From Bacteroidota bacterium (lineage in GTDB: Bacteria > Bacteroidota > Bacteroidia > AKYH767-A > OLB10), in contig JAHEMF010000020.1 in NCBI GenBank assembly GCA_024643795.1, positions 1-44,940 of the forward strand: a stretch of 44,940 nt of DNA. The letters run 5' to 3'. The notes beneath the pieces were generated by a model. The model had not been told where the DNA came from and did no database searches. It worked only from the letters and a program-made list of their open reading frames with translations. Each line of letters opens with the position of its first letter. Within the stretch, counting starts at the first letter, position 1. The translations under genes were made by a program, and so were the position numbers. Below are positions 1 to 44,940 of the stretch, piece after piece.

Positions 1-1103
1 CCAAACCGTCGTTTCATGCGATCGATAGCCTGATACAGGTTCACCATTTCAGTAGTATCTTCAAACAGGTTTATTTGAGGATGCCCCTGTACCAGATGGC
101 TGAACCTGACACCTACGAGCCGGATAAGCATTCTGCGCTGATACAGTTTAGTGAACAGTTCACGTGCCCTGGCTATAAGTATATGATCAGATGCCGTATA
201 CGGGATACGAGCCTGGCAGGTATGTGTGTCGAAATTTGAGTATCGCAGTTTTACGGTAACACATGATGTTAACCGCTGCTGGGTACGCATGTCGTATGCC
301 AATTTCTCCACCATAGTGATAAACAATTCATGGATGCGCTGTATATCGATCGTATCTTTTTCGAAGGTTGTTTCAGTTCCGATAGATTTTCTTTCGCTGT
401 ACGGGATCACCGGTGAATTATCAATACCGTTTGATTTTTCCCATATACTACGACCGTTATCTCCCAATACGCGTTGCACCATTTCCACCGGCATGGCACT
501 CAGGGTTTCTATGCGGGCGATGCCCATGCTGCGCAAAAGCTTATACGACTTAGGTCCCAGCATGGGTATACGTGCTATAGATAGCGGGTTAAGGAATGGG
601 CGCACTCCGGGCGGCTCTATCATCATTTGTCCGGCAGGTTTAGCTTCGCCGGTGGCGATCTTAGAAACTGTTTTATTAGGCGACAGCCCAAGTGATACCG
701 GCAATCCTGTTTCACGGGTGATACGTACACGTAATTCGGAGGTCCACTTAGCAGAACCGAAAAAGCGGTCCATACCGGTAATATCTATATAGTGTTCGTC
801 AATGCTGGCCTTTTCGTACAGAGGTGCATCTTCGGCGATGATATCAGTGACCATAGATGAGTACTTACTATACACTTCCATATCGCCACGTACAATGGTA
901 GCATCAGGACACAGGATACGGGCCATTTTCATAGGCATGGCCGAACGTACTCCAAAGGCCCGGGCCTCATAGCTGCAACTAGCCACAACCCCACGGTCTG
1001 AAGAACCTCCGATGAGTACAGGTTTCCCCATCAGTGCGCTGTTCCGAAGTCGCTCTACCGACACAAAGAAGGAGTCGAGGTCAAGGTGGATGATGTGACG
1101 CAT
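1..1103 (-). CDS. dinB: DNA polymerase IV (Y-family), C-terminus beyond left edge
   Basis: Error-prone translesion DNA polymerase that extends past damaged bases. The minus-strand reading frame is open from the ATG at its right end to the window edge, giving 367 complete codons. The N-terminus carries the palm motif MRHIIHLDLDSFF with the first catalytic aspartates. YEARAFGVRSAMP and the second catalytic motif SIDEHYIDITG follow, then SLGLSPNKTVSKIA. The little-finger region is present near the truncated end. The usual family length is 350-420 residues, so only a short tail is missing. It is divergent from an S24-family self-cleaving repressor, which suggests damage-inducible control. No TAnnTTTG element was found for this gene in the intergenic space. 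Family assignment is firm; regulation is inferred. Confidence 0.95.
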   Translation of the reverse strand, partial: MRHIIHLDLDSFFVSVERLRNSALMGKPVLIGGSSDRGVVASCSYEARAFGVRSAMPMKMARILCPDATIVRGDMEVYSKYSSMVTDIIAEDAPLYEKASIDEHYIDITGMDRFFGSAKWTSELRVRITRETGLPVSLGLSPNKTVSKIATGEAKPAGQMMIEPPGVRPFLNPLSIARIPMLGPKSYKLLRSMGIARIETLSAMPVEMVQRVLGDNGRSIWEKSNGIDNSPVIPYSERKSIGTETTFEKDTIDIQRIHELFITMVEKLAYDMRTQQRLTSCVTVKLRYSNFDTHTCQARIPYTASDHILIARARELFTKLYQRRMLIRLVGVRFSHLVQGHPQINLFEDTTEMVNLYQAIDRMKRRF

Positions 1104-1104
1104 G

Positions 1105-1161
1105 GTAATGTGCTAATGTGGTTAATGTGGTAATGTGCTAATGGGTTAATGTGGTAATGTG
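1105..1161. repeat. Short tandem repeats of TAATGTG between dinB and the repressor gene
   Basis: About seven imperfect copies of an 8-9 base unit ((G/C)TAATGTG or GTTAATGTG) run directly upstream of the dinB start codon. They form two larger copies of about 25 bases. Read in the dinB direction this is an array of CACATTA units in the presumed 5' leader. It is simple-sequence DNA and not a CRISPR array: units are too short and there are no spacers. Confidence 0.8.
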
Positions 1162-1171
1162 ATAGTATGTT

Positions 1172-1185
1172 TCCGCCAAGGCGGA
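1172..1185. repeat. 14-base palindrome TCCGCC-AA-GGCGGA
   Basis: Six-base GC-rich arms flank a central AA, next to the tandem repeats and before an AT-rich stretch. It lacks a T-run, so it is not a clear terminator. Similar GC palindromes are common in intergenic DNA of Bacteroidota (from memory). Confidence 0.5.
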
Positions 1186-1263
1186 GTGATAATTATTTAA
1201 TTATTTAATGAAAGGGTCTGTTGTTCAGGTTAAGACTGTGCAAGAGACCCATTGTATAATTCT

Positions 1264-1395
1264 TAATTAGTCTTACCCCGCATTAGGGGTTGAGTCCGGG
1301 TATTCCGATAACTATCGGGATACCGGCGAAGACCCGACCGCCGGAGTGGTGAGCCGGACGAAGGCAGGAACGCCTCTGCCAAAACCCCGCTCTCA
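1264..1395. repeat. GC-rich hairpin island (REP-like?)
   Basis: This stretch is clearly richer in G and C than its AT-rich flanks and has no convincing reading frame. It holds ACCCC/GGGGT arms (1275-1279, 1286-1290). It also holds an 11-base stem GGTATTCCGAT/ATCGGGATACC (1299-1309, 1314-1324; one G-T pair) with loop AACT, and several CCGG-rich arms to the right. Such structure suggests an interspersed palindromic element or a small structured RNA. Copies elsewhere in the genome cannot be checked here. Confidence 0.4.
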
Positions 1396-1433
1396 GGATT
1401 TAAACCCAATTAATTGATATTTTCACGATCAAT

Positions 1434-1463
1434 TTTGTGATTACATTATAATCATTATATTTG
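1434..1463 (+). promoter_or_regulatory. Bacteroidota promoter for the S24 repressor
   Basis: A -33 TTTG (1434-1437) and a -7 TATATTTG (1456-1463, exact TAnnTTTG) are separated by 18 bases, close to the spacing known for the Bacteroidota primary sigma factor. The start codon lies about 60 bases downstream, after an AGGAGG ribosome binding site at 1514-1519. A CCCC/GGGG hairpin lies in the leader. Confidence 0.65.
1439..1453. promoter_or_regulatory. Operator-like inverted repeat GATTA-N5-TAATC
   Basis: A perfect five-base inverted repeat (GATTA, spacer CATTA, TAATC) sits exactly between the -33 and -7 elements of the repressor promoter. Binding there would block the polymerase. This placement fits an autorepression operator for the downstream helix-turn-helix protein; the assignment is inferred from position and symmetry only. 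Confidence 0.4.
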
Positions 1464-1524
1464 TAGTCGACAAGCCCCTGCCGGGGTAAAAAGTGTTTAA
1501 CCAACAGAAAATCAGGAGGAAAAA

Positions 1525-2331
1525 ATGTTTTTCGCATCAAACATCCAGCTGCTCCGTAAAAGACGTCGCCGTACCCAGGAGGTGGTGGCACAGGAGCTGA
1601 ACATCAGCCGCTCATCGCTTAACAGTTATGAACACGGCATCATTGCCAACCCAAGTGTGGAAGCTCTGATAGCATTCTCAAAATACTTCCGCATATCAAT
1701 TGACACCTTAATAAAGGTAGACCTGGTAAAACTATCGGAAAGCCAGTTGTCGGAACTTGAGCGTGGTTTTGATGTTTATGTTACCGGCTCTAAACTGAGA
1801 GTACTTGCAACTACCGTTGACAGTATGAATCGTGAGAATATTGAAGTGGTACCGTTGCGTGCCAAGGCAGGATATACTGCCGGTTACAACGATCCCGAAT
1901 TCATAAGCAACCTCCCTACGTTTCAACTCCCGTTTTTATCGCACGAAAAAAAATACCGTTCATTTCAGATCGACGGCGATTCAATGCTTCCCATAAGGCA
2001 TGGTTCATGGATAGTAGCAGAGTATGTGCAAGACTGGCGTGATGTACACGATGGTAACGCATACATAGTGGTAACGCGTGATGATGGTATTGTATTTAAA
2101 GTAGTGTACAATCAGGTGCGCAAACACAAGAAATTCCTCCTTCGTTCACTGAATCCTGCATATGAGCCTTATGAAGTGCCGGCCAGCGAAGTACTTGAAG
2201 TATGGAAATTCATCAACTTTATCAGCAGCGAAATACCCGACCCAGAAGCTGAACAGGATCAGCTGGCAAAATTGGTCATGAAGCTCCAAAAGGATGTAGA
2301 AGATGTTAAAATGCGGGTAAGAAAAAATTAA
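1525..2331 (+). CDS. XRE-HTH / S24 peptidase (LexA/CI-like) repressor
   Basis: Predicted DNA-binding repressor that cleaves itself, probably on DNA damage. Residues 6-65 form an XRE-type helix-turn-helix (TQEVVAQELNISRSSLNSYE). Residues about 110-235 form an S24 peptidase domain: a scissile Ala115-Gly116 in LRAKAGYTAG, catalytic Ser153 in IDGDSMLP, and catalytic Lys192 in DGIVFKVV. The C-terminal 30 residues are a charged, probably coiled-coil tail. At 268 residues it resembles CI-type and HdiR-type repressors more than canonical LexA, whose DNA-binding domain is a winged helix. The start is set by AGGAGG five bases upstream of ATG. It is divergent from dinB, its likely target. Confidence 0.88.
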   Translation: MFFASNIQLLRKRRRRTQEVVAQELNISRSSLNSYEHGIIANPSVEALIAFSKYFRISIDTLIKVDLVKLSESQLSELERGFDVYVTGSKLRVLATTVDSMNRENIEVVPLRAKAGYTAGYNDPEFISNLPTFQLPFLSHEKKYRSFQIDGDSMLPIRHGSWIVAEYVQDWRDVHDGNAYIVVTRDDGIVFKVVYNQVRKHKKFLLRSLNPAYEPYEVPASEVLEVWKFINFISSEIPDPEAEQDQLAKLVMKLQKDVEDVKMRVRKN

Positions 2332-2359
2332 AGACCTAAAAGAAAAAAGGTAACCAACA

Positions 2360-2479
2360 TTACTCCTTTATAAATGTAGTATGGTATACTTTGTCATTGG
2401 CAATAACACTTATGATATAAGTACCGGAGCTGAAACCTGAAATTTCCACAACAACACTCCCACAAGGCTTGTACCATGT
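2360..2479 (-). pseudogene. Relic of a T9SS type A C-terminal sorting domain
   Basis: A 39-residue reading frame with a stop directly upstream and no start codon ends in FSSGTYIISVIANDKVYH followed by TTFIKE and a stop. This is the pattern of the last strands of a T9SS C-terminal domain, in which (S/A)G-Y-hydrophobic strands lead to (K/R)FIK(E/N). The intact version in this window, on the subtilisin, ends FISFNNVISKSIKFIKN. Nothing recognisable lies further upstream in any frame, so this is the 3' remnant of a deleted cell-surface protein gene. Confidence 0.6.
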
Positions 2480-2613
2480 TTAAATATATCATAAAAGATA
2501 ATATCATATTAAGTTGATTCAATGCTTGTAAGTCATTTCAGATAATTTCATTTTTTTAATTAAAATTGTATTTTTAGCGGCAAATATAGATTCATCTAAA
2601 AAACCATAAACTT

Positions 2614-3222
2614 ATGAATATGTCAAGATCATTTAAACTATTTGGATTATTGATTGCTGCCGGAATGCTGTTTGCTTCATGTAGCACAGACAAGGGCCTG
2701 ACCATTGAAAAAAGAAAGTACAGGGGCGGTTATCATGTAGAATGGCATGGTAATAAAAAACATGACAAGCATGTGAAACAAGATCAGGAGCAGATCAGGG
2801 AAAATATGACCATGATGGATCAGATGGCCCCTACCCAACTAACAGCTTCGACCGATCAGACCGTTGCACTCCAAAATGCACAAGAATTGCAGTCGGAAGT
2901 TGCAAATTCAACTAAGCAAACTTCAACTAACAGCAAGTATGCAAACGTTATGTCTGAGACATCAACCATGAGTAAAGCTGAGATCAAACAACTGAAAAAG
3001 GACATCAGAAAAGAGATCAAACAAGAACTGAAAGCTTCAGCTGCTGCTCAGGATGGAGCATCAGGATTACCTATGTGGCTGATAGCCATATTCTGTATCA
3101 TTCTACCACCTCTGGCAGTAGGACTTGAATTAGGAATTGGAACTCCCTTTTGGATAAACATCTTACTCACCCTTCTCTTCTGGATACCCGGAATTATTCA
3201 TGCATTTATTGTGATATTCTAA
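2614..3222 (+). CDS. Lipoprotein with C-terminal YqaE/Pmp3 membrane domain
   Basis: Function unknown; Pmp3 proteins are small stress-related membrane proteins. Residues 1-23 are a lipoprotein signal with lipobox FASC (lipidated Cys23). Residues 24-150 are hydrophilic, Gln/Lys/Thr-rich, with a charged helical stretch (AEIKQLKKDIRKEIKQEL). Residues 151-202 match the Pmp3 family: IILPPLAVGLELG, then FWINILLTLLFWIPGIIHA, forming two membrane helices. A lipid-anchored N-terminus plus two inner-membrane helices would leave both ends in the periplasm. ATG at 2620 is an alternative start. A strong terminator follows directly. Confidence 0.8.
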   Translation: MNMSRSFKLFGLLIAAGMLFASCSTDKGLTIEKRKYRGGYHVEWHGNKKHDKHVKQDQEQIRENMTMMDQMAPTQLTASTDQTVALQNAQELQSEVANSTKQTSTNSKYANVMSETSTMSKAEIKQLKKDIRKEIKQELKASAAAQDGASGLPMWLIAIFCIILPPLAVGLELGIGTPFWINILLTLLFWIPGIIHAFIVIF

Positions 3223-3239
3223 AAACCAAAGATCAATCG

Positions 3240-3266
3240 GAGCCGGCAATTGCCGGCTCTTTTTTT
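3240..3266 (+). terminator. Rho-independent terminator after the Pmp3 lipoprotein gene
   Basis: A perfect 20-base palindrome (GAGCCGGCAA/TTGCCGGCTC) is followed by seven T residues. The T-run abuts the ATG of the next gene, which is unusual. Confidence 0.9.
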
Positions 3267-3566
3267 ATGTATATAGCCATTTATAAATTCGTTGTAAAAC
3301 CCGGCAGAGAAGATGATTTCATAGCTGCATGGAGAGCTATGACCGAACTTTTGAAAGCGGAAAAAGGTAGTCTCGGGTCACGATTACATTTAGCTGATAA
3401 CGGTGATTACATAGCCTATGCACAGTGGCCTGACCAAACTACTTACGACAACGGTGGTAATAACCTTCCTGAAATTGCTTCAACCTTTCGTTCGCAGATG
3501 AAAGAAGCATGCAATGAAATTAGCACACTTTATAAGCTGGAAGTTACAACAGATCTGTTAGCTTAG
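3267..3566 (+). CDS. ABM-fold (antibiotic biosynthesis monooxygenase-like) protein
   Basis: A 99-residue protein of the dimeric alpha/beta-barrel ABM type: MYIAIYKFVVKPGREDDFIAAW at the N-terminus, SLGSRLH in the middle and DYIAYAQWPDQTTYDN forming the third strand. Such proteins act as cofactor-free monooxygenases, haem-degrading enzymes or regulators; the substrate cannot be told from sequence. The frame could be extended upstream into the preceding gene, but homology begins at this ATG. The ATG directly follows the T-run of the upstream terminator, with no Shine-Dalgarno sequence. Expression would need read-through or a start inside the hairpin. Confidence 0.75.
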   Translation: MYIAIYKFVVKPGREDDFIAAWRAMTELLKAEKGSLGSRLHLADNGDYIAYAQWPDQTTYDNGGNNLPEIASTFRSQMKEACNEISTLYKLEVTTDLLA

Positions 3567-3583
3567 CAGGAACCAACTATCTT

Positions 3584-3910
3584 TTACTTAAGTTTTTGGT
3601 TATCACGGTGTCTTTTAGCATCACGTAATGTTTTCTTTTCGATACTTTTTTTGAGTTCCTCTTGTAGATCAACGCCTGTTTGATTTGCCAGACACAACAA
3701 TACAAACAGAACATCAGCCATTTCTTCTCCGAGTGAGTCAGGTGTTTCATTTTCTTTAAAGGATTGCTCACCGTAGGTACGTGCAACCACCCGCGCCAAC
3801 TCCCCTACCTCCTCAGTTAGCAGGGCCATATTTGTCAGTTCATTAAAATAACGGACTCCGTGTTCCTTGATCCAGTTATTGACGAGTTGTTGGGCATTGT
3901 TGATTTCCAT
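3584..3910 (-). CDS. MazG-like nucleotide pyrophosphohydrolase
   Basis: Small all-alpha NTP pyrophosphohydrolase of 108 residues, likely removing non-canonical or excess nucleoside triphosphates. The metal-binding pattern is visible: LLTEEVGELARVV (ExxE) followed by EEMADVLFVLLCLAN (ExxD). This is the single-domain MazG/dCTPase-like form rather than the two-domain MazG. It is the last gene of a probable minus-strand operon with rsgA and dtd; the gap to dtd is about 50 bases. House-cleaning function is inferred from family. Confidence 0.85.
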   Translation of the reverse strand: MEINNAQQLVNNWIKEHGVRYFNELTNMALLTEEVGELARVVARTYGEQSFKENETPDSLGEEMADVLFVLLCLANQTGVDLQEELKKSIEKKTLRDAKRHRDNQKLK

Positions 3911-3961
3911 TTTTACTCAGGATATTTCTTGGTATTAAAACAAATAAGATTGGCTGTTACT

Positions 3962-4408
3962 TCATTCTTTTGTATCGATAAGAATGGTCACCGGACCATC
4001 GTTAATCAATGATACTTTCATATCGGCACCAAATTCACCGCATTGCACAGACTGGTTTGATACCAAAGCAAGCTTTTTGAGGAACTCTTCATACAGCGGT
4101 ACTGCCTGCTCAGGCCGTGCAGCCTGGATATAAGATGGCCTGTTCCCTTTTTTTGTTGATGCATGCAATGTAAACTGACTTATGACCAGATAACCGCCAT
4201 TAACATCTGAACAGGAAAGGTTCATTTTACCTTCAGCATCACTGAAGATCCTTAGTTTGGGAAGTTTTGCGACCAAAATATCCACATCAGCGGATGAATC
4301 TGTAGTTTCAATACCCAAGAGGATCAATATTCCCTGACCTATGGCACCTTCGACTCTGCCATCAATAGTGACCGAAGCTTCAGAAACTCTTTGCACTACA
4401 ACTCTCAT
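3962..4408 (-). CDS. dtd: D-aminoacyl-tRNA deacylase
   Basis: Hydrolyses D-amino acids wrongly attached to tRNA, and also Gly-tRNA(Ala). At 148 residues it is full length for the DTD family. MRVVVQRVSEASV at the N-terminus, the active-site SQFTLHA motif and the cross-subunit Gly-Pro motif in NDGPVTI are all intact. It lies 23 bases downstream of rsgA and 51 bases upstream of the MazG-like gene on the same strand. The three make a small translation and nucleotide quality-control operon. Confidence 0.96.
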   Translation of the reverse strand: MRVVVQRVSEASVTIDGRVEGAIGQGILILLGIETTDSSADVDILVAKLPKLRIFSDAEGKMNLSCSDVNGGYLVISQFTLHASTKKGNRPSYIQAARPEQAVPLYEEFLKKLALVSNQSVQCGEFGADMKVSLINDGPVTILIDTKE

Positions 4409-4431
4409 TTACCGGCTATTATATTCAACTG

Positions 4432-5364
4432 TCATTTAAAAATATCTTCGTTATTCAGCACACTGATATAACTGGCATATCTGGTCAACGCAATTTTAGA
4501 TTCATCGACACCTTTCAGAACAGCACACTCCTTTTCACTTACATGCAAACAGTTATTGAACTTACAACCGCTTGATGCTTTAAATATTTCAGGAAAAAAG
4601 TGCGACACTTCATGTTTGTCAAAGTCAAGGATACCGAATTCACGTATTCCCGGAGTGTCTATGATAAACCCTCCTTCCGGGATCTCATGCATCTCGGCAA
4701 AAGTGGTGGTATGCTTACCTTTCAGGTGTTGAGCAGATATCTCTCCCGTTTTAAGTTCCAGTCCGGGAATAAGTGTATTGATCAATGTTGATTTACCGGT
4801 GCCGGAGTGTCCGGCGAATAAGGTTATATGACCTTTTAGCCGTGCTTTCAAAGAATCTAAAGTTGATGGGTCGATGGCAGAAACAATAAATGTTTCATAC
4901 CCTACATCATTGTACATATCGCACAGTGCATTCACCCATTCATCAGTTTCCTGGTCGTACAGATCACTTTTATTGAACACAACTCCTGCCGGGATACTGT
5001 AGGCTTCGGCAGAAGCAAGAAACCTGTCAATGAATCCTGTTGATGTTCGTGGGTACACCGGAGTAGCTACTACCAATGCGAGATCAAGATTAGCAGCAAG
5101 AATATGACTTTGACTGGAAAGCTTTACTGCTTTACGCTTGATATAATTTTTACGATCGAGCACATCGCTTATGATCGCATGATCCTCTTCCATTCCGGGT
5201 TCGATCTTTACTCGATCACCCACCGCAATGGGGTTGGTGCTTGTAAAATCTTCGGTTCGCAGTTTACCTTTTACCCTGCATTTGTATATACGACCGTCGT
5301 TTGCCAATACATTGTACCAGCTTCCGGTTGATTTTAACACAAGTCCTTCACTTATCATAAACAA
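4432..5364 (-). CDS. rsgA: Ribosome small-subunit biogenesis GTPase RsgA
   Basis: Circularly permuted GTPase that checks maturation of the 30S decoding centre. The N-terminal OB-fold covers roughly residues 5-70. The G4 motif NKSDL (131-135) precedes G1 GHSGTGKS (185-192) and the G3 motif DTPGIREFG, which is the permuted order typical of the family. A C-terminal zinc knuckle is visible in CKFNNCLHVSEKEC. Length 310 is normal. An exact -7 element lies just upstream, and dtd follows closely. Confidence 0.96.
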   Translation of the reverse strand: MFMISEGLVLKSTGSWYNVLANDGRIYKCRVKGKLRTEDFTSTNPIAVGDRVKIEPGMEEDHAIISDVLDRKNYIKRKAVKLSSQSHILAANLDLALVVATPVYPRTSTGFIDRFLASAEAYSIPAGVVFNKSDLYDQETDEWVNALCDMYNDVGYETFIVSAIDPSTLDSLKARLKGHITLFAGHSGTGKSTLINTLIPGLELKTGEISAQHLKGKHTTTFAEMHEIPEGGFIIDTPGIREFGILDFDKHEVSHFFPEIFKASSGCKFNNCLHVSEKECAVLKGVDESKIALTRYASYISVLNNEDIFK

Positions 5365-5378
5365 ATCAGCAGTGTGTT

Positions 5379-5386
5379 CAAAGATA
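5379..5386 (-). promoter_or_regulatory. -7 element (TATCTTTG) for rsgA
   Basis: The minus strand reads TATCTTTG, an exact TAnnTTTG, 14 bases before the rsgA start codon. No clear -33 partner was found. Confidence 0.5.
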
Positions 5387-5435
5387 CAAATCGAAGGGAT
5401 GTGCGGCGACCGCAGGTAAGGTGTATGGCTACAAC

Positions 5436-5562
5436 TGCGTTAGGGATTGCAGCGGAAAGCCCGCAAATAGTTGCCTTAGGCAACCTTGAGGACTTGCAGC
5501 GGAAAGCCCGGCCCTTTGGATTGCACTGAGTTTACGAATGTGCAAACCAAAGGGAAACGCCC
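5436..5562. repeat. Interspersed palindromic repeat (REP-like) between rsgA and the ABC ATPase gene
   Basis: A structured non-coding unit of about 127 bases. It contains two direct copies of a 17-base sequence TTGCAGCGGAAAGCCCG (5447-5463 and 5494-5510). It also contains a hairpin GTTGCC-TTA-GGCAAC (5470-5484) and a long stem with arms at 5512-5526 and 5540-5554 (15 pairs, one mismatch, 13-base loop). On the minus strand it begins GGGCGT and ends in CCCTAACGCA. From memory, this layout recurs as an intergenic repeat in many Bacteroidota. Copy number in this genome is unknown. Confidence 0.65.
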
Positions 5563-5587
5563 ACTTATTTCTTTGCCTAAATAACCT

Positions 5588-5595
5588 TAGTTTTG
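5588..5595 (+). promoter_or_regulatory. -7 element (TAGTTTTG) six bases before gldA-like ATG
   Basis: An exact TAnnTTTG match ends five bases before the start codon, so transcription would begin at or next to the A of ATG. No good -33 element is seen. If real, the mRNA is leaderless. Confidence 0.4.
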
Positions 5596-5600
5596 CAGGT

Positions 5601-6512
5601 ATGTCAGTCAAGGTGGAACATATTACCAAGCTTTACGGTACGCAGAAAGCTTTGCAGGATGTGAGTTTTGAGATAGGCTCAGGAGAAGTAGTTGGCTTTT
5701 TAGGTCCGAACGGAGCCGGTAAGTCGACCATGATGAAGATCATTTGTTGTTTTATTCCTCAAAGTAGCGGACGTGTAACTGTTCATGGACATGATACGGC
5801 AGATGATTCAATTGGTGTACGCAAAATGGTGGGGTATTTACCTGAGCATAACCCTCTTTACCACGATATGTATGTGAAGGAATATCTTTCTTTTATTGGA
5901 AGTATACATATGCCGGAGAAAAGAGTTCGTGAACGTTTGAATGAGATGATAGAACTAACCGGATTGGGTCCCGAGCAACACAAGAAGATAGGTGCCTTGT
6001 CTAAGGGATACCGTCAGCGTGTTGGATTAGCTCAGGCCATGATCCACGATCCGGAGGTTTTGATCCTTGATGAACCTACAACAGGACTTGACCCTAACCA
6101 ACTAGTTGATATCAGGCATCTGATAAGTGAAATTGGAAAGCGAAAGACAGTTATCCTATCGACTCATATTATGCAGGAAGTAGAAGCTATATGCAATCGG
6201 GTTATTATTATTAATAAAGGTGTTATTGTAGCTGATGAAAGTACAAAGGTACTACGACAGAAAACCGGCCGCGGATTGGTACTGGAAGTAGAATTTGAAA
6301 GACCGGTCCCTGCTGAGGAGCTCAAATTATTGTCAGGAGTAAACAGTGTTTCTGTTATAACTGACAGCACCTATATGATAACGAGTGATCCTGACCATGA
6401 TATTAGAAGTGTTTTATTTGAATGGTCGGTCAAGAACAATCATAAGGTACTTTCGTTAAGTCAGGGTGAGAACTCATTAGAAAAAGTTTTCCGGGACCTT
6501 ACTGCCAATTAG
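5601..6512 (+). CDS. gldA: ABC transporter ATP-binding protein, GldA-like
   Basis: Cytoplasmic ATPase subunit of an ABC exporter; in gliding Bacteroidota GldA works with the permease parts GldF and GldG. Walker A is GPNGAGKST, the signature is LSKGYRQRVGLAQA, Walker B is VLILDEPTTGLDPNQ, and the H-loop is ILSTHIMQE. The 303-residue length and the N-terminus MSVKVEHITKLYGTQKAL agree with GldA. An upstream in-frame ATG would add 21 residues made from the repeat element, so the start at 5601 is preferred. GldF and GldG are not in the window, so a generic ABC-2 type ATPase is possible. It converges with the PAP2 gene, with stop codons overlapping. Confidence 0.8.
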   Translation: MSVKVEHITKLYGTQKALQDVSFEIGSGEVVGFLGPNGAGKSTMMKIICCFIPQSSGRVTVHGHDTADDSIGVRKMVGYLPEHNPLYHDMYVKEYLSFIGSIHMPEKRVRERLNEMIELTGLGPEQHKKIGALSKGYRQRVGLAQAMIHDPEVLILDEPTTGLDPNQLVDIRHLISEIGKRKTVILSTHIMQEVEAICNRVIIINKGVIVADESTKVLRQKTGRGLVLEVEFERPVPAEELKLLSGVNSVSVITDSTYMITSDPDHDIRSVLFEWSVKNNHKVLSLSQGENSLEKVFRDLTAN

Positions 6513-7270
6513 AATTTATACAATGCATTAACTCCAGTTATGTTACCATCATAATATGGAGCTACTGCAAGTTTTCCGGGGTCATTTTTAAAAAATTTTC
6601 CTTTATCCGTTAAGTTCACCAACTGCCACGACAGCAGACCGTATCCGGCACCTGCAAGCACATCGGTAGCCCAGTGTCGATTATTGAGTACTCTCATAGC
6701 TCCAACTGTGGTAGCCATTGCATATCCTGTTATACTGACTAATGGATGATGATGCCCATATTCGGAATGCAGATACGCTGCTGCCAAAAAAGCTTGTGCT
6801 GTATGCCCGGATGGGAATGAATTATTACCACCACTATCGGGTCGACGACTGTGTGTAGCATTTTTGGTCACCGTGACCATACCGACCATTAGAAGTTCAG
6901 CTTTAGTTAATTTCCAGGTTGACCGACCCAAACCATCAGCGGCTTTATAGCCGGCAAAATGGAGAGCCAATCCTTCAGCAATGGGTGCAAACTGAAGAAA
7001 ATTATCTGCCTTAGAATGAAATCCGCTATAATTCTCGCCTGCTTCTTCTTTAACCTCCTGGTTGATCAGAATATCATCTTCTGTTTGAAGATGTATGGCC
7101 AAACCCAAAAAAATGGCAGGAGCGATGAGACCAGAATATCCGGATCCGAAAGATGTATTGTGTGCTTGAGGAATGGCTGATAATATACTCAGGCTATCCT
7201 GAGAGAATGCCATGCTGTTAAGCAATATAATAGCCATTGAACTGATGGCTGCTGCTTTAATAATTTGCAA
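6509..7270 (-). CDS. PAP2-family phosphatase, exported
   Basis: Membrane-associated or periplasmic acid phosphatase of the PAP2 superfamily (lipid phosphates or undecaprenyl diphosphate are typical substrates). All three phosphatase motifs are present: KNATHSRRP (KX6RP), FPSGHTAQ (PSGH) and RVLNNRHWATD (RX5HX3D). A signal peptide ends near residue 23 (MAFSQ). Length 253. It converges with the gldA-like gene, with 4 bases of overlap. The exact substrate is not readable from the sequence. Confidence 0.85.
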   Translation of the reverse strand: MQIIKAAAISSMAIILLNSMAFSQDSLSILSAIPQAHNTSFGSGYSGLIAPAIFLGLAIHLQTEDDILINQEVKEEAGENYSGFHSKADNFLQFAPIAEGLALHFAGYKAADGLGRSTWKLTKAELLMVGMVTVTKNATHSRRPDSGGNNSFPSGHTAQAFLAAAYLHSEYGHHHPLVSITGYAMATTVGAMRVLNNRHWATDVLAGAGYGLLSWQLVNLTDKGKFFKNDPGKLAVAPYYDGNITGVNALYKF

Positions 7271-7552
7271 CTTTGATGGAGGGATTATTGGTCACTCAAC
7301 GTTAATTATATGTCAAATATTATATTGAACTGATGAATATCAGATGATTTTTCAGCTGCCTCATCCTTCATGTAATTAACCGATCTTCAATCCTGCAGGA
7401 ACAGGAATGCCGGAATCGGTGGTTGTTCAAAGAATAATTGGTAATTGGGCATATAATACCTGTCAAAATTCCTATTTTCGCACCGCTCTGCCGTATTTGG
7501 GCATTGCCTTAACAAAGCTTCATTTTTACGAACCCAAAATATCTAACCAAGT
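7271..7552. other. Intergenic leader region before metK and the PAP2 gene
   Basis: No gene is supported here. The stretch holds a possible stem ACCGAT/ATCGGT (7379-7384, 7415-7420) enclosing the palindrome TCCTGCAGGA. A weak -7-like TATTTTCG (7473-7480) is the best promoter candidate for metK. No known SAM riboswitch consensus was recognised. Confidence 0.4.
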
Positions 7553-8839
7553 ATGTCATATTTATTTACTTCAGAGTCGGTTTCTGAAGGTCATCCGGAC
7601 AAAGTAGCCGATCAGATCTCAGATGCCTTGATCGACAATTTCCTGGCTTTTGACCCATCCAGCAAGGTAGCATGTGAAACATTAGTAACCACAGGGCAGG
7701 TTGTTCTGGCCGGCGAGGTTAAATCGCAGGCATACCTTGATGTGCAGGACATAGCACGCGCAGTTATCCGACAGATCGGATATACCAAAAGCGAATACAT
7801 GTTTGAAGCAGACTCGTGTGGGGTTTTATCGGCCATTCATGAACAGTCGACTGACATAAACCAGGGTGTAGAAAGAAAAGACCCCAAAATGCAAGGTGCA
7901 GGTGATCAAGGGATGATGTTTGGTTATGCAAGTCGTGAAACTGATAACTATATGCCACTTCCTCTGGAGTTGGCTCATCTGCTATTGCTTGAATTGGCGG
8001 CCATCAGAAAAGAAGGTAAGCAGATGAAATACCTTCGTCCCGATTCAAAGAGTCAGGTGACCATTGAATATTCTGATGACCATAAGCCTGTGCGTATAGA
8101 CGCTATCGTTATCTCTACACAACATGATGATTTCGCTGCGGAAAAAGCCATGCAACAACAGATAACGAAAGATGTGAAGAACATTTTGATACCACGTATA
8201 CTGAAAAAACTTCCTAAGAGAGTTCAGGATCTTTTCAATGATAAAGTTAAATACCACATTAATCCTACCGGTAAATTTGTAATTGGTGGTCCACATGGTG
8301 ATACCGGACTAACGGGTAGAAAGATCATAGTTGACACATACGGAGGAAAAGGTGCTCATGGTGGTGGAGCTTTTTCAGGTAAAGATCCATCAAAAGTAGA
8401 CCGTTCTGCTGCCTACGCAACACGCCACATAGCCAAGCATATGGTAGCTGCCGGAGTTTGTGATGAGGTACTTGTTCAGGTTGCCTATGCAATTGGTGTA
8501 GCAGAACCTGTTGGTTTGTATGTAAACACTTTTGGTACTTCCAAGGTGAACATGACTGATGGTGCAATTGCAAGCCGCATCAGAAAAATGCCAGAGTTTG
8601 ATATGCGACCTTATTTCATTGAAAAGAGGTTTAAGTTACGCACTCCTATTTATCAGGAAACTGCAGCATATGGTCACATGGGTAGAAAGTCTCAAGTAGT
8701 TGAGAAGAGTTTTAAAAGCGGTAACAAGATCAAGAAAGTGAAAGTGAAATTATTCCCTTGGGAAGATCTTGAAAGTGTAGGTGCTATGAAGAAAGCGTTT
8801 AGCATAACCTCCGAAAAAGCTACCAGCAAGAAAAAGTAA
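7553..8839 (+). CDS. metK: S-adenosylmethionine synthetase
   Basis: Makes S-adenosylmethionine from methionine and ATP. N-terminal [19 protein letters not shown] carries the ATP-binding histidine. [12 protein letters not shown] is the adenine-loop signature, and [19 protein letters not shown] is the P-loop-like phosphate motif. At 428 residues it is slightly longer than E. coli MetK (384), with a lysine-rich C-terminus as often seen in Bacteroidota. SAM also feeds the radical SAM enzyme encoded about 11 kb away; this is a metabolic link, not an operon link. A hairpin terminator follows. Confidence 0.97.
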
Positions 8840-8847
8840 CAATGTTT

Positions 8848-8870
8848 AAAGGCCGGTAATTCCGGCCTTT
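8848..8870 (+). terminator. Probable terminator after metK
   Basis: Nine-base arms AAAGGCCGG/CCGGCCTTT with a five-base loop TAATT. The arm ends in three T residues followed by ATTAATATTAT, so the T-run is weak. It ends 14 bases before the next start codon. Confidence 0.7.
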
Positions 8871-8884
8871 ATTAATATTATAAG

Positions 8885-9784
8885 ATGAAGAATTCCCCCG
8901 ATCTGATAAAGTGGGTGCTCATGATAATTCTGGCGCTCATCTGGGGTAGTTCATTTATTTTGATGAAGAAAGGGCTGGTTGTTTTTGATCCCGACCAGGT
9001 GGCATCTATCAGAATGCTTGCTTCTTTTATTTTTCTCTTGCCATTCATTGCAACACACGTAAAAGATATACCAGCTGACAAATGGAAATGGATATTTGCA
9101 ACCGGATTATTTGGTAATGGTATCCCAGCATTTTTATTTGCTACGGCACAAACCGTGATCCCGAGTGCCACTGCAGGTATTTTAAATTCACTCACTCCAG
9201 TATTTACCCTGATCATAGGGTATTTCATATTCAAATCTGATATTAGCTGGATGAAGATCCTGGGAGTTCTGTTAGGGTTTGCCGGAGCTGCAGCGCTGAT
9301 CTTTGCTTCTTACAACGGATCCATATTATCCATTTCATGGTTTTCTTTACTTATTGTGGCTGCGACCCTTTGTTATGCCACCAGCGTTAACATCATGAGG
9401 CATAAGCTAAAAGAGGTCAGATCATTGCTAATCTCTGGTTTTGCGCTATGTTTGGTAGGGCCACCAACAGGATTATACCTGTTCACAACTGATTTTACAG
9501 AGCGAATGAGCTCTAACCCAGGTGCGGGTATGGCACTGGTTTATGTGTTATTATTGGCATTGTTTGGCACTGCAATCTCAATTGTGATGTTCAACTATCT
9601 GGTTAAGATATCAGGTGCTATTTTTGCTTCATCGGTAACATACCTGATCCCTATAGTGGCATTAGGATGGGGTTTTGCCGATGGTGAGAGACTAAGTCTC
9701 ATTCATATGATAGCCATGGGAGGAATTTTGGCAGGAGTTTACCTTATTAACCTGAAAAAGAAAGAGTTACGCGGTAAAACCTAA
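8885..9784 (+). CDS. EamA/DMT-family permease
   Basis: Inner-membrane transporter of the drug/metabolite superfamily; the substrate is unknown. About ten membrane helices are arranged as two EamA repeats: the first starts at ALIWGSSFILMKKG and includes AGILNSLTPVFT, the second ends with SSVTYLIPIVALGWGFADGE. Length 299 is standard. It follows the metK terminator closely and ends 76 bases before rplU, which has its own promoter. Confidence 0.85.
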   Translation: MKNSPDLIKWVLMIILALIWGSSFILMKKGLVVFDPDQVASIRMLASFIFLLPFIATHVKDIPADKWKWIFATGLFGNGIPAFLFATAQTVIPSATAGILNSLTPVFTLIIGYFIFKSDISWMKILGVLLGFAGAAALIFASYNGSILSISWFSLLIVAATLCYATSVNIMRHKLKEVRSLLISGFALCLVGPPTGLYLFTTDFTERMSSNPGAGMALVYVLLLALFGTAISIVMFNYLVKISGAIFASSVTYLIPIVALGWGFADGERLSLIHMIAMGGILAGVYLINLKKKELRGKT

Positions 9785-9797
9785 TTTATCCAGCCTC

Positions 9798-9828
9798 TTG
9801 GGTATTACAATTTCCTTTTTTATCTTTG
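9798..9828 (+). promoter_or_regulatory. Promoter of rplU-rpmA
   Basis: A -33 TTG (9798-9800) and exact -7 TATCTTTG (9821-9828) are 20 bases apart. Transcription would start near 9834, about 28 bases before rplU. Confidence 0.7.
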
Positions 9829-9861
9829 CATCCCCTAATAAAAGGGTAATTCAGAATCATA

Positions 9862-10173
9862 ATGTACGCAATTGTAAACATCAACGGTCAACAGTTTAAA
9901 GTAACTGAAAAACAGTCGCTTTATGTACACCGACTTGAGGCAGGTGAAGGAGATAAAGTAGAGTTTGATCAGGTAATGCTGGTAGACAACAATGGAACCT
10001 GTAAAGTTGGTACTCCAGTTTTAGATGGAGCCAAAGTAACCGCAACTGTTAAGTCCCATCTTAAAGACGATAAGGTTATCGTTTTCAAGAAAAAGAGAAG
10101 AAAAGGATATCAAAAATCTAACGGACATCGTCAGGCTCTTACCCAAATCACAATTGACGGGATAAAAGGCTGA
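9862..10173 (+). CDS. rplU: 50S ribosomal protein L21
   Basis: Structural protein of the large ribosomal subunit that binds 23S rRNA. MYAIVNINGQQFKV at the N-terminus and the basic segment VIVFKKKRRKGYQKSNGHRQ are the family signatures. The 103-residue length is standard. It is followed after 22 bases by rpmA in the usual bacterial order. Confidence 0.98.
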   Translation: MYAIVNINGQQFKVTEKQSLYVHRLEAGEGDKVEFDQVMLVDNNGTCKVGTPVLDGAKVTATVKSHLKDDKVIVFKKKRRKGYQKSNGHRQALTQITIDGIKG

Positions 10174-10195
10174 TCACCCCTAAAAAAATCACAAC

Positions 10196-10462
10196 ATGGC
10201 ACATAAGAAAGGTGTTGGTAGTTCCAAGAACGGAAGAGAATCACACAGTAAAAGACTAGGAGTAAAGATATTTGGCGGGCAACATGCTGTTGCCGGTAAC
10301 ATTATTGTTCGCCAGAGAGGCACAAAGCATTTTCCATCCGACGGTGTTGGAATAGGTAAAGACCACACACTTTTTGCTTTACGTGATGGTGTTGTTGAAT
10401 TCCGCAAGCGTGCCAATGATAAATCATATGTATCTATTGTAGATGCACAGGATAAAAACTAA
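10196..10462 (+). CDS. rpmA: 50S ribosomal protein L27
   Basis: Large-subunit protein whose N-terminal arm reaches towards the peptidyl transferase centre. [20 protein letters not shown] and [22 protein letters not shown] are diagnostic. Length 88. There is no Firmicutes-type N-terminal cleavage extension. A perfect hairpin terminator closes the two-gene operon. Confidence 0.98.
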
Positions 10463-10478
10463 TTCACAGTTCATTTAT

Positions 10479-10509
10479 AAAAAAGTCCCGGTTACACCGG
10501 GACTTTTTT
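10479..10509. terminator. Bidirectional terminator between rpmA and the DUF547 gene
   Basis: Perfect 14-base arms AAAAAAGTCCCGGT/ACCGGGACTTTTTT around a TAC loop. A-run on one side and T-run on the other let it work for both converging genes; it overlaps the last two bases of the DUF547 gene. Confidence 0.92.
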
Positions 10510-11278
10510 ATTTCCTGTCATTGAGCTTCCAATCGTAAGTGTAATAGCCAACCTGAAAGCTTTTGGGAAGAACGTGTTCCCGGTATTTGTTGATATAACT
10601 GACAGCTGTTTGTTCTGATCCACCAAAGTCATTCTGGTACCACTTAAATATTTCTGACAGCCCAATCTTTTTATCTGTCTGATACACTCTGATGAATTTG
10701 TCATCATTCAGAACAAGTGAGGTTTGTGCTTCAATTTGAGTTTGCAGAGATTCCGGCACATATGCCCGAGAACTCAAAGGAGGACACCCCATGGCAGCGC
10801 AAACAAGTACAAAGTGAATTCGCTGATCTTTGTATACACTCAAAAGCTTAACCTTTTCTATATCATCCAGAGACAGCTTCTCCCCTCTCACAACAAAATG
10901 TTTATTACTGAAAAAGCCTTCCACTTTTAATGGAGATGAAACTGCCGGATAGTTGTCGATCACAGACTTGATGACCAATATATTATATGTATTGATCAAA
11001 AAAGCCATCTCAGATTGCTTGTCAACAGTCGCAGTCAAATTAGCAATCATACTTACCAACCTATCAAGGCTTGCCTGGTCTTTTTTAACAGCTGTGTACT
11101 CAACCAATCCTGAACTCACATACTTGTTCAGAAATTTATCTGCATCAGTAAAAAATTCATCATATGAATTTTGAGGGTAAATTGCCCCATGCTCATCTGA
11201 ACCGGCTATACAGATTGAATTTGTAGCAGGTAATGATAATCCAACGGTAATTATCACTAGAAGGAATTTGATTTTCAT
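10508..11278 (-). CDS. DUF547-family exported protein
   Basis: Function unknown. A signal peptide covers roughly residues 1-25 (hydrophobic IKFLLVIITVGLSLPA). The DUF547 core is seen in MAFLINTYNILVIKSVID, FVLVCAAMGCPPLSSRAY with its conserved cysteines, and LSEIFKWYQNDF. Length 256. It is divergent from the FAD oxidoreductase with only 61 bases between the starts, which hold an inverted repeat. From memory, DUF547 genes are often found near ArsS-type genes; that association is recalled, not shown here. Confidence 0.82.
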   Translation of the reverse strand: MKIKFLLVIITVGLSLPATNSICIAGSDEHGAIYPQNSYDEFFTDADKFLNKYVSSGLVEYTAVKKDQASLDRLVSMIANLTATVDKQSEMAFLINTYNILVIKSVIDNYPAVSSPLKVEGFFSNKHFVVRGEKLSLDDIEKVKLLSVYKDQRIHFVLVCAAMGCPPLSSRAYVPESLQTQIEAQTSLVLNDDKFIRVYQTDKKIGLSEIFKWYQNDFGGSEQTAVSYINKYREHVLPKSFQVGYYTYDWKLNDRK

Positions 11279-11295
11279 AAATTTACCTTTTTATC

Positions 11296-11313
11296 AACTT
11301 GTAAAACCAAGTT
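11296..11313. promoter_or_regulatory. Inverted repeat AACTTG-N6-CAAGTT in a divergent promoter region
   Basis: Perfect six-base arms separated by TAAAAC lie between the divergent starts of the DUF547 gene and the six-gene operon. The position suits an operator shared by both transcripts. No adjacent regulator gene is present. Confidence 0.4.
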
Positions 11314-11339
11314 ATTAAATTATGGTTTAATATTACTGT

Positions 11340-12629
11340 ATGTCAGGAATTGTGATCATAGGTAACGGAATATCAGGAATTTCAGCTGCAATAAAGAGCA
11401 GGGAGCTCACTGACCAACAGATAACTGTAATATCTTCTGAAAGTAAATATTTCTTTTCAAGAACTGCTCTCATGTATGTTTTTATGGGCCAAATGAAATT
11501 TGAACACATAAAACCATATGAAGATTCATTCTGGAAACAACAAAATATTGATTTGGTTTTTGACAAAGTAAATAAAATTGATCCTGAACACAGTACAATT
11601 TTAACCGATAGAGGAGAAAAGATCACATATGATCAGCTTGTGATAGCCACAGGTTCATCTCCCCGCAAGGGTAAATGGAAAGGAGAGACACTGAAAGGCA
11701 TATTCAACCTATATACCATGAGTGATGTAAATAAGCTGCATGAAGCTTCGCATTCGTGTGATAAAATGGTTGTTGTAGGTGGAGGTTTAATAGGGATTGA
11801 AGTATGTGAAATGTTTGCCTCTCGTGGTATTGAAGTACATTTCCTGGTCAGGGAACCATTTTTCATGTCCGGCACACTTACAACTCCGGAATGCGAGGTG
11901 CTTGAAAGGCATATCAGGAATAAAGGAATATCAATTCATAAAAATGAAACTGTAATATCCTTTCAGGGTGATCAAAAAGGAAATCTGAAATCATTACAAA
12001 CAGAATCAGGAAATTCATTTGAAACCAGCTTGGCAGTGGTGTCAATAGGTGTAAATCCAAATATTAGTTTCCTTGATGGGTCAGGAATTGATATGAATCA
12101 TGGGATCCTGGTCAATGAATATCTCGAAACCAATATAAGAGGTATATATAGCGCCGGTGATTGTACTGAGTTAAGATCTCCAGTAAATGGCCGTCGCGCC
12201 ATTGAACCTGTGTGGTATACTGGTAAACTCATGGGTAACATTGTAGCATTGAACATAGCAGGCACTCCAACCATATACAACCCCGGAGTATGGTACAATT
12301 CTGCAAAATTCTTTGACGTGGAATATCAGACCTATGGATTTGTACCTCCGATCAACGATATTAACCATGATTATTTTTATTGGGAAGATCCCCAAAGGCC
12401 CAGATCATTCAATGTTTATTATGATAATTCCAGCGAAGTAGTTAAAGGATTTAACTTTCTAGGCATCAGAGGAGATCACAAAAAATGTGAAATTGCAATA
12501 CGAGAAAAATACACACTGAGTGAGGTGATGGAATCATTGGATTCATTTCTTTTTGATCCGGAGTTTTCAAAAAGCATACCTGAAAAGATCTTAAAGTTTT
12601 ATAATAACCTTAAACTTATAAATAGCTAA
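11340..12629 (+). CDS. FAD/NAD(P)-dependent oxidoreductase
   Basis: Flavoprotein of the two-dinucleotide-fold group (ferredoxin/rubredoxin reductase, NADH oxidase, NirB N-terminal like). The FAD fold starts at residue 2 (IVIIGNGISGISAA). YDQLVIATGS is the second FAD contact. KMVVVGGGLIGIEVCE is the NAD(P)-binding fold. IYSAGDCTEL is the C-terminal FAD motif. There is no CxxC redox disulfide near the flavin and no fused ferredoxin. Length 429. It heads a six-gene operon with the next gene 2 bases downstream. A likely role is to pass electrons from NAD(P)H to the membrane polyferredoxin encoded two genes later. Confidence 0.85.
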   Translation: MSGIVIIGNGISGISAAIKSRELTDQQITVISSESKYFFSRTALMYVFMGQMKFEHIKPYEDSFWKQQNIDLVFDKVNKIDPEHSTILTDRGEKITYDQLVIATGSSPRKGKWKGETLKGIFNLYTMSDVNKLHEASHSCDKMVVVGGGLIGIEVCEMFASRGIEVHFLVREPFFMSGTLTTPECEVLERHIRNKGISIHKNETVISFQGDQKGNLKSLQTESGNSFETSLAVVSIGVNPNISFLDGSGIDMNHGILVNEYLETNIRGIYSAGDCTELRSPVNGRRAIEPVWYTGKLMGNIVALNIAGTPTIYNPGVWYNSAKFFDVEYQTYGFVPPINDINHDYFYWEDPQRPRSFNVYYDNSSEVVKGFNFLGIRGDHKKCEIAIREKYTLSEVMESLDSFLFDPEFSKSIPEKILKFYNNLKLINS

Positions 12630-12631
12630 CT

Positions 12632-13477
12632 ATGAATAGAACGAGGATACTGATTAAGCTTACAATTCTACTATTATTTTACAGTTCCACTTCTTTTGGA
12701 GGTGGTTGGACCCGTCCCAAAGGTGGGGTTTTCGCTAAAGTGGATATATATTCCATCTCAGCTAAAAGCTTGTTTGATGATGATGGCAACACCTTTGAAA
12801 TACCAAAATTTGATTTCTTATCGTCGAACTTTTATTGTGAGGTTGGAATAACAGATAGGTTAACAGGTATAGCTTATTTTCCATTTTATGTAAGTTCGAA
12901 ATCAGCTCCATTTACCGGTAATGAAGAACTTAACATCAGCAATACTGGAGACCTGGATATAGGGGCACGATATCAACTTCTGTCAAATAATGGTTTTGTA
13001 TTATCCACATCTCTAACACTTGGCCTACCAACAGGTAGTGCAGATGAAAATGAACTTCTTTGGACCGGTGACGGTGAATTCAATCAGATCATTAAACTTG
13101 AAGCGGGTTTACCCATACCGGGTAATATTTATGCAGCAGGTGGTTTGGGATATAATTTCAGGTCTCAGGGTTTTTCAGACGAGTTTGTTTTTGATATTGA
13201 GATAGGTATCGGTTTTTTTGAAAACCGACTTTTTGCAACCTTAAAATCGAATAGCCGGATTCCGATGGAGAATGGAGATGAAGATGTTACCGGTGGATAT
13301 GGGATGTTTAGTAATAACACCGGGTATATTTCATTTGGGCCGGAAGTATCATACTTCTTTAAGAACGGGCTGGGTATAAGTGCCAATACATTCGGAGCAT
13401 TTTATGGACGTAATTTACTGGCTGCCCCCTCCTATTCTGCCGGAATAGTTTACAGATTTGATCCACCAAAAAATTGA
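12632..13477 (+). CDS. Predicted outer-membrane beta-barrel protein
   Basis: No firm family recognised. A signal peptide (residues 1-22, LTILLLFYSSTSFGG) is followed by alternating amphipathic strands such as DLDIGARYQLLS, FVLSTSLTLGLPTG and GYISFGPEVSYFF, with Gly and aromatic residues as in porin-like or transporter-like barrels. No OmpA or TonB-plug domain is visible. Length 281. Its stop codon overlaps the start of the next gene, so it is translationally coupled. It could export or house the product of the operon. Confidence 0.65.
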   Translation: MNRTRILIKLTILLLFYSSTSFGGGWTRPKGGVFAKVDIYSISAKSLFDDDGNTFEIPKFDFLSSNFYCEVGITDRLTGIAYFPFYVSSKSAPFTGNEELNISNTGDLDIGARYQLLSNNGFVLSTSLTLGLPTGSADENELLWTGDGEFNQIIKLEAGLPIPGNIYAAGGLGYNFRSQGFSDEFVFDIEIGIGFFENRLFATLKSNSRIPMENGDEDVTGGYGMFSNNTGYISFGPEVSYFFKNGLGISANTFGAFYGRNLLAAPSYSAGIVYRFDPPKN

Positions 13478-14781
13478 GTGTCAATTCCAATATAAAGCAG
13501 CTATACAATTATGTATCTCTCATAGGGATACTGGTTGTGTTGTGTCCATTATTCATTTCTATAGCTATATCAACTCAATTATTAGTTTTCGGAATTGGTA
13601 TAATCTTTCTCAGTGTTGTTCTTCAAAGCCTGGATGATTTCAAAACCAGTGCCACGGGAGTTCATTATGAAAATACATTCTTTAAAGGCATAACAAACCG
13701 AAAATTAAGCGCCTGGTTACTTGGAATTTCACTGACCACTTTCTACATATTTGTTTATTGGTTCCCCGATCTTCTTGAACCACTCGTCAAAGCTGTAGAT
13801 CCTTTCAGTTATTACCTGAGAGGTATACCTGCAGATCAATGGTTCCTTTATGGAACATTTTATACATCAGCGGTTTTGATAATGGGCACAAAAGCATTGA
13901 TCAAATACAGGTCAGTTGCTTATCATGTTCGGAGAACCTTATCCGTAATGTTTTTTCAATTTATATTGGCATGGCTTATCCCGGCATTCCTGATCAAACT
14001 TAACCAGCCTGAATTTTATTTTAGTTATTTCTGGCCGTTGAAATATGATTATCTGTTTCCCGGAACAATCAACTACCTCACAAGTCAACCTGGTGCTCTT
14101 GGAACATTCATGATCTTTTGGGGAGCCTCCCTTACTTTCGTTGGTACTCCTGTACTTACTTATTTCTTTGGTAAAAGATGGTATTGTTCCTGGGTCTGCG
14201 GCTGTGGAGGACTTGCAGAAACAGCGGGTGATTCGTTTAGGCATCTTTCATCTTCTTCCACTTCAAGTTGGAAATTAGAACGTTTCATTATCTATCCTAC
14301 TTTAGCATTCATAGTTATTGTCACAGCCACTCTCTGGGTCAACTCTATAAGTAACGGCAAAATTCTGGGAGATTTCTCTAATGGCGCAAGCAGTACATAT
14401 GGCTTTTTGATAGGTTCGCTATTTTCAGGAGTTATCGGAGTAGGATTTTATCCACTGCTGGGCACAAGAGTATGGTGCCGCTTTGGTTGTCCTATGGCTG
14501 CAATTTTGGGGATTCAGCAAAAGTATTTCTCCCGCTTCAGGATAACCACTAACGGTTCTCAATGTATCTCCTGTGGAAATTGTACCACCTATTGCGAAAT
14601 GGGAATAGATGTTAAATCATATGCTCAACAAGGACAGAATATTGTTAGAGCATCTTGTGTAGGATGCGGAATATGTGCTACTGTTTGTCCAAGAGGTGTC
14701 CTCAAATTAGAGAACAAATCAGATCATGATCGATTAAACAATCCCTTACAACCTACCTCAGCCGGATGGAAAATGAATTGA
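13474..14781 (+). CDS. NapH/CcoG-like membrane 4Fe-4S ferredoxin
   Basis: Integral membrane iron-sulfur protein expected to move electrons across or along the inner membrane. About six helices span residues 15-325. Two Cys pairs at the membrane face are WYCSWVCGC (C238, C242, C244) and WCRFGCP (C335, C339), as in NapH, NosR and CcoG proteins. Two classical 4Fe-4S motifs follow: C364/C367/C370/C374 and C395/C398/C401/C405. The start is TTG, overlapping the TGA of the upstream gene; no in-frame ATG lies near. No nitrate, nitrous oxide or cytochrome oxidase genes are nearby, so the partner is probably within this operon. Confidence 0.85.
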   Translation: MSVNSNIKQLYNYVSLIGILVVLCPLFISIAISTQLLVFGIGIIFLSVVLQSLDDFKTSATGVHYENTFFKGITNRKLSAWLLGISLTTFYIFVYWFPDLLEPLVKAVDPFSYYLRGIPADQWFLYGTFYTSAVLIMGTKALIKYRSVAYHVRRTLSVMFFQFILAWLIPAFLIKLNQPEFYFSYFWPLKYDYLFPGTINYLTSQPGALGTFMIFWGASLTFVGTPVLTYFFGKRWYCSWVCGCGGLAETAGDSFRHLSSSSTSSWKLERFIIYPTLAFIVIVTATLWVNSISNGKILGDFSNGASSTYGFLIGSLFSGVIGVGFYPLLGTRVWCRFGCPMAAILGIQQKYFSRFRITTNGSQCISCGNCTTYCEMGIDVKSYAQQGQNIVRASCVGCGICATVCPRGVLKLENKSDHDRLNNPLQPTSAGWKMN

Positions 14782-15476
14782 TTGTTCGTGATTGTATTAC
14801 TGACCTGGTCATACCTGCGTTGAATGAAGAAGGTGCAATCGGGAAGGTAGTATTATCTGTACCCAAGGCACTGGTGAGGAATATAATAGTAGTTGATAAT
14901 GGTTCAACAGATGATACAGTTTCCGTTGCCGGCAAACAGGGTGCTATTGTGCTTTCAGAATCTGAACGTGGCTATGGAGCTGCATGTCTTAGAGGCATAG
15001 AGTACTCAATTTCACAACCACAACCTCCGGATGTGATAGCATTCATGGATGGTGATTTTTCAGATCACGCAGAAGAGATCGATACTTTAATAGACCCGAT
15101 AAAGCATAACATTGCAGATCTTGTTTTAGGCTCAAGGGTAATGGGGAAAAGAGAAAAAGGCTCACTTACACCCCAACAGGTTGTTGGTAATAAGATCGCA
15201 ACTTCATTGTTAAAATATTTTTATGATCAGTCGTACACTGACCTGGGACCTTTTAGGGCAATAAGGACCGAATCGCTTCTTCTACTACAAATGAAAGATC
15301 GCAATTACGGATGGACAGTTGAGATGCAGATCAAAGCTGCAAAAAACAAGCTGAGGATTCTTGAAGTTCCTGTAAGTTATAGAAACAGGATAGGTTATTC
15401 GAAGGTATCCGGAACTATCAAAGGCAGTGTGATGGCAGGATATAAAATCATCCATACTCTTTTAAAACATTCCTGA
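14766..15476 (+). CDS. GT2 glycosyltransferase, polyprenyl-phosphate type (DPM1-like)
   Basis: Likely transfers a sugar from a nucleotide donor to polyprenyl phosphate at the cytoplasmic face. The GT-A fold shows VIPALNEEGAIGKVV, VDNGSTDDT and the metal-binding motif FMDGDFSDHAEEI. WTVEMQIKAAK and the Arg-rich VPVSYRNRIGYSKVSGT segment are typical of DPM1-like enzymes. Length 236, without C-terminal membrane helices. It overlaps the preceding gene by 16 bases. The sugar is unknown. It differs from the TIGR04283 type often named beside ArsS. Confidence 0.85.
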   Translation: MENELIVRDCITDLVIPALNEEGAIGKVVLSVPKALVRNIIVVDNGSTDDTVSVAGKQGAIVLSESERGYGAACLRGIEYSISQPQPPDVIAFMDGDFSDHAEEIDTLIDPIKHNIADLVLGSRVMGKREKGSLTPQQVVGNKIATSLLKYFYDQSYTDLGPFRAIRTESLLLLQMKDRNYGWTVEMQIKAAKNKLRILEVPVSYRNRIGYSKVSGTIKGSVMAGYKIIHTLLKHS

Positions 15477-15479
15477 AAT

Positions 15480-16958
15480 TTGAGTTATTTGATTCTATAC
15501 CTACTGGTCTTTACATATTTCAGTGCTATACTGTTCATATTCATGTTCAGCTTGATTCAATTTTACCTGGCTATTATTTCTCACAATACATCCCACAACA
15601 ATCCATCAGGAACAAAAGATGAAAATGAACTTCCTTTTGTTACCATCCAGCTTCCGGTATATAATGAAAGATATGTAGTTGACAGGTTGATCAGAGCAAC
15701 TGCAGAAATAAAATATCCCAAAGATAAACTTGAGATACAGATACTGGACGACTCTACTGATGAAACCTCCAGCATCATCAATGATACAATCAAGGAATTA
15801 TCACTAAAGGGAATTAATATTGAAGTTGTGCAAAGAAGTAACAGGGAAGGCTATAAAGCCGGTGCTTTAGCAAACGGTCTAGCCCGATGTAAAGGTGATT
15901 TTATTGGAATTTTTGATGCAGACTTTATACCACCGTTAGATTTTTTATTAAAGACCATACCTCACTTCAATGACCCGAATACCGGCATGGTACAAGTACG
16001 TTGGGGGCATTTGAACAAGAATTATTCTTTTCTGACCAAATTGCAGGCATTTGGACTTGACGCACATTTCATGGTAGAACAACCTGGCAGGAATCAATCG
16101 GGCGCATTCATTAATTTCAATGGAACAGCCGGCATCTGGAGGAAAACTGCGATCATTGATTCTGGAGGATGGAGTGCAGAGACATTAACTGAAGATCTTG
16201 ATCTAAGCTACAGAGCTCAACTAAAAGGTTGGAAGTTCAAATATCTTGAGGATACAGTGGCTCCTGCAGAACTGCCTGCGGAAATAATGGGACTTCGATC
16301 ACAGCAGTTTCGGTGGAACAAGGGAGCAGCACAGAATATGTTGAAAAACCTGCCGTCTGTTTTACGATCTGATCTTCCTATGATGAAAAAAATGCACGCA
16401 TTCTTCCATCTAAACAACAGTGCCATTTTTGTAGCAATTATGATTGCATTCATCAGCAGCATTCCTTTACTTATTTGGAAATCATCTATTTCAAATGGCG
16501 ATACCATCTTTCACTGGATGGCAATTTCTCTTCTAGCCTATGTATTTCTAGGATCATACTTTTATATTCCTTATAAATTATCAAATCCTGATGCCAGATT
16601 CAGACTTTTGAAATTCATTTATTGGTTTCCATTATTTCTTTGTATTTCAATGGGGTTAGCATTTCAGAATACTATGGCAGTGCTTGAAGGGTGGTTCGGA
16701 AAAAACACAGCATTTATCAGGACACCGAAATACAACCTTACGTCTTCATCAAAACATACTAAACTTAAGAATTACCAGAATGCACCTCACTTGCGTTACA
16801 CTACTGGGGAGCTGTTTGTTGTTTTGTACAGCATAGCCGGGATTGCTGCAGGTATTCACCTCAAGGACACAGGCCTAATACCATTTCACTTCATGATGGC
16901 AGCAGGATCTTTAGTAGTTATGGGATACACATTGATCCATTCAAGAAACTTTAAATGA
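15480..16958 (+). CDS. CESA-like processive GT2 glycosyltransferase
   Basis: Membrane glycosyltransferase related to cellulose and glucomannan synthases. An N-terminal helix is followed by the catalytic domain with VTIQLPVYNE, ILDDSTDET, FDADFIPP, TEDLDLSYRAQ and the QQFRWNKG (QxxRW) acceptor motif. Further helices fill residues 305-490. The full D,D,D,QxxRW set is intact, so the enzyme should be active. There is no PilZ domain and no BcsB neighbour, which argues against regulated cellulose. The start is TTG three bases after the previous stop. Its product may be a beta-linked glycan or a glycolipid headgroup. Confidence 0.88.
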   Translation: MSYLILYLLVFTYFSAILFIFMFSLIQFYLAIISHNTSHNNPSGTKDENELPFVTIQLPVYNERYVVDRLIRATAEIKYPKDKLEIQILDDSTDETSSIINDTIKELSLKGINIEVVQRSNREGYKAGALANGLARCKGDFIGIFDADFIPPLDFLLKTIPHFNDPNTGMVQVRWGHLNKNYSFLTKLQAFGLDAHFMVEQPGRNQSGAFINFNGTAGIWRKTAIIDSGGWSAETLTEDLDLSYRAQLKGWKFKYLEDTVAPAELPAEIMGLRSQQFRWNKGAAQNMLKNLPSVLRSDLPMMKKMHAFFHLNNSAIFVAIMIAFISSIPLLIWKSSISNGDTIFHWMAISLLAYVFLGSYFYIPYKLSNPDARFRLLKFIYWFPLFLCISMGLAFQNTMAVLEGWFGKNTAFIRTPKYNLTSSSKHTKLKNYQNAPHLRYTTGELFVVLYSIAGIAAGIHLKDTGLIPFHFMMAAGSLVVMGYTLIHSRNFK

Positions 16959-18307
16959 AATTTTCCAGATTTATAACACTTTCATTCTTGTTTATTCTGG
17001 TGATTGTATATCTGACTTTATACACAGATCGTACAGAATTTTACAATTTGCTGTTAGGTTTTGTATCACTTACAATTTTAGCCATTCTAATTGGATCCGA
17101 ACAACATCAAAAAGCAAGCAGAATATTACTTCTCGGATTAATAGCAAGAATAGTTGTGTTGGTAGGTTTCCCTACTCTTTCTGATGATATCTACCGATTT
17201 ATTTGGGATGGCAAATTACTTCATTCTGGTATTAATCCATTTTTATTTACACCAAAAGAATTAATTACATCAGGAATTGCCACCCATGTTCATGGATTAA
17301 TCTCATTGTATCCAAATTTAAACTCGAAAGAATTTTATAGCATATACCCGCCTTTGGTTCAAACAATAAATCTGATAGGTGTAATTGTAGGTGGTGAAAA
17401 TATCAATTTGGTGGCCTTTGTAATTAAGTCATTTATCTTCATGGCCGACATCGGTAGTATGTTTTTGATATACAAATTAATAAATGGCACTTCATCAAAC
17501 AGCAATATTTACCTGACATTCTATGCGCTAAACCCATTAGTGATATTTGAAATAAGTGGCAATGCCCATCATGAAGGGATTTATCTATTCTTTATACTGC
17601 TTGGAATTACATTATTTCGTAACAAGAAATATTTATTTGCAGGATCAAGTGTAGGATTAGCAGTAGCTACTAAAATCCTTCCTCTCATATTCCTTCCAGT
17701 GTTCATAGCTGCGGCACCTAATAATTATACAAGGTTTAATTTTGCCACAGGTTTTTCAACTGCTGCCATTATCTTTTTATTACCGCTGGTTAACAATGAA
17801 ATATTAAATGCGATTTTATCCAGTGGTGAACTTTATTACAATTATTTTGCTTTCAATTCACCTGTCTACCAATTGACAGAGTTTATATCACAGTTCTATT
17901 CTAAACCTTGGGAGCTGACCTCTTTCACAGGCTATTTCAGCCTGCTGTCGGTGCCGGGAATTCTTGTGATAAGCTATTACGTACTAAATCGACGCTTATC
18001 AATTGCTTCCGGCTTATTCTGGAGTTTGTTTATATATCTTGCTCTTTCAAGGATGATACACCCCTGGTATCTGGTTCCACTGGCAGGCCTTGGAATTATT
18101 TCAGGTAATTTAACCGGTACAGTATGGCTATTATTATCCTTCGTAACCTACTCCACATATTTCGCAACACCATATCATGAAAATAAATTATGGTTAATTA
18201 CAGAATATACTTTGTTGATCTTATTTATTATTGTGAAATACGCTTTTAGTTCAGATCAGCGGATAGCTTCATTAAGAAAATTTATCAATGGTAAAGCTGT
18301 TTTGTAA
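16955..18307 (+). CDS. GT-C polyprenol-dependent glycosyltransferase (GT87/mannosyltransferase-like)
   Basis: Polytopic protein with about eleven helices and the acidic first-loop motif TLSDDIYRFIWDGKLL followed by GINPF. This pattern is typical of GT-C enzymes that use lipid-phosphate sugars on the outer face of the membrane. The DPM1-like protein two genes upstream could provide its donor. Length 450. It overlaps the CESA-like gene by 4 bases. It is the last gene of the operon, and its 3' end overlaps the opposing DUF2461 gene by 52 bases. Donor and acceptor are unknown. Confidence 0.8.
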   Translation: MKFSRFITLSFLFILVIVYLTLYTDRTEFYNLLLGFVSLTILAILIGSEQHQKASRILLLGLIARIVVLVGFPTLSDDIYRFIWDGKLLHSGINPFLFTPKELITSGIATHVHGLISLYPNLNSKEFYSIYPPLVQTINLIGVIVGGENINLVAFVIKSFIFMADIGSMFLIYKLINGTSSNSNIYLTFYALNPLVIFEISGNAHHEGIYLFFILLGITLFRNKKYLFAGSSVGLAVATKILPLIFLPVFIAAAPNNYTRFNFATGFSTAAIIFLLPLVNNEILNAILSSGELYYNYFAFNSPVYQLTEFISQFYSKPWELTSFTGYFSLLSVPGILVISYYVLNRRLSIASGLFWSLFIYLALSRMIHPWYLVPLAGLGIISGNLTGTVWLLLSFVTYSTYFATPYHENKLWLITEYTLLILFIIVKYAFSSDQRIASLRKFINGKAVL

Positions 18308-18912
18308 GAATTTTCGCATTCTTTTATAAGACCTTTACTTGTCAATATTGATTGAGTGACATTCCGGGTAACCATAACACTTGTTAGTCGCAAATACTCA
18401 ATAGCAGGATTATCTGTATCATATCCTTTCGGGGATGTTTTTAACCTTTCATCTACAAGTTCACCAAATGTGTCCTCAAACTTTTTTCCTTTAATTATTT
18501 TTAAAAAATCTTTGTAGTTATAATCAATCTCTTGTCTGATATTTTTCAAAATTGGCCCTTGAGGCATCCAACAACCTGCAGCGAGGAATGAAGAAGTGGC
18601 ATCTATCTGAATATAAAATCCCGCAAGGGGCGACTTCCTCCCTCCTTCTGAGACCACAATACCAAAATGAGATTTATAAGGATCTTTATTAGGAGAAAAC
18701 CGTACATCTCGAAAAATTCTGAACAGACATTCCTTGTATGTAAGAGTCGACAGGTGTTTATTGTGAATTTTCAGAGTGTTGATAAGGTCTCCTGCGAACT
18801 CCTGAATATTCTCCACAGATTCACGATACCTGCTACGGTTCTTATCGAACCAAGCTCTGTCATTATTTTTCTTGAGATCCTTTAGAAATAATAGTGTTTC
18901 TTTTTGTATCAT
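18256..18912 (-). CDS. DUF2461-family protein
   Basis: Function unknown. The family pattern is clear: LLFLKDLKKNNDRAWFDKNRSRY at the start, FRIFRDVRFSPNKDPYKSHFG in the middle and AGFYIQIDATSSFLAAGCWMP after it. Length 218 is standard for DUF2461/TIGR02453. It is the last gene of the four-gene minus-strand operon, 46 bases after the ArsS-like gene. Its coding end lies inside the end of the opposing GT-C gene. Confidence 0.88.
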   Translation of the reverse strand: MIQKETLLFLKDLKKNNDRAWFDKNRSRYRESVENIQEFAGDLINTLKIHNKHLSTLTYKECLFRIFRDVRFSPNKDPYKSHFGIVVSEGGRKSPLAGFYIQIDATSSFLAAGCWMPQGPILKNIRQEIDYNYKDFLKIIKGKKFEDTFGELVDERLKTSPKGYDTDNPAIEYLRLTSVMVTRNVTQSILTSKGLIKECENSYKTALPLINFLNEAIR

Positions 18913-18958
18913 GATAAAGGGTTATACTAAAGATTTTAAACATTTATCAATGTAAATA

Positions 18959-19999
18959 TCAAACAACTGAACCACCACAACTTGATCCCGTACCAGCCGT
19001 ACAGCCATAACAATGTTGATTGGTTCTGATATTCCTTCCTATCAGTGCTGTGTGGTCGTATTCTGAAATATGTGAGATCGATTCCAGATCAACTCCCAAC
19101 TCGAGCATTTGATTGAAATCACAATCATACAAACTCCCATCCCAACCTACAGATATCATTTCGCGACACATAACATTTTGAGCAGCTACCGGATTGAAAG
19201 AGCTGGATAGTTTCTCCATATAGTTTTGATAATTTCCTGAAGTTATGAGATAATTTAAAAATCGGCTTATCGGTAAATTGGTAATGCAATAAAGGTTATT
19301 AAAATTAATACTGAACCTGTCAAATAGTTCCTTTTTAAACTGTTGCTCTAAAGCTAACTGATCTCCTGGTAAAAATGCACCTGAAGGATTATACACCAGG
19401 TTTAATCTAAGGTCTGAACCTTCCATACCATAACCCACAGCGTTCAACATTTGCAAGGCATGTATTGAAGACTCGAATACCCCATCACCCCTCTGACTAT
19501 CTGTTCTGTTTTTAGTAAAATAAGGCATGGAAGCTATAACTTCCACATTATTTTCAGCATAGAATTCAGGCAGGTCACTGAATCGTTTATGGGAATTGAT
19601 AATGGTAAGGTTACACCGAACCAAAATATTCACTTTAAGCTTTTTGAGTTCACTCACGAACCACCTGAAGTTAGGGTTCAATTCAGGTGCTCCACCGGTA
19701 ATATCTACCATGGAAAATTTATTTTTTCTGACCACATCAAGGCATTGCTGAAATGTTTCAGTGGTCATAGATTCCTTTCTGTCAGGAGCTGCATCGACGT
19801 GACAATGATGGCATGACTGATTACAAACCTTACCAACATTTATCTGCAAAACATCAAGAGACCTTGGTTTTAGTGGTGAAAGTCCGGAGGCTGTCAGATC
19901 CTGATCAAACACATTTAACCCATTAATATGGGTTTCTAAATACTTTAATTGAACCTGTGGATCAAATAATTTATTTCCGGTATGTTTTAGTGAAGGCAA
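18959..19999 (-). CDS. arsS: ArsS-type radical SAM protein (arsenosugar biosynthesis)
   Basis: Radical SAM enzyme of the ArsS group, thought to join a 5'-deoxyadenosyl group from SAM to dimethylated arsenic, giving the precursor of arsenosugars. The 4Fe-4S cysteines are C59, C63 and C66 in VCNQSCHHCHVDAAPDR. ITGGAPELNPNFRWFV is the GGE-like SAM motif. NLVYNPSGAFLP and WDGSLYDCDFNQML are family segments. The C-terminus HCYGCTAGTGSSCGG has Cys where some members have selenocysteine. The gene has a normal TGA stop and no recoding is needed. Length 346. Family assignment is strong; the arsenic role is taken from the family. Confidence 0.88.
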   Translation of the reverse strand: MPSLKHTGNKLFDPQVQLKYLETHINGLNVFDQDLTASGLSPLKPRSLDVLQINVGKVCNQSCHHCHVDAAPDRKESMTTETFQQCLDVVRKNKFSMVDITGGAPELNPNFRWFVSELKKLKVNILVRCNLTIINSHKRFSDLPEFYAENNVEVIASMPYFTKNRTDSQRGDGVFESSIHALQMLNAVGYGMEGSDLRLNLVYNPSGAFLPGDQLALEQQFKKELFDRFSINFNNLYCITNLPISRFLNYLITSGNYQNYMEKLSSSFNPVAAQNVMCREMISVGWDGSLYDCDFNQMLELGVDLESISHISEYDHTALIGRNIRTNQHCYGCTAGTGSSCGGSVV

Positions 20000-20017
20000 G
20001 TGATTAATGTTATAAGA

Positions 20018-20353
20018 TCACATTGATACTTCTTTTACCTTGTTCATCATTTGAACTGAATGTACCAATGATGAACCACCCCGAATGGCGACTGCCACAT
20101 GCACAGCTTCCATCATTTGTTCTTCAGAACAGCCTCTTTCCAAAGTATCAGTAGTATACGCATCTATGCAGTACGGACATTGAACTGTGTGAGCCACTGC
20201 TAGTGCGATCAGAGATTTTTCACGGGCTGTCAAAGCTCCATCTTTGAAAACTTCTCCATAGTAATCGAAGAATTTTTTGGCAAGTTCAGGTCCGAATTCT
20301 GAAACATCTCCAAATTTTTTCAGATCAGCCGGATCATAATAAGTTTTTTCCAT
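20018..20353 (-). CDS. Arsenosugar-associated peroxidase-like protein (AhpD/CMD fold)
   Basis: Small protein of the carboxymuconolactone decarboxylase/AhpD fold, 111 residues. The redox motif is C59-P-Y-C62 in AVAHTVQCPYCIDAYT, preceded by Glu45. The His that follows CxxC in AhpD is replaced by Tyr66 or neighbouring residues. Start MEKTYYDPADLKKFGDVSEF and end AIRGGSSLVHSVQMMNK match the family named as ArsS-associated peroxidase-like. It lies 18 bases upstream of arsS. It may reduce an arsenic species or protect the radical enzyme; that is inferred from pairing. Confidence 0.85.
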   Translation of the reverse strand: MEKTYYDPADLKKFGDVSEFGPELAKKFFDYYGEVFKDGALTAREKSLIALAVAHTVQCPYCIDAYTTDTLERGCSEEQMMEAVHVAVAIRGGSSLVHSVQMMNKVKEVSM

Positions 20354-20393
20354 TTATCGCTCAGTTTAAGATTTAGAACATGAATACTCGAAA

Positions 20394-21224
20394 TTAGTTT
20401 AAGGATAATTTTGGAATAACAGCAACAAAAATTCTTGTAAGATCCTTTTCTGCCTCCCCTGCAACTCTTAATATATCACTTATATCAACAGGATGTAGAT
20501 CATCAGGATCACATTCATCTGTTAACACAGAAATTGCAGCGCACGGTAATTTCATATGATTACATACTATCACTTCAGGTACTGTAGACATTCCAACAAC
20601 ATCAGCTCCAATTCTTCCTAAAAACCTATATTCTGCACGGGTCTCAAGGTTAGGTCCCGACACCACAGCGTATACACCTTTATGAACCGTGACCCCTTCC
20701 TTAATTGCTGCATCGGCAAACAAATTATTCATTTGAGGATCATATGGACGGCTCATATCAGGAAACCGGGGGCCATTTCTGTCATCATTCTCTCCTGTAA
20801 GTGGATTTGATGGGAGCAGGTTTATATGATCATCAATGATCATCAATTGTCCTTTTTTATACTTTTTGTTAATCGCCCCAGCTGCATTCGATAATAGCAA
20901 AGCTTTAATTCCCAAATGCTTCATGACTCTGACCGGAAATGTGATTTGCTTCATGGAATAGCCTTCATAGTGATGAAATCTTCCCTGTAAAGCGATAACC
21001 TTAATCCCACAAATGGTTCCAAAAACCAATTTCCCGGCGTGTGATTCTACTGTTGATAATGGAAATCCTGGGATCAGACCATAATCCAGCTCACATTCAA
21101 CAGTTATTTCCTTAGCCAGACCTGATAAACCAGTGCCTAAAACAATTCCTAATTGAGGCTGAGAAACCCCTTTCTCAATCAGAAAATCAGCAGTCCTCCG
21201 TGCATCCTCATAGCTGTAATCCAT
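20394..21224 (-). CDS. Purine nucleoside phosphorylase (trimeric, PNP-I/MTAP family)
   Basis: Splits purine nucleosides with phosphate to give a base and a sugar 1-phosphate. LGTGLSGLA (phosphate loop), GRFHHYEGYS, LLSNAAGAIN, GPNLETRAEYR (base-binding Glu) and MSTVPEVIV mark the family. Length 276. In VLTDECDPDDL, Asp236 stands where human PNP has Asn243. From the literature as I remember it, N243D in human PNP favours adenosine, and MTAP also has Asp there. It leads the operon of the peroxidase-like, arsS and DUF2461 genes. It may serve general purine salvage, or it may remove adenine from the ArsS product. Confidence 0.9.
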   Translation of the reverse strand: MDYSYEDARRTADFLIEKGVSQPQLGIVLGTGLSGLAKEITVECELDYGLIPGFPLSTVESHAGKLVFGTICGIKVIALQGRFHHYEGYSMKQITFPVRVMKHLGIKALLLSNAAGAINKKYKKGQLMIIDDHINLLPSNPLTGENDDRNGPRFPDMSRPYDPQMNNLFADAAIKEGVTVHKGVYAVVSGPNLETRAEYRFLGRIGADVVGMSTVPEVIVCNHMKLPCAAISVLTDECDPDDLHPVDISDILRVAGEAEKDLTRIFVAVIPKLSLN

Positions 21225-21244
21225 ATAAATGTTATTAAAGACGG

Positions 21245-21252
21245 CAAAAATA
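21245..21252 (-). promoter_or_regulatory. -7 element (TATTTTTG) for the PNP-arsS operon
   Basis: An exact TAnnTTTG on the minus strand lies 20 bases before the PNP start. No clear -33 partner. Confidence 0.45.
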
Positions 21253-21341
21253 CAGATTTGCCTGCCCTATTTGTTGGGAACTTAAGTCCAATATATTGTG
21301 ATTCAATACACAAACTGATGGAAAGTAACCAATTGAAACCT

Positions 21342-21349
21342 TAAATTTG
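21342..21349 (+). promoter_or_regulatory. -7 element (TAAATTTG) for serS
   Basis: An exact TAnnTTTG lies 15 bases before the serS start. The -33 region is poor. Confidence 0.45.
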
Positions 21350-21364
21350 CTACAAATCTGAATT

Positions 21365-22636
21365 ATGCTGCAAGTCAATATAATACGTGAGGATCCCGAT
21401 AAGGTGATTGAAAGACTTTCTGTAAAGAATTTTGATGCTAAAGAAATTATAGGCCAAATCATTGAACTTGATACCGGAAGAAGGGCAACCCAAACCGAGT
21501 TGGATCAACTTTTGTCTCATCAGAATACAATTGCAAAACAAGTTGGTGAGTTATTTAAATCAGGAAAGCAAGCGGAAGCTAATGATTTGAAGAATAAAAG
21601 TATTGCTTTAAAAGATGAGGTGAAAAAACTCCACGATCTTTTACACAAATACGAACATGATCTGCATCAACAAATGGTATTGTTGCCAAACTGCCCAAGT
21701 GAAAAGGTTCCATCAGGTAAATCTGCTGCAGACAATGAAGTCATTTACTCAATCGATAAATTGCCTGAGCTAAGTTCTGAAGCACAACCTCACTGGGAGC
21801 TGGCATCAAAATATGATATCATAGATTTCGAATTAGGAGTAAAGATCTCCGGTGCCGGTTTTCCTGTTTACAAAGGAAAAGGAGCACGCTTGCAGAGAGC
21901 ATTGATCTCTTGGTTTTTGGATCGGGCCGGAGAAAGTGGTTACACAGAGGTTCAACCACCTATTCTTATCAATGAAGCGTCTGGGTTTGGCACAGGACAA
22001 TTACCTGACAAAGAAGGGCAGATGTACCTGGTTGGCCTTGATAATCTGTACCTGATACCTACAGCTGAAGTACCTATTACGAATATATTCCGAGATGAGA
22101 TAATAGACGCTGCCACTTTACCTTTAAAACTCACAGGGTATACTCCGTGTTTCAGAAGAGAAGCCGGTTCATATGGTAAAGATGTCAGAGGACTCAACAG
22201 ACTCCATCAATTTGACAAAGTAGAGATCGTTCAAATTTCACATCCTGACAGATCATATGATATACTGGAGGAAATGAAAGATTATGTCGTCAGCTTATTG
22301 AAAGATCTCAATCTTCCTTTCAGAGTGCTTAAACTTTGTGGTGGTGATATGAGTTTTGCCTCTGCCCTAACCTATGACATGGAAGTTTGGTCAGCAGCTC
22401 AGGAGAAATGGCTCGAAGTGAGCAGCGTATCAAACTTCGAGACTTTTCAATCTAACCGACTTAAACTAAGGTACAGGGAACACAATGAAAAGCCCAAACT
22501 TGCACATACACTAAACGGCAGCGCTCTTGCGTTACCAAGGATAGTTGCTGCCATACTGGAGAATAACCAGACAAGTTCAGGAATTCAGATTCCTGAGGTG
22601 CTTGTTCCATACACGCAATTTGAAAAGATCGACTAA
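21365..22636 (+). CDS. serS: Seryl-tRNA synthetase
   Basis: Charges tRNA-Ser with serine. The N-terminal 110 residues form the long coiled-coil tRNA-binding arm. The class II core follows: TEVQPPILINEAS (motif 1 region), CFRREAGSYGKDVRGLNRLHQ (motif 2, split here from the following Phe-Asp-Lys-Val-Glu) and NGSALALPRIVAAILENNQ (motif 3). Length 423 is typical. Its stop shares bases with the start of the next gene (TAATG), so the TPR protein is translationally coupled. Confidence 0.97.
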   Translation: MLQVNIIREDPDKVIERLSVKNFDAKEIIGQIIELDTGRRATQTELDQLLSHQNTIAKQVGELFKSGKQAEANDLKNKSIALKDEVKKLHDLLHKYEHDLHQQMVLLPNCPSEKVPSGKSAADNEVIYSIDKLPELSSEAQPHWELASKYDIIDFELGVKISGAGFPVYKGKGARLQRALISWFLDRAGESGYTEVQPPILINEASGFGTGQLPDKEGQMYLVGLDNLYLIPTAEVPITNIFRDEIIDAATLPLKLTGYTPCFRREAGSYGKDVRGLNRLHQFDKVEIVQISHPDRSYDILEEMKDYVVSLLKDLNLPFRVLKLCGGDMSFASALTYDMEVWSAAQEKWLEVSSVSNFETFQSNRLKLRYREHNEKPKLAHTLNGSALALPRIVAAILENNQTSSGIQIPEVLVPYTQFEKID

Positions 22637-24456
22637 TGTGTAAACAAATACTTCTAAGCATATTTTTAGCACTAGTAGCGCCAGTTTTTTGTGTTGGCCA
22701 GGCACAGAATGATGAAGATCTAGCGAACCAATACCTATCTACTAGTGAATACGATAAGGCTCAGGTGTACTTTGAAAAATGGTATGACAAGGATCCATAT
22801 CACGCATATAAACCTTATCTGAATTGCTTGCTGGTAATGAAAGAATATAAAGAGGCGTCCAAGCTGATAAAAAAGCATATGAAAATGATGCCTGGTAATC
22901 CAGCACTCTACGTTGATATGGGCACTGTTGAAGAGCAAAGCGGCGATGAAAAAGCAGCACAACAAAAGTACGAAGAAGCCATTCGTTCATTGAATGCCGA
23001 TGTACAACAGGTGCTTGCTCTTGGAAATGCATTCATAGAAAAAAGATTATACAGTTATGCCCAAGAAACTTACCTCAGAGGTCGTCAATTGCTTAATGGA
23101 GTTTATCCGTTTGCATTTGAACTAGCAGATGTATATGCACAAAAAAGGGAGTTTGATAAAATGGTGGATGAGTATCTTGATATGCTGCAGTTTTCCGAAA
23201 GCTACCTGCCAAACATACAGGCTGTATTACAAAATAAAATGACTTTTGATCTTGAAGGGGGATTGAATGAGGTCATAAGAACTTCATTGTTACGGAGAAT
23301 CCAGTCAAATCCGAATAACACAGTTTATAGTGAAATGTTGTACTGGCTCTATTTGCAGGAAAAGGATTTTTATTCGGCTTTTATTCAGGCTAAAGCTCTC
23401 GATAAGCGACTTGATGAAAATGGATTCAGAATACTAAATCTGGGTAGATTAGCCATGTATAATGAAGATTACGAAGTGGCGGAAGAATGTTTCAGGTTTA
23501 TCATTCAGAAAGGCAAGCAAAATTCATTATACATGAATGCCAGAATGAGTCTCGTAGAAGCAACAGACCGCAAGATCATATCAACAGGTGGATATAGTAA
23601 GACAGATCTCACCGAACTTGAAAACGAATATCTACAAATACTAAATGAATTTGGCAAAAATCAGGCTACTGCTCCGGTAATCAGTAAACTTGCACATCTT
23701 GAAGCTTTTTATCTAAACAAAATTGAAGCTGCCATTTCGTTATTAGAGGAAGCCATTTCACTGCCTAGAGTTACACCTCAGTTCATTGCTGAATGCAAAC
23801 TTGAATTAGGTGATATTCTTATTTTAACAGGAGAGATCTGGGATGCATCATTGTATTACTCTCAGGTGGATAAAGATTTTAAAAATGATGCTATAGGCAG
23901 AGAAGCAAAATACCGAAATGCCAGGTTATCATTTTATATGGGTGAATTCGACTGGGCTGCAGCCCAATTAAATGTTCTTAAATCAGCCACATCTCAACTC
24001 TTCTCTAACGATGCTATGTACCTTGGAATGCTCATTATGGATAATGTAGGATTGGATAGCAACACTACACCATTACTCATGTATTCCAGATCCGATCTTT
24101 ATGATTTTTGTAACCGTAATACCGAAGCAATGAGTACGCTGGATTCTCTACTCATTGAATGGCCGGGACATAGTCTTACCGACGAAGCCTGGTTCAAGCA
24201 AGGTGGCATTGAGGTTAAACGTGGCAACTACGCATCAGCTGTAAGCTATTTTAAAAAGGTATATGAAGTTTATCCTGATGATATATTAGCTGACGATGCA
24301 CTTTTTAAGATGGCTGACCTACGTGAAAATAAGCTGAACGAATCTGCTGAAGCAAAATCATTGTATGAAGAACTTTTGACCAAATATCCGGGGTCGCTTT
24401 TTGCAGTTGAGGCAAGAAAACGATTTCGCAAACTCAGAGGTGATTATGCAAATTAG
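22636..24456 (+). CDS. Tetratricopeptide-repeat exported protein
   Basis: A 606-residue protein with a signal peptide (residues 1-22, ILLSIFLALVAPVFCVGQA) and TPR-type helical repeats along its length. The clearest are at 31-65 (YLSTSEYDKAQVYFEKWYD), near 100-125 and at 515-600 (KRGNYASAVSYFKKVYEVYP, then AKSLYEELLTKYPGS). It probably acts in the periplasm as a protein-binding scaffold; no enzymatic domain is visible. It sits between serS and the DUF4286-rsmA pair. A role in envelope assembly is possible but not shown. Confidence 0.8.
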   Translation: MCKQILLSIFLALVAPVFCVGQAQNDEDLANQYLSTSEYDKAQVYFEKWYDKDPYHAYKPYLNCLLVMKEYKEASKLIKKHMKMMPGNPALYVDMGTVEEQSGDEKAAQQKYEEAIRSLNADVQQVLALGNAFIEKRLYSYAQETYLRGRQLLNGVYPFAFELADVYAQKREFDKMVDEYLDMLQFSESYLPNIQAVLQNKMTFDLEGGLNEVIRTSLLRRIQSNPNNTVYSEMLYWLYLQEKDFYSAFIQAKALDKRLDENGFRILNLGRLAMYNEDYEVAEECFRFIIQKGKQNSLYMNARMSLVEATDRKIISTGGYSKTDLTELENEYLQILNEFGKNQATAPVISKLAHLEAFYLNKIEAAISLLEEAISLPRVTPQFIAECKLELGDILILTGEIWDASLYYSQVDKDFKNDAIGREAKYRNARLSFYMGEFDWAAAQLNVLKSATSQLFSNDAMYLGMLIMDNVGLDSNTTPLLMYSRSDLYDFCNRNTEAMSTLDSLLIEWPGHSLTDEAWFKQGGIEVKRGNYASAVSYFKKVYEVYPDDILADDALFKMADLRENKLNESAEAKSLYEELLTKYPGSLFAVEARKRFRKLRGDYAN

Positions 24457-24479
24457 ATTTTCAATAGTAACACTTAGTT

Positions 24480-24785
24480 ATGATCATATACAATGTTACA
24501 GTAAATATAGATGATGCTGTTCATGAGGACTGGTTAAACTGGATGAAACAAGAGCATATTCCAGATGTTCTTAAAACCGGTCTTTTCAAATACCATAGGA
24601 TCTTGAAAGTATTGGCCGATGAGGAATCAGGTGGTGTCACCTACTCTATTCAATATTATTGTAATAGTATGAATGACTATTTGAACTATTCTGAAAACCA
24701 TGCACCTAGATTACAAAAAGAACACACTCACAGATACAAAGATAAATTTGTAGCTTTCAGAACGTTGCTGGAAGTGGTTGAATAA
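24480..24785 (+). CDS. DUF4286-family protein
   Basis: A 101-residue protein of unknown function, typical of Bacteroidota. MIIYNVTVNIDDAVHEDWLN, then WMKQEHIPDVLKTGLFKYHR and the acidic-histidine C-terminal part match the family. The fold is probably ferredoxin-like, similar to ABM dimers. It ends 7 bases before the likely rsmA ATG, a pairing I recall as common in the phylum. Confidence 0.85.
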   Translation: MIIYNVTVNIDDAVHEDWLNWMKQEHIPDVLKTGLFKYHRILKVLADEESGGVTYSIQYYCNSMNDYLNYSENHAPRLQKEHTHRYKDKFVAFRTLLEVVE

Positions 24786-24792
24786 CTCAACC

Positions 24793-25596
24793 ATGAAATC
24801 AATTCAAATGAATAAAGGCATTCGTCCATTAAAGCACCTTGGTCAACATTTTCTAAAAGACGAATCTGTATGTGAAAGGATCGTTACAGCTCTAAATCCA
24901 AAATTGTGTGGTTATGATCAACTATTAGAAATCGGACCGGGGACCGGGGTATTAACAAAGTATTTACTTAAAGTTGAAGTGGCCCGGTTTTATGCAATAG
25001 AATTGGATACCCGTTCAGTTGAATATCTTAAAGTAAATTATCCGGAGCTAGGTGAAAGATTGATAAATAGTGATTTCCTGTCAATGGATATTGGGTTTTT
25101 GGATGGGAAACAATTTGGTATAGCCGGTAACTTCCCATACAACATATCTTCTCAAATATTATTTAAAGTTCTAGATAACTGGCAGCTGATACCTGAATTG
25201 ATTGGTATGTTTCAAGATGAGGTTGCTCTCCGTATATGCTCGGCACCAGGTAATAAAACTTATGGCATATTGAGCGTCTTGTTACAGGCCTATTACACTA
25301 CAGAATATCTTTTTCAGGTTCCTCCACACGTTTTTATTCCTCCACCAAAGGTTAATTCAGGAGTTATCAGGCTCAGAAGAAAACCAGACCCCGGCCCGGG
25401 TTGTGATCCTGTTTTCTTTAAGAAAATTGTGAAGGCCGGATTCAACCAAAGACGTAAGACCCTCCGCAACTCACTTAAAACAATCTTAGGTGGCACTTCT
25501 ACCAACTTCCCTTATTCCGATAAAAGGCCTGAGCAGCTTGATTTCAATCAATTTGCAGAGATCGTCAATTGCGTATCAAAGCATGACGCCAGCTAA
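24793..25596 (+). CDS. rsmA: 16S rRNA A1518/A1519 dimethyltransferase
   Basis: KsgA/RsmA dimethylates two adjacent adenines near the 3' end of 16S rRNA during 30S assembly. PLKHLGQHFLKDE, the SAM-binding LEIGPGTGVLT, the catalytic GNFPYNISSQ (NLPY-type) and FNQRRKTLRNSLK in the C-terminal domain are present. An upstream in-frame TTG would overlap the previous gene; ATG at 24793 is preferred, with ATG at 24808 as an alternative. The length of 267 fits the family. Confidence 0.95.
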   Translation: MKSIQMNKGIRPLKHLGQHFLKDESVCERIVTALNPKLCGYDQLLEIGPGTGVLTKYLLKVEVARFYAIELDTRSVEYLKVNYPELGERLINSDFLSMDIGFLDGKQFGIAGNFPYNISSQILFKVLDNWQLIPELIGMFQDEVALRICSAPGNKTYGILSVLLQAYYTTEYLFQVPPHVFIPPPKVNSGVIRLRRKPDPGPGCDPVFFKKIVKAGFNQRRKTLRNSLKTILGGTSTNFPYSDKRPEQLDFNQFAEIVNCVSKHDAS

Positions 25597-25961
25597 TTAT
25601 TTTGAATTCAATACTTTAAATAACAGGATGAATATTGCAAATTGCTTTATTCTCCTTAGTTTTGCTGCGGCTAATTCACTTAAGCTTGTTAGGTGAGGTT
25701 ACTGAATGAAAAAAGGCTGCTGCCCGGAAATGTCGAGAGACGCCAATGGGTGGAGCAGGCTTTGTCGGAATAAGGCATAGCATAACGCAGCTTTCCAAAA
25801 CCAAGGAATAAGTCATTCTGAACTGAAACTCAACGAGGGGCTTAATATGGACGAGTTACTTTTATCCGTACATCGAACCGTGTGTTGGTGAGATCTGCTT
25901 TGGATAACTCCTGGTAATTCTATCCGCTGCCCTTTCCGCCTTTTGAATAGCTGCTAATGCT
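25597..25961. other. Unexplained 365-base intergenic region before mgtE
   Basis: No conserved gene or RNA was recognised. The middle part (25710-25830) is less AT-rich than its flanks and has partly complementary GC segments (AAAGGCTGC and GCAGCTTT). A 24-codon reading frame with a GGTGAGG site upstream starts at 25706 and ends at the TAG at 25780; it begins MKKGCCPEMSRD. It could be a leader peptide or chance. RNase P, tmRNA and M-box consensus sequences were looked for and not found. Confidence 0.35.
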
Positions 25962-27341
25962 ATGGAAAGCAATATCCAAAATATCGATATACACGCTCTG
26001 CTGGAAAGCAAGGATAGTAATGGATTGAAATCATTACTCAATGACTGGGTTCCTGAAGAGTTGGTCTTGCTTTGTGAGGATCTTTCTGTTGATGATATCC
26101 AAATAGTTTTTGGATCCATAGATAGGGATCAGGCATTTCAAACTTTTGAAAAATTTGAAGTCAATCTCCAGAAAGAACTGTTAGATGTTCTACCAAACAG
26201 ACTAATTGCACTTATCCTGAACGATATGTCGGCCGACAATCGGACAGCATTACTGGAAGAACTGGATCCTGAACAACTCAATAGGTTATTAAAGCTTTTA
26301 ACCCTTCGCGAAAAGCAAATTGCAATTTCTCTGTTGGGATACCCTGAAGATTCCATTGGTCGTTTGATGACCCCCGACTATCTTACCGTTCGAGAATACT
26401 GGACGGTTAAAGATGTTCTTGATTATATCAGGGTAAACGGAGAAAGAAGTGAAACGCTTGACATAATATATGTGGTAGATCAGCGAGGGTATCTAATGGA
26501 TGACCTGAAGATTGGAGAACTCCTGCTGGCTCCTCTCGACAACAAGGTCAGTGATATCATGGACGGTAAGAAGGTATCACTACTGGTTACCGATGATGAA
26601 GAAGTAGCGATTAATGTATTTAAAGAATTCAATCGGGTAGCATTACCTGTTACAGATTCACAGGGAATACTGCTCGGTATAATAACAATAGATGATGTTC
26701 TGGAACTGAGTGAAAAGGAAGATACTGAAGATATTCAAAAGATCGGTGGTGTTGAAGCTCTTGAAGAACCTTATATGGAAGTTCCATTGCAAAAAATGAT
26801 CCGTAAACGGGCACCATGGTTGATCATCCTGTTTTTAGGAGAACTACTTACTGCATCAGCGATGAGTTATTTTGAGCATGAAATTGCCAAGGCTGTAGTA
26901 TTAGCTTTATTTATTCCACTCATTGTATCCAGTGGAGGAAATACAGGCTCACAGGCCGCCACTCTTATCATTCGTGCCATGGCTTTGGGAGAAGTTACTA
27001 TTACTGACTGGTTCAGGATCATGCAACGTGAAATAGTATCAGGAATCACCTTAGGATTTATTCTGGGATTATTAGGTTTTACCAGAGTAGCAGCCTGGTC
27101 GATTTTTACAAATATTTATGGTGAACACTGGATGTATATAGCTTTAACCATAGGGTTCTCAGTGATGGGAGTTGTATTGTGGGGCACACTGATGGGTTCT
27201 ATGTTACCTTTATTACTAAAACGTTTAGGAGCTGACCCGGCCACTTCTTCAGCTCCTTTCATTGCAACACTTGTTGATGTTACAGGCTTACTTATTTATT
27301 TCACAATAGCCACAATGCTACTCACAGGCACTTTACTATAA
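25962..27341 (+). CDS. mgtE: Magnesium transporter MgtE
   Basis: Mg2+ channel/transporter. The N-domain (residues 15-130) has the MgtE helical repeats, including LNDMSADNRTALLEELDPEQ. Two CBS domains (about 135-260) contain SIGRLMTPDYLTV and ALPVTDSQGILLGIITIDDV, and act as the Mg2+ sensor. Five membrane helices end the protein, with the family pore motif in FIPLIVSSGGNTGSQAATL and late motif LGADPATSSAPFIATLVD. Length 459 is standard. The next gene starts 7 bases later, so co-transcription is likely. Confidence 0.95.
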   Translation: MESNIQNIDIHALLESKDSNGLKSLLNDWVPEELVLLCEDLSVDDIQIVFGSIDRDQAFQTFEKFEVNLQKELLDVLPNRLIALILNDMSADNRTALLEELDPEQLNRLLKLLTLREKQIAISLLGYPEDSIGRLMTPDYLTVREYWTVKDVLDYIRVNGERSETLDIIYVVDQRGYLMDDLKIGELLLAPLDNKVSDIMDGKKVSLLVTDDEEVAINVFKEFNRVALPVTDSQGILLGIITIDDVLELSEKEDTEDIQKIGGVEALEEPYMEVPLQKMIRKRAPWLIILFLGELLTASAMSYFEHEIAKAVVLALFIPLIVSSGGNTGSQAATLIIRAMALGEVTITDWFRIMQREIVSGITLGFILGLLGFTRVAAWSIFTNIYGEHWMYIALTIGFSVMGVVLWGTLMGSMLPLLLKRLGADPATSSAPFIATLVDVTGLLIYFTIATMLLTGTLL

Positions 27342-27348
27342 TCCAAAA

Positions 27349-28305
27349 ATGAAGCGGGTTCTATTTGCTGATACAATACATCCTGAGTTGGAATCTATTC
27401 TAAGCAGTAAAGGTTTTGAATGTATTCATGCATGGGATATGAATCTTGAAGAACTGATATCTGCAACAATTGAAAAAGACATTGAAGGTATTGTTATCCG
27501 GAGCAGATTCAAATTATCCAGATCAATTATAGAACAACTAGGGCCTATAAAATTTATTGCGAGGTTCGGGTCGGGCATGGAGAATATCGATATTGAAGCT
27601 GCCAATAAAAGAAATATAAATTGCTTAAATGCACCTGAAGGTAATAGCAACGCTGTTGCCGAAATGACTATTGGTTTACTTCTAAATATCTTACGTAATA
27701 TTCAAATAGCAGATCAGCAGGTAAGAGGTGGGGTCTGGCTAAGAGAAGAAAACCGTGGATATGAAGTTGAAGGAAAAACTATTGCCATTATTGGCTTTGG
27801 CAGGACCGGCAAGTCCTTATATTATAAATTGAAAGGTTTCAACTGTAATTTGATGGTATATGATCCATATGTCAAGATCGACCCAGATCAATTTTCATCC
27901 ATTCAACAAACAGAAATGAATGAGATATATGAACATGCAGACATCATATCATTTCATATTCCCTTAACTGACGAAACGAATCAAATGATAAATGAAACAT
28001 ACCTGAATAAATTTAAAAAACCGATCTGGCTTTTAAATACTTCTCGGGGGAAGATTCTAAATACTGCAGCTTTGGCTGATAAAATCAAAGCAAAGCAAAT
28101 CCTAGGAGCATGTTTAGATGTTTTTGAATATGAATCAACGTCATTTGAAAAGCTAGAAAGTGGATCAATTCCTGACCCATTAAAATTCCTTTTAAGTTCA
28201 AACAAGGTTATTCTTACTCCACACATTGCAGGGTGGACACATGAGAGCAACCTGAAGCTGTCTCAAATACTCGCAAAAAAGATATTAGACTTATACAATA
28301 CCTGA
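27349..28305 (+). CDS. D-isomer-specific 2-hydroxyacid dehydrogenase
   Basis: NAD-dependent oxidoreductase of the D-2-hydroxyacid dehydrogenase family, possibly a 3-phosphoglycerate dehydrogenase. KFIARFGSGMENIDIEAAN leads into the catalytic core. AIIGFGRTGKSLYYKL is the NAD-binding glycine motif. The catalytic Arg (LLNTSRGKILN), Glu (ACLDVFEYE) and His (LTPHIAGWT) are all present. Length 318 lacks the ACT domain of long SerA forms. It sits 7 bases after mgtE. Substrate uncertain. Confidence 0.82.
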   Translation: MKRVLFADTIHPELESILSSKGFECIHAWDMNLEELISATIEKDIEGIVIRSRFKLSRSIIEQLGPIKFIARFGSGMENIDIEAANKRNINCLNAPEGNSNAVAEMTIGLLLNILRNIQIADQQVRGGVWLREENRGYEVEGKTIAIIGFGRTGKSLYYKLKGFNCNLMVYDPYVKIDPDQFSSIQQTEMNEIYEHADIISFHIPLTDETNQMINETYLNKFKKPIWLLNTSRGKILNTAALADKIKAKQILGACLDVFEYESTSFEKLESGSIPDPLKFLLSSNKVILTPHIAGWTHESNLKLSQILAKKILDLYNT

Positions 28306-28323
28306 GCAGGATTGTTGCAAATG

Positions 28324-28356
28324 AAAAAGCCCTGCAACAAAATTGCTACAGGGCTT
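28324..28356 (-). terminator. Terminator of the rpoD-type sigma factor gene
   Basis: Arms AAGCCCTG/CAGGGCTT enclose a GCAA/TTGC inner pairing, and on the minus strand a run of five T residues follows. It lies 20 bases past the sigma gene stop and also between the two converging genes. Confidence 0.8.
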
Positions 28357-28376
28357 CACTCTATTATGAATAACAA

Positions 28377-29243
28377 CTATTCGAAATAAGATTTAAGCAA
28401 CTTGCTTCTAGAGTTATGTCGAAGTCTTTTGATACCATTGTCTTTGATCTGCCTAACACGCTCACGGGTCATATCAAGCTTTAGGCTTATCTCTTCAAGA
28501 GTGTGCGCCCGAGGATGTCCAATGCCATAAAAGAGTTTTAGTACATCGCTCTCTTTGGGAGGAAGTGTGCTCAAAGACCTCATAATATCCTGTTGCATAG
28601 ACTCTGCAAGCATATCATCATCTGCTGCTGATGAATTGGGATTTGAAAGTACATCCAGCAAATTACTTTGATCATCTTTGTTGTCAAATGGAGCATCAAC
28701 TGAAACCGCTCTTCCAGAAACACCCAAAGTATCTGTAACCTGCTGTTCTGTCATTTCGAGTATCTGTGATAGCTCTTCAGGGCTTGGTTCACGTTCAAAC
28801 TCCTGCTCAAGCTGCACGAATGCTTTTTTGATCTTGTTCAAAGCGCCAAGTTTGTTGAGTGGTAACCTTACTATTCTGGCCTGTTCTGCAAGCGCTTGAA
28901 GAATAGATTGACGGATCCACCAAACAGCGTAAGAAATAAACTTAAACCCTTTAGTTTCATCAAACTTTTTGGCTGCTTTAATTAGCCCTAGGTTTCCTTC
29001 ATTAATCAAATCAAGCAGACTTAATCCTTGGTTTTGATATTGTTTGGCAACTGATACTACAAACCTGAGATTTGCTCTTACAAGTTTGTCGAGGGCAGCC
29101 TGATCACCCTGATGTATTTTTTGTGCCAAAATCGGTTCTTCCTGTGCTGTGATCATTTCTTCGCGTCCAATTTCCTGAAGATACTTCTCAAGGGATGCAC
29201 TATCGCGATTAGTAATGGAAGGTGTAATTTTTAACTGCCTCAT
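28377..29243 (-). CDS. rpoD: Primary sigma-70 factor (RpoD/SigA, short Bacteroidota form)
   Basis: Directs RNA polymerase to housekeeping promoters. The protein is 288 residues and starts just before region 1.2 ([16 protein letters not shown]); region 1.1 is absent, as in Bacteroidota. Region 2 shows [19 protein letters not shown] and [17 protein letters not shown]. Region 3 has INKIKK-type helices and [12 protein letters not shown]. Region 4 shows [19 protein letters not shown] and [14 protein letters not shown]. It is the likely reader of the TAnnTTTG elements seen in this window. Confidence 0.95.
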
Positions 29244-29559
29244 GTATTGGTTATTAGGTGATTAGTATGGTTTATTACAGCAAATTTGATGCCACATAGG
29301 GCGAGTGTCATTACATTTTCATGCGTTACACCACTATTTTTTCATGTATGCTATAACTTAAGACTGCCCTTTAAAATTGTCCTTAATTTCTGACAAATTT
29401 CAACATTTAAACAAGTAATTCAACCTATGGTTTATAGCTGCTTATAAATAATTACCATAATATGACGAATAAAAAGTTCTCTGGGTCGCCTCATAATCGG
29501 GTTTTGGTGGTTAAATTCGTGTTCTCAACGTAAATTATCCTGCTTAAAACAAATAGTAA
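29244..29559. other. Divergent intergenic region, rpoD / subtilisin
   Basis: AT-rich, with no supported gene. It contains nested arms TATGGT/ACCATA (29426-29431, 29454-29459) and TTTATA/TATAAA (29431-29436, 29443-29448), which could form a hairpin. No exact TAnnTTTG was found for either gene; GAAATTTG on the minus strand is the nearest match. Confidence 0.4.
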
Positions 29560-32370
29560 ATGACCAAAAACATACATAACCTGTTGATTATAAGTCTCTT
29601 GACTTTATCGCAGTTTGCCTTGGCTACAAACAGCAAAAACAGTTCAGGTATTCAATCCTACACCTTACCGGCCGGAGTTGGAATAAAAGATTACCAGAAG
29701 GGCGTATTAGTCATGAAACTAAAGCCTCAACACCGTTCAGAATCCAGGTTAAATTCGATTGAAATTACCGCTATCAACGAATCACTGACTTCAATCGGAG
29801 CCGGCACATTGACGAAGATTTTTCCTGACAAGGTGGCACCTAGTTTGGAAAGAAATGCCGCCGGACAAAAATTGGCAGATCTTTCACTGATCTACAAAGT
29901 CTCTTTTGACCCTTCAATACCAATTGAAAAAGCGATCAACAAGCTTTTAGCCACTGGATATTTTGAATTTGTGGAGCCTAAGTTCATCCCCAGGCTATTA
30001 TACAACCCTAATGATCCGAGTCAAGGGTCGCAATATTTTTTAAATAAAATTCAAGCTTACCAGGCTTGGGATATCTCAAAAGGTGACACCACTGTGGTTA
30101 TAGGTATCACTGATACCGGCACTGATACAGATCATCCGGACCTTGAAGCAAATATCAAACACAATTATGCAGACCCTATTAATGGCATTGATGATGACGG
30201 AGACGGATATACAGATAATTTCACAGGATGGGATCTGGGAGAAAACGACAATGATCCACAAGTAAATGCGAGTGTTCACGGATCACATGTATCTGGATGT
30301 GCTGCAGCAGTAACCGATAATAATGTTGGTGTTGCTTCACCCGGGTTTAACAGTAAATTTTTACCTGTCAAAATCTCTAACTCCAGTGGTAGTTTAACAG
30401 AAGCCTATGAAGGTATCGTTTATGCCGCAGACCATGGTTGTCAGATAATTAATTGCTCCTGGGGTGGGCCTGGCGGCAGCTCATTTGGACAAACAATTAT
30501 TGACTATGCAACCATAAATCAAAATGCAATTGTAATTGCAGCAGCAGGAAATGATGGAGTTGAAATGCAATTTTATCCGGCCGCATATAATTATGTGCTG
30601 GCTGTTGCATCAACAAGCAATTCAGATGGTAAATCGTCTTTCTCGAACTATGGAGCATTTGTAGATGTTTGTGCACCCGGCTCTTCTATCTTCTCTACAA
30701 TTTTCAATGACAACTATTCCTTCTCAAGTGGAACCAGTATGGCTTCACCTGTAACAGCAGGAGCCGCTGCCATAGTCAAAGCAATGAATCCATCATTTAA
30801 CGGACTTCAGATCGGAGAACAGTTGAGAGTTACCTGTGATAATATTTACAGTTCAAGCGGGAATAGTATTTATCAAGATAAATTAGGTAAAGGAAGAATA
30901 AACCTATTTCGAGCAATAACAGAAGTCAGCCCCAGCGTTAGAATGACTGAAGTTGTTATTACTGACAACAATGATGATGCATTTGTAATTGGTGATACTA
31001 TCAGTATAACAGGCCTGATCACAAACTTTTTAAGTCCGACAACCAACTTGGATATAACAATGATCAGCAATTCACCATATATATCTATTATAGATAATTA
31101 TCATTTGGTAGGAGCATTAGGCACACTTGCTACAACAGATAACAACTCTGATCCATTCTCATTCACAATTAACCCAAGCACACCTCAAAATATCAAGATC
31201 TATCTAAGAATGAATTTTTCAGATCTGGCATCAAATTACACAGACGTCCAATTGTTAGAAGTTACCGTTAATGTAGATTATATAAACGTTACAATTAATC
31301 AGGTACTTACAACTATCACTTCAAAAGGAAGAATTTGTTATAACGGAGAAAGTCAGCAGCAAGGCTTAGGCTTTCAATACAGTGGTGAAAATCTTGCATA
31401 TGAAGTTGGCTTGATGATCGGAAATAATTCAGGCAAAGTTTCAGATAATGTTAGAGGTGCTTCAGGAACAGATAATGATTTTGTGAGCAGCCAGGTAGTT
31501 CAGAAAATAGTACCATCAGTCAAATCCGATTTTGACCTGACAGGGTCATTCACAGATAACATAGCAGGGCCACCCATACCTGTTAACGTGCGTCATAATG
31601 CTTATGCATGGAGCAATGCCGGTGATGATAAATATGTTATCGTTGAATACATAATCAGTAATTCAGGTGCTAATTCACTGAGCAACATTTATTCAGGGAT
31701 TTTTGCAGATTGGGACATAATGGACTATAGCCTTAACAGAGCAGAAGAAGTGCCAGCACAGAAAATGGGTTACATATACAGCACACAGTCCGGTGGTTTA
31801 TATGCCGGCATTAAAGTATTATCCCCTACTCCATTTATTCACTATGGAATTGATAACCTTGCAGGACAAGGAGGTGTTAACATGACAGATGGTTATGATA
31901 CCGCAGAAAAGTATCAAACTCTTTCTACTAACCGAGCCGCCGCGGGACAAAATGGAAATGGAAATGATGTTATAGATGTAGTTAGCACCGGGCCATTTAC
32001 AATAAATCCAGGAGACTCTGTTAAGGTAGCATTTGCACTCATTGCAGGTGATGATCTGGCAGATATTACCACTAGCGCAACCAATGCTCAAATAAAATAT
32101 GACCAGCTTACTTCTATACAAAATATATCAGAACAGGCAGTTCTGAACATATATCCTAATCCGGCTCAAAATGAAATCAACTTAAGAGTTACTCCGGAAC
32201 TTTCCGGAAAGCTTATTTTGACCGATATTTCGGGTAGACTTATTTTAGAAAAGATTGCTATTCCTGTAAATGGCTTGATAACACTAGATATTACTGACCT
32301 TACAAGCGGGATGTATTTTATATCATTTAATAACGTCATTTCCAAATCAATTAAATTCATCAAAAATTAA
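29560..32370 (+). CDS. Subtilisin-like (S8) protease secreted by T9SS
   Basis: Secreted serine protease of 936 residues. A signal peptide (1-22) is followed by a propeptide region to about 145. The S8 domain has catalytic Asp185 (ITDTGTDTDHPDL), His240 (HGSHVSGCAAA) and Ser393 (GTSMASPVTAGAA). A Ca2+-type acidic loop DDDGDGYTDNFTGWDLGEND lies between Asp and His. A beta-rich region of about 400 residues follows. The last 75 residues are a T9SS type A sorting domain (LNIYPNPAQNEINLRV, ending FIKN). It is expected to reach the cell surface or medium. No inhibitor or partner gene is adjacent. Confidence 0.92.
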   Translation: MTKNIHNLLIISLLTLSQFALATNSKNSSGIQSYTLPAGVGIKDYQKGVLVMKLKPQHRSESRLNSIEITAINESLTSIGAGTLTKIFPDKVAPSLERNAAGQKLADLSLIYKVSFDPSIPIEKAINKLLATGYFEFVEPKFIPRLLYNPNDPSQGSQYFLNKIQAYQAWDISKGDTTVVIGITDTGTDTDHPDLEANIKHNYADPINGIDDDGDGYTDNFTGWDLGENDNDPQVNASVHGSHVSGCAAAVTDNNVGVASPGFNSKFLPVKISNSSGSLTEAYEGIVYAADHGCQIINCSWGGPGGSSFGQTIIDYATINQNAIVIAAAGNDGVEMQFYPAAYNYVLAVASTSNSDGKSSFSNYGAFVDVCAPGSSIFSTIFNDNYSFSSGTSMASPVTAGAAAIVKAMNPSFNGLQIGEQLRVTCDNIYSSSGNSIYQDKLGKGRINLFRAITEVSPSVRMTEVVITDNNDDAFVIGDTISITGLITNFLSPTTNLDITMISNSPYISIIDNYHLVGALGTLATTDNNSDPFSFTINPSTPQNIKIYLRMNFSDLASNYTDVQLLEVTVNVDYINVTINQVLTTITSKGRICYNGESQQQGLGFQYSGENLAYEVGLMIGNNSGKVSDNVRGASGTDNDFVSSQVVQKIVPSVKSDFDLTGSFTDNIAGPPIPVNVRHNAYAWSNAGDDKYVIVEYIISNSGANSLSNIYSGIFADWDIMDYSLNRAEEVPAQKMGYIYSTQSGGLYAGIKVLSPTPFIHYGIDNLAGQGGVNMTDGYDTAEKYQTLSTNRAAAGQNGNGNDVIDVVSTGPFTINPGDSVKVAFALIAGDDLADITTSATNAQIKYDQLTSIQNISEQAVLNIYPNPAQNEINLRVTPELSGKLILTDISGRLILEKIAIPVNGLITLDITDLTSGMYFISFNNVISKSIKFIKN

Positions 32371-32433
32371 TTAAAAAAAATTAAACAATATAACTGGTAG
32401 ATGAGTTGTATTTTTTAATCACAATCTAAAATA

Positions 32434-32898
32434 ATGAGCTTACAAGGAATCATTGCAGTATCAGGTTTGCCGGGACTATATAAGGTTCTGGCACAAACCA
32501 AATCCGGTTTTATTGTTGAATCTTTGCTAGATAATAAGCGAAGCCCTGTTTCTTCTAGTGAAAGAATAAGTATGCTGGAAGACATTAGTGTTTTCACTAT
32601 TAGTGAAGATCTACCACTTAAAGATGTTTTTAAAAAGATAAAGGAAAATGATAATGCCGACTTTATACCCTCCCCTAAATCAGCGAATAAAGTACTTTTA
32701 GAGTTTTTTAAATCTGTCTTACCTGATTTCGATGAAGAAAGGGTATATCCATCTGATATAAAAAAGATTATTTCATGGTATCATTTAGTCAAAGACAATC
32801 TGGACGAAGATGATACTGAACAAGAGGTAAATGAAAATGTCAATGATATTGACGATAATCAGGTGAACGACTCTACCGACTCTGCTCAAAATAATTAA
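32434..32898 (+). CDS. DUF5606-family protein
   Basis: A 154-residue cytoplasmic protein of unknown function found in Bacteroidota. MSLQGIIAVSGLPGLYKVLAQ and SGFIVESLLDNKRSPV are family signatures: a small SH3-like start followed by a helical part (SANKVLLEFFKSVLPDFDEERVY is partly quoted by SANKVLLEFFKSVLP). The last 40 residues are very acidic and Asn-rich, probably disordered. It precedes the M3 peptidase by 19 bases and is probably co-transcribed with it. Confidence 0.85.
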   Translation: MSLQGIIAVSGLPGLYKVLAQTKSGFIVESLLDNKRSPVSSSERISMLEDISVFTISEDLPLKDVFKKIKENDNADFIPSPKSANKVLLEFFKSVLPDFDEERVYPSDIKKIISWYHLVKDNLDEDDTEQEVNENVNDIDDNQVNDSTDSAQNN

Positions 32899-32917
32899 AA
32901 TTTAATTTTTTTGCTTT

Positions 32918-34651
32918 ATGAATATAGAGGCTACTGTTATGAATTATGAGATTCAACGTAACTACCTTCCTAAACAACTCAGTATAACCAAATGGGAAGA
33001 TCTCCAACCTTATTACGAAGAACTTTTAAAGCGGGAGATCAATTCAGCTGATGAATTAAGGCAATGGCTTTCAGATCGCAGCGAACTTGAGTCTGTACTT
33101 CAGGAGGATGTTGCCTGGAGGTATATAAAAATGAGCTGTGATACAACCAATAAAAGTTATAGTGAGTCCTTTAACTATTATGTAAGTACAATCGAACCAA
33201 ACATCTCCCCATACTCCGATAAGTTAAATAAGAAACTGCTTAGCTCTGATCATTTAAAAGAAATAGATGATCGCGGGATGCATATAATGCTCAGAAGCAT
33301 TAAAAAACAAGTGGAAATATTCAGAGAGGAAAATATTCAGCTATTTGCTGAGTTGCAGCAAAAGGAACAGAATTTTGCCACCATTGCCGGTGCAATGACT
33401 GTAGAAGTTGATGGACAGGAGATAACCTTACAACAAGCTTCCAATTATTTAAGAGAGACGGACAGGGCCAAACGGCAAGATGTTTTCCAAATGATATTAA
33501 GTAGGAGGTTAAAAGACAAGGTTGAACTAGATGATTTGTTTGATGAATTGCTCAAACTAAGGCATCAGATTGCTTTAAATGCCGGATTTGAAAATTTCAG
33601 GGATTATATGTTTGCAGCATTAGGGCGGTTTGATTACACAAAAGAAGATTGTTTTGAGTTCCATGATTCTGTTTCAAAGGAGTTGATCCCTCTAGTCAGA
33701 GAAATTCATTTGAAAAGAAAAGCCCAACTTGGGTATAATGAATTGAAACCTTGGGATCTGGATGTAGATCCAAGTGGCAAGCCAGCGTTGGTTCCTTTTC
33801 ATGGACAAGCTGAACTTATGGAAAAAACCATAAAATGTTTCAGCAGCTTAAATAAATTTCTTGGAAGTTGCATGGGAACTCTCAAGGATATGAAAAGAGT
33901 TGATCTTGACTCAAGAAAAGGCAAAGCTCCGGGTGGATTCAACTATCCGCTATATGAAAGTGGTGTCCCGTTTATTTTTATGAATTCTTCAAATTCATTA
34001 CGTGACCTAGTAACTATTGTTCACGAAGGGGGACATGCCGTTCACTCTATACTTACAAGAAACCTAGAGTACGTAGAATATAAAAGTACCCCATCAGAAG
34101 TAGCCGAACTTGCATCTATGGGTATGGAACTTATATCTATGGAAAAATGGGATTGCTTTTTTGATGATCCGGAAGAACTAAGAAGAGCTAAAACACAACA
34201 CCTGGAAAGCATTCTCACTTCCCTACCCTGGATTGCTGCTATTGATAAATTTCAACATTGGATATACACCAATCCTGGTCATACAAAATCAGATCGTAAG
34301 GATGCATGGGAACAAATCATTTCCCAATTCACAACAAGCGAGGTTTCTTATGAAGGATATGAAGATGCGATCAGTTATTCCTGGCAAAAGCAATTACACC
34401 TTTATCAGGTACCATTTTATTACATCGAATATGGAATGGCTCAGTTAGGTGCAATTGCATTATGGAAAAACTACATTGATAATCCTTCAAATACTCTTGA
34501 ACAATATATTGATGCATTAAAGCTTGGGTATACTGAGGATATTGGTACTATATATAAAACAGCCGGAATCAAGTTTGATTTTAGCAGGTCTTACATCAGT
34601 GATCTTGCCGGATTCGTTAAACAAGAGGTTGAAAAACAGGCCAAAGCGTAA
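32918..34651 (+). CDS. M3-family oligoendopeptidase
   Basis: Zinc metallopeptidase related to PepF, which cleaves short peptides in the cytoplasm. The HExxH zinc motif is H369-EGGH in TIVHEGGHAVHSI, and the third ligand Glu lies in the following helix (STPSEVAELASMGMEL). No signal peptide is present. Length 577 is normal for the family. ATG at 32939 is an alternative start seven codons in; neither has a strong ribosome binding site. Confidence 0.92.
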   Translation: MNIEATVMNYEIQRNYLPKQLSITKWEDLQPYYEELLKREINSADELRQWLSDRSELESVLQEDVAWRYIKMSCDTTNKSYSESFNYYVSTIEPNISPYSDKLNKKLLSSDHLKEIDDRGMHIMLRSIKKQVEIFREENIQLFAELQQKEQNFATIAGAMTVEVDGQEITLQQASNYLRETDRAKRQDVFQMILSRRLKDKVELDDLFDELLKLRHQIALNAGFENFRDYMFAALGRFDYTKEDCFEFHDSVSKELIPLVREIHLKRKAQLGYNELKPWDLDVDPSGKPALVPFHGQAELMEKTIKCFSSLNKFLGSCMGTLKDMKRVDLDSRKGKAPGGFNYPLYESGVPFIFMNSSNSLRDLVTIVHEGGHAVHSILTRNLEYVEYKSTPSEVAELASMGMELISMEKWDCFFDDPEELRRAKTQHLESILTSLPWIAAIDKFQHWIYTNPGHTKSDRKDAWEQIISQFTTSEVSYEGYEDAISYSWQKQLHLYQVPFYYIEYGMAQLGAIALWKNYIDNPSNTLEQYIDALKLGYTEDIGTIYKTAGIKFDFSRSYISDLAGFVKQEVEKQAKA

Positions 34652-34694
34652 CATTTCACGCTATTTTCCGATAAAATACCTGTTAAGGTCCGTT

Positions 34695-34730
34695 TTGTGC
34701 AAATGAATTGGGTAAATTTCAATTGCACAA
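34695..34730. promoter_or_regulatory. Inverted repeat TTGTGCAA...TTGCACAA upstream of the histidine kinase
   Basis: Perfect eight-base outer arms, one A-A mismatch, then TGAA/TTCA inner arms around a ten-base loop. There is no T-run, so an operator or a leader hairpin is more likely than a terminator. Confidence 0.5.
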
Positions 34731-34733
34731 ACG

Positions 34734-34758
34734 TAATATATTGATATACAATATATTA
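34734..34758. promoter_or_regulatory. Inverted repeat TAATATATTG-N5-CAATATATTA
   Basis: Perfect ten-base arms with a five-base spacer, 23 bases before the kinase start codon and directly after the preceding palindrome. It is AT-rich and symmetric as expected of a dimeric regulator site. Confidence 0.5.
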
Positions 34759-34781
34759 ACAAGAAGGCCTGTCATCTCATA

Positions 34782-37700
34782 ATGACCAGGATCAATAGAA
34801 TAATAACTTTTCTGAGTGGCAATGAAGTGAACTATCAAAGAGTAGTTCTATTTCTATTTGCCTTAGCATATTCTATGTCCAATTTTTTTTATGACCCTCA
34901 AGGAACTCAACTGAAGGAATTTTTACTCAACAAACAACTGGTAGCACTTTTACCAGCTGCATTACTTTTAGCTTCATATTTATACAAGCCGATTGTAAAA
35001 TACTTAAGCGATCTAATAGGACTTTTATTTACATTTTTTACAATCCATTTAATGGGTTATTTTACAGTAAACAACTTTAATACACATTTTGAACTTGCAA
35101 TTATTCCACTTGTATTTTTTACAAATCTTCATCTCAATAAAATTTCATATATCAGCATTTACAACCTTATTGTTTTTTCAATAATTGAATATCTGTTCAT
35201 CACCACTCCTATTCTTTCCGAAAATTCAGAGTCATTATTATTCATGTTCTTCTTGTTATCAGTGATGTTGATAGGTATAGTCTTTCAGTTAAGACGGATA
35301 AGAACATATAGTGATGTGAATGATAAGAATGAAATTTTGAATTCTATTACAAAAATATACCCGGATCCTTGGATACTATTCAAAGGTAATGGATTAGCTG
35401 TAGAAGATTTTAATGATATAGCAAATTCAATTTTCAAGCCATCGGCCATAAAGGATCTGAGAAATTCATCACTTGCAGATATTGTTATTTTATCCAATAT
35501 CAAAAATCCATCAGATGTTCTAACTGATATAAAGTCTTCAGATAACAGCCAATTTCATCTTAATTTCAATGAATCAGACTCAAACTACACTGATCTGTCA
35601 TTGAAAGTTAAGAAGTTGCCGGTTTTGGGTAATTATATCCTTGGAACATTTAATCTCAAAGGTGATTCAGGCCATAATTACCACAGTGACGACATTGGTA
35701 TTGCATTACAATACAGAAGCTACATAGAATCGATTTCCGAAGGACTTATAGTCACATCCACTCAAGGTGATATCAGAATGTTCAACAAGTCAGCCTCGAA
35801 ATTACTGAGCACTAAGAATAAACTTGCTGCCGATAAAAACATAAGTGAATTTATCAGTGATAGCATCTTCAACAAGCTTACAGCCTCAATTGAAGAAAAA
35901 CAATCGGTTTCCGAAACTGTAGAATTTTATATATCTCTTAGTAATGAGCCATTACCCGGAACCAATATTCAACTCCGTAAAACTGCCAGTATAATTTCAC
36001 CAGGAAATGAATATGTATGGACATTTAATCACCCTGCAATGTTTAACAATGATCCAACAATGGAACCTTTGGTAAGCAAAGCCTTGATCAATAATTGGGA
36101 TTCAGGTATTACTGTTTTAGGTATAGATCAAGTAATATTGAACTGCAATAAATCATTTATAAATATATGTGGTTACAGCGAAAAGGAGCTTCACAATCTG
36201 AGGTTTACAGATCTTATACATCCAAATGATATAGCACTGTTCAATTCTACAGGAAATGGCCTTAAACGAAGCGAACTGAGGTTTATCAATAAGTCTGGCG
36301 CAATCAAGTGGGCACTTGTGAATACAATTGAGTCCGAAAATAATTTAATAATAGTTTCAAAAGACATAACCAGATCCAAAGAATTAGAATTACAACTCTA
36401 TGAATTAAAGTCAAATATTGATGCATTAATTGAAAACAACAATTCACCAATTGTTACTTTAAACTTTAATCAAGAGATTCTGATCCAGAATAACTCCTTC
36501 AAATTGCTAGTTAAAGAACTTTTTGGAAATCCAAGTATTCCAGGAAATAGCCTTTGGAATTATATTCCTAGAAACGAAAAATCAATCTGGGTAGATTCAA
36601 TAGAAAAGGTATTTAAGGGTAATCATATAACAATTAAGGAAAGTCTAGTTTTAAACAAAATTAAATCAGTAGTTGAAATTTCATTTTACCCTGTACATGA
36701 TAACACAGGAATTGTATCAGGAGTCAATATCATTATTACAGATATCACACAAAAGGAGATCAATGAATCCCGGCTGATCGATGAAAAAACAAAAGCAGAA
36801 ACCGCTATGAACGCCAAATCAGGGTTTTTGGCTACCATGAGTCATGAGATAAGAACACCACTGAATGGACTTATTGGCATGGCTGAGCTTCTGGGTAACA
36901 CCAGCTTATCTATTAAACAACAAGAGTACCTTAAGTCCATCCAGCTAAGTGGAGAAGCATTGCTTAATGTAATAAACGACATTCTTGATTACTCCCGGAT
37001 AGAATCGGAAAAGATGGAACTTGATATTGCTCCTTTTGAATTGGAAAACTGTATCAAAGATACTTTTGAGATTCTTTATTATAAAGCACTTGAAAGAAGC
37101 AATGAGATGTTATATTTCATTGAACCAGCAGTGCCAAAAATCATAATGGGTGATAAAGCTCGTTTAAGACAAATACTTTTAAATCTGATAGGGAATGCCA
37201 TCAAATTCACAAAAAACGGTGATATAAGAATTCATGTTAAACATGGAATATCTAAATTTGGGAAAACAGAACTTGAATTTTCAGTTAAGGATACAGGCGT
37301 CGGGATACCAAAACAAAATCTTGAAAAGATATTTAATGCATTTTCACAAGCCGATGCGTCTGTAGCTTCAAAATACGGTGGCACCGGATTAGGGTTGGCA
37401 ATCTGCACAAAACTTGTGGGGTTGATGAATGGAAGAATTTGGGTAGAAAGTGAACCGGGAACAGGTACTACATTTTTCTTCACAATCACTGTTGATACAC
37501 AAGATCCCAAAGCAGTTGAATTTAAGCGTTCAGAGCGATTCAACCTTAAAGGGCAACATTTTTTTATATTAACCAATAACCCATTACTCGAATCAAAATC
37601 TAAAACCTACAGTAAAGATTGGGATGCTGAAATATCTATTTTCAATGATATTCAACTTTTGATAATTGAAGCTACTAAAATGGTACCGAACGGGATAATA

Positions 37701-38708
37701 ATTGATCTTGCCGGTTACTCCACTACATACAAAGAAATTTTTAATAATAAGACAATAGAGGCGTTACATAATGTGAATAAAATAATAATAATTGGCTTGC
37801 TTCATGATGAAGATCTGGTACATTTTCAAGAAACAGAACTACTGGATGCGACTATAGAAGGACTACCGTCATCATCAAAACTAGGAAACATCATTTCTAA
37901 CATTTCAGGCAAACCAACTACTATTACAACACATGCAAAACAAGTATCTCATGGTGATTTAAGCAAAGCCTATCCTGCCAATATTCTCATAGTTGAAGAC
38001 AATGAAGTAAATCAATCGCTATTAAAGGTTCAATTTGAGCAACTGGGTTACAAACCCACGATTGCAAAAGATGGAGAAGAAGCTATTAAATACTGTGATA
38101 GCACAAATTTTGATCTCATTTTCATGGACATACAATTGCCGGGAATAACCGGAATTGAAGCCACAAAGCTGATATTTCAAAAATCAAATGAAAGTAAGCC
38201 TTCTATTCTGGCCATGACCGCATATACCCAGAAGGAAGATCAGGATGCATGTTTAAGAGCTGGAATGATGGGTGTTCTTACCAAACCTATTAAAATAGAT
38301 GACATAAGTACAGCTATCAAAAAGTGGTTCCCCATGCAGGGAAGAAGTGAGGAATCTTTACTTGATAATTCAGCTATTGAACGTATTAAAAAAATGGCAG
38401 ATAGTGATCAAACCTTTATTGTAAAATTACTAGATCTTTATTTTGATCAATCAGAAAGCAACATAAACGAGATAATGAATTTAATCTCAACTGAAGAATT
38501 TGAAAAGGCATCTGCAAGCGCACATAAACTCAAGGGGTCAAGTTTGAATATTGGAGCAAAAGCAATTGCGGAATTATGCCTAGAGATTGAAAAATTAGTA
38601 AAAACCAAAAATATTAGTTTACTAAATGATATTTCAGAAAGTTTACCTCCTGTATTTGTCTCATCAAAGAAGCAATTACAAGTCGCTTATAATTTAACTA
38701 CCTTATAA
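34782..38708 (+). CDS. Hybrid sensor histidine kinase (multi-PAS, REC, Hpt)
   Basis: Large membrane sensor of 1308 residues. About six helices lie in residues 20-170, followed by roughly four PAS-like domains (near 190, 310, 435, 545). HisKA is at 675-745 with phospho-acceptor His688 (ATMSHEIRTPLNGL). HATPase follows to about 905 (NLIGNAIKFT, DTGVGIP, GGTGLGLAI). A degenerate receiver at about 920-1050 lacks the acidic pair. A full receiver spans 1066-1185 (ILIVEDNEVN, phospho-acceptor Asp1116 in FMDIQLPG, Lys in LTKPI). A C-terminal Hpt has His1248 (SAHKLKGSS). This is a complete internal phosphorelay without an adjacent response regulator. It ends 11 bases into the opposing murB gene. Confidence 0.93.
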   Translation: MTRINRIITFLSGNEVNYQRVVLFLFALAYSMSNFFYDPQGTQLKEFLLNKQLVALLPAALLLASYLYKPIVKYLSDLIGLLFTFFTIHLMGYFTVNNFNTHFELAIIPLVFFTNLHLNKISYISIYNLIVFSIIEYLFITTPILSENSESLLFMFFLLSVMLIGIVFQLRRIRTYSDVNDKNEILNSITKIYPDPWILFKGNGLAVEDFNDIANSIFKPSAIKDLRNSSLADIVILSNIKNPSDVLTDIKSSDNSQFHLNFNESDSNYTDLSLKVKKLPVLGNYILGTFNLKGDSGHNYHSDDIGIALQYRSYIESISEGLIVTSTQGDIRMFNKSASKLLSTKNKLAADKNISEFISDSIFNKLTASIEEKQSVSETVEFYISLSNEPLPGTNIQLRKTASIISPGNEYVWTFNHPAMFNNDPTMEPLVSKALINNWDSGITVLGIDQVILNCNKSFINICGYSEKELHNLRFTDLIHPNDIALFNSTGNGLKRSELRFINKSGAIKWALVNTIESENNLIIVSKDITRSKELELQLYELKSNIDALIENNNSPIVTLNFNQEILIQNNSFKLLVKELFGNPSIPGNSLWNYIPRNEKSIWVDSIEKVFKGNHITIKESLVLNKIKSVVEISFYPVHDNTGIVSGVNIIITDITQKEINESRLIDEKTKAETAMNAKSGFLATMSHEIRTPLNGLIGMAELLGNTSLSIKQQEYLKSIQLSGEALLNVINDILDYSRIESEKMELDIAPFELENCIKDTFEILYYKALERSNEMLYFIEPAVPKIIMGDKARLRQILLNLIGNAIKFTKNGDIRIHVKHGISKFGKTELEFSVKDTGVGIPKQNLEKIFNAFSQADASVASKYGGTGLGLAICTKLVGLMNGRIWVESEPGTGTTFFFTITVDTQDPKAVEFKRSERFNLKGQHFFILTNNPLLESKSKTYSKDWDAEISIFNDIQLLIIEATKMVPNGIIIDLAGYSTTYKEIFNNKTIEALHNVNKIIIIGLLHDEDLVHFQETELLDATIEGLPSSSKLGNIISNISGKPTTITTHAKQVSHGDLSKAYPANILIVEDNEVNQSLLKVQFEQLGYKPTIAKDGEEAIKYCDSTNFDLIFMDIQLPGITGIEATKLIFQKSNESKPSILAMTAYTQKEDQDACLRAGMMGVLTKPIKIDDISTAIKKWFPMQGRSEESLLDNSAIERIKKMADSDQTFIVKLLDLYFDQSESNINEIMNLISTEEFEKASASAHKLKGSSLNIGAKAIAELCLEIEKLVKTKNISLLNDISESLPPVFVSSKKQLQVAYNLTTL

Positions 38709-39738
38709 TATTTACTTCCGGTGATATAACAACCCCGAATTCATCCAGAACAGATTTACTTATCGCCGCAGCCAGATTGATCACATCAATTCCTTTGGCC
38801 CCACCATAATTCACTAATACCAGTGCCTGATCTTTATGCGAACCGACTGCACCCACCCTCTTTCCTTTCCATCCACAATATTCAATCATCCAGCCTGCTG
38901 CGATTTTTGTGGTGTCAGGTGTAAACGGATATCCCACCAAACCAGGATATCGACCTTTTAGTTCAGAATATCTGTCATTTGGCACTTCAGGGTTCTTAAA
39001 AAAGCTTCCGGCGTTTCCTAGAACAGACGGATCAGGTAATTTACTTTTCCTAATCCTGATCACTGCATCACTTACATCTTTAACTGAAACATTATTAGCT
39101 TTAACTCCCATGAAATTCAATTCTTTCTCAATGACCCCATAAGAAGTATTAATCGTAGGATCTTTATCAAGCCTCAATACAACTTTTGTTATAATAAGTT
39201 TACCTTTCAATTGCTGTTTAAATATTGAGTCCCTGTAACCAAAGTGGCATTGTTCTGCACTAAAAATAACCTTCTCTCCATTTTCGATCCTTATAGCTTC
39301 TAACTGCCAGAATGTATCTTTGAGTTCTACCCCATATGCTCCAATATTTTGTATGGGACCTGCTCCTACACTCCCGGGAATTAAAGATAGATTTTCTATA
39401 CCACCAAACTTATGCTTCACAGCCCACATCACAAGATCATTCCATACTACTCCAGAACCTGCGGATACCCAAACATGTTTACTATCTTCTTGTATTAATG
39501 ATATTCCGGGAATTTCATTTCTCAACACTAGCCCTTCGTAATCGCGTTCAAAAAGCACATTACTACCACCTCCAAGAATAAGTTTTGCTAAGGATGTATC
39601 TGTGGCAAATTTCAACTGGTGAATCAGATCTGATTCCGAACCAAACCGGGAAAAATATCGGGCATTCACATCAATTCCAAAAGTATTGTATGCCTTCAGT
39701 GAAATATTCTCTCTGATATCGGTGAATTTTTCAGTCAT
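38698..39738 (-). CDS. murB: UDP-N-acetylenolpyruvoylglucosamine reductase
   Basis: NADPH-dependent flavoenzyme of peptidoglycan precursor synthesis. ILGGGSNVLF and LIPGSVGAGPIQNIGAYGVE are FAD-binding motifs. GNAGSFFKNPEVP holds the catalytic serine. The C-terminal SHKDQALVLVNYGGA fits the E. coli-like type I enzyme. Length 346. It follows rarA with a 17-base gap and is the last gene of the minus-strand set. Confidence 0.96.
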   Translation of the reverse strand: MTEKFTDIRENISLKAYNTFGIDVNARYFSRFGSESDLIHQLKFATDTSLAKLILGGGSNVLFERDYEGLVLRNEIPGISLIQEDSKHVWVSAGSGVVWNDLVMWAVKHKFGGIENLSLIPGSVGAGPIQNIGAYGVELKDTFWQLEAIRIENGEKVIFSAEQCHFGYRDSIFKQQLKGKLIITKVVLRLDKDPTINTSYGVIEKELNFMGVKANNVSVKDVSDAVIRIRKSKLPDPSVLGNAGSFFKNPEVPNDRYSELKGRYPGLVGYPFTPDTTKIAAGWMIEYCGWKGKRVGAVGSHKDQALVLVNYGGAKGIDVINLAAAISKSVLDEFGVVISPEVNIIR

Positions 39739-39755
39739 GAAAGTAATATAAATTA

Positions 39756-41039
39756 CTAAAATTCATATTTAGACTTCCACATTTTGCGTAAAGAATCCTT
39801 TATCCGAAATTCTCTTTCATTTTTCAATGGCTTATAATAATTAGGATTCTTTAGCTCAGCTGGGATATACTGTTGTTCAATGAATGATGCACTAAAGTCA
39901 TGTGGATAAAGATATGAAGATCCATAATTCAGGTCCTTCATCAATGTAGTGGGTGCATTTCTAAGGTGCAATGGTACAGACAGATCACCCGTAATCCTAA
40001 CATGCTGCTTTGCATTTTTTATTGCTACATAGGTGCTGTTACTTTTTGGTGAAGTTGCAAGGTATATTACAGTTTGAGCTAAAATAAGATCACATTCAGG
40101 ATAGCCAATAACCCCTACAGCCTGAAAGCAATTATTAGCTATCACAAATGCAGTTGGGTTGGCCATACCTATATCTTCAGAAGAAAGAATGAGTAATCGC
40201 CTTGCAATAAAATTTGGATCTTCACCTCCTTCGATCATTCTGGCAAGCCAATACAAGGCAGCATTTGGATCACTTCCACGTATTGATTTAATAAAAGCTG
40301 ATATTATATCATAATGCTGCTCTCCAGATTTATCATAAGCAGCATAGTTGTGTCCTGAGTATTTCTTTACGATATCGTTATTGATCACTACTTGCTCTGA
40401 CCCTGCCATATTAATGATCAACTCAAATATATTCAACAGCTTTCGTGCATCACCTCCAGACAACATTATTAAAAGATCCGTTTCCTGGAGGAGTATTGAT
40501 TTAGATCGCAAAAAATCATCATCTACGATTGCATGTTCAAGAATTTTTATCAAATCAACTTTTCCAAGAGGTTCAAGAATGTAGATCTGACAGCGCGATA
40601 GCAACGGACGTATCACTTCAAATGACGGGTTCTCAGTTGTAGCACCTATCAATTTAATTGTTCCATCCTCAACTGCAGCAAGCAATGAATCTTGCTGCGA
40701 CTTTGAAAATCGATGGATCTCATCAATGAATAATAATACCTGACCTTGATCTTTTGCTGTTTGAATAACATTTCTAACATCTTTAACTCCTGAACTCACC
40801 GCACTTAATGTATAAAAAGGAAGGTCAAAGTGTTTAGCCAAAATATTTGCAATAGTGGTTTTACCAGATCCAGGTGGACCCCAGAATATGATTGAAGGTA
40901 AGGTGCCACTTTCGATCATCAACCGTAATTTACCACCCCTTCCTAAAATATGTTCCTGCCCTGCAATATCATCCAAAGTAATTGGTCTGACTCTCTCAGC
41001 TAAAGGGATTGAAGGTGCCTTCATATACAGTTCACTCAT
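39756..41039 (-). CDS. rarA: Replication-associated recombination protein A (AAA+ ATPase)
   Basis: RarA/MgsA acts at stalled replication forks. Walker A is GPPGSGKTT (residues 54-62), Walker B is VLLFIDEIHRFSKSQQD, sensor 1 is IGATTENPSFEV, and the arginine finger is in LSRCQIY. The C-terminal tetramerisation part includes ALYWLARMIEGGEDPNFIAR and SSEDIGMANP. Length 427 is standard. It sits 12 bases downstream of the OmpA-family gene and 17 bases upstream of murB. Confidence 0.95.
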   Translation of the reverse strand: MSELYMKAPSIPLAERVRPITLDDIAGQEHILGRGGKLRLMIESGTLPSIIFWGPPGSGKTTIANILAKHFDLPFYTLSAVSSGVKDVRNVIQTAKDQGQVLLFIDEIHRFSKSQQDSLLAAVEDGTIKLIGATTENPSFEVIRPLLSRCQIYILEPLGKVDLIKILEHAIVDDDFLRSKSILLQETDLLIMLSGGDARKLLNIFELIINMAGSEQVVINNDIVKKYSGHNYAAYDKSGEQHYDIISAFIKSIRGSDPNAALYWLARMIEGGEDPNFIARRLLILSSEDIGMANPTAFVIANNCFQAVGVIGYPECDLILAQTVIYLATSPKSNSTYVAIKNAKQHVRITGDLSVPLHLRNAPTTLMKDLNYGSSYLYPHDFSASFIEQQYIPAELKNPNYYKPLKNEREFRIKDSLRKMWKSKYEF

Positions 41040-41051
41040 TCAGATACTAAC

Positions 41052-42950
41052 TTAATCGATTATATCAACAACAGTAACTTCAACTCTATTATTGACCATA
41101 TGGTCTTCCTCCAGACACAGAATACCATTCCGGCATTGGTTTTTCAACCTATATTCTCCATATCCTTTAGATATTATCCGAAACGGCTGAATACCTTTAT
41201 TAATTAGATATAAGGACATATTATCAGAACGCTTTCTTGAAATCTCAAGATTGGAAGAAGAGCTACCGCGTGAATCAGTATGAGATGCTATTTCAATCTG
41301 CAGTTCTGGGTTATATATCATGATTTCATATAAAGAATCCAATCCATAGGTGATACTCTCGGTGAGATCAGTTGTTTTTTTATCAAAATAAATATTACCA
41401 CAAACCATAGATTTACCATTTGATATCTTAGTCAAAGAAATAGTATCAGTAGTTGTTCTTGATCTTTTAATGCTATGAGTATCAAAGTTACTTATGTCCG
41501 AGAAGTATCCATTAGCTTTAATCACAAGCTGAATCATAGAATTATCTGGTAAATTGATCTTAGCTTCCCCATTATTATCAGATTTAAAATTCTTTGAACC
41601 TGAATCAGACTTGATCACAGCTTGATAATTTTTAATTTGCTTTCCAGTTTTTGAGTCTTTAACACATATTTTGTGAAGAATTATAGGTGGGTGTTTAATG
41701 AAACTATAAATCTTGTCAGATGATATTGACCGGCTAGAAGTAAAAAAACCTTCTACTCCTTCCTCGTCAATAATGTAACCAAAGTCATCTTTAGGTGAAT
41801 TCACAGGGTATTGTAAATTAGTTGGTGTAACCCAATATTCACCGTTCCAGGTTGTTTCATATATATCCAGCCCACCAAGGCCAATATGCCCATCTGAGGC
41901 AAAGTATAAGGTTGAATCATTGGCAAAAAAAGGAAACATTTCATTTCCTTCAGAATTGACTCTAATACCTAAGTTAACCGGATCAGACCAATTCCCATTT
42001 TGAAAAGATGAGCTGTACAGATCTGTACCTCCATAACCCCATGGCATGTCAGAAACAAAGAAAAGCGTATTACCATCCGGAGTCAAAGCAGGGTGACCTA
42101 CACTATACTCATCATTATTGAAAGGAATTCCACTTTCAAGATTCCAGTTTCCGTTATCCAATTTTCCGGTATACATTTTAAGCACCGATTCATCTTCTTC
42201 ATTCTTGGAAACATTTTTACCGGCATAATCAGTTCGTGTGAAATAGATCCTAGTATATGAAGTATCAAATACTGCCGGGCCTTCATCATAAAGTCCGTTT
42301 ATATTTCCTTTGAGCAACTCAGGCTCTAACCAATCATCAGTTCCACCTATCTGACTAGTAAAAAATAAATCCAGATACTCTCTTCCGGTCCAGAGGCTCT
42401 TCTCTTTATTCTTTCCGGGTGCAGGGCGATCTGACAAAAAAACAATTCCTTCTTTATAAAAAGTAGCACTGAAGTTGGATTCATTTTCCCTATTAAAACC
42501 AGGCAGTGATATAGAGTAAGCATTTGAATCTTCGAAAAATATATGAATACTATCACATGCAATTAGTAGTCTTTTAGCTCTGGCATCGCTTCCATTCAAT
42601 TGGATATACTTTCTAAACCAATCTCCAGCATCCTCATACTTTCCATTCTCCATCAACACCTCAGCCATTGCAAGTTTGTCTTGTTCAGTTGCTGAAGGCA
42701 TAGTGAGCAATCGTTTATACCAAAACTCAGACTTTAGTGAATTGCCTGTTTTCCTGTATGAATCAGCCAGGTTTCGCGCAGCATTTGGCTCCAGCTCCTT
42801 TCTTAAGACCTTCTCATATTTAGGTATTGCCCTGGAATAGGCAAACTGATCATAGTAATTGTTAGCAATCCTGTAATTAAGTGATCTGCATGAGAAAAGC
42901 ATGCTGCAAATGCCAAGAACCAGTAAATAGCTAAAGCCTGAATTCTTCAT
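41052..42950 (-). CDS. OmpA-family lipoprotein with TPR and PD40 beta-propeller
   Basis: A 632-residue outer-membrane lipoprotein with a lipobox at residues 18-21 (LFSC). TPR-like helices cover about 25-130 (YSRAIPKYEKVLRKEL). PD40/WD40-like propeller repeats follow at about 150-400, with PALTPDGNTLFFVSDMPWGY and FFANDSTLYFASDGHIGLGG as the clearest. A carboxypeptidase-like beta sandwich is at about 420-500. The OmpA peptidoglycan-binding domain is at 515-632 (EIASHTDSRGSSSSNLEISR and NNRVEV). This layout resembles PorE-type T9SS anchors and fits its PorP/SprF neighbour. Confidence 0.88.
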   Translation of the reverse strand: MKNSGFSYLLVLGICSMLFSCRSLNYRIANNYYDQFAYSRAIPKYEKVLRKELEPNAARNLADSYRKTGNSLKSEFWYKRLLTMPSATEQDKLAMAEVLMENGKYEDAGDWFRKYIQLNGSDARAKRLLIACDSIHIFFEDSNAYSISLPGFNRENESNFSATFYKEGIVFLSDRPAPGKNKEKSLWTGREYLDLFFTSQIGGTDDWLEPELLKGNINGLYDEGPAVFDTSYTRIYFTRTDYAGKNVSKNEEDESVLKMYTGKLDNGNWNLESGIPFNNDEYSVGHPALTPDGNTLFFVSDMPWGYGGTDLYSSSFQNGNWSDPVNLGIRVNSEGNEMFPFFANDSTLYFASDGHIGLGGLDIYETTWNGEYWVTPTNLQYPVNSPKDDFGYIIDEEGVEGFFTSSRSISSDKIYSFIKHPPIILHKICVKDSKTGKQIKNYQAVIKSDSGSKNFKSDNNGEAKINLPDNSMIQLVIKANGYFSDISNFDTHSIKRSRTTTDTISLTKISNGKSMVCGNIYFDKKTTDLTESITYGLDSLYEIMIYNPELQIEIASHTDSRGSSSSNLEISRKRSDNMSLYLINKGIQPFRIISKGYGEYRLKNQCRNGILCLEEDHMVNNRVEVTVVDIID

Positions 42951-42966
42951 ACTTCCTGTAAAGATA

Positions 42967-43902
42967 TCAGAAATATCTGGGAGTTTTCATTTTCAAAACG
43001 TTAAAGCCAAAATCATACCCAACAACTATCTCATGTGATCCGGATGAGTAATTCCTGATCTCAGATGTAGTTATATCATAGGCATAACCGATTCTTAGCT
43101 TTTTATTCACCTGATACTCTGCAATCACAACAATTGCATCCTGTGAACGATAAGTAGCCCCAAACCAAATGATATCACTCAATAAGAAGTTTAAGTTTAT
43201 ATCGTACTGAACCGGGGCATTGCTTGTGTATTTTACCAGAAGCGACGGCCTCAGCTTCAACTCACCACCCGTATCAATAATAACACCTGAGGTGATAAAA
43301 TAATGCCTTACAACTTTATGAGTTTTCTCAATTTTAATATGCAGTGCCTGATTCTCATCATAGCTAAGTATTTGCGGAACTGACAATCCAGCATAAAATT
43401 TTTGACTGTAATAATAGGCTCCGGCTCCAAAATTAGGAAGCACATTACTCAAGCTATTAGTCTCATAAACAGGGTCATCCTGATCCCAAAAAGTAAGATC
43501 AGAGAACTGTGATCGGAAATATGAGAAGCCACCACTTAACCCTAATGACAGGTTGCCATTCCGCATAGGAAGGTGAAATGCATAACTCCCATAAAAATCA
43601 GTCTCATTTGTTATTCCGATCTTATCATTACTGATTACTGCACCCAGTCCTACCCGCTTATGCTTTAGTGGTGCATGCACACTAGCTATCTGGGTACTTG
43701 GGGCTCCTTCAAAGCCCGACCACTGCTTCCGGGCAATGAATGTAGCACTTACAAATTCCTTTGATCCGGCGTAAGCAGGATTAATGTATAATCCATTGAA
43801 CATGTACTGGCTGAATAACGGGTGCTGTTGAGCATACAACTCCGGGAGGCTGAAGCAGCCACATACCATAATGATCAATATATATTTATAAAGTGTTCTC
43901 AT
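42967..43902 (-). CDS. PorP/SprF-family T9SS membrane protein
   Basis: Outer-membrane barrel linked to type IX secretion and gliding. After a signal peptide (residues 1-25) it shows the family start QQHPLFSQYMFNGLYINPAY and AGSKEFVSATFIARKQWSGF. VHAPLKHKRVGLGAVISND and YAFHLPMRNGNLSLGLSGG come next, and the C-terminal strand is IVVGYDFGFN. Length 311 is standard. It follows the type B cargo gene by 6 bases and precedes the OmpA gene by 16 bases. That arrangement suggests a dedicated partner for the upstream cargo, as described for SprF with SprB. Confidence 0.92.
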   Translation of the reverse strand: MRTLYKYILIIMVCGCFSLPELYAQQHPLFSQYMFNGLYINPAYAGSKEFVSATFIARKQWSGFEGAPSTQIASVHAPLKHKRVGLGAVISNDKIGITNETDFYGSYAFHLPMRNGNLSLGLSGGFSYFRSQFSDLTFWDQDDPVYETNSLSNVLPNFGAGAYYYSQKFYAGLSVPQILSYDENQALHIKIEKTHKVVRHYFITSGVIIDTGGELKLRPSLLVKYTSNAPVQYDINLNFLLSDIIWFGATYRSQDAIVVIAEYQVNKKLRIGYAYDITTSEIRNYSSGSHEIVVGYDFGFNVLKMKTPRYF

Positions 43903-43908
43903 TTCAGA

Positions 43909-44940
43909 TTATCGCCTAAGGTCAATATAAGAGGTTACAACTTTATTGGTTGCCCGGGATTTAAATATAATAAAATAGGTGCCGTTTGGTAATGGGTTTC
44001 CACTATTATTAACACCATCCCAATCATTTCGATAGTTGTTCTTTTCATAGACCAGATTACCCCACCGGTTATAAACCAACAGAGTGTTCTCCAGAAAATC
44101 ATCCAACCCCTTGATGATCAAATAATCATTTTTCCCATCATCATTAGGTGTGAATCCGGTTGGCAATTCAAGTGACTCTACACAATCTGCCGGATCTTTT
44201 AATACAATAGTGATCAATGCGCTATCAATACATGTACCATTTATAACAGTCCATTCAAAAACATTTGTGCCAGGATTCAAACCTACCGCATAGGTAGATG
44301 CATTTGTAGAATCATTAAGTACTGATTGACTCATGATCACCTCCCAGTATCCATATCCGAATTGAGGTGGAACAGCATTAAGTAACACGGAGTCAACGCA
44401 CACCTCTCTGTTAATTCCAGGAATTGCCTGTACACTTGAATTTACCGTAATGATCACCTGAGAAACTGAAGTGCAAACACCATCGGTAACAACCCATTGA
44501 AACACATTAGAGCCAATACCAAGATTAGAAACGATCGTATTTGATTTTGTAGAATCACTGAAAGTAGCCTGTCCGCTTATAACTGTCCAATAAGAAATCC
44601 CTGTTGGTGGTACATTCGCACTTAAAGTGTCTGTATTTATACCGCAGATAACATTGTTTGAACCTGCAATGGAAACCAATGCCTGTGGCTCAGTTAATAT
44701 AAAGGTGTTATTTGTCACACATCCGTTTGAGTCTGTGACTGATACACTATAAGTGCCGGCATCCAGTCCTGATAAGTCTTCTGTTGTTGCGAAATTAGAC
44801 CATAGGAAGGTATATGGTACCGAACCTCCTGTTACTGTGAGATCTATTGAACCGTCACTACTTCCAAAACAACTGATGTGATGTATACCGTTTAACTGTG
44901 GAATGTTCGCGTTCAATAAGATTGGGGCGGGTTCACTTAT
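43909..44940 (-). CDS. T9SS type B surface protein (SprB/CHU-like), N-terminus beyond right edge
   Basis: Only the last 343 residues are seen; the frame is open to the window edge. An SprB-type repeat comes first (CFGSSDGSIDLTVTGG, then WSNFATTEDLSGLDAGTYSV). Two Ig-like repeats of about 85 residues follow, each with a V(I)SGQATFSDSTKS-like or SQSVLNDSTNAS core and a GSNVFQWVV or GTNVFEWTV end. The gliding-motility-associated C-terminal domain ends the protein (LPTGFTPNDDGKNDYLIIKG, VYNRWGNLVYE, NGTYFI). This domain is the type B T9SS signal. It is probably a large adhesin-like protein. Confidence 0.9.
   Translation of the reverse strand: MSEPAPILLNANIPQLNGIHHISCFGSSDGSIDLTVTGGSVPYTFLWSNFATTEDLSGLDAGTYSVSVTDSNGCVTNNTFILTEPQALVSIAGSNNVICGINTDTLSANVPPTGISYWTVISGQATFSDSTKSNTIVSNLGIGSNVFQWVVTDGVCTSVSQVIITVNSSVQAIPGINREVCVDSVLLNAVPPQFGYGYWEVIMSQSVLNDSTNASTYAVGLNPGTNVFEWTVINGTCIDSALITIVLKDPADCVESLELPTGFTPNDDGKNDYLIIKGLDDFLENTLLVYNRWGNLVYEKNNYRNDWDGVNNSGNPLPNGTYFIIFKSRATNKVVTSYIDLRR

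Follow-up and report, generated by a model that had tools for sequence, protein, structure and literature searches.

An ArsS locus and a conserved membrane redox–glycosyltransferase module arranged as two convergent operons in a Bacteroidota genome

The window, that is, the whole stretch of 44,940 nucleotides analysed here, contains an ArsS gene set and a six-gene membrane set. The conserved part of the membrane set comprises an FAD protein and a NapH-like protein (the FAD-NapH pair) together with a DPM1-like GT2, a CESA-like GT2 and a GT-C glycosyltransferase; in the host's class, this module follows the distribution of ArsS, TIGR04282 and AsSugarArsM and is often found beside them. A functional linkage between ArsS and the membrane module is quite likely. 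Whether the region represents an ArsS (arsenosugar) locus combined with a conserved membrane module of the same pathway, yielding an arsenosugar-bearing product, is in our judgement an evenly balanced question, although this explanation was favoured over the alternatives weighed below.

Organisation of the locus and gene families

The window holds all eleven open reading frames described for this region, and their coordinates, strands and profile scores bore out the gene list and family calls of a preliminary description of this DNA. The six-gene operon (11340–18307, + strand) begins with an FAD/NAD(P)H oxidoreductase of the ferredoxin-reductase type (11340–12629; Pyr_redox_2, 187 bits), followed by an outer-membrane-barrel-like protein (12632–13477; Phenol_MetA_deg, 34.5 bits), a NapH-like membrane polyferredoxin with Fer4 domains (13474–14781), a DPM1/AglJ-like GT2 (14766–15476), a CESA/PgaC-like membrane GT2 (15480–16958) and a GT-C glycosyltransferase (16955–18307), with intergenic gaps of 2, −4, −16, 3 and −4 bp. 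A gene for a DUF547 protein (10508–11278, − strand; PF04784, 77 bits) diverges from this operon at a spacing of 61 bp from the FAD gene. The second set (18256–21224, − strand) consists of a purine nucleoside phosphorylase (PNP; 20394–21224; PRK08202, 339 bits, cut-off 218), an ArsS-associated peroxidase-like CMD protein (20018–20353), the radical SAM enzyme ArsS (18959–19999) and a DUF2461 protein (18256–18912; PF09365, 223 bits), separated in order along the sequence by 46, 18 and 40 bp, and the convergent ends of the GT-C and DUF2461 genes overlap by 52 bp. Based on these gaps and strands, the region is two convergent operons lying tail to tail. The preliminary description likewise called them convergent, and its wording that one runs into the other is to be taken in this tail-to-tail sense. 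A promoter scan was uninformative, with 34 sites against 39.1 in shuffled sequences, and terminator-like sites numbered 15 against 6.3 in shuffles.

On the ArsS side, ArsS exceeded the curated TIGR04167 cut-off (446 vs. 300 bits) and its translation carries the CX3CX2C radical SAM motif as CNQSCHHC. The adjoining CMD protein also exceeded its cut-off (TIGR04169, 188 vs. 120 bits). Gene families were clustered across 120 fetched loci plus the window, 38 of the loci being ArsS-anchored; the CMD cluster was found in 23 of these 38, the DUF547 cluster in 15 and the PNP cluster in 10, and DUF547 also recurs beside FAD-NapH. The DUF2461 protein was alone in its cluster, the barrel cluster included only two other loci, at a different position, and neither protein was found in 80 named FAD-NapH loci at the score threshold used. 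Because they do not recur across loci, both were rejected as pathway parts and are probably passengers. The genome encodes two PNPs, the other copy (contig C65, 556–1347) being 50% identical to that in the window. Window-like PNPs, defined as 56% identity or more and counted by eye, occurred in 17 of 39 ArsS-positive and 7 of 41 ArsS-negative genomes. The PNPs of ArsS-anchored loci share a T-D-E-C-D-P stretch or something close to it, but the T-D is also present there in the three solved PNPs that were compared. An ArsS-specific, adenosine-type role for the PNP was thus rejected; its link to ArsS is weak and the enrichment modest, and therefore the PNP is not used as a pillar of the explanation.

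The FAD protein scored well under the cut-off for CoA-disulfide reductase (TIGR03385, 163 vs. 579 bits) and does not have the single catalytic cysteine of CoA-disulfide reductase and NADH oxidase, its T42 aligning with the cysteine of 3cgb; a profile of the protein finds ferredoxin reductases. The FAD gene adjoined NapH in 46 of 48 NapH-cluster loci of the host's class. The NapH-like protein was itself below the TIGR02163 cut-off (61 vs. 213 bits). Across 40 sequences, its invariant cysteines comprise C238/C242/C244, C335/C339 and two CxxCxxCxxxC sets, and the iron-sulfur segments fall in the more positive, cytoplasm-like loops. Its structural model has eight long helices (mean pLDDT 75) with the iron-sulfur part at low confidence, and a search of the PDB with this model returned no match at E ≤ 0.001.

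Among the glycosyltransferases, the DPM1/AglJ-like GT2 (PF00535, 70 bits; best NCBIfam match AglJ, 130 bits, cut-off 325) is predicted from its sequence to be a polyprenyl-phosphate-sugar synthase. The CESA-like GT2 (PF13641, 80 bits) has the QxxRW motif as QQFRW and lies under the curated cut-offs of PgaC (125 vs. 422 bits) and CelA (123 vs. 699 bits). The GT-C protein matched GT87 at 22 bits, under the Pfam gathering score of 25, and was assigned by Foldseek. The best match of its model, and the only one at E ≤ 0.001, was GPI mannosyltransferase I (9wno; E = 7.2e-5, probability 1.00); PimE, ALG9 and ALG3 followed with probability 1.00 at E above 0.001. As modelled, the protein has the fold of Dol-P-Man-dependent enzymes, and its use of a polyprenyl-phosphate sugar is putative.

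Distribution and linkage of the module and ArsS

Phyletic profiles were compared across the same 247 genomes of the host's class, 39 with and 208 without ArsS. ArsS was counted only over its cut-off (39 of the 179 genomes with any match), TIGR04282 likewise (57 of 63), and NapH only at E below 1e-50 (49 of 83); one genome with NapH in broken pieces (1e-27) was counted as lacking it. The NapH-like gene was present in 34/39 ArsS-positive and 15/208 ArsS-negative genomes, GT-C in 36/39 and 16/208, the CESA-like gene in 36/39 and 20/208, and TIGR04282 in 39/39 and 18/208. TIGR04283 and AsSugarArsM were each found in 18 of the 39 ArsS-positive genomes; NapH, GT-C and CESA thus cover these genomes more completely than either family and nearly as completely as TIGR04282. 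The association of NapH with ArsS survived collapse to genera (30/32 vs. 8/104) and families (20/21 vs. 6/47). These counts agree with the earlier suggestion that the membrane set is linked with ArsS; the contrary outcome that had been named in advance, a set common in genomes without arsS and never tracking with it, was not what the host's class displayed. Of the ten families expected to recur together, the membrane core did so, DUF2461 and the barrel did not, and the PNP was only modestly enriched. Under the cut-offs applied, ArsS, NapH, GT-C, CESA and TIGR04282 were all missing from the five other sampled genomes of the host's own family.

Physical linkage and gene order pointed in the same direction as the profiles. 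ArsS and the module (any of NapH, CESA and GT-C) were at most 20 kb apart in 9 of the 39 ArsS genomes; of the 34 genomes with both NapH and ArsS, 8 had the two within that distance, against 0.38 expected. AsSugarArsM adjoins or sits among module genes in four loci. Beyond the class, 12 of the 80 named FAD-NapH loci contain ArsS themselves; of the genomes behind the 68 others, 49 were searched and 34 have ArsS, a figure for which these phyla offer no matched background. Hymenobacter, Ignavibacteria/Kapaibacteria and one Methylacidiphilum MAG show the pairing again. Four Hymenobacter loci follow the same convergent plan as the window, four loci carry CMD-ArsS-TIGR04282-FAD-NapH in line, and three have the order TIGR04282-CMD-ArsS-DPM. 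In Hymenobacter isolates, ArsS lies within the locus, and in Pontibacter it is elsewhere in the genome. In Myxococcota, NapH did not track ArsS (16/30 ArsS-positive vs. 12/37 ArsS-negative genomes, p = 0.13; with a stricter NapH cut-off, 13/30 vs. 10/37, p = 0.20). Of the 51 genomes with three or more of the four core markers, 14 lack ArsS; this and the Myxococcota result speak against a strictly arsenic-related role.

Proposed pathway and competing explanations

In the favoured explanation, ArsS would attach dimethylated arsenic to the 5'-deoxyadenosyl group of SAM, and the nucleoside so formed could be converted to an activated arsenoribose by an enzyme of the PNP type together with the TIGR04282 protein. 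The DPM1-like enzyme would load a hexose onto polyprenyl phosphate, the GT-C enzyme would move the polyprenyl-bound hexose onward at the outer face, and the CESA-like enzyme might make the acceptor. The FAD protein could pass electrons from NAD(P)H to the cytoplasm-facing iron-sulfur centres of the NapH-like protein, from which they would serve a membrane-tied reductive step. The outcome would be a lipid- or glycan-linked product bearing an arsenosugar when ArsS is present; we regard this as plausible, while rating it slightly below an even chance. The full route that had been envisaged is not supported for this genome: AsSugarArsM (NF038099, over its cut-off in 18 of the 247 genomes) was not found at E 1e-60, nor TIGR04283 at E 1e-40, the window GT2 scoring 29 against 182 bits. 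With AsSugarArsM as the ArsM search model, no source of dimethylated arsenic was found in the genome. The TIGR04282/TIGR04283 pair had been described as missing, which is correct for TIGR04283; TIGR04282 is present on contig C65 (3395–3943; 185 bits, cut-off 134).

The strongest competitor, possible but on balance unlikely, is that the module's product is an ordinary glycolipid or glycan of the envelope for which arsenic is not needed, and that ArsS, CMD and ArsM form an optional branch, which either adds an arsenosugar to the envelope product or uses the module's TIGR04282 step. If the branch is optional, ArsS is nested in the module and not the reverse. TIGR04282 accompanies ArsS without exception, whereas 14 genomes carry three or more core genes and no ArsS, which fits this explanation. 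On a NapH tree of the class (47 rows; one fragment of under 350 residues left out), the ArsS label needs 8 changes against 12.8 with shuffled labels; the ArsS-less carriers are therefore not one separate subfamily, and their scatter is what an optional branch would give. In one ArsS-less family, moreover, TIGR04282 lies beside a neutral-ceramidase-like gene (a Pfam call on one cluster member) in 7 of 8 fetched TIGR04282 loci. Module-only genomes are nevertheless a minority, and chance alone would place ArsS within 20 kb of the module in far fewer genomes.

A narrower proposal, in which FAD-NapH donates electrons to ArsS and the glycosyltransferases stand apart, appears improbable. The ferredoxin-reductase affinity of an FAD protein without the CoA-disulfide reductase cysteine, the cytoplasm-like position of the iron-sulfur segments and the four in-line loci are in its favour; against it, 15 of 49 NapH-positive genomes have no ArsS, 5 of 39 ArsS-positive genomes have no NapH, and NapH is closer in distribution to GT-C and CESA (Jaccard 0.84 and 0.81) than to ArsS (0.63). 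Because the pair occurs without ArsS, supplying ArsS, one of the two roles first envisaged for the polyferredoxin, is not its only job. That lifestyle or lineage alone brings together genes that do not work together is very improbable and was disfavoured: the sampled genomes are related and the Myxococcota association was not significant, but the association withstood the genus and family collapse, same-contig linkage exceeded expectation (8 vs. 0.38) and the gene order is repeated in several groups.

More broadly, we tentatively propose, as a possible but on balance unlikely reading, that FAD-NapH, DPM1-CESA-GT-C, TIGR04282 and rhodanese/DUF547 constitute one unnamed multi-phylum membrane pathway that builds a lipid-linked glycan, with ArsS feeding in arsenoribose as an optional residue. 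If so, this would be the first set of bacterial genes for an envelope glycolipid that bears arsenic; carriers without ArsS would make the arsenic-free version. To our knowledge, the genes that act downstream of ArsS in forming arsenosugars and arsenolipids are not settled. The module that follows ArsS offers concrete candidates for the missing membrane steps, in named Hymenobacter and Pontibacter isolates, and its repeated pairing with ArsS in relatives suggests that the arsenic-sugar pathway has a membrane half not recognised so far. The name of TIGR04282 refers to arsenosugars, but the family is part of a wider set that can also occur without ArsS.

Relation to known systems

The NCBIfam arsenosugar set (TIGR04167, TIGR04169, TIGR04282, TIGR04283 and NF038099) is represented in the window by ArsS and CMD, each above its cut-off, and by TIGR04282 elsewhere in the genome; in contrast to that set, TIGR04283 and NF038099 are absent, and the six tandem membrane and redox genes match none of its members over cut-off. 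The ArsM-ArsS pathway of Synechocystis shares a radical SAM enzyme of the same name, and we take the two ArsS proteins to be of the same family. The passages on this pathway in two papers that cite the Synechocystis work cover the ArsM and ArsS steps only and mention neither FAD-NapH nor DPM-CESA-GT-C (PMC8552651, PMC12159101). Among the texts searched, none joined arsenosugar, radical SAM and glycosyltransferase. The NapH-like protein resembles NapH/MauN and related membrane polyferredoxins in its transmembrane helices, cysteine motifs and two 4Fe-4S sites, and differs from them in its sub-threshold score and in having an NAD(P)H-FAD protein as partner. Similarly, a DPM1/AglJ-like GT2 and a GT-C enzyme in one operon recall the Dol-P-Man pathway, in which DPM1 works with GT-C enzymes of the PIG-M, ALG3 and PimE type, whereas in the window a CESA-like GT2 is placed between the two.

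Gene layout and protein features of the island

All eleven genes that the preliminary description placed in the island (window 10508-21224) were recovered at their positions, and their family assignments were upheld by profile matches. The six plus-strand genes (FAD oxidoreductase, barrel, NapH-like polyferredoxin, DPM1-like GT2, CESA-like GT2 and GT-C) were separated by gaps of 2, -4, -16, 3 and -4 bp, and the four minus-strand genes of the ArsS set (PNP, CMD, the radical SAM protein ArsS and DUF2461) by 46, 18 and 40 bp. The sets lie tail to tail on opposite strands and overlap by 52 bp; thus, they form two convergent operons rather than a single run. The island is flanked by short ORFs resembling ribosomal proteins L21 and L27 (window 9862-10462) and by a seryl-tRNA-synthetase-like gene (window 21365-22636).

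The profile of the FAD protein resembled those of ferredoxin reductases and CoA-disulfide reductases (CoADR). It carries threonine at the position of the CoADR cysteine, a position that is not invariant in its family. In the NapH-like protein, thirteen cysteines were invariant across 40 sequences, and the structure model contained eight long helices. Positive charge is higher in the loops that share a side with the iron-sulfur segments. Together these features make electron exchange at the cytoplasmic face likely under the predicted topology. A fold search with GT-C returned a Dol-P-Man-dependent GPI mannosyltransferase as the best match, followed by ALG9, PimE and ALG3, in agreement with its DPM1-like partner.

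Association of the module with ArsS

One set of 247 genomes of the window's class was searched with the window NapH-like protein, GT-C, CESA-like, TIGR04167 (ArsS), NF038099 (AsSugarArsM), TIGR04283 and TIGR04282. ArsS exceeded the cut-off in 39 of the 247. NapH was found in 34/39 ArsS-positive versus 15/208 ArsS-negative genomes, GT-C in 36/39 versus 16/208, CESA-like in 36/39 versus 20/208 and TIGR04282 in 39/39 versus 18/208; the corresponding values were 18/39 versus 1/208 for TIGR04283 and 18/39 versus 0/208 for AsSugarArsM. NapH was likewise present in 30/32 ArsS-positive versus 8/104 ArsS-negative genera, and in 20/21 versus 6/47 families. NapH, CESA and GT-C tracked one another best (Jaccard 0.81 to 0.84). 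The proposed tie between the six-gene set and ArsS is therefore borne out by these three profiles. The linkage is real and its completeness in this class was unexpected; any mechanism beyond it we infer. The window PNP was only modestly tied to ArsS, with window-like PNPs in 17 of the 39 ArsS-positive genomes.

Of the 34 genomes having both genes, 8 had NapH no more than 20 kb from ArsS (0.38 expected), and 9 of the 39 ArsS genomes had any of NapH, CESA or GT-C within that distance. When 120 fetched loci were clustered together with the window (80 loci in the first round), three building blocks emerged: FAD-NapH (FAD in 46 of 48 NapH-cluster loci), DPM-CESA-GT-C, and CMD-ArsS with TIGR04282, DUF547, ArsM, PNP or TIGR04283. 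DUF2461 and the barrel, two of the ten families listed previously, did not recur. An AsSugarArsM gene adjoined or lay among module genes in four loci (L061, L064, L067 and L098).

Other genes were also observed nearby. A MORN-repeat protein, whose cluster spanned 17 loci, recurred near the module, as did a long DUF547 protein in 8 loci, for example among L118, L129, L130, L064 and L067. An Omp85-like cluster gene occurred near ArsS in L077, L082, L090 and L094 (family tested on L077).

Carriers without ArsS and distribution in other phyla

ArsS was absent from 14 of the 51 genomes having at least three of NapH, CESA, GT-C and TIGR04282. On the NapH tree (47 rows), the ArsS label needed 8 changes, 6 of them forced by supported branches, versus 12.8 for shuffled labels, indicating that ArsS was gained or lost repeatedly on one NapH background, with some clustering. 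The ArsS-less carriers and this repeated gain or loss favour a module with a broader role, in which arsenic is introduced by ArsS.

In seven loci of one ArsS-less family (L141, L142, L143, L150, L151, L152 and L154), TIGR04282 adjoined a neutral/alkaline-ceramidase-like gene (Pfam scan on the relative L148), and a link to sphingolipids is possible. A genome of the same family that retains TIGR04282 carried a decaying NapH-like copy, a remnant with several internal stops (G185:C9:2321-3384).

Named genomes were also scanned with the NapH alignment, and the best 80 loci were kept; many are from Hymenobacter, and the list spans Bacteroidota, Chlorobiota, Calditrichaceae, Dadabacteria, Gemmatimonadota, Planctomycetota, Myxococcota and others. 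Among these 80, FAD was recognised adjacent to NapH in 76 and ArsS lay inside the locus in 12. The window's convergent plan was repeated in four Hymenobacter loci (L221, L230, L231 and L240); four further loci of the list (L224, L234, L236 and L242) had the in-line order CMD-ArsS-TIGR04282-FAD-NapH, and in L257 FAD-NapH stood opposite ArsS-DPM and a weak ArsM match. From the 68 loci without local ArsS, 49 genomes were searched and 34 had ArsS over the cut-off elsewhere, most phyla having no matched background. In 67 Myxococcota genomes, taken as such a background, NapH did not track ArsS significantly (16/30 ArsS-positive versus 12/37 ArsS-negative, p 0.13; p 0.20 and 0.16 at stricter cut-offs). 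Taken with the class counts and the recurring loci, this result indicates that within the window's class the tie to ArsS is strong, and that elsewhere it recurs without being universal. More divergent Myxococcota NapH-like genes (L346-L360, 46-54% identity) had a recognised FAD gene alongside in 13 of 15 loci.

The window's own genome and known arsenosugar systems

In the window's own genome, TIGR04282 was located on contig C65 adjoining a rhodanese gene, with another PNP copy (G000:C65:556-1347, locus L155; 50% identical to the window PNP) two genes upstream of this pair. Profile searches of this genome found neither TIGR04283 nor NF038099. In five other genomes of its family, ArsS, NapH, GT-C, CESA and TIGR04282 were all absent at the cut-offs used; the set is thus present or absent together in this small sample. 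The rhodanese protein recurred with TIGR04282 or the module (L063, L110, L111, L155 and L266-L268), sometimes also with a Crp/Fnr regulator, and that of L063 exceeded the NF045521 cut-off.

A literature search covering few subscription papers returned none joining arsenosugars with a radical SAM protein and glycosyltransferases, and novelty is judged within that scope. Two published sources list TIGR04167 among the radical SAM domain selenoprotein families (PMC13188914, PMC9312934), and a third uses TIGR04282 as a soil marker (PMC11237643). Excerpts on oxo-arsenosugar synthesis describe a radical SAM enzyme that adenosylates arsenic, with ArsS and ArsM acting together in Synechocystis (PMC12159101, PMC8552651). 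Judged by the 247-genome counts, the module follows ArsS more completely, but less exclusively, than the two recognised arsenosugar families TIGR04283 and AsSugarArsM.
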